From a virus, in IMG/VR virus record IMGVR_UViG_3300031951_001307, positions 1-22,352 of that record: a DNA stretch of 22,352 bases. The stretch is one strand, 5' to 3'. Position 1 is the first letter of the stretch. Each line of letters opens with the position of its first letter. Shown in pieces: positions 1 to 22,352 of this stretch. The notes below the pieces were generated by a model. That model searched no databases. It worked only from the letters and a program-made list of their open reading frames with translations, and was not told where the DNA came from. A program made the position numbers and the translations under genes.

Positions 1-766
1 ACCTCTGACACAAAGCCAATTCAGTTCCAATTGGTCTATGTTCAAATGGAGTTGCTATAGAGCCTTCTTCAAGTTGGACTTGAGCAATGTCAAAAGTAAA
101 GGTCGCGTTATCATTAATTGGACTAGGATTGAAATTTAAAACTAAATAATCATTGTTGTTAGTTCCAATACTTTTACCGCTTAAATTCGTTATATCACAC
201 ACAACAGAATATTTTTGCCATGATGTGTTTAAATTTATTGTTGTTCCTCCGGGTATATTAATTGTAGATGATGGTGATCCTCCCGTTCCAAAATAATGTT
301 GAAAAAATACATGTACATCTAATGTACTTGCAGCTTTTGCATAAAATGTTACAACTACTTGTTTTCCTGCTAAAGTTTTTACAGCTTCAATAGGTTGTCT
401 CAATACATTAAAATTCGCCCCTGATCCAGCAACAGATTGATTCCATCTTAAAAAATAATCAGGGTTATTTGGGACATCTGTTTGTCCTACACTAAATGAT
501 TGTCTAGATACCGTTCGTGTTGCTCCTGTTCCATCATATACTATAGACCATCTATCTGAAGTATAAGTTCCTGAATTTGTTATAGAAAAATTTGTTCCTC
601 TTTGCCAAATATCAAAATTACCATTGATAATCTTATTCCTAAAAGCAAAAGCTTCTGGATTTTGTATATTATAAGCACCCCAACGATTACCTAACCATTG
701 CCAGCTTTTGTTACCTTCTGTATAAATTTCTCCACTACCCGGATTATTAGGAAAATTAATAGCCAT
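1..766 (-). CDS. Tail fibre/appendage protein, C-terminally truncated by the window edge
   Basis: An open frame of 255 codons starts at the ATG complementary to 764-766 and runs off the left edge without a stop. Seen: the N-terminus MAINFPNNPGSGEIY followed by WQWLGNRW, then NGNFDIWQRGTNFS, YTSDRW, a beta-rich middle, and finally EEGSIATPFEHRPIGTELALCQR. The FDIWQRG...SDRW...ATPFEHRP..TELALCQR pattern is familiar from tail-fibre and appendage proteins of many phages and probably forms a beta-sandwich, carbohydrate-binding-like domain. The N-terminal module resembles that of the 98-residue protein encoded at 1696-1992, so it may be an attachment module. This is the last visible gene of a four-gene leftward tail cluster, 5 bases after its neighbour. 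Role inferred: receptor binding or fibre structure at the virion surface. The missing end prevents a length comparison. Confidence 0.85.
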   Translation of the reverse strand, partial: MAINFPNNPGSGEIYTEGNKSWQWLGNRWGAYNIQNPEAFAFRNKIINGNFDIWQRGTNFSITNSGTYTSDRWSIVYDGTGATRTVSRQSFSVGQTDVPNNPDYFLRWNQSVAGSGANFNVLRQPIEAVKTLAGKQVVVTFYAKAASTLDVHVFFQHYFGTGGSPSSTINIPGGTTINLNTSWQKYSVVCDITNLSGKSIGTNNNDYLVLNFNPSPINDNATFTFDIAQVQLEEGSIATPFEHRPIGTELALCQR

Positions 767-771
767 ATATT

Positions 772-1086
772 TTAATTATTAGGTTTCTCAGGCCAAACTA
801 CTTCTTCTGGAGATTTAAATTTTTGGGGAATGTTTCGAAGTTTATTTCTGTAGACCAACCAAGATTGTTTTGAATCAAAATTAACATCAGGTAATGCAGC
901 CCAATCTGTTTCTTTTAAAAGTTGATCTCTTCTTGATCTGATTTGCTCCCAAGTAGGAGGATAAACCTTATTTGACCAAGCTACATACTCTGGATTGCTA
1001 ATAGACATTTTCTCCCCGTTTTCTGCGTGAGTTGCAGAACCCGTGATCTCTCCATTCTCATCCCTATAAACATATACAAATTCCAT
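772..1086 (-). CDS. Phage tail assembly chaperone-like protein
   Basis: 104 residues. The C-terminal half reads as W-E-Q-I-R-S-R-R-D-Q-L-L, then ETDWAALPDV, then W-x3-RNKLRNIPQ. This is the hallmark of the small tail-assembly-chaperone-like family (pfam Phage_TAC/APC type) with the pattern 'IRxxRDxLLxxTDWxxLPD...YRxxLRxxPQ'. The N-terminal third (YVYRDENGEITG) is a short beta segment often placed before it. Members are commonly found beside tail-fibre genes and are thought to help fibre assembly. Here it sits between a beta-rich structural gene (1 base away) and the fibre gene (5 bases away), as expected. The start is ATG at 1084-1086 with no Shine-Dalgarno. Family assignment is strong; the exact partner is inferred. 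Confidence 0.85.
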   Translation of the reverse strand: MEFVYVYRDENGEITGSATHAENGEKMSISNPEYVAWSNKVYPPTWEQIRSRRDQLLKETDWAALPDVNFDSKQSWLVYRNKLRNIPQKFKSPEEVVWPEKPNN

Positions 1087-1087
1087 A

Positions 1088-1687
1088 TTATTTTAAAATG
1101 TAGTTGATGGTCAATCGTGCATTTGCTAATGTTTGAGCATTTGCACTCGGTGTTGAGCTTACTGTTACTTTTATTCCATTCGGACAATCTATTCCAGAGC
1201 TTGGGATTACAGGATGGTTTGTTGCGAACCCGCTTGAAATTGTGCTTCTTCCTTCTAATAATGTAGTTGATCCGTTTTTAACATAATACAAATAATCCCA
1301 GTTTTCAGCAGAAGCCTGAATTCCGCTTGGAGTTACCGCAAGTAATATTGCAGGGCTTGCGGTTATTATGGAATCTGTTACCCCACCAGAAATTAAAGTA
1401 TTTAAAACAGGGCCATTAGATCCTGGTCCATCATAAATCACCTGTAATTGATCTCCAGAAGAATGAGTAGAGGTATCTACCTTTAAAGTCATTACTTTGG
1501 TTCCACTGTTCCAACTAAAATAACCTGTTGGTTGCTTTCCCGTAGCATACAAAAGAACTCCACGAGTTTGATTTAGTACTGCTAAAAGACCAGCTATGTT
1601 AAAACCGCTGACTGACGAAAAGTTAAGAGTTCCAACGTTTGCAGCACCTGGTGTGAAAGTTGGGTTTGTAGATAGTATTGATTTCAT
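1088..1687 (-). CDS. Virion/tail structural protein, function unknown
   Basis: 199 residues, rich in Ser, Thr, Gly, Asn and Val, with almost no Cys and no predicted membrane segment. The composition (for example SSTPSANAQTLANARLTINYIL at the C-terminus) is typical of beta-structured phage tail or baseplate-periphery proteins. I recognise no catalytic motif. It lies in the leftward tail cluster between the 98-residue MAINFP protein (8 bases upstream) and the tail-chaperone-like gene (1 base downstream), so a tail-fibre-associated role is the likeliest reading. The start is the ATG at 1685-1687. The upstream GGATAAAATAATAT resembles a degenerate late box, but transcription from the 2015-2022 promoter is enough to explain expression. 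Confidence 0.7.
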   Translation of the reverse strand: MKSILSTNPTFTPGAANVGTLNFSSVSGFNIAGLLAVLNQTRGVLLYATGKQPTGYFSWNSGTKVMTLKVDTSTHSSGDQLQVIYDGPGSNGPVLNTLISGGVTDSIITASPAILLAVTPSGIQASAENWDYLYYVKNGSTTLLEGRSTISSGFATNHPVIPSSGIDCPNGIKVTVSSTPSANAQTLANARLTINYILK

Positions 1688-1695
1688 ATATTATT

Positions 1696-1992
1696 TTATC
1701 CAAAAATGATTGCGTCTGTAATAGTATCGATGTCTGCTAGTAAAGTAGGATTACCTGAGCTAATGTCTACCCATTGATAAGAATTTCCATCGTAGTAATA
1801 AAGAAAACAAACCCCAGTAGAAGAATCATACCAAAGATCTCCTAAAGAAGGATTTAAAGGAGGAGTATCTGAAATGTCTACGTTACCTTTATCAAATAAA
1901 GATATCCAAGTAGTTCCATCCCATCGCCATCTTCTTCCAGCAGAAGAAAAAACTTGATTTAAGACTGGAGAGTCTGGAAAATTAATTGCCAT
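1696..1992 (-). CDS. Small tail-fibre-type protein with MAINFP N-terminal module
   Basis: 98 residues beginning MAINFPDSPVLNQVF, then GRRWRWDGTTW, then SLGDLWYDSSTG and Y-Y-D-G-N-S-Y-Q-W-V. The first half is the module often found at the N-terminus of marine phage fibre proteins (MAINFPxxPxxxxx...W.W.GxxW). The second half has the 'P..GDLWyds..g.ly.y.dg..W' repeat used in many fibre and needle proteins. It is the promoter-proximal gene of the leftward tail operon. It shares its N-terminal signature with the gene at 1-766, suggesting either a duplicated adapter or two fibres that dock at the same site. No Shine-Dalgarno is visible; the start codon lies 22 bases after the late-type box. Confidence 0.75.
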   Translation of the reverse strand: MAINFPDSPVLNQVFSSAGRRWRWDGTTWISLFDKGNVDISDTPPLNPSLGDLWYDSSTGVCFLYYYDGNSYQWVDISSGNPTLLADIDTITDAIIFG

Positions 1993-2014
1993 ATTATATA
2001 TTGTATTTAACCAT

Positions 2015-2022
2015 TATTTATA
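2015..2022 (-). promoter_or_regulatory. T4-type late promoter box (TATAAATA) for the tail operon
   Basis: The minus strand reads TATAAATA, identical to the T4 late -10 consensus, 22 bases before the ATG of the first tail gene. It lies in the 45-base divergent gap between the leftward tail genes and the rightward 57-codon gene at 2038. No -35 element is needed for T4-type late promoters, and none is obvious. Confidence 0.6.
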
Positions 2023-2037
2023 TTAAATAATTTTTTT

Positions 2038-2211
2038 ATGACTAAAGAAGAATTTGAAAAAAGATGGGGTCACGTTTACGAATATGTTGTAGGACTTGAT
2101 TCCGATTCACAAAAAACATTAGTAGATAAAAGAACCGGAGAGCACTGGGCATTAACCCAAAAAAATTATGAAGAGATTCAACGACTTTTTGAGGAATTGA
2201 GTAAAGATTAA
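2038..2211 (+). CDS. Small protein of 57 residues, function unknown
   Basis: A short frame, ATG 2038 to TAA 2209-2211, beginning MTKEEFEKRWGHVYEYVVG and ending RLFEELSKD. It is rich in Glu and Lys with aromatic residues and looks like a compact alpha/beta or helical cytoplasmic protein: central DSDSQKTLVDKRTGEHWAL, then a C-terminal amphipathic helix. It is the first rightward gene after the divergent tail promoter and is followed 15 bases later by the next gene. A 309-base open frame on the other strand overlaps it, but the plus frame has the better gene-like composition and the right spacing. No motif is recognised. Confidence 0.6.
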   Translation: MTKEEFEKRWGHVYEYVVGLDSDSQKTLVDKRTGEHWALTQKNYEEIQRLFEELSKD

Positions 2212-2226
2212 TTAAATATAAAATAT

Positions 2227-2499
2227 ATGAATAAATTTGACAATCTTGTAAAAAGTTATATTGCTGAAGATGAAAGTCTTGATCGATGGAATCAACAAAA
2301 AATGAAGGAAGAAGAACAAACTTCTTCACACGAATTTGACACACTTTCACATCCAGTAAAAGATCAAATGATTGAAGAATTCAAAAATTGGATCAAAGAA
2401 GGAGAACATCAAGACGGCGAAGCTTTTTGGGATAACTTTGAAGATGTTCAAGGAGCAGTTGGTGATTTTCTTCGTACCGTTGGTGGCGCTGTAGGATAA
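2227..2499 (+). CDS. Small virion-like protein with capsid-targeting-like N-terminus
   Basis: 90 residues. The N-terminus MNKFDNLVKSYIAE fits the recurrent 'M..FD.L......(I/L)xE' peptide found on several proteins of this window, and IAE is a candidate prohead-protease cut after residue 14. The remainder is acidic and helical, with a Gly/Val-rich tail (AVGDFLRTVGGAVG). No enzyme motif is visible. A strong intrinsic terminator follows 24 bases after the stop, so the gene closes a short unit with the 57-codon gene. The upstream AATTAAATATAAAATAT is AT-rich but is not an exact late box. Packaging into the head is inferred from the peptide alone. Confidence 0.75.
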   Translation: MNKFDNLVKSYIAEDESLDRWNQQKMKEEEQTSSHEFDTLSHPVKDQMIEEFKNWIKEGEHQDGEAFWDNFEDVQGAVGDFLRTVGGAVG

Positions 2500-2523
2500 T
2501 AAATTAAAAATACATATTTTAGA

Positions 2524-2558
2524 AAACCCTTCAAATAATTCTTGAAGGGTTTCTTTTT
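2524..2558 (+). terminator. Rho-independent terminator
   Basis: A perfect 11-bp stem, AAACCCTTCAA (2524-2534) with TTGAAGGGTTT (2542-2552), a 7-base loop, then C and five T (2554-2558). It ends the unit 2038-2499 and separates it from the RNA-ligase gene. Confidence 0.9.
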
Positions 2559-2569
2559 ATCTTTATAAT
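2542..2569 (+). promoter_or_regulatory. Possible early/middle promoter for the RNA-ligase gene
   Basis: TTGAAG (2542-2547), 16 bases, then TATAAT (2564-2569). The same bases can be read as TTG, 21 bases, TAATATTG (2566-2573), one mismatch from the Bacteroidota -7 element TAnnTTTG. The -35 half overlaps the descending arm of the terminator. Transcription would begin almost at the ATG at 2578. Both readings rest on short matches. Confidence 0.3.
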
Positions 2570-2577
2570 ATTGGGGT

Positions 2578-3591
2578 ATGAAATTAGCCTCAATAGAAGT
2601 CATTAAAAATATACGCAACCACCCTAATGCAGATTCTTTAGATATTGCTGAAGTTTTGGGGTGGCAAGTAGTTGTTAAAAGAGGTACTCACCAAGAGGGT
2701 GATAAGATTGTATTTGTTACTATTGATAGTATTGTACCTCATTATACTTGGACAAATTTTCTAGCAGATCCTAAAAATCCGGATAAACCAATCAGAATCA
2801 AAAATATTAAACTTAGAGGAGAATATAGTTCAGGGTTGGTAATTTCATTAAACGAGTTTTCAGCTTCGCCATTTAAAGATTATGAAATAGGTACAGACCT
2901 CACCGAAATAATAGGTGTTACAAAGTATATAAAAGAGGTTCCTGCTAACCTTTCAGGTGAAACTGCTGGAGATTTTCCTACTCACATTGCATCAAAAACA
3001 GATGAAGACAATGGATTAAACGATCCCGAATTGGTCAATAAAGTTTTATATCATGAACCTTTTCTTACAGTTACACAAAAATTAGATGGAAGTTCTATAA
3101 CATTAATTGTAGAGAATGGGGTACTTTCTGGAGTTTGTACTAGAAATTTTTCTAAAAAGGAAAATGAAAATAATGCTTTCTGGAAAGCGGCCAGAAAACT
3201 TATTATTCCAGAGAATTGGACAGGCATAATTCAAGGTGAACTTTGCGGAAACGGCATTCAACGCAATCAACTCAAATTAGAAGATATTAAAATTTTTGTA
3301 TTTCAAATCAAAACAAATGACAAATATATGACATACGATGAAATGAAAGATTTTTGTCTCAATCAATTGAAATGCGATGTCGTTCCTTTAATTTGCCATC
3401 TTGATGTTAGTGCTACAGTAAAATTATGGGCCAATCCTCTACAAAAACTACAAGAAGTAGCAGACAAACAAAAATACCTTAGCGGACTTGATGCAGAAGG
3501 AATAGTGGTTCGTCCGCAAAGTTATCCCAAGTCATTTGGATCGCGTAGACCATTTGGTTTCAAATTGATAAATCGAAATTATAAAGATTAA
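2578..3591 (+). CDS. RNA ligase, Rnl5/DraRnl-like
   Basis: 337 residues with the two-part layout of the Deinococcus DraRnl (Rnl5) family. The N-terminal OB-like domain (about 1-115) carries the signature HPNADSLDIAEVLGWQVVVK and IKLRGEYSSGL. The C-terminal nucleotidyltransferase domain carries motif I KLDG at 168-171 (Lys168 is the predicted AMP-accepting residue), CTRNFSKK near 187, motif III GELCG with Glu221, IIIa FVFQI at 240-244, motif IV AEGIVVR with Glu307, and motif V FKLIN with Lys329. All motifs are intact, so an active ATP-dependent ligase is likely. Known members seal nicks bearing a 3'-OH/5'-phosphate in RNA-containing duplexes. It starts a unit just after a strong terminator and has no late box, which fits early expression. 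Inferred role: repair of host-cleaved tRNA or other RNA. Confidence 0.9.
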   Translation: MKLASIEVIKNIRNHPNADSLDIAEVLGWQVVVKRGTHQEGDKIVFVTIDSIVPHYTWTNFLADPKNPDKPIRIKNIKLRGEYSSGLVISLNEFSASPFKDYEIGTDLTEIIGVTKYIKEVPANLSGETAGDFPTHIASKTDEDNGLNDPELVNKVLYHEPFLTVTQKLDGSSITLIVENGVLSGVCTRNFSKKENENNAFWKAARKLIIPENWTGIIQGELCGNGIQRNQLKLEDIKIFVFQIKTNDKYMTYDEMKDFCLNQLKCDVVPLICHLDVSATVKLWANPLQKLQEVADKQKYLSGLDAEGIVVRPQSYPKSFGSRRPFGFKLINRNYKD

Positions 3592-3636
3592 TCTTTTTTC
3601 CGTGACCAAAAACATAAATCGCTCTAGTATTAAAAC

Positions 3637-4104
3637 ATGATGACACAAGAACAAATTCAACAAGAGATCAATTGTTTCAAATCAACCAAAAGGCTCACCA
3701 CCCACCCTTATCTTATTTGTACCGCTACAGGTGAAAAGGTAATGGCTTTCGGTCAAATGCTAGAAAAGAAAATTGATCGATATGGTGGGTTGGAAAATAT
3801 GTTGAAGACATTTGTCTCTCGTAAAGCCAAGTCTGCTTCTAAACCTCAAAAGGTCAGTAAACCTAAGAAAGTTAAAAAGACCAAACTTTTGGAGAAGACA
3901 GAGGATCAACGTTATGACATTCCTATCTTTAAGAATGAACCTCATACTAGTTTGAGTCTTCGTGAACACCCGGAACACACAAAGGGTGCTTGTTTGAGAC
4001 CAGATATCTTTCTTGATTCTGATCGCACCTGTGATTATTGCAGTATGAATAGTTATTGTCTTGCTAACAATAAAACCTTTTCAAAGAAATACAATTACAA
4101 ATAA
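3637..4104 (+). CDS. Cys-motif protein, paralogue of the protein at 11215-11496
   Basis: 155 residues in three parts: an N-terminal domain (1-65), a Lys/Ser/Pro-rich basic linker (about 66-90), and a C-terminal segment GACLRPDIFLDS..TCDYC followed by SMNSYC. The four Cys are spaced C-x13-C-x2-C-x5-C. The second gene in this window, at 11215, ends in the same motif (SACWRPDIYLDS, CSEC, C). Conserved spacing argues for a metal site, either zinc or, by analogy with the C-x2-C-x5-C of Cas4/AddB nucleases, an Fe-S cluster. The basic linker suggests nucleic-acid contact. No enzymatic motif is visible. It lies between the RNA ligase and a GIY-YIG-like gene. Start: tandem ATGs at 3637 and 3640; either is possible. 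Confidence 0.75.
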   Translation: MMTQEQIQQEINCFKSTKRLTTHPYLICTATGEKVMAFGQMLEKKIDRYGGLENMLKTFVSRKAKSASKPQKVSKPKKVKKTKLLEKTEDQRYDIPIFKNEPHTSLSLREHPEHTKGACLRPDIFLDSDRTCDYCSMNSYCLANNKTFSKKYNYK

Positions 4105-4113
4105 TATAAAGTT

Positions 4114-4473
4114 ATGTACAAAGTTTATATCGCTAAATTAAAAAGAGGTAATTCTTATCCTAAAACTGTTTTTAAAGTTGGGATAACAGGTTCAAAAGAT
4201 GCAATGGATCGACTAACATATGAAGGACCAGATGAACCTTATCCTATTAAAAATTATTTTCACGACATCAAGGTCATGAAAAGTCGATGGGTTAAAGATC
4301 AACAACAAGCATTGGTACTTGAAAAACATATTATGGATAATATCAAAGGAAGTGAAAAATATTTTCATAATTGGTATGAAAAAGATCCTATTTCAGGAAT
4401 AACTGAATGCAGAAAGTGGAATTATGATGAATTTCTTAAATGTTGTCAATTAATGGATTCTTTTAATTTTTAA
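4114..4473 (+). CDS. Putative GIY-YIG-fold (T5orf172-like) protein
   Basis: 119 residues. The N-terminus has a VYI strand (residues 4-6), a loop, then FKVGITG (20-26) followed by R33, a distal Glu in ALVLEKHIM (Glu70) and N86/W87. This order resembles GIY-YIG nucleases of the T5orf172 type, where the second strand reads YKIGxT and is followed by Arg and a metal-binding Glu. The match is short and lacks a textbook GIY, so a catalytically inactive or divergent relative is possible. It is 9 bases downstream of the Cys-motif gene and probably co-transcribed with it. If active, it could be a small nicking or homing-type endonuclease. No DNA-binding domain is attached. Confidence 0.5.
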   Translation: MYKVYIAKLKRGNSYPKTVFKVGITGSKDAMDRLTYEGPDEPYPIKNYFHDIKVMKSRWVKDQQQALVLEKHIMDNIKGSEKYFHNWYEKDPISGITECRKWNYDEFLKCCQLMDSFNF

Positions 4474-4532
4474 AAAAGTTGTGGCTTTTCCAGTAAAAAA
4501 AATACATCATTAATACAAACCAAATAAAAAAT

Positions 4533-5087
4533 ATGCAAAACGAATATCACATTGACGTAACTCCAGAAGAAGATACCTTGTTTCGAGAAATTCCTGAACA
4601 AGAAGAAAAAGAAAAAACTCCTAGTTCAAATCTTATGAAGAACAAAATTTTTTGGGGTGTAGTTTTTATACATGCCGCTCTTTTAACTGCACTTACAGTT
4701 TCAGCGGCACCTCAAAAAGATAAAACAGTACCAGAAAATATCATACAAGATGATAAGGTATTTGTAGGAGAAAATACACCACCTCAACCTCTATCGTCGC
4801 CAGAACCGACACCAGAAGCAACACCAGCTCCTCAATCTCAAGCTCCTATGGATGGTAAACCACAGCCACTACAACCACCAACAAAAGTTGAGCCTAAAGA
4901 AGTTAAAAAAATTATTACTAAACCCCAATCAGGTAATAATTTGACAAAAGATTACACAATTAAGAGCGGCGATACTGTTTTTAGTATTGCAAAAAAATAT
5001 AAACTCAATTATGATCGTCTAATCAAAATTAACGGAATCAAAGACCCTAATAAAATTAAAGTAGGAGAAACACTCAAATTCATGTAA
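4533..5087 (+). CDS. Membrane-anchored, proline-rich LysM protein
   Basis: 184 residues. An acidic cytoplasmic N-terminus (1-36) is followed by one membrane segment or uncleaved signal (about 39-59, FWGVVFIHAALLTALTVSAA). A Pro/Thr/Glu-rich linker follows (about 82-125), then a C-terminal LysM domain (141-183: YTIKSGDTVFSIAKKY...YDRLIKINGI...IKVGETLKF). LysM binds the GlcNAc backbone of peptidoglycan or chitin. The layout predicts an inner-membrane protein whose LysM reaches the cell wall through an extended linker. A similarly organised protein without LysM follows 4 bases later, so the two probably work together at the envelope. Lysis control, superinfection exclusion and wall remodelling are all possible. 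No muralytic domain is present. Confidence 0.85.
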   Translation: MQNEYHIDVTPEEDTLFREIPEQEEKEKTPSSNLMKNKIFWGVVFIHAALLTALTVSAAPQKDKTVPENIIQDDKVFVGENTPPQPLSSPEPTPEATPAPQSQAPMDGKPQPLQPPTKVEPKEVKKIITKPQSGNNLTKDYTIKSGDTVFSIAKKYKLNYDRLIKINGIKDPNKIKVGETLKFM

Positions 5088-5091
5088 TATT

Positions 5092-5748
5092 ATGTTTACT
5101 AAAAATAACCAAATTAAAAGCATCAAATGGAAGCATGCATTTCTAGTAGTAATATTGCTACATGGAGTTGGTTATTTGAGTATCGCCCAGTATTCTAATT
5201 ACAAAAAACAAAAAGCTCTTGAGTTAAAAAAAGCCCGAGAAGAACTTTATGCTAATAATGAAACCAAAACCATAGAGTGGCCTAAAAATGAAAAAAGTAA
5301 ACCAGTAGTTGTTGCTGTCCCTAAAGAATTGTATCAGAAAAAAAATGAGATCAAAATAAAAGAAAATGTGGTTTCTAGGTTTATTGAAGACTTTCAAAAT
5401 TTCTTTAATAAGAAAATAGAATTACCGAAAATCCCTGTTCAGATAGCTAAACCCAAACCAACACCGACTCCTAAAAAGGTTTATGCTTCTTCGGTACCAT
5501 TGAAACCAGTCGCTCGAACAATTACCCCCATCGAATATGTTAAAAAGGAGAAAGAAATCATAGTAAGGACCCAACCAACACCTATTCCTGTAAAAAAAGC
5601 AGTCGCCATTGAACCAGAACGGAGAATTGTTAAATCAGAAACAAAGCATTATAGTAAACCTTCTTCAAACTTTAGTGATATGGATTGGGGTGGTAGTGAG
5701 ACTGTTGAAACCGTCGAAGTGGTCCAGAGTTACATAGTTCTTCAGTAA
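5092..5748 (+). CDS. Membrane-anchored, Lys/Pro-rich TonB-like spacer protein
   Basis: 218 residues. It has a basic N-terminus, one membrane segment (about 14-33, KHAFLVVILLHGVGYLSIAQ), a charged helical stretch (about 36-60), and a long Pro/Lys/Val-rich region with KPKPTPTPKK and TQPTPIPVKK repeats. The C-terminus is acidic (DWGGSETVETVEVVQSYIVLQ). The organisation recalls TonB and other periplasm-spanning proteins, but no TonB C-terminal domain is recognisable. It follows the LysM gene by 4 bases, and both have a membrane segment with an F-x-x-V-x-x-x-H core (...VFIHAAL, ...VILLHGV), which may mean common descent. Function unknown; an envelope-spanning partner of the LysM protein is inferred. 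Confidence 0.7.
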   Translation: MFTKNNQIKSIKWKHAFLVVILLHGVGYLSIAQYSNYKKQKALELKKAREELYANNETKTIEWPKNEKSKPVVVAVPKELYQKKNEIKIKENVVSRFIEDFQNFFNKKIELPKIPVQIAKPKPTPTPKKVYASSVPLKPVARTITPIEYVKKEKEIIVRTQPTPIPVKKAVAIEPERRIVKSETKHYSKPSSNFSDMDWGGSETVETVEVVQSYIVLQ

Positions 5749-5754
5749 TTTTGG

Positions 5755-5761
5755 ATAAATA
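5755..5761 (+). promoter_or_regulatory. Late-type promoter box ATAAATA
   Basis: GGATAAATA ends 6 bases before the ATG at 5768. By T4 spacing the transcript would start at or next to the ATG. The same GGATAAATA occurs before Hsp20 (8363-8371). Confidence 0.55.
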
Positions 5762-5767
5762 ATATAC

Positions 5768-6328
5768 ATGAAGTCTCAAGATCAAATATTATTAGAACAA
5801 GCCTACCTTCAAATTAATGAAGGTAAAAAGAAGGATCTAACCGGTGACGGTAAAGTAGATTCTAATGATTACATTAAAGCTAAAGATCTAGCCATTAAAA
5901 AGGCTAAAGCAGCAAAAGAAGGTAATTCTAAAAAGAAAAAAGACCAAGATGCTTTAGAGGAAGCTTATCAAAAAATACTTGAAAGCAAATATATCAATAA
6001 AGGATTTGCTCGTAGGTATAATAAAGTAACTGCTGCTCTTTTAAAGGCTGAACCCGGTTCAGAAGAATATCAAAAACTTAAAACAGAAAGAGATGATCTT
6101 GTTAGCATTTTAAAAGACCACGGAAAAACTCCAGCTGAAATTCAAGATCTTTTAGCCAAAAAGCCAAAAGAAGAAACTGTAGAATATTCACCTAATGTAG
6201 ATAACCAATACGGCGATAACACATATTCTGATACTTCAGATTTAGAATCATCAAACATAGTACAAGGAAATTTTAATGATCAACAAAATCAAGAAGCTCC
6301 TCCGGTTGATGTAGCAATCGCTCAATAA
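5768..6328 (+). CDS. Virion-like protein with duplicated LE-AY-IxE motif and EF-hand-like loop
   Basis: 186 residues. DQILLEQAYLQINEGK (5-20) and DQDALEEAYQKILESK (59-74) are two copies of one motif (9 of 16 positions identical). Both end in I-x-E, the form cut by T4-type prohead proteases. Between them, DLTGDGKVDSNDYIKAKD looks like an EF-hand/dockerin-type Ca-binding loop (D-x-T-x-D-G-K-V-D-x-x-D). Its family context, 'KKDLTGDGKV', recurs in phage head-associated proteins. The C-terminal half is polar and Asn/Gln/Pro-rich. It has its own late box 6 bases upstream and no Shine-Dalgarno. Inferred: an internal head protein or scaffold component, possibly processed. The Ca role is based on the motif only. 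Confidence 0.75.
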   Translation: MKSQDQILLEQAYLQINEGKKKDLTGDGKVDSNDYIKAKDLAIKKAKAAKEGNSKKKKDQDALEEAYQKILESKYINKGFARRYNKVTAALLKAEPGSEEYQKLKTERDDLVSILKDHGKTPAEIQDLLAKKPKEETVEYSPNVDNQYGDNTYSDTSDLESSNIVQGNFNDQQNQEAPPVDVAIAQ

Positions 6329-6367
6329 GTTATCTTTTAGCGCTTTTGTTTTAAATATAGTCATAAT

Positions 6368-6769
6368 ATGATAGTCAAAAGCGTAAATAAAACGGTTATC
6401 GAGGTAACCAAACAAGAAATTATTGATGAACTAATTAATAATTTTAAAGAGTTTACAAAAGACTTAGGCAATAATTTAGAGGAAATTTTATTACAATCAC
6501 GTTATCTTTACGAATCTTTAAAATTTATTTCTGAATCCAAATACTCAGAAATTTTTAAAGATAGTGGCTCACTTCGTTGTTTGCCTGAAGAGGTTTTTGA
6601 AAAAGTTGAAGAATATTTCTTTTCAGATGATGATGAAGAAAATGAAGATGAAAAGGTAGTTTCTTTTAAAAAAGCATCTAAAGAACTAAATGAAGCTGAA
6701 TTGGAAATTGTCATAAAAGACAATGGTAAAATTGTAGGTCGAATTTCGGAAGCTGAAATTCAATATTAA
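6368..6769 (+). CDS. Acidic protein of 133 residues, function unknown
   Basis: Largely helical and acidic. The N-terminal part has regular hydrophobic spacing (VTKQEIIDELINNFKEF), the middle has a strongly acidic run (SDDDEENEDE near 86-95), and the C-terminus is a small beta segment (LEIVIKDNGKIVGRISEAE). No known domain is recognised. It is transcribed rightwards; its last four bases overlap the end of the leftward 57-codon gene (6766-6939), so the two converge tail to tail. An upstream TTTAAATATAG is not a clear promoter. Possibly a DNA mimic given its charge, but that is speculation. Confidence 0.65.
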   Translation: MIVKSVNKTVIEVTKQEIIDELINNFKEFTKDLGNNLEEILLQSRYLYESLKFISESKYSEIFKDSGSLRCLPEEVFEKVEEYFFSDDDEENEDEKVVSFKKASKELNEAELEIVIKDNGKIVGRISEAEIQY

Positions 6770-6939
6770 TTCATTTTAGATCTTAAAGAAGACAAGCGGA
6801 TAATTAATTCACCTAACTGATTATATTCGTCACTTTTTTTAGAATCTTTAGTAATTTCAATAGACCAAGGACTTTCAATAGAATCTGATTCTTCTTTTAC
6901 TTCCTTGAGATATTGTTCTAACAATTCCGAAAATTTCAT
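6766..6939 (-). CDS. Small virion-like protein, 57 residues, targeting-like N-terminus
   Basis: Starts at the ATG complementary to 6937-6939 and ends at the TAA complementary to 6766-6768. The N-terminus MKFSELLEQYLKE matches the 'MKF.xLL....LxE' peptide shared by other proteins here, with LKE as a candidate processing site after residue 13. The remainder is charged (VKEESDSIESPWSIEITK) and ends in a helix (YNQLGELIIRLSSLRSK). It is an isolated leftward gene inside a rightward cluster, overlapping the 3' end of its neighbour by 4 bases. It fills an otherwise empty 230-base gap. No promoter box of the ATAAATA type was seen upstream. Confidence 0.6.
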   Translation of the reverse strand: MKFSELLEQYLKEVKEESDSIESPWSIEITKDSKKSDEYNQLGELIIRLSSLRSKMN

Positions 6940-6967
6940 TAAGGTTATAAAATAATTATGTTTTTTC

Positions 6968-6998
6968 TTGAATAAAAAATGGTTTTACTGTATATTTG
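6968..6998 (+). promoter_or_regulatory. Bacteroidota-type promoter (TTG, 20 bases, TATATTTG)
   Basis: TTG at 6968-6970, 20 bases, then TATATTTG at 6991-6998, an exact match to the TAnnTTTG -7 element of Bacteroidota housekeeping promoters at the usual spacing. It lies 9 bases before the ATG at 7008. A single occurrence could be chance. Confidence 0.35.
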
Positions 6999-7007
6999 AA
7001 TTCTAAT

Positions 7008-7277
7008 ATGAAATACACAATTAAAGATTTGCGAAGGAAAGGTTATAAAGTTCGGGTCATCCATTCTCGGGAATATCAGATTAAGAGTAGAATCAATGGT
7101 TATTCTAAAGAACTACATGCGCGTGGCGGTTCGACTACTATTGAAGTAACCACACCAGATAAACAAACCTCAGTGTTTGGTAAATCTATTTGTTCAATGG
7201 ATGATAATTTTAATCGACGAGTTGGTAATGAAATTGCTTTGGGCCGAGCTTTACAACAATTACCTAATATTGAATAG
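7008..7277 (+). CDS. Conserved phage protein, function unknown
   Basis: 89 residues from ATG 7008 (MKYTIKDLRRKGYKVRVIHSR). An upstream TTG at 6996 is in frame but lies inside the promoter-like element, so I prefer the ATG. The C-terminal half (GGSTTIEVTTPDKQ...GKSICSMDDNFNRRVGNEIALGRALQQL) resembles a small protein often seen in phage genomes, with a beta segment, a Cys and an 'FNRxxGxxIALGRAL' helix. Its activity is unknown to me. It lies 5 bases before the DUF932-like gene and is probably co-transcribed with it. DUF932-type proteins are often near phage recombination or host-takeover genes, but no function can be assigned. Confidence 0.75.
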   Translation: MKYTIKDLRRKGYKVRVIHSREYQIKSRINGYSKELHARGGSTTIEVTTPDKQTSVFGKSICSMDDNFNRRVGNEIALGRALQQLPNIE

Positions 7278-7282
7278 GCATT

Positions 7283-8350
7283 ATGGATAATACCCTACTT
7301 ACACGATTTGAAGAGTTTAGTAATCAAACTAAAAATACTATTAACCTCTTCCGTAAAACTCCTGTACAATTATCAAATATTAATAAAGTAGGGCGCCGTT
7401 TTTTATGTGATGGTACAGTTGTAAAAACATCTGCTATTAATGATCTTATGAATATTTTTTCAATCAAAGGGGAATTGATTAGAGAGATTCGAGATGATGA
7501 ACATCAGTGGATGCCTTTACAACGTTGTCTTTCAAATATTAAAAAAGATAAAACAATTACTGCTATTACTAAAAATGAAGGTAATGAAAAAGTTATTACT
7601 AAATTTTTAAAAGAAGAAATTAAAGAAGAAGAATCTTTAGGACTTGGTTATGGCTTTGATCTACTTCAAGGATATTTAAAAAATTGTGGAGAAAATGTTA
7701 ATCTTCATACTATGAAATTTAATGAAGAAACACTATCTCTAGAAACTTCTTTTAGAGACCTACAAAATCAAGTCGATGTTTTTGGTGATGGTAATGATAT
7801 GTGGGACACTGGATTTAGCTTTATATATGGTTTGAATAAAACTGTTATCTCTCCTTTTCTCCTCCGTCAAATTTGTACTAATGGGATGACTGCTACACAT
7901 AATGTATCTCAAAGGTATTTTAGTAATAAAGGTCTCCGCCAAAAATCATTTAACCGTTTAATAGGTAAAACTTTATCAGAAGATTTAAAACATTTAACGG
8001 TGTCTTCTTGTGACAAAATGAGAAAAAATAATGCTTCTCTTCGAGAATACTTCAACGCAAGAGAATGTTGTTTGGGGGTATCTAAAAATTTAGCTGATGC
8101 TTATTTCAACGATGAAGCAATTCAGGAAGCTTATAAACCTTATAAAATTCGTTATAAAAATAGTCGTTGGTTGTCGTCTGCCAATTCTAATATTAATTCA
8201 TATGAATTTTTTAATAGAGTTACTCATTGCGTATCACATCAAAAAGCTTTACCTCAATCAACTAGCATGTATTTGAATAATCTTGCTTCTGAGTTATTTT
8301 TTAAAGGTCCTGATCTTTCTTTTCAAGCTCCGAATCCTTTCTTGCATTAA
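7283..8350 (+). CDS. DUF932-like phage/plasmid protein
   Basis: 355 residues. The core is at about 172-202: DMWDTGFSFIYGLN, then TVISPFLLRQICTNGM. The 'F..G....NS.....p.llR.iCTNGM' pattern is the hallmark of DUF932 and related phage/plasmid-like proteins, whose biochemical role is still unclear. N-terminal to this lie a Lys/Glu-rich segment (about 85-118) and a beta-rich region. The C-terminal part (about 220-355) is helical, with a His/Cys-containing RVTHCVSHQ that resembles the end of that family. It is second in a unit with the 89-residue gene. The family match is judged by motif only. Confidence 0.6.
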   Translation: MDNTLLTRFEEFSNQTKNTINLFRKTPVQLSNINKVGRRFLCDGTVVKTSAINDLMNIFSIKGELIREIRDDEHQWMPLQRCLSNIKKDKTITAITKNEGNEKVITKFLKEEIKEEESLGLGYGFDLLQGYLKNCGENVNLHTMKFNEETLSLETSFRDLQNQVDVFGDGNDMWDTGFSFIYGLNKTVISPFLLRQICTNGMTATHNVSQRYFSNKGLRQKSFNRLIGKTLSEDLKHLTVSSCDKMRKNNASLREYFNARECCLGVSKNLADAYFNDEAIQEAYKPYKIRYKNSRWLSSANSNINSYEFFNRVTHCVSHQKALPQSTSMYLNNLASELFFKGPDLSFQAPNPFLH

Positions 8351-8364
8351 AAGGGATTTTGTGG

Positions 8365-8371
8365 ATAAATA
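8365..8371 (+). promoter_or_regulatory. Late-type promoter box ATAAATA for Hsp20
   Basis: GGATAAATA (8363-8371) lies 69 bases before the Hsp20 ATG. A start about 6 bases downstream would place the leader hairpin (8380-8402) at the very 5' end of the mRNA. This is the only ATAAATA box here with a long leader. Confidence 0.5.
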
Positions 8372-8379
8372 TTTTTGCC

Positions 8380-8402
8380 CTAGTGTTCGAAACAGAAACT
8401 AG
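8380..8402 (+). promoter_or_regulatory. Hairpin in the Hsp20 5' leader
   Basis: CTAGT (8380-8384), a bulged G, TTC, loop GAAACA (8389-8394), then GAAACTAG (8395-8402): an 8-bp stem with one bulge. It is similar, in inverted orientation, to the hairpin after the gene (8929-8948). Possible roles are mRNA protection or temperature-dependent control, which is common in Hsp20 leaders; neither is shown. Confidence 0.5.
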
Positions 8403-8440
8403 AAAATACAACATCTCGCTTATAAAAAAAGGAGAAATAT

Positions 8441-8923
8441 ATGACAACAAAAATAACAACATACGACCCGACTTACACAGTAGGTCATTATAGCAGTTCG
8501 GCAAGCCAGCTTCCTGCTATTTTTAACGACAGCTGGTTTAAATCATTATTTGGAGACGTTGAAAAAGCTTTCGACATTCCAAATGCAGTATATCCTTACA
8601 ATGTAAGGGCTATTACTAACGATGAAGGTGAACCTACTTCTTACATCATAGAAGTGGCTCTTGCCGGAGTTGGTAAAAATAACATTGATGTAAAGGTCCG
8701 TGATGGTCACCTTAAAATTGATGTGTTGAAAGAGGAAGAAGAGGCTAAAAACATTTCTTATGTCCGTAAAGGTATAAGCAAACGTAAAGGAAGTCTTTCT
8801 TTCGCTTTGAGCGAAAAAACAGATGCTAAAAACATCACTTCAACATACACAGACGGTTTATTGCGAGTAACCGTTCCTGTAAAACAACCAGAGGTTTATA
8901 ATATAGACATTCGAGTTGACTAA
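8441..8923 (+). CDS. Small heat-shock protein, Hsp20/alpha-crystallin family
   Basis: 160 residues. After a Ser-rich N-terminal arm with FNDSWFKSLFGD (28-39), the alpha-crystallin domain spans about 50-147: YNVRAITNDEGEPTSYIIEVALAGVGKNNIDVKV..., closing with the family motif GLLRVTVPV (139-147). The C-terminus has the I-x-I tail motif (Ile155-Asp-Ile157) that docks into neighbouring subunits. Hsp20 oligomers hold unfolding proteins for ATP-dependent refolding; T4-like cyanophages also carry one. It has the only strong Shine-Dalgarno (AGGAGA, 8 bases before the ATG) in the window, a late box and its own leader. It seems to be monocistronic, bounded by related hairpins, and uses more C-ending codons than its neighbours. 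High late expression and a role in capsid or tail folding are inferred. Confidence 0.95.
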   Translation: MTTKITTYDPTYTVGHYSSSASQLPAIFNDSWFKSLFGDVEKAFDIPNAVYPYNVRAITNDEGEPTSYIIEVALAGVGKNNIDVKVRDGHLKIDVLKEEEEAKNISYVRKGISKRKGSLSFALSEKTDAKNITSTYTDGLLRVTVPVKQPEVYNIDIRVD

Positions 8924-8928
8924 TTTTT

Positions 8929-8948
8929 TAGTGTTTGTTTCAACACTA
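8929..8948 (+). terminator. Hairpin after Hsp20, possible terminator or mRNA end
   Basis: TAGTGTT (8929-8935), 6-base loop, AACACTA (8942-8948): a perfect 7-bp stem 5 bases after the stop codon. A run of T precedes it rather than follows it (GGGGCACTCTTTTCC follows), so it is not a textbook terminator on either strand. It may act as an RNA processing or stability element. Confidence 0.4.
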
Positions 8949-8977
8949 GGGGCACTCTTTTCCATAATTAAAAATAC

Positions 8978-9196
8978 ATGATCAATGTTTCACTAAAATT
9001 AAATAAAGGAGATTATTTCGGTAAAGAAAATATAGATACTGCTTTGCGCAGATTTAAAAACAAAGTAGACGCAGAAGAAATTTTAGAAAATGTTCGACGC
9101 AGAAGATCTTTTGAAACTCCCAAACAAATTAAAGTTAGGAAAATGAAAAGAATGCATAAGATTTTAAAACAAAATCGATCTTCAAATAAAAAATAA
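8978..9196 (+). CDS. rpsU: Phage-encoded ribosomal protein bS21
   Basis: 72 residues, the normal bS21 length (about 58-71). After a short lead (MINVSLKLNKGDYF), the sequence ENIDTALRRFKNKV, then ENVRRRRSFETP, then KVRKMKRMHKILKQ follows the bS21 pattern: '(E)x(f/i)(d/e)xALRRFKr...(e)(l/i)...rrR.(f/y)ekPs..R.rk...a.kr'. The C-terminus is very basic. bS21 sits near the platform of the 30S subunit, close to the anti-Shine-Dalgarno end of 16S rRNA, and influences initiation. Several large phages, including pelagiphages, are known to encode it. Here it follows Hsp20 and precedes an AAA ATPase. No Shine-Dalgarno is visible. Inferred role: biasing host ribosomes toward phage mRNAs. The residue pattern and length make the assignment fairly secure. 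Confidence 0.88.
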   Translation: MINVSLKLNKGDYFGKENIDTALRRFKNKVDAEEILENVRRRRSFETPKQIKVRKMKRMHKILKQNRSSNKK

Positions 9197-9233
9197 TATT
9201 GCTTTTTTAATATAACTCTTTAGGATTTCTTTT

Positions 9234-10382
9234 ATGAAACTTCCTATTTCTACTGGTGCTAAGCCTCACATTATAGACGAAGAAATTCAACTTTACGCAC
9301 CCAGTAATTCTCATCATTTTTTCCCCCACTCTCTTTACATTCAAAAGAGATATAATACAGTAGCTTCTAATATCCAATTTGAAACTCCAGTCTCAATGGA
9401 TATTGTGTCATTCTTGGAAAAGAAGGGAGAACTAATTTATGAGGGTACTTGTATTCCTCGAGAAGGACCAACATCCACCTCTGTATACAGTACTATGGAT
9501 GTTTATGATGAGTCAGAGATGTCCCAAAGTAAAACTTTCTTTTATAAAGATATTATAATTTGTTTGGAAAGAACTCATTCACGAAAAATTAAATTAGAAA
9601 AGAGTAACTTTAAAATGACTCTTTATTATTCTTCATCTAATCCTTTACCTATAAAAGATCTAGAGAAATTTTTCATAAAAGAAGATATCAAAAATGTTAT
9701 CTTTACCATCATGAGAGATGAACACGGTTCTATTAAATTTGAACCGTTTGAAGTAGCTGTTCCTGAAAGTTTTGATATTGATAAATGTTACAATGATGAC
9801 TTTGGTAAAGTTCATCAAGCTATTGTAGGTTCTTTAAACAAGAATGAATCTGGTCTTTATCTTTTTCATGGAGACCCAGGAACAGGTAAAACGACTTATA
9901 TTAAACATCTCTCCTCTTTAGTAGATAGAGACATCATTTATGTCCCTACTGCTTTTGTAGAGTCGTTGTCTGATCCTTCTTTCCTTCCTGCTCTTCTTCA
10001 CAAGAAACACAGTATTCTAGTCATTGAAGATGCAGAAAAAGCTTTATTGGCTCGAGATCCTAGTGATTCTTCTTCTGTGGTTTCTGCTATATTAAATATT
10101 ACAGATGGTATCATGGCTAATGTTTTTAACATTGCTATTATTGCCACATACAATTCATCGCGTCAATGTATAGACAAGGCCCTTCTTCGAAAAGGTCGTC
10201 TTAAAGCAGAATATCAATTCGGTAAACTTTCTGTAAGCAAAACCCAAAAAATTATGGATGAATTGGGTACTAAAAAAGAAGTTAAAGAACCTATGATTCT
10301 TGCTGATATTTACAATAATGAAGAAGATTCAATCGTAGTTTCTTCTGAACTTTTTGAAGAAAAAAGAATGGGTTTTCGTTGA
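9234..10382 (+). CDS. BCS1-like AAA ATPase
   Basis: 382 residues. The N-terminal half (1-190) is a phage-specific beta-rich domain without a known match. The AAA module follows: Walker A GDPGTGKTT (213-221), Walker B ILVIED (261-266), sensor 1 around IATYNS (Asn307), and a LLRKGRL arginine segment (318-323). The 'D.aLLRkGR' close to the end is typical of BCS1/ClpX-type AAA proteins; here it reads DKALLRKGRL. Phages carry such ATPases in late or replication regions, but the substrate is unknown. The N-terminal domain probably selects it. The stop codon TGA lies inside the TTGACA box of the next gene. No late box is present upstream. Confidence 0.85.
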   Translation: MKLPISTGAKPHIIDEEIQLYAPSNSHHFFPHSLYIQKRYNTVASNIQFETPVSMDIVSFLEKKGELIYEGTCIPREGPTSTSVYSTMDVYDESEMSQSKTFFYKDIIICLERTHSRKIKLEKSNFKMTLYYSSSNPLPIKDLEKFFIKEDIKNVIFTIMRDEHGSIKFEPFEVAVPESFDIDKCYNDDFGKVHQAIVGSLNKNESGLYLFHGDPGTGKTTYIKHLSSLVDRDIIYVPTAFVESLSDPSFLPALLHKKHSILVIEDAEKALLARDPSDSSSVVSAILNITDGIMANVFNIAIIATYNSSRQCIDKALLRKGRLKAEYQFGKLSVSKTQKIMDELGTKKEVKEPMILADIYNNEEDSIVVSSELFEEKRMGFR

Positions 10383-10406
10383 CATTATTTCAAAAAAATA
10401 TATTAT
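10379..10406 (+). promoter_or_regulatory. Strong sigma70-like promoter
   Basis: TTGACA (10379-10384, perfect -35), 16 bases, TATTAT (10401-10406, 5 of 6). It overlaps the stop codon of the AAA gene and lies 9 bases before the ATG at 10416, so transcription would start almost at the ATG. With the terminator at 10661 it forms a one-gene unit. Confidence 0.55.
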
Positions 10407-10415
10407 AAAAGTCTT

Positions 10416-10637
10416 ATGAGTAATACCGTAACAACTAAAGAACTAAGTGATATCTCCAACTTTTATGTGCCGCCAACGGTACCTAAGAGTATCAAGGAAA
10501 ACATCGTAGACAAGTATATCAACCCATCGAAGTATGAGTTTGTTGGTTTCTTGGATCGTTCAAACACCGCAATCCTTCGCCCACGTTTCCACAACGTTCG
10601 TGATTCATTCGGTCGTTTTGCACGAGTCAGCGAGTAA
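10416..10637 (+). CDS. Small protein with high-expression codon pattern, function unknown
   Basis: 73 residues, with segments SDISNFYVPPTVPKSI, YEFVGFLDRSNTAIL and RFHNVRDSFGRFARVSE. I recognise no family. It is basic and contains no membrane segment or cysteine. Codons favour C-ending forms (AAC, ATC, TTC) plus CGT, and the gene is clearly less AT-rich than its neighbours. It has its own sigma70-like promoter and its own strong terminator, which together point to high expression independent of its neighbours. It could be a host-takeover or nucleoid-type protein, but nothing in the sequence proves that. Transfer from a less AT-rich source is the alternative reading of its composition. Confidence 0.75.
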   Translation: MSNTVTTKELSDISNFYVPPTVPKSIKENIVDKYINPSKYEFVGFLDRSNTAILRPRFHNVRDSFGRFARVSE

Positions 10638-10660
10638 TAAAAATATCACAGTGAAATTAA

Positions 10661-10693
10661 AAAACTCTCTTGAAATATAGAGAGTTTTTTTTT
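10661..10693 (+). terminator. Rho-independent terminator
   Basis: AAAACTCTCT (10661-10670), 8-base loop, AGAGAGTTTT (10679-10688), then further T to 10693 (nine T in all). It ends the single-gene unit beginning at 10379. Confidence 0.9.
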
Positions 10694-10704
10694 ATAATTA
10701 AAAA

Positions 10705-11010
10705 ATGAAAAAACTAGAAAAAAAATTTACTAATAAAGGTTTCAGCTTTAAACAAATCATTCGTGAAGATAATGTTGCGATTTACGAACAAAAATTAATA
10801 GACAACGAAAACCCAACTCCTCGTTATGAAGTTATCATTATCAAATCACATAACGGTTATGAAATTAATGGTACTAAATTCCCACCAAGTGAAATGTATC
10901 CTTCTTCTACTCAGTGGGGTAAAAATGGATGGACTTGTCTAGATATGCAAGACGCTCAAAAGAGATTTAAGAAGGTTAAGAATTCAGAATCGAGGAAACA
11001 ATCGAGTTAA
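10705..11010 (+). CDS. Conserved-looking phage protein, 101 residues, function unknown
   Basis: A compact alpha/beta protein: a basic N-terminus, FKQIIREDNVAIYEQKL (strands), RYEVIIIKSHNGYEINGT, then a motif FPPSEMYPSSTQWGKNGWTC and a short helix (MQDAQKRFKKVK). The 'P.sE.yPs...WGk.GWtc' turn looks conserved in a small phage family whose function I do not know. Gene ends overlap: its last 35 bases lie over the end of the leftward gene 10976-11194. It begins 11 bases after the terminator, with no Shine-Dalgarno. Confidence 0.65.
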   Translation: MKKLEKKFTNKGFSFKQIIREDNVAIYEQKLIDNENPTPRYEVIIIKSHNGYEINGTKFPPSEMYPSSTQWGKNGWTCLDMQDAQKRFKKVKNSESRKQSS

Positions 11011-11194
11011 AAGACTCATTAACTTTCTTTGATTTACCGGCTTTAGAATAAGCGATAGCGGTTGCTTGTTTTTGAGCTTCTTTAGTAGATTCTGGTTCAG
11101 ATGTTCCTATTTTACCAGTTTTCTTAAATGACCTCATAAGTTCTCCGATATTTTTTGATATAGTTTTTTTTGATGAACCTTTCTTTAGAGGCAT
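10976..11194 (-). CDS. Short basic phage protein (SKKTISKNI...SKAGKSKK family), with extra C-terminal tail
   Basis: 72 residues. MPLKKGSSKKTISKNIGELM and AIAYSKAGKSKK are the two signatures of a short, very basic protein common in phages (typically 'MPLxKGxSxKtISkNI...QAvAIALSKAGKSKK'). I recall this type as a DUF6496-like group, but the DUF number is from memory. Two features are odd: an insertion of about 15 residues (FKKTGKIGTSEPEST) before the conserved helix, and a C-terminal tail VNESFNSIVSSILNS. The tail resembles the FD.LV..IL peptide that begins several other proteins here. It faces the gene at 10705 tail to tail with 35 bases of overlap. Confidence 0.75.
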   Translation of the reverse strand: MPLKKGSSKKTISKNIGELMRSFKKTGKIGTSEPESTKEAQKQATAIAYSKAGKSKKVNESFNSIVSSILNS

Positions 11195-11214
11195 GATATA
11201 ATTAATTATCGTAA

Positions 11215-11496
11215 ATGCCTAATAAAAAAATTGTAAAAAGAAAAAATCGAAATTTAAAAGAATTCAGAGAAGAATTTTCAAAAGGAGTTATATTTGAAAA
11301 TAAACCTAACACTACGATTGATTTGACACAAGATGCTAAAATGTGTGCAGAAATCACACAATCTGCTTGTTGGAGACCTGATATTTATTTGGACTCTGGT
11401 TGTTCAGAATGTTCTTTACAAGAACACTGTGCATGTCCGATTAAAAATTTAGACAAAAGAAAAAGAATGGAAAGATTAAAAAGAAAAAATGAATAA
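11215..11496 (+). CDS. Cys-motif protein, paralogue of the protein at 3637-4104
   Basis: 93 residues. It has a basic N-terminus (KKIVKRKNRNLKEF), then SACWRPDIYLDSGCSEC followed by SLQEHC and a basic tail. The Cys spacing C-x11-C-x2-C-x5-C, with the shared 'aC.RPDI.LDS' core, matches the C-terminus of the protein at 3637 (there C-x13-C-x2-C-x5-C). C-x2-C-x5-C also occurs as the C-terminal part of the Fe-S cluster in Cas4/AddB nucleases. The gene overlaps by 8 bases the RecB-like nuclease at 11489, so translational coupling and a joint function are plausible. Whether the metal is zinc or iron is unknown. Confidence 0.75.
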   Translation: MPNKKIVKRKNRNLKEFREEFSKGVIFENKPNTTIDLTQDAKMCAEITQSACWRPDIYLDSGCSECSLQEHCACPIKNLDKRKRMERLKRKNE

Positions 11497-12310
11497 TGAT
11501 ATTTTAAACGAACTGAAGATATTCGATAATATAATTTTTTTAGAGGGGTCTCACACCTACAAAATAGACAATAAACCTTCAGCTAATTTTTCTGTTACTG
11601 GATTTATAGAATCATTTAAAGAACCTTTTGAAAAGGATAAGTGGGCTGAAATCAAAGGAAAACAATTCGGATTAACAGCCGAAGAAATTATCTGGAGTTG
11701 GGATCAAAAAAATATGTACTCTAAAGTATTGGGTACAGTTTTTCATGGTTATGCTGAAAATTATTATAACAATAAAGTAGTACCTTATGATAAAAATTGG
11801 GTTTCTTCACAATTAACATCGGAGCAACACGACGAATTAAGAGAAACATTAAAAGTCCTGTTAAAACACTTTAATAATTTTTATAATGATACTAAGTCCT
11901 ATTTGATACCAATTAAAAATGAGTTAGTCATAGGAGACATCAAAAATACTAGGATTTGTGGTATGTTGGATATGTTGTGTTATAACACAAAAGAAGATTG
12001 CTTGGAAATATATGATTTCAAAACCAACAAAGAAATTAATTTTAGTAGCAAACACAACAAAAAGTTTTTATCGCCTTTAAATCATTTGGAGGCTTGTGAA
12101 ATTAATACCTATAGTTTACAATTAGGTATTTATAAGAAGTTTATAGAAGATAATACTTCTTTAAAGATTAAAAATTTATATGTTTTGTGGCTCAATAAAA
12201 ACAATGACAATTATAAATTGATACCACTATTAGATCTTCAATCAGAAATTAATTTAATGGTCAAGAAGTTTGCTGAGACTCAAATAGACGAACAAACTAC
12301 AAATATATAA
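11489..12310 (+). CDS. RecB-like PD-(D/E)XK nuclease
   Basis: 273 residues with the RecB-family order of motifs: the first helix with GTVFH (His86), then NELVIGD (Glu145), GMLDM (Asp161), LEIYDFKTNK (Asp176, Lys178), and QLGIYKKF (Gln211, Tyr215). This is the arrangement of RecB/AddB-type exonuclease domains, where Asp and Lys coordinate the metal and catalyse cleavage. The domain lacks the C-terminal Cys cluster of Cas4/AddB, but the overlapping upstream gene encodes a C-x2-C-x5-C motif. Role inferred: DNA end processing in replication/recombination, or degradation of host DNA. Its last 57 bases overlap the leftward membrane-protein gene. Confidence 0.85.
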   Translation: MNNDILNELKIFDNIIFLEGSHTYKIDNKPSANFSVTGFIESFKEPFEKDKWAEIKGKQFGLTAEEIIWSWDQKNMYSKVLGTVFHGYAENYYNNKVVPYDKNWVSSQLTSEQHDELRETLKVLLKHFNNFYNDTKSYLIPIKNELVIGDIKNTRICGMLDMLCYNTKEDCLEIYDFKTNKEINFSSKHNKKFLSPLNHLEACEINTYSLQLGIYKKFIEDNTSLKIKNLYVLWLNKNNDNYKLIPLLDLQSEINLMVKKFAETQIDEQTTNI

Positions 12311-12607
12311 ACAAGGTATCAGTAAAGGGTTAATAAAAATTAATCCGCAAATTAAACAAAACCAAAAAGATAAACAAAGAGGACAAGTAATTAGTTTAAT
12401 ATAAAACAAACAAAATTTACTTTTTGTTAATAGATGTTTTTTAACAAATAAAAATTGAGGGAAAGTAAGATCTGTATTGGAAACATCATATCCAAAGAGT
12501 AACCATTTAAAATTAAAAATTTTACAATACTCAAAAAAGGCATCTGTTTTAAACCAAATTACCAATAAGGTTACAACAAAACCTAAACTATATAGAAAGT
12601 TTAACAT
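12254..12607 (-). CDS. Membrane protein with ITCPLCLSFW motif
   Basis: 117 residues. Hydrophobic stretches lie at about 1-18, 68-72 and 77-115. The motif ITCPLCLSFW (about 73-82) contains a C-x2-C at the start of a membrane segment; similar 'CP.C.gFW' motifs occur in small uncharacterised phage and bacterial membrane proteins. The gene lies in an otherwise empty 327-base gap and has an exact TATAAATA 22 bases before its ATG, which supports its being real. It overlaps the nuclease gene tail to tail by 57 bases. No lysis role can be assigned. Confidence 0.6.
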   Translation of the reverse strand: MLNFLYSLGFVVTLLVIWFKTDAFFEYCKIFNFKWLLFGYDVSNTDLTFPQFLFVKKHLLTKSKFCLFYIKLITCPLCLSFWFCLICGLIFINPLLIPCLYICSLFVYLSLSKLLDH

Positions 12608-12617
12608 ATTTGCTTAA

Positions 12618-12624
12618 ATAAATA
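12618..12624 (+). promoter_or_regulatory. Late-type promoter box ATAAATA
   Basis: TTAAATAAATATA, with the box ending 12 bases before the ATG at 12637. It sits back to back with the minus-strand TATAAATA at 12630-12637, so a 20-base stretch may fire both ways. Confidence 0.5.
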
Positions 12625-12629
12625 TACAT

Positions 12630-12637
12630 TATTTATA
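12630..12637 (-). promoter_or_regulatory. T4-type late promoter box TATAAATA
   Basis: Exact T4 late consensus on the minus strand, 22 bases before the ATG of the membrane protein at 12607. It overlaps the first base of the rightward gene at 12637. Confidence 0.5.
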
Positions 12638-13047
12638 TGAAATTTGATCATTTGTACAACCAGGTTTTTTTAATTGAACAGGATGAAGAAGTTCCTGAAC
12701 AAACTCCGGAAGATGAAATTGCATCACCTGAAGGTGGTGTCGCTACTCCTGATAGTATTAATGTAGAACCTGCCCCGGTATTAGGGGGAACTGATGCTAG
12801 CGGTATTCAAACATATAAAACCCAATTACAGGAATTTGCGGATTCTATGCAAAACACAGATACCGAATGCCTGCAAAAATTGGTTAATGATTTAGATCGT
12901 CCTGGTAGTCTTTTTATGGGTATTTCTAGAGAATTGTCTTCTCGCATTATTAAGATTGCTGGAGATGCTAAGGAAATTGTTACTATTTTAGATGGTTTTG
13001 TTATTAACTCGGCAAAGCGTAAAAGAGACATTGCTGCAGGTCAGTAA
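12637..13047 (+). CDS. Virion-like protein with capsid-targeting-like N-terminus
   Basis: 136 residues. MKFDHLYNQVFLIEQ begins with the recurrent MKFD.L peptide; L-I-E at 12-14 would be a cleavage site of T4 prohead-protease type. An acidic, Pro/Gly-rich spacer (15-52) follows, then a helical domain (about 58-136) with CLQKLVNDLDRPGSLF and a basic end (NSAKRKRDIAAGQ). No enzyme motif is recognised. It has a late-type box immediately upstream. Inferred: a packaged or head-associated protein. The spacer is of a kind commonly lost when such proteins are processed. Confidence 0.75.
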   Translation: MKFDHLYNQVFLIEQDEEVPEQTPEDEIASPEGGVATPDSINVEPAPVLGGTDASGIQTYKTQLQEFADSMQNTDTECLQKLVNDLDRPGSLFMGISRELSSRIIKIAGDAKEIVTILDGFVINSAKRKRDIAAGQ

Positions 13048-13090
13048 TAAAAACTCTGTATTTTCTTTTAAGGTATAGTATACTAAAGAG

Positions 13091-14101
13091 GTGGAAGGAC
13101 TACCTCAAGATTATATTATTCAGACCATTTACACTAGATGTAAAAGACCTGTATATAAAAAATATCAAAAGGTATATAATGCGGAATGTTGTATATGTCA
13201 TGAAGGGGGTTCTTCTGGCAGGAAAAGAAGACTCTTTTATTTTTTAGACGAAAGATATTTTTATTGCTTTAATTGCGGAAGATCTTGGAAAGAGTTAAAT
13301 TGGGTACAAGAAGTCACCCATCAAAACTATCATGAAATATTAAAAGAATCTTCTAACTTTACTTGTTCTGTAGACCTTAACGTAAAAATAGAAAAAGAAA
13401 CAGAAACTAAGCAAGTAGATGTTCCACCAATTCCTCATGATAGTATCGACATATGTAACACCAAAGAATGTGATTTTTACAAAGAAGGAAGAGAATATAA
13501 GCTAATTCAGACTGCTATTAACTATTGCACTAATAGAAAAATTTTAGAAGCTGTCAACCGACCTAAGTCTCTTTATGTGTCTGCAGAAGACTACATTCAC
13601 AAGAATCGATTGATTATTCCTTTCTATTCAGAAACAGGAAAAGTAGAATCTTATCAAAGTCGTTCTTTGAATAGTGATGAATATCCAAAGTACCTAACCA
13701 AATACGGGGAAAAGTGTCTTTACGGAGAAAATAACTTAGATTCTTCTATTCCTTATATTTTTGTCTTTGAAGGCCCAATTGACGCTATGTTTGTTAAAAA
13801 TGCAGTAGCTATCGGGGGTTCAACCATGACAGAAAGACAGGAAACATTCTTAAAGAAATGTCTGGGATATGAAGTTATTTTTGTTTATGATAATGACAAG
13901 AATAATAAACAAATGGATCGTAAGATTAAACAACTCATTAAACAAAATAAAAAGATGTTTATATGGCCAAAAGAAATGGACAAATATAAAGACATTAATG
14001 AGATTTGTTGCTCTTTAAACTTGACAGAATTTCCTTATAAGTTTATAGTAGAAAATTCCTTTACGGGAATTGAAGCTTTAATGAAATTTAAGAAAAATTA
14101 A
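13091..14101 (+). CDS. DNA primase, zinc-finger plus Toprim
   Basis: 336 residues from a GTG start at 13091 (AAAGAG just before it). The N-terminal zinc site is C33-x2-C36 ... C59-x2-C62 (AECCICHEGG, then YFYCFNCGRSW). A central domain carries IHKNRLIIPFYSETGKVESYQSR (169-191), the RNA-polymerase-like segment of DnaG/Twinkle-type primases. The Toprim core is VFEGPIDAMF (Glu227, Asp231), IGGSTMT, then FVYDNDK (Asp267, Asp269). No helicase domain is attached, so this is a stand-alone primase that probably works with a separate helicase, as T4 gp61 does with gp41. No ATAAATA box precedes it; early expression is likely. Start choice is moderately sure. Confidence 0.9.
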   Translation: MEGLPQDYIIQTIYTRCKRPVYKKYQKVYNAECCICHEGGSSGRKRRLFYFLDERYFYCFNCGRSWKELNWVQEVTHQNYHEILKESSNFTCSVDLNVKIEKETETKQVDVPPIPHDSIDICNTKECDFYKEGREYKLIQTAINYCTNRKILEAVNRPKSLYVSAEDYIHKNRLIIPFYSETGKVESYQSRSLNSDEYPKYLTKYGEKCLYGENNLDSSIPYIFVFEGPIDAMFVKNAVAIGGSTMTERQETFLKKCLGYEVIFVYDNDKNNKQMDRKIKQLIKQNKKMFIWPKEMDKYKDINEICCSLNLTEFPYKFIVENSFTGIEALMKFKKN

Positions 14102-14108
14102 ATAAATA
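14102..14108 (+). promoter_or_regulatory. Late-type promoter box ATAAATA
   Basis: The sequence TTAAATAAATAATAAAACA precedes the ATG at 14117; the box ends 8 bases before it. It overlaps the stop codon of the primase gene. Confidence 0.5.
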
Positions 14109-14116
14109 ATAAAACA

Positions 14117-14332
14117 ATGAACAATTTCAATCAATTTTATAATCAAGTAGTCAATGAAAATTTAGAATCTTCACAGATTGCTGAAATTTTCCACAAAATT
14201 ATTACCACACAAGAATTTGCAAGTTGGTATACAAGAGAGTTCGAAGACTATGTTCAAGGAGAAGAAAATGCTCCTTCAAGAGAACAAATTATTTCAAAAC
14301 TACAGGGACTCATTTCCCGTTACATGAAGTAA
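14117..14332 (+). CDS. Small virion-like protein, 71 residues, targeting-like N-terminus
   Basis: MNNFNQFYNQVVNENLES begins with the recurrent 'M..F(D/N).(L/F)YNQV' peptide, closest to that of the gene at 12637 (HLYNQVFLIE versus QFYNQVVNE). The rest is a helical bundle-like sequence (IAEIFHKIITTQEFASWYTREFEDYV...). It has a late box 8 bases upstream and no Shine-Dalgarno. It ends 1 base from the oppositely oriented gene 14334-14567. The two stop regions form the palindrome AAGTAA-T-TTACTT. Inferred: head-associated protein. Confidence 0.7.
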   Translation: MNNFNQFYNQVVNENLESSQIAEIFHKIITTQEFASWYTREFEDYVQGEENAPSREQIISKLQGLISRYMK

Positions 14333-14333
14333 T

Positions 14334-14567
14334 TTACTTGAAATTAGAAACACAAAAGTCTACAGCCTTTAAAAACTTTTCTTTGTAATTTCTAATAGGT
14401 TTATTTTCTGTTTCTTTCTCTTCTAATGTTTGAAGTCTTTTAAATTCTTCGGATAACGCATTTAAAAAAGTTTCAGAGAATTGAATTTGTTTTGGGTAAT
14501 GAATCCTCTTAACCATTTTCATGGTTGAAGGAAAAATATTTTCTAAAAGAGTATCAAATTTATTCAT
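14334..14567 (-). CDS. Small virion-like protein with MNKFD.LLE N-terminus
   Basis: 77 residues from the ATG at 14565-14567 (MNKFDTLLENIFPSTMKM). A GTG at 14580-14582 would add five residues; I prefer the ATG because it places MNKFD at the N-terminus as in its relatives. L-L-E at residues 7-9 is a candidate cut site. The remainder is basic and helical (FSETFLNALSEEFKRLQTLEEKE; NYKEKFLKAVDFCVSNF). It follows the 427-residue gene by 4 bases and is probably co-transcribed with it. No known domain. Confidence 0.7.
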   Translation of the reverse strand: MNKFDTLLENIFPSTMKMVKRIHYPKQIQFSETFLNALSEEFKRLQTLEEKETENKPIRNYKEKFLKAVDFCVSNFK

Positions 14568-14571
14568 AATT

Positions 14572-15855
14572 TTAAGTGACACCAGCGAAAGCTTTTCCTG
14601 CTTGTCCTGCCGCTGCTAAAGCTTGTCCAGTCTTTTTAATCAATTCACCTGCACCCATACGAGATTTGGTATACTCTGCTACCTTACTCAAAGCTTGAGA
14701 TAGAGCAGTAGCTTCAGGTGTTTTTAATTGGGATATTTGTGAAACCTTTAATGGTGTTATTGTAATTTCTTTATCAGTTTCTTCTATCTTATTAGCATTA
14801 ACGACTTTAAATTTTTTAAATTTTATAGGTTGTCCACTAAAATATAAAATTCTGTTTGGTATATCTTGTAATTCTTTTTGTTTAAGATCTTTTGTTACTT
14901 GTGGTGATATTTGTTTATTATTAAAATTACTTGCCTGTCTTGCAGTTCTACTAGCTGCTATATTTCTAAGAACCTGATTTTTATCTGCTGGTTGTTGTTG
15001 AACTGGTTGTGATGATATTTGATTGGCTCTGGCTAAACCTGCTTGAAGAGCTGAAGTGAGTGGTGCTTCATTTAAAATATCATCAACCCACATTGTAAAG
15101 CTTTCTAAAAAACCTCCTAATTGTTCTGGGGATAATTTTATTCTAGCCATTTCACTAGCATAAAATTGTTTGGCTGCTTTGGCAATTTCTATGAGATTAT
15201 CAATGTAAAATTTATCAACCGCTTCAAAATCACTAGTAAATCTTTTCGCTCCTGATTCATATTGTTCAGGATTTTTAAATACGTCATTAATAAGGTTAGC
15301 AAATGGAGTAGTGGGACTTTTAAGTTTTGCTACTCTTGTAAAAAATCCTATACGTTTATTTATAATTTTTTGAACAGCAGGGATAATAAAATCATTACCA
15401 TATTCATTTTGTAAAGCATCAGCACCTTTTTGACCAGCAGAAGTTTCAGAACGAACTTTTAAATCTGCTATATTTTTATTGGTAAGTTCCCATTGACTTT
15501 TGGTGGTCGGATTTAACAATAAAATCTTTTTAACTAAAGGTAAATTAGCAAAGTTTGTATTATTAGTTAATAAATTTTTAAATTCATTGACGTCTTTTGG
15601 TTTAGGATTCATGGAGTCATAAAAAGTCTTCATGAAATCTAAAATTCTAATTTTATTATAATTTTTTAAACCATCAGTCTCTGAAATTCTTGCGTCGTCT
15701 AATAAATCAAAAAAATCTGAGATATCTTCATCAGTAATATCAATACCAAAAAGTTCTCTATGTTTATTAATAATTTTCTGAAACCAGTCAGGTACACCAA
15801 CAACACCAGCTTCATTTAATAGAACTTTTTCTACTAATGTATCAAAATTAACCAT
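14572..15855 (-). CDS. Large virion-like protein with targeting-like N-terminus, function unknown
   Basis: 427 residues. MVNFDTLVEKVLLNEAG is a clear member of the N-terminal peptide family (L-N-E at 13-15, cut site before Ala16). The body is helical and Lys/Asp-rich, with a segment GVPDWFQKIINKHRELFGIDI (20-40). A Gln/Pro/Ser-rich spacer lies near 285-300, and there is an Ala/Gly-rich C-terminus (QALAAAGQAGKAFAGVT). There is no catalytic motif and no membrane segment. ATAAATA lies 13 bases upstream of the ATG. Size, promoter and peptide together suggest a major internal head protein or a packaged DNA-associated protein, but I cannot match it to a known core or scaffold protein. Confidence 0.75.
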   Translation of the reverse strand: MVNFDTLVEKVLLNEAGVVGVPDWFQKIINKHRELFGIDITDEDISDFFDLLDDARISETDGLKNYNKIRILDFMKTFYDSMNPKPKDVNEFKNLLTNNTNFANLPLVKKILLLNPTTKSQWELTNKNIADLKVRSETSAGQKGADALQNEYGNDFIIPAVQKIINKRIGFFTRVAKLKSPTTPFANLINDVFKNPEQYESGAKRFTSDFEAVDKFYIDNLIEIAKAAKQFYASEMARIKLSPEQLGGFLESFTMWVDDILNEAPLTSALQAGLARANQISSQPVQQQPADKNQVLRNIAASRTARQASNFNNKQISPQVTKDLKQKELQDIPNRILYFSGQPIKFKKFKVVNANKIEETDKEITITPLKVSQISQLKTPEATALSQALSKVAEYTKSRMGAGELIKKTGQALAAAGQAGKAFAGVT

Positions 15856-15868
15856 AAAAGTATATGGT

Positions 15869-15875
15869 TATTTAT
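15869..15875 (-). promoter_or_regulatory. Late-type promoter box ATAAATA
   Basis: The minus strand reads CCATAAATAACC, with the box 13 bases before the ATG at 15853-15855. It lies in the 25-base gap after the P-loop kinase gene and lets the virion-like pair 15855-14334 be expressed late, apart from the metabolic genes upstream. Confidence 0.5.
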
Positions 15876-15880
15876 GGAAT

Positions 15881-16498
15881 TTAACTCAATAAAGAGCCAT
15901 CTTCTTCACTAAAAGGCATTCCATTATCTTTAATATAAAGACTAATTTGATCTTTTCTTAAATCGGGAGGACCTTCTAAAGTAATAATAGCAGGACAATC
16001 TTCTAAAGGAAAAAATGCTCCTGTACCTTTTTCATAAGAAGAAATTAAAGCTCTAAAAATGTTATCAATTTCTTCTCTAAATTTAGGGTCACTATCTCTT
16101 GTTTCTTTTTCTTGTAATTCAATTTCAGGTCTTACAGGAACATAAAAAATCATATCAAACAATTTTAGAGTTTGATGTGTCAAAAATTTAGTATCCATGA
16201 CAAATTTATTAGAAACTTTATCATGAGCATTTAACCAAAGAGTGTATGCCATGTTATCGATAACACATCGATCAAAAATTAAAAAGTCACCTTTAGCTTG
16301 TTGAACTTCATCAATCAAAGCATTCAAAATAGCTTTTTGTGATTCCTCGTCACCTTCTTGATTAATTTTAATATTTCGACTTTTAATAATATCCCTGTAG
16401 GTTTTTTCGGGAGTTTTATACATTGTCCACTTTTCAAGGAACTCTTTAATTAAATGACTTTTCCCTGAACCTTGTGATCCTATAATAGCAATTTTCAT
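15881..16498 (-). CDS. P-loop nucleotide kinase-like protein (AAA_28/dNMP-kinase type)
   Basis: 205 residues. Walker A GSQGSGKS (7-14) is at the very N-terminus, as in deoxynucleoside-monophosphate kinases and the AAA_28 (NadR-kinase-like) group. FLIFDRCVIDNMAY (72-85) is the D-R-x3-D segment that binds the acceptor nucleotide in such kinases. VPVRPEIE then KETRDSDPKFR (about 124-147) is a lid-like region with Arg residues. No second domain. It follows queE by 12 bases and precedes the late box of the 15855 gene. Likely role: nucleotide or cofactor phosphorylation in dNTP supply; the substrate cannot be read from the sequence. Confidence 0.75.
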   Translation of the reverse strand: MKIAIIGSQGSGKSHLIKEFLEKWTMYKTPEKTYRDIIKSRNIKINQEGDEESQKAILNALIDEVQQAKGDFLIFDRCVIDNMAYTLWLNAHDKVSNKFVMDTKFLTHQTLKLFDMIFYVPVRPEIELQEKETRDSDPKFREEIDNIFRALISSYEKGTGAFFPLEDCPAIITLEGPPDLRKDQISLYIKDNGMPFSEEDGSLLS

Positions 16499-16510
16499 GT
16501 GTTTTAATTA

Positions 16511-17260
16511 TCAGACCTTGAGCGCCATATTCCACAGACAAAGATGTAAACGCGGACTAAAATTAACATGCATGGCTTTAGCATATTCAGCAACAGCCGG
16601 TGCTTTCTCGATGTGTTCTTCTCGTGATCCACAACATGGCATAAACCAAATACGATTCAAAGGAACATTAATTCCTTCATGATCATTTACATATTTTCTC
16701 CAAATTTCTTCAATGTCTCTGTCTGAAGTAATAACAAACTTAAATCCTGAATTATGATCAACATGCCAACCAAGAACTTCTGGCTTATATGTTTTTTCTT
16801 CAGGATCACCGTTGGTCGTCAATTTAGGAGAAGTAGTAAAGGTAGCTTTAAATTCATCAACCCAACGATTGTCTGGTTGAATAGTTGCGTTCGTTTCGAA
16901 GTCAATACGAGGCAAAAACTCATACTTCTTTACAAAGCTCTCGATAAACAAAAGAAGACCTTTTTGCGAAACCATAGGTTCACCTCCAGTCAATTTAAAA
17001 ATTGCATTGCATTTAAGATGTTCAATGTAATTTCGTTCTTCCATGTATTGAAAGATTTCTTCAAAAGTCATTTTATTCTTCACTGACCAAGAAATAAAAG
17101 AATCACACCCATTTGGTGAATCCTCTGAAATAAATCCTTTGCAAGTAAGATTGCACATAGACAATCTCATAAAGACTGAGGGTTGTCCTACATATTCACC
17201 TTCTCCTTCAATGGTGTAGAAAATTTTATCGTCACTGAGATATAGGTAATTAGTGTTCAT
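16511..17260 (-). CDS. queE: 7-carboxy-7-deazaguanine synthase QueE (radical SAM)
   Basis: 249 residues. The N-terminus IFYTIEGEGEYVGQPSVFMRLSMCNLTC is typical of QueE. Radical SAM cysteines are Cys36, Cys40 and Cys52, spaced C-x3-C-x11-C rather than the usual C-x3-C-x2-C. The third Cys is in GCDSF, which corresponds to the family's W/CD(T/S). KLTGGEP (89-95) is the SAM-binding motif, then DFETNA (120-125) and SPK (144-146). QueE converts 6-carboxytetrahydropterin (the QueD product) to 7-carboxy-7-deazaguanine, precursor of preQ0. QueD lies two genes upstream, so the pair supplies a deazaguanine pathway. QueC, FolE and a DNA-inserting enzyme are not in this window. In phages, such genes serve to modify DNA guanines against restriction, or to enhance tRNA queuosine. 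Confidence 0.9.
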   Translation of the reverse strand: MNTNYLYLSDDKIFYTIEGEGEYVGQPSVFMRLSMCNLTCKGFISEDSPNGCDSFISWSVKNKMTFEEIFQYMEERNYIEHLKCNAIFKLTGGEPMVSQKGLLLFIESFVKKYEFLPRIDFETNATIQPDNRWVDEFKATFTTSPKLTTNGDPEEKTYKPEVLGWHVDHNSGFKFVITSDRDIEEIWRKYVNDHEGINVPLNRIWFMPCCGSREEHIEKAPAVAEYAKAMHVNFSPRLHLCLWNMALKV

Positions 17261-17263
17261 AAT

Positions 17264-17476
17264 TTAAGAAATAACAAATTTATATAATAACGTCATAATA
17301 ACAATACTCAACCACCCAAAAGGATGAAGGAATAACATAAAAAATATAATAAACAAAAAAGCAAAGAAGGTGGAAAAAGTGGTAGTTAAAAAGGACCAAA
17401 AATTAGCTTTATTTGGTTCACTTTTAGGAACAACTTTTTCAAATGTAGTATTGATAATTTCTAATTGTTTCTTCAT
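17264..17476 (-). CDS. Small single-pass membrane protein between queD and queE
   Basis: 70 residues, with a soluble N-terminus (MKKQLEIINTTFEKVVPKSEP) and then a long hydrophobic stretch (about 27-66, Phe-rich, with HPFGW) long enough for one or two membrane segments. Its ATG overlaps the TGA of queD (ATGA, 4 bases), and its stop is 3 bases before the queE start, so it is translationally coupled inside the queD-queE unit. No known family. Whether it has anything to do with deazaguanine synthesis is uncertain. Confidence 0.65.
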   Translation of the reverse strand: MKKQLEIINTTFEKVVPKSEPNKANFWSFLTTTFSTFFAFLFIIFFMLFLHPFGWLSIVIMTLLYKFVIS

Positions 17477-17907
17477 TCCTGGTATAATGCACTATTCAAG
17501 TCGTGTTCCCAAACTTCTACTTTAACAACCCTGCAACGATTATTGGTTAATTTTTTAATATGTTCATTAGCCTTTTTAAAACACCATTCTGCTGTCTTTT
17601 CAATACCAACGTCTGCCATAATTCGAAGATCACACCCACCTGCTTCATGAAGTTCTTGAAAAAGAGATACCAATGGATCATCAACAGCAACACATAGTGT
17701 GTGATCAAATTGTTTTTGGAGTTCTGCTTTTAATTCTTTAAGACCTCCAAAATTAACCACCCAATTACGATCGTCAAGTTCCCCCTCAAACCAAAATTTA
17801 GCTTTTAATTGATACCCATGTACTTTACAACAATGTGTATCAGTTGCTTTCCATTGACGAAACGCACAAGAACCTAACTCTATAATTTTAGTAGAAATAT
17901 AAGCCAT
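17473..17907 (-). CDS. queD: 6-carboxytetrahydropterin synthase-like protein QueD (variant)
   Basis: 144 residues. The core reads SCAFRQWKATDTHCCKVHGYQLKA, then LDDRNWVVNFGGLK, FDHTL (67-71), GIEKTAEW (101-108) and VEVWEHDLNSALY (130-142). The C-x3-H-G (Cys26, His30), DHT and terminal Glu133 fit the QueD/PTPS fold. Two usual zinc ligands differ: the first ligand region reads FRQW instead of (A/S)AH, and HGH is HGY (Tyr32). I recall a phage/proteobacterial subfamily with 'FRQW...HC...HGYxL...DDRNWVVDFGGLK', so this may be a true variant rather than decay. Product: 6-carboxytetrahydropterin from 7,8-dihydroneopterin triphosphate, feeding QueE. It precedes a coupled membrane-protein gene and queE. 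Confidence 0.85.
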   Translation of the reverse strand: MAYISTKIIELGSCAFRQWKATDTHCCKVHGYQLKAKFWFEGELDDRNWVVNFGGLKELKAELQKQFDHTLCVAVDDPLVSLFQELHEAGGCDLRIMADVGIEKTAEWCFKKANEHIKKLTNNRCRVVKVEVWEHDLNSALYQE

Positions 17908-17915
17908 AATATATT

Positions 17916-18194
17916 TTATAGGTCTAACGAAACGATATCAAAGTGATTTCCAAACTCATTCAGAATACTCTCAGAACAGGAATCTTCGTAATAGTCTTCT
18001 TTGAAGAAATTAATATTGTCAATTTTCAAATCATCACCTAAAGTATTTTTTAATTGTCTAGCAATATCAAGCATGCCTTCACAATCTTCTTTTTTCCAGT
18101 CTGCACCCACGCTCACAGAGGATGCAAAAAGTAAAGATTCAATAATACGGTTGGTTTGATCTACATCTAATTCTAGAGAAATTTTCTTGCTCAT
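17916..18194 (-). CDS. Acidic protein of 92 residues, function unknown
   Basis: Starts at the ATG 18192-18194 (MSKKISLELDVDQTNRIIESLLFASS); a GTG at 18210-18212 is in frame but has no support. The N-terminal 'L.LdvdqtN.II.SLl' looks like the start of a short helical protein. Cys occurs in KKEDCEGMLDIA and EDSCSESIL. The C-terminus is acidic (NEFGNHFDIVSLDL). It lies 8 bases before queD and 36 bases after the stop of the 866-residue enzyme. No family is recognised. Confidence 0.65.
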   Translation of the reverse strand: MSKKISLELDVDQTNRIIESLLFASSVSVGADWKKEDCEGMLDIARQLKNTLGDDLKIDNINFFKEDYYEDSCSESILNEFGNHFDIVSLDL

Positions 18195-18230
18195 GGATTG
18201 AATAATAACCACGAACGAATATAAATCAAG

Positions 18231-20831
18231 TTACTTTACTACTTGAATAAATTTTTTACCCAATTCTTCTAAAGTTTTTGGTCCTAAAACAAAACGAATG
18301 ATAGAGAGATACGGATTTTGTTGATCTGAAATCCTCTTGTTTAATTCAGAAACAAATTGATCAATTCTTCTCTTTTCTGCCTCAATGGCTTTTTTAGTAT
18401 CTTCTAAAGCTTTAGAATCTTCTTTATTAATCTTAGTTAAAGCTTCTTCAATATTCTTTTTATAATTGTTTAAAGAATTAGTCAAGTCAGAAACCATTTG
18501 TTTAGCTTCTTGAAATTGAACTTCTTCAGAAGCATCACCGTAAAGAACATCTAACATTTCATCCATAGAACCAAAACGAGAACCTTTAGTTTCCATGGCA
18601 TTGGTTAATTTTTGAACTTGCTTATCATCTAAAATAAAAATATCGGCATTTTTTAATACATCTTCTTGAAGTTGTTTGTAAAGATTTTTACGATAGTCTT
18701 TGAGTGCATCTACTCCAGCCCACTGTTCTGCTCTTCTTCTACCGAAACCTTCTAAATCTACTAATTTAGCAATAGCTCCTGTCTCCATATTACGGATAAT
18801 AGCTCCTTCAATTTCAGAAGCACCTAAAGAAGAAGGTACAGTTCCTAGAGAACCTAAGAGAGTTTTTTTAATAAGAGATTTTAAAATTTCAAATTCTTTA
18901 ACCGCTTTAGCTTTCATTTCAGCTTCATTGCCTGTTCTTTTGCGTGAAGCCATTACTGCCATATTTTCTGCACTACAGGTTTTTTGAATTTGGGATTTGA
19001 TGGTTTCATCAATGTCTAACGCTAAAGGTTTTTTATCATAAAATTTCCAGTCAGTGGAATTATTAAGAAGTTCTACAATTTTATCTTTGATAACTTTGCC
19101 TTCTTTGGTGGTGGTAATATCAGTACCTTTAGGTGAATCTAATTTAACTATTCCAAAAACTACGACCGCTCCATTGCCAATTAAATCTTCTGCATAAGGA
19201 ATAACATTCATATGTGCCTTACTGAACATCTCACCAAAAATCTGAAGAGGAGAACCAACCATCCCACTTAATTGTTTTAAAAGATTTTCTAATTTACTTT
19301 TTTGTAAAGTTTCTAAAAATCTGCCAAATCCTTCAAAAATATCATTATCATACATTTTGGCTTGTTGATAAAATTCAGAAGGATCGGTAACAGGATTTCC
19401 TTTTTTAGATTTGACAAAAATTTGTCCTTCCTCTGTCAACCCAAAAGAAACATTAGAGCCATCATACTTTTCAGAAACTTCCCAAGCTCCTCCACTAAAA
19501 AGATTACAAAAATCTTTAGCGGTCATCTGATCAACGTGGGGAATAGAAACCATTTTAACGGCTTCGTTCAAGCTCTCACCAAATAACTGAACATACTCTT
19601 CTGTATTCACATTGCCAAAGAAAGGTTTAAGGTATTCAAAAGCACTTTTGGCTTCTTGATTAGAAATTTGCCCTTGAGTACGACCAGTAGATGGGTTGGG
19701 AAGCTTAGACTTGATATTTTTTACTAAATTGTCCCAAAGTTTTTGTTTACGTTCTTGATCGAAAGTAGAAACCAATTCTGCCATTTTAACCACGTGTTTT
19801 AAATGATCAGGATTAGCAAAACCTAAAATAGCGGCTAGAGTATCCAAATCTTCATAGGTTACCGGGTCTACTTCTTTTCCTCTAACAAACCTTTGTAATT
19901 GATCGAATTTTACTCCACCTTTACTGTAATTTTTAGAAACTCCATCAACCATCCAATTAATTTTATACGCTAAACCATCTCCACCTAGAGTATAGCGAAT
20001 ATCATAAGTGATCTCGCCGTTCTTTTTATACTTTTCTACAAAATTTTTATACTCTTCGGTGTTTTTAATGGCTTGATCTAAAATTTCCGTCTTCTTGGGA
20101 TTGATAGAAGTAGAAGCCGCAATTCCTCTTACTAGAAGATCTCTTACTACTCCTTTAATACCTTGAGCAATATCTGCCATACTAGCAAATTGCGAAACAC
20201 CAAAATATTTTTCCTTACCTTTAATATTGACAATATCAATTTGAATAACATTATTGGAATTTCCAACAACTACCGCAGTATTAACTTCTTCAGCGGCTGT
20301 GTCTGCTGCGTATTTTCCTGGAAACTCTGAATTTAAAAAATCTTTAATTTGTTTGGTTGTTACTCCCTCTTGAAAGTGTACATCTAAATCAATATCTCCA
20401 AAATCTTTTTTAGTAGATAAAGCTTTTTGAATAATTTCTTGAGTTTCTATTTCATTAGGTTCGGGAGCTCTAATGCCTGCTTTGATAGCAAATAAACGAC
20501 TAGAACCTAGATAGTAAGAAGGTTCTCGGGAATCCACAAATCCTTTACTTCTTAAAAGTGTGAGAAGTCTTTGTATTTCGTCTATGACTTCCGGTGTAGG
20601 ATTGGCACGAACGTATTTTAAATTTTCATTACCCGTATTCTTTTTTAAATCTACGATAAGATTTTCGGCGGCTTGTCCACCTTCATTCAATAAACTACCT
20701 TTAAAGTGAGATTGAAAATTAATCTTACTTTCTCTTATTACTTTAGATTTTTTATAATAAGGTTTTTTCTTTTCTAGAACAGGAGATTTAGGTCCTTTTT
20801 TAAAAAAATTACTGAATGAATTTTTTAACAT
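18231..20831 (-). CDS. Nucleotidyltransferase-ligase fusion, probably head-packaged
   Basis: 866 residues, with two nucleotidyl-transfer modules. (1) A Pol-beta-type nucleotidyltransferase at about 80-260, with YYLGSSRLF (Gly109-Ser111), FGDIDLDV (Asp146/Asp148/Asp150) and IQIDIV (Asp199). (2) A ligase domain at about 430-700: motif I EKYDGSN (Lys455-Tyr-Asp-Gly458), FVKSKKG (472-478), GEMF (Glu534), VVVFGIV (556-562), motif IV IEGAIIR (Glu675), motif V AKLVD (Lys689). The C-terminal 770-866 region is coiled-coil-like. The N-terminus is basic, and INFQSHFKGSLLNEGG (37-52) resembles the targeting peptide with a cut after LNE50. A second LNE (421-423) falls between the two modules. A short gene with a targeting peptide precedes it by 6 bases. 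Predicted: RNA or DNA end repair (nucleotide addition plus sealing); specificity unknown. Confidence 0.75.
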   Translation of the reverse strand: MLKNSFSNFFKKGPKSPVLEKKKPYYKKSKVIRESKINFQSHFKGSLLNEGGQAAENLIVDLKKNTGNENLKYVRANPTPEVIDEIQRLLTLLRSKGFVDSREPSYYLGSSRLFAIKAGIRAPEPNEIETQEIIQKALSTKKDFGDIDLDVHFQEGVTTKQIKDFLNSEFPGKYAADTAAEEVNTAVVVGNSNNVIQIDIVNIKGKEKYFGVSQFASMADIAQGIKGVVRDLLVRGIAASTSINPKKTEILDQAIKNTEEYKNFVEKYKKNGEITYDIRYTLGGDGLAYKINWMVDGVSKNYSKGGVKFDQLQRFVRGKEVDPVTYEDLDTLAAILGFANPDHLKHVVKMAELVSTFDQERKQKLWDNLVKNIKSKLPNPSTGRTQGQISNQEAKSAFEYLKPFFGNVNTEEYVQLFGESLNEAVKMVSIPHVDQMTAKDFCNLFSGGAWEVSEKYDGSNVSFGLTEEGQIFVKSKKGNPVTDPSEFYQQAKMYDNDIFEGFGRFLETLQKSKLENLLKQLSGMVGSPLQIFGEMFSKAHMNVIPYAEDLIGNGAVVVFGIVKLDSPKGTDITTTKEGKVIKDKIVELLNNSTDWKFYDKKPLALDIDETIKSQIQKTCSAENMAVMASRKRTGNEAEMKAKAVKEFEILKSLIKKTLLGSLGTVPSSLGASEIEGAIIRNMETGAIAKLVDLEGFGRRRAEQWAGVDALKDYRKNLYKQLQEDVLKNADIFILDDKQVQKLTNAMETKGSRFGSMDEMLDVLYGDASEEVQFQEAKQMVSDLTNSLNNYKKNIEEALTKINKEDSKALEDTKKAIEAEKRRIDQFVSELNKRISDQQNPYLSIIRFVLGPKTLEELGKKFIQVVK

Positions 20832-20837
20832 TTTTAA

Positions 20838-21125
20838 TTATTTGGCAGTGACTATACCTAATTTAGCTAAAGCAGCTAATACCGTATCTGGGTTTTGAGC
20901 TTTTACTAATTCAGCGACGACCGGATTTTTAGCATCTACTTTTTGGTTATTGTTAACCGGGGTAGTTGGTTTAATTGGGGTGACCGGCTGAACAGGTTTA
21001 TTTGGCTGCGAGGGTTGTGGAGTGGTGCTTGTGGTATTGGTCGCAGCAGGTGTACCCGGAGTTGTTTGGGGTTGTGTTTGATTTAAATTACTAGTTAGCT
21101 CATTAAGAATTTGGTCGAATTTCAT
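20838..21125 (-). CDS. Thr/Pro-rich virion-like protein with MKFD N-terminus
   Basis: 95 residues in three parts. MKFDQILNELTSNLNQ (1-16) is a targeting-like peptide with L-N-E at 7-9. A low-complexity Thr/Pro/Gln/Asn linker follows (17-65). The C-terminus is a short helical domain (NPVVAELVKAQNPDTVLAALAKLGIVTAK). It is the first gene after a late-type box (21131-21137) and is followed 6 bases later by the giant fusion enzyme. The two are probably co-transcribed late. Inferred: a packaged accessory protein or tether; no enzyme motif. Confidence 0.7.
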   Translation of the reverse strand: MKFDQILNELTSNLNQTQPQTTPGTPAATNTTSTTPQPSQPNKPVQPVTPIKPTTPVNNNQKVDAKNPVVAELVKAQNPDTVLAALAKLGIVTAK

Positions 21126-21197
21126 GTTATTATTTATCGAGATCCTTTCTCTTTAAAAATTAATTTTAATCCCCCAGCCCCAAACCTTTAAATCCAT
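21126..21197. other. Intergenic gap with G-rich tract and late promoter
   Basis: 72 bases between the genes at 21125 and 21198. On the minus strand it contains TTTGGGGCTGGGGGATT (C-rich on plus at about 21170-21184), unusual for this AT-rich sequence, then an AT-rich stretch and the ATAAATA box. No convincing terminator stem is visible. Confidence 0.4.
21131..21137 (-). promoter_or_regulatory. Late-type promoter box ATAAATA
   Basis: The minus strand reads CGATAAATAATAACATG, with the box 5 bases before the ATG at 21123-21125. It probably drives the Thr/Pro-rich protein and the 866-residue enzyme, with a nearly leaderless transcript. Confidence 0.55.
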
Positions 21198-21689
21198 TTA
21201 TTCAAGATTACCTGAAAAGTCAACGGATCCTTTAGAGAAAATTTTATTTTTTTGAATATTTTTTAGAACCACATGTAAATCATGTTTATTCGCAAAAGTA
21301 AGAGTCTTTTGAGGTGATTTTGGTTTTGAAAGTGATTTAAATGCACTTAGTTCTAAATCTGGAGAATGCCAAGAAGAGACCTTACACCAAGGTATTGGTA
21401 GTACCGATAATATTTTATCTAAATTTTTTTGTGAAAATGGTAATTCTTTGGGTATTGGGTAAACAGCTAAGACTTTTTCATAGCTACTAGGACACTTTTT
21501 GTACTCCGAACAAATTTTTTCGAGACAATAGTGATAAAAAAACTTTTGTATGTCTTTAGAGGTACGTCCCTGAGTAACAAACGGGATATTATATTTTTTA
21601 CACATCTGAATAGTCTCCTTGATAGAAGACTTCAAAAGAGGATAGTAATCAATTACGCACACTCTAGAAACAGGAAATTCCTTATGCAT
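21198..21689 (-). CDS. Protein of 163 residues, function unknown
   Basis: Alpha/beta-looking protein: VCVIDYYPLLKSSIKETIQMC, then YNIPFVTQGRTSKDIQKFF, a Cys-rich middle (HYCLEKICSEYKKCPSSYEKV), VLAVYPIPKELPF and ILSVLPIPWCKVSSWHSPDLE, and a basic C-terminus. The D-Y...P at the N-terminus and the repeated V.PIP turns suggest a Rossmann-like or nuclease-like core, but I recognise no family. It follows the zinc-repeat gene by 4 bases and is probably its operon partner under the promoter at 22314-22320. Confidence 0.65.
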   Translation of the reverse strand: MHKEFPVSRVCVIDYYPLLKSSIKETIQMCKKYNIPFVTQGRTSKDIQKFFYHYCLEKICSEYKKCPSSYEKVLAVYPIPKELPFSQKNLDKILSVLPIPWCKVSSWHSPDLELSAFKSLSKPKSPQKTLTFANKHDLHVVLKNIQKNKIFSKGSVDFSGNLE

Positions 21690-21693
21690 GATC

Positions 21694-22305
21694 TTAATGA
21701 AAGAATGATTCTACTTGTTCTAATGATAAACCTTCACTTAAAGCTTGATTGGTTAATTCGTGTAATTGGGTAAGCAAGTCCTGTATTTTGTTTTCGTATT
21801 GCAGGAATTTTTGGTGTGTTTCTTTAGAGTAATCATTTTTAGCAAGACTTTCTAATACCATTGTACTTTGAATTAAGTCCCATTTGCCACCCAAATATTT
21901 TTTAATTTTTAAAAAGGTTTTCGTTGTTGGACTATAAGAAGCCTTTTCTGCTTCGGTAATAGGTTCTTTAATTTTATTACCATTTTCATCTATAATACCT
22001 AATTTATAAGCTTCGTAGTCTTTAAAATTTTTGCTTAATTGTTCTATAATAAATTTGTTATTTAAAGATTCCTTAAACATAGAGTTATAATTAATTCCGT
22101 GAAGATGTAAATCATCAAAAGGATTTAATTTACAACCTTTTCCAAAACTAACAGATCCACAATATGAACACTTTTTAGGGTCACTTGGATGAAAATGCAC
22201 ACCTTTAGGGGCATAACGACAGCCTTTACCATAGCTAGTGGAATTGCAATACAAACACCTACTAGTGGCTTGTTTTATAAGACTTTTTTCACAAATTAGA
22301 TCCAT
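21694..22305 (-). CDS. Protein with tandem CxYC...GKGC...HxH repeats
   Basis: 203 residues. Two N-terminal repeats: C17-x2-C20, SYGKGC29, H37-x-H39; and C46-x2-C49, SFGKGC58, H67-x-H69. Each reads C-x-Y-C-x-S-x-S-x-GKGC-x7/8-H-x-H, giving five metal ligands; a zinc-binding treble-clef or ribbon-like unit is likely. The remainder is helical: SLNNKFIIEQLSKNFKDYEAYKLG, EAEKASYSPTTKTFLKIKKYLGGKW, then a coiled-coil-like C-terminus. It may bind nucleic acid or bridge proteins. A late box lies 8 bases before the ATG (22303-22305), suggesting virion or late function. I know similar motifs from phage proteins but not their role. Confidence 0.75.
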   Translation of the reverse strand: MDLICEKSLIKQATSRCLYCNSTSYGKGCRYAPKGVHFHPSDPKKCSYCGSVSFGKGCKLNPFDDLHLHGINYNSMFKESLNNKFIIEQLSKNFKDYEAYKLGIIDENGNKIKEPITEAEKASYSPTTKTFLKIKKYLGGKWDLIQSTMVLESLAKNDYSKETHQKFLQYENKIQDLLTQLHELTNQALSEGLSLEQVESFFH

Positions 22306-22313
22306 TTATTCTT

Positions 22314-22320
22314 TATTTAT
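22314..22320 (-). promoter_or_regulatory. Late-type promoter box ATAAATA
   Basis: The minus strand reads TTCATAAATAAAGAATAAATG, with the box 8 bases before the ATG at 22303-22305. The rightmost 32 bases of the window hold no other feature. Confidence 0.5.
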
Positions 22321-22352
22321 GAAATTTTTTTGTGCTTTGCCAATACGGAGGT

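Follow-up and report, generated by a model that had tools for sequence, protein, structure and literature searches.

A virus fragment of 22,352 bases (here called the window, all positions being counted along it unless another contig is named) encodes a single polypeptide that joins a predicted Pol-β-type nucleotidyltransferase (NTase) to a predicted ATP-dependent RNA ligase, behind a predicted capsid-targeting propeptide. The fusion has about an even chance of being a late internal head protein of a T4-like phage, split into two packaged enzymes that are injected and repair RNA. The precursor would be made late, and the N-terminal propeptide would target it into the prohead core. A prohead protease of the gp21 family would then remove the propeptide after E50 and would probably also cut the linker after E423, leaving two free enzymes inside the capsid, a Pol-β-type NTase of ~42 kDa and an ATP-dependent RNA ligase of ~50 kDa. 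Both would be injected together with the DNA and would repair RNA, the likeliest substrate being tRNA that host anticodon nucleases have cleaved and trimmed; the transferase would restore the lost nucleotides, and the ligase would seal the 3'-OH/5'-phosphate ends. The ORF, the ligase family, the invariant active-site residues, the propeptide and linker pattern, the protease gene in relatives and the late-type promoter are read from sequence, while packaging, both cuts, injection, RNA as substrate and a counter-defence purpose are predictions.

The fusion protein and its two predicted enzyme domains

The fusion gene (18231-20831, minus strand; the coordinates of its parts are on the same strand) is an open reading frame of 866 codons that runs from an ATG at 20831 to 18231 without an internal stop. 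The protein, of 97.2 kDa, consists of the propeptide, the NTase, the RNA ligase and a helical C-terminal region. A preliminary description of this DNA had proposed the 866-residue frame and the motifs within it, and GSS109-111, D146/D148/D150, D199, LNE48-50, LNE421-423 and K455 (KYDG) all lie at the residues that it assigned to them. The same architecture is encoded by more than 20 contigs of uncultured viruses in IMG/VR. Queries with the whole protein, an alignment, single domains or a divergent member all led to one common set of contigs, with 56-100% identity to the respective query, and the two domains are fused on every contig that spans the junction. No standalone homologue of either domain was found among the viral contigs (IMG/VR) or bacterial genomes (GTDB), and no relatives of the fusion were found by tblastn among 50,697 named phage records or in GTDB genome contigs. 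Profile searches of T4, KVP40, HTVC008M, P-HM1, Cr30, phiW-14, BcepSaruman and others gave no match to the fusion, and PDB searches with the protein at the sequence level gave nothing meaningful. The ligase domain had weak tblastn matches (E 0.04 or worse), to genes for tail fibres and to a single Enterococcus phage gene, which were taken as chance. The earlier statement that no described enzyme has such an arrangement thus held for the phage records, GTDB contigs and open-access papers, within the limited sensitivity and coverage of these searches: the fusion, its packaging and an internal cut site were absent from the databases and open-access literature searched, a body that leaves most subscription papers outside.

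Residues 51-423 (19563-20681), with a predicted product of 41.7 kDa, form the N-terminal enzyme domain, which is probably an NTase. The hG[GS]..DxD..D signature of the Pol-β superfamily is present on fitting secondary structure in the AlphaFold2 model (pLDDT 73). The GSS of the G-S motif, GSSR109-112 (20496-20507), starts a helix; D146-I-D148-L-D150 (20382-20396), the predicted metal-binding carboxylates, form one strand (model residues 96-101); and D199 in VIQIDIVNI (20235-20237), the predicted third catalytic carboxylate, lies on another (model residues 144-152). GSSR is invariant in all members aligned there, as are the three Asp residues of the second motif and D199. No PDB fold match of the model is strong by itself, the best having E 0.03 and none an E below 0.001, yet many of them are to the Pol-β superfamily (the tRNA-processing A/CCA-adding enzyme, Trf4, TUT7, CutA, OAS1, Cid1, Pol β and Pol μ). 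Taken as a whole, this fold support is consistent. Pfam and PHROG scans of the fusion gave no NTase profile match. Identity with the known phage NTase RlaP was rejected, since a search of nine records with PF10127 was empty at E<=10; the same search was positive in control genomes and in BcepSaruman, BcepSauron and Cece. A profile-profile comparison of the NTase with RlaP gave E 0.63, with just three sequences on the RlaP side. With moderate confidence, residues 51-423 represent a Pol-β-type NTase that forms a family of its own.

Residues 424-735 (18627-19562), the predicted catalytic domain of an ATP-dependent RNA ligase, almost certainly have a ligase fold. PF09414 matches residues 450-691 (E 4.7e-7; 30.5 bits vs a gathering cutoff of 27) and is found in all 11 members scanned, although some relatives score slightly under the cutoff; the PHROG match is phrog_548. 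Ligase motifs I, III, IV and V (KYDG, FGE, EIEGAIIRN and AKLVD) are conserved among members. Motif I, KYDG455-458 with the nucleotidyl-lysine (19458-19469), and E534 of motif III in QIFGE (19230-19232) are invariant, and E675-G676 of motif IV (18804-18809) is invariant in full-length members. Motif V contains a single Lys, K689 in AIAKLVD (18765-18767), and resembles the FKLIN and FKIIN of DRB0094-type ligases in the window and in the near-complete relative G002, which also have a single Lys there. The AlphaFold2 model of the ligase is modest (pLDDT 66), and its top 50 PDB fold matches are all nucleic-acid ligases, with T4 Rnl1 and Naegleria Rnl at the top (probability 0.90-1.00) and none individually significant. 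The domain did not come above the Rnl2 or DRB0094 equivalog models. Thus, of the two active sites in the preliminary description, the Pol-β-type site is well supported by invariant motifs, the model and recurrent, singly weak fold matches, and the KxDG site at Lys455 is well supported by family and fold. Structure prediction, one of the checks suggested there, gave models of modest confidence for both domains, with no single significant fold match.

The window also encodes a second, separate RNA ligase of the DRB0094 type (2578-3591, plus strand; TIGR02306 E 3.2e-40, just under cutoff). The phage thus encodes two RNA ligases, and G002 has two more besides the fusion.

The fold matches include DNA ligases, and Pol-β and ligase folds serve DNA repair too. 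The packaged enzymes might therefore act on DNA, mending the injected genome at nicks or ends, or processing host DNA that has been cleaved. However, the sequence family of the ligase is RNA_ligase (PF09414, phrog_548) and its best fold matches are RNA ligases, and action on DNA is considered improbable. The "RNA/DNA end repair" suggested earlier is accordingly narrowed to RNA by the ligase family, with RNA as a predicted substrate.

The remaining residues, 736-866 (18234-18626), are helical and faster-evolving, as judged from the model and the alignment. Such a region could be core-binding, and T4 Rnl1 (gp63) has a second role in assembly, the promotion of tail-fibre attachment; the fusion might by analogy serve the head in structure or assembly, as part of the core or through a ligase fold whose task is not catalysis. 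This is very improbable indeed, given that the catalytic motifs of both domains are invariant down to ~60% identity, as in active enzymes.

Leader, linker and the two predicted cut sites

The prohead protease of T4, gp21, cleaves after L/I-X-E, and the propeptides of T4 have lengths of 7-65 residues (PMC9026906). In the fusion, residues 1-50 (20682-20831; pI 10.3) are a predicted capsid-targeting propeptide, as suggested by comparison of leaders among members. They end in LNE48-50 (20682-20690), the predicted protease site 1, with the cut before Gly51. In the 15 members compared, the leader upstream of an invariant GGQAA ranges from 13 to 52 aa and has little shared sequence. Examples are MINFKTYFRMLLE, MITFETYFKILIE, MSSFKSLIQSILNE, MSIFKSVLSSLLNE, MLSYKNYYKSFLRLDGVILTE and MLEEAFNSFFCKNTELLIE, and the longer leaders end in ALITE, YFLLE or SLLNE. 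Nevertheless, GGQAA is directly preceded by (L/I)xE in 15 of 15. When each of the seven leader types was shuffled, the joint probability of such endings was ~2.5e-13, a figure that is only indicative, as it treats the types as independent and ignores any shared ancestry. The short leaders MINFKTYFRMLLE and MSSFKSLIQSILNE look like T4 targeting peptides, and the second half of the leader in the window, KINFQSHFKGSLLNE, resembles the whole 13-aa leader of related contig L017, MINFKTYFRMLLE. An additional motif, IRE34, lies inside the leader of the window protein. The bare presence of [LIVM]xE is uninformative, since there are 17 in the ORF, several of them conserved within folded domains, and a count of these motifs was dropped as evidence for cleavage; it is by their position and conservation that the motifs exceed chance. 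On this pattern, the targeting-peptide-like segment ending at E50 that had been noted earlier is well supported, and residues 1-50 are very probably cleaved off.

The abundance of [LIVM]xE also suits a different explanation, in which the protein is an unpackaged, intracellular RNA repair enzyme, its N-terminus varies through ordinary drift and the xE motifs have arisen by coincidence. Indeed, the RNA repair enzymes of T4 itself work within the cell. Drift would have to explain, however, why seven dissimilar leader types share one end motif at one junction, why the gene has a late-type promoter and why neighbouring genes have similar leaders; this explanation is considered quite improbable.

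Besides the leader, only one segment of the member alignment is both hypervariable and strongly gapped. This is the linker, residues 409-423 (19563-19607), which ends EYVQLFGESLNE before the ligase; over residues 409-422 the mean identity is 0.31 with 8 gap columns, vs 0.60 and 0.88 in the flanks. Its last residues, LNE421-423 (19563-19571), are the predicted protease site 2, with the cut before Ala424. In 14 of the 15 members, AVKM follows immediately on an (L/I/V/M)xE ending (LNE, ISE, VTE, MTE, LSE, LGE, IEE or IQE), the exception being related contig L010, which reads FIEE-K-AVKM with one extra Lys after IEE. Model confidence is low on both sides of the junction (pLDDT 32 in the last block of the NTase model and below 50 in the first nine residues of the ligase model). 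The pattern is compatible with a protease site that lies exposed. The position of LNE423 just before the ligase domain is thus as described earlier, and the proposed second cut is moderately supported by a divergent linker that retains its motif; cleavage after E423 is rather more probable than its absence. The linker EYVQLFGESLNE resembles a targeting peptide, as would be expected if the ligase had once been a separately packaged protein, an origin that is conjecture.

Alternatively, the precursor might be trimmed at E50 only, in which case the head would contain a single bifunctional RNA repair enzyme of 91 kDa with both domains still connected. The fusion of the two domains in all relatives found favours coupled function, and the motif in the linker is looser than that of site 1, with V or M third back in some members and FIEE-K in L010. 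Yet this sole hypervariable internal segment still retains xE-A, and an unstructured xE site should be as accessible to the protease as site 1; retention of the joined form is considered doubtful. A packaged precursor that is cut twice predicts virion fragments starting at Gly51 and at Ala424.

Gene context and phage lineage

The gene upstream of the fusion (20838-21125, minus strand; 95 aa) ends 6 bp before the fusion start. Its product begins MKFDQILNE-LTSN, a similar peptide, in line with the earlier remark that the same targeting peptide is found there, and relatives of this gene begin MTKFDQVLNE or MTKFDQLISE. It is preceded by GATAAATAATAAC-ATG, which contains a late-type promoter motif, GATAAATA(ATAAC-ATG), at 21131-21138 (minus strand) with a spacing typical for the lineage. 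In this lineage (the near-complete relatives G001 and G002 and the upstream regions of the window), ATAAATA occurs in strong excess at 12-20 bp from the start codon that follows it, and ATAAATAA was found upstream 11 times in the window set vs 0.65 expected. The exact TATAAATA was rejected as the promoter, being at chance level in the window, and ATAAATA was found by enrichment instead. The late promoter of the preliminary description therefore stands as the ATAAATA-type motif before the upstream gene and not as the exact sequence. Because the motif resembles a T4-type late promoter, late synthesis of the fusion is likely. The usual distance of 12-20 bp between ATAAATA and the start codon is closer than expected if transcription starts downstream, and with this distance the leaders of many late transcripts may be very short.

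Three near-complete relatives, of 192-199 kb, are T4-like, with gp23 in all three. A Peptidase_S77 protease of the gp21 family is also present in all three (E 3.6e-35 to 5.5e-30), and the prohead protease implied by the preliminary description is thus found in the lineage. In the two near-complete relatives that were read, a scaffold-like gene occupies the place of gp22, beside the protease and gp23. The gp23 of G002 contains LTE-A near its N-terminus, and T4 gp23 contains LTE-AEIGG. The G002 capsid protein is ~33% identical to cyanophage gp23, which points to a distant, uncultured T4-like lineage. The 22-kb window itself contains neither the protease nor the capsid gene.

A rough targeting-peptide pattern was found six times in the window vs 0.7 expected. 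In two near-complete relatives it was found 7 times vs 4.2 expected and 8 times vs 4.1; as genome-wide support it is unconvincing there, and the support is local to the window. More genes with targeting-peptide-like N-termini lie in the window at 2227-2499, 12637-13047, 14117-14332 and 14572-15855; one such N-terminus is MVNFDTLVEKVLLNE-AGV, on a 427-aa protein without a family assignment. In related contigs, the neighbours of the fusion include other short proteins with similar leaders. Two adjacent genes of contig L009 (3132-3443 and 3451-3699) encode proteins whose first 14 residues, MSKFDAILKRIEEQ, are identical and whose bodies differ, as though leaders could be transferred as modules. 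In related contigs the gene block of the fusion also encodes a SegE-like GIY-YIG protein (L003, 4101-4520; Pfam PF19835, E 9.6e-30), with equivalents in L004, L009, L010, L017, L018, L021 and L022. Its N-terminus, GHWxLxE, which likewise ends in an xE motif, appears as GHWTLSE, GHWQLNE or GHWLINE in the first four contigs and is diverged in the rest; this protein is possibly another packaged enzyme.

There are 17 tRNA genes in G001 (L064, L065) and 29 in G002 (L072, L073), counts that are in line with tRNA-rich phages in which RNA repair is common. The window also contains homologues of QueD (17473-17907, minus strand; phrog_2389) and QueE (16511-17260, minus strand; phrog_2076), which suggests 7-deazaguanine modification of phage DNA or tRNA.

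Predicted function and comparison with known systems

Phage RNA repair enzymes are generally thought to be made after infection, and host anticodon nucleases hit translation itself. RNA repair is a fairly probable function for the fusion. A Pol-β NTase together with an RNA ligase is an established phage repair pairing, in which RlaP is predicted to act first, adding back the nucleotides lost once the anticodon loop has been cut, and the ligase then to seal the RNA (PMC7824862). T4 packages Alt and internal proteins in its head and ejects them into the host (PMC9026906). Given this pairing, the tRNA genes of the relatives and the ejection of Alt, pre-loaded RNA repair is the most likely purpose. 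In its fullest form the proposal is of a virion-delivered RNA repair polyprotein, from which head maturation would free a Pol-β enzyme of a new family and an RNA ligase that undo tRNA-cleaving defences before phage gene expression; this form is tentative and has somewhat less than an even chance of being correct. If it is true, repair enzymes carried by the virion would remove the delay of post-infection synthesis, and RNA repair would join the few enzyme activities that T4-like phages inject. It would also mean that a prohead protease processes an enzyme polyprotein, beyond stripping propeptides.

Among known systems, the fusion is like the T4 internal head proteins Alt, IPI, IPII and IPIII in its predicted cleavable N-terminal propeptide ending in L/I-X-E and in the presence of a gp21-type protease in the lineage. 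The T4 proteins likewise have L/I-X-E propeptides and are processed by gp21, and one of them, the enzyme Alt, is ejected into the host (PMC9026906). Unlike the fusion, however, they are without an NTase-ligase pair and are trimmed at their ends rather than split into two enzymes. The RlaP (PF10127) systems of jumbo phages and bacteria also couple a Pol-β-type NTase to an ATP-dependent RNA ligase, but RlaP is described as working alongside ligases, with packaging unmentioned (PMC7824862), whereas here both are in one fused polypeptide. In addition, the spacing from GS to DxD is ~36 residues in the fusion NTase vs ~12 in RlaP. With T4 Rnl1 and Rnl2, Naegleria Rnl and the DRB0094-type ligases, the fusion ligase shares motifs I, III, IV and V and PF09414; unlike them, it follows a propeptide and an NTase in one fused chain. 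Polyvalent proteins of phages and plasmids, in the parts of their published account consulted, resemble the fusion in having several enzyme domains per polypeptide, delivery to the host and a proposed proteolytic release (PMC5512222). There, release is proposed to occur by embedded, mostly zincin-like peptidase domains, and those parts of the account contain no NTase-ligase pair. In the fusion, Pfam and PHROG scans found no embedded peptidase domain, and a separate prohead protease would be the cutter. Thus, the kinds of component are already known, from targeted internal head proteins on the one hand and from the pairing of an RNA ligase with a Pol-β NTase (RlaP) on the other, whereas their fusion, packaging and two cut sites appear new.
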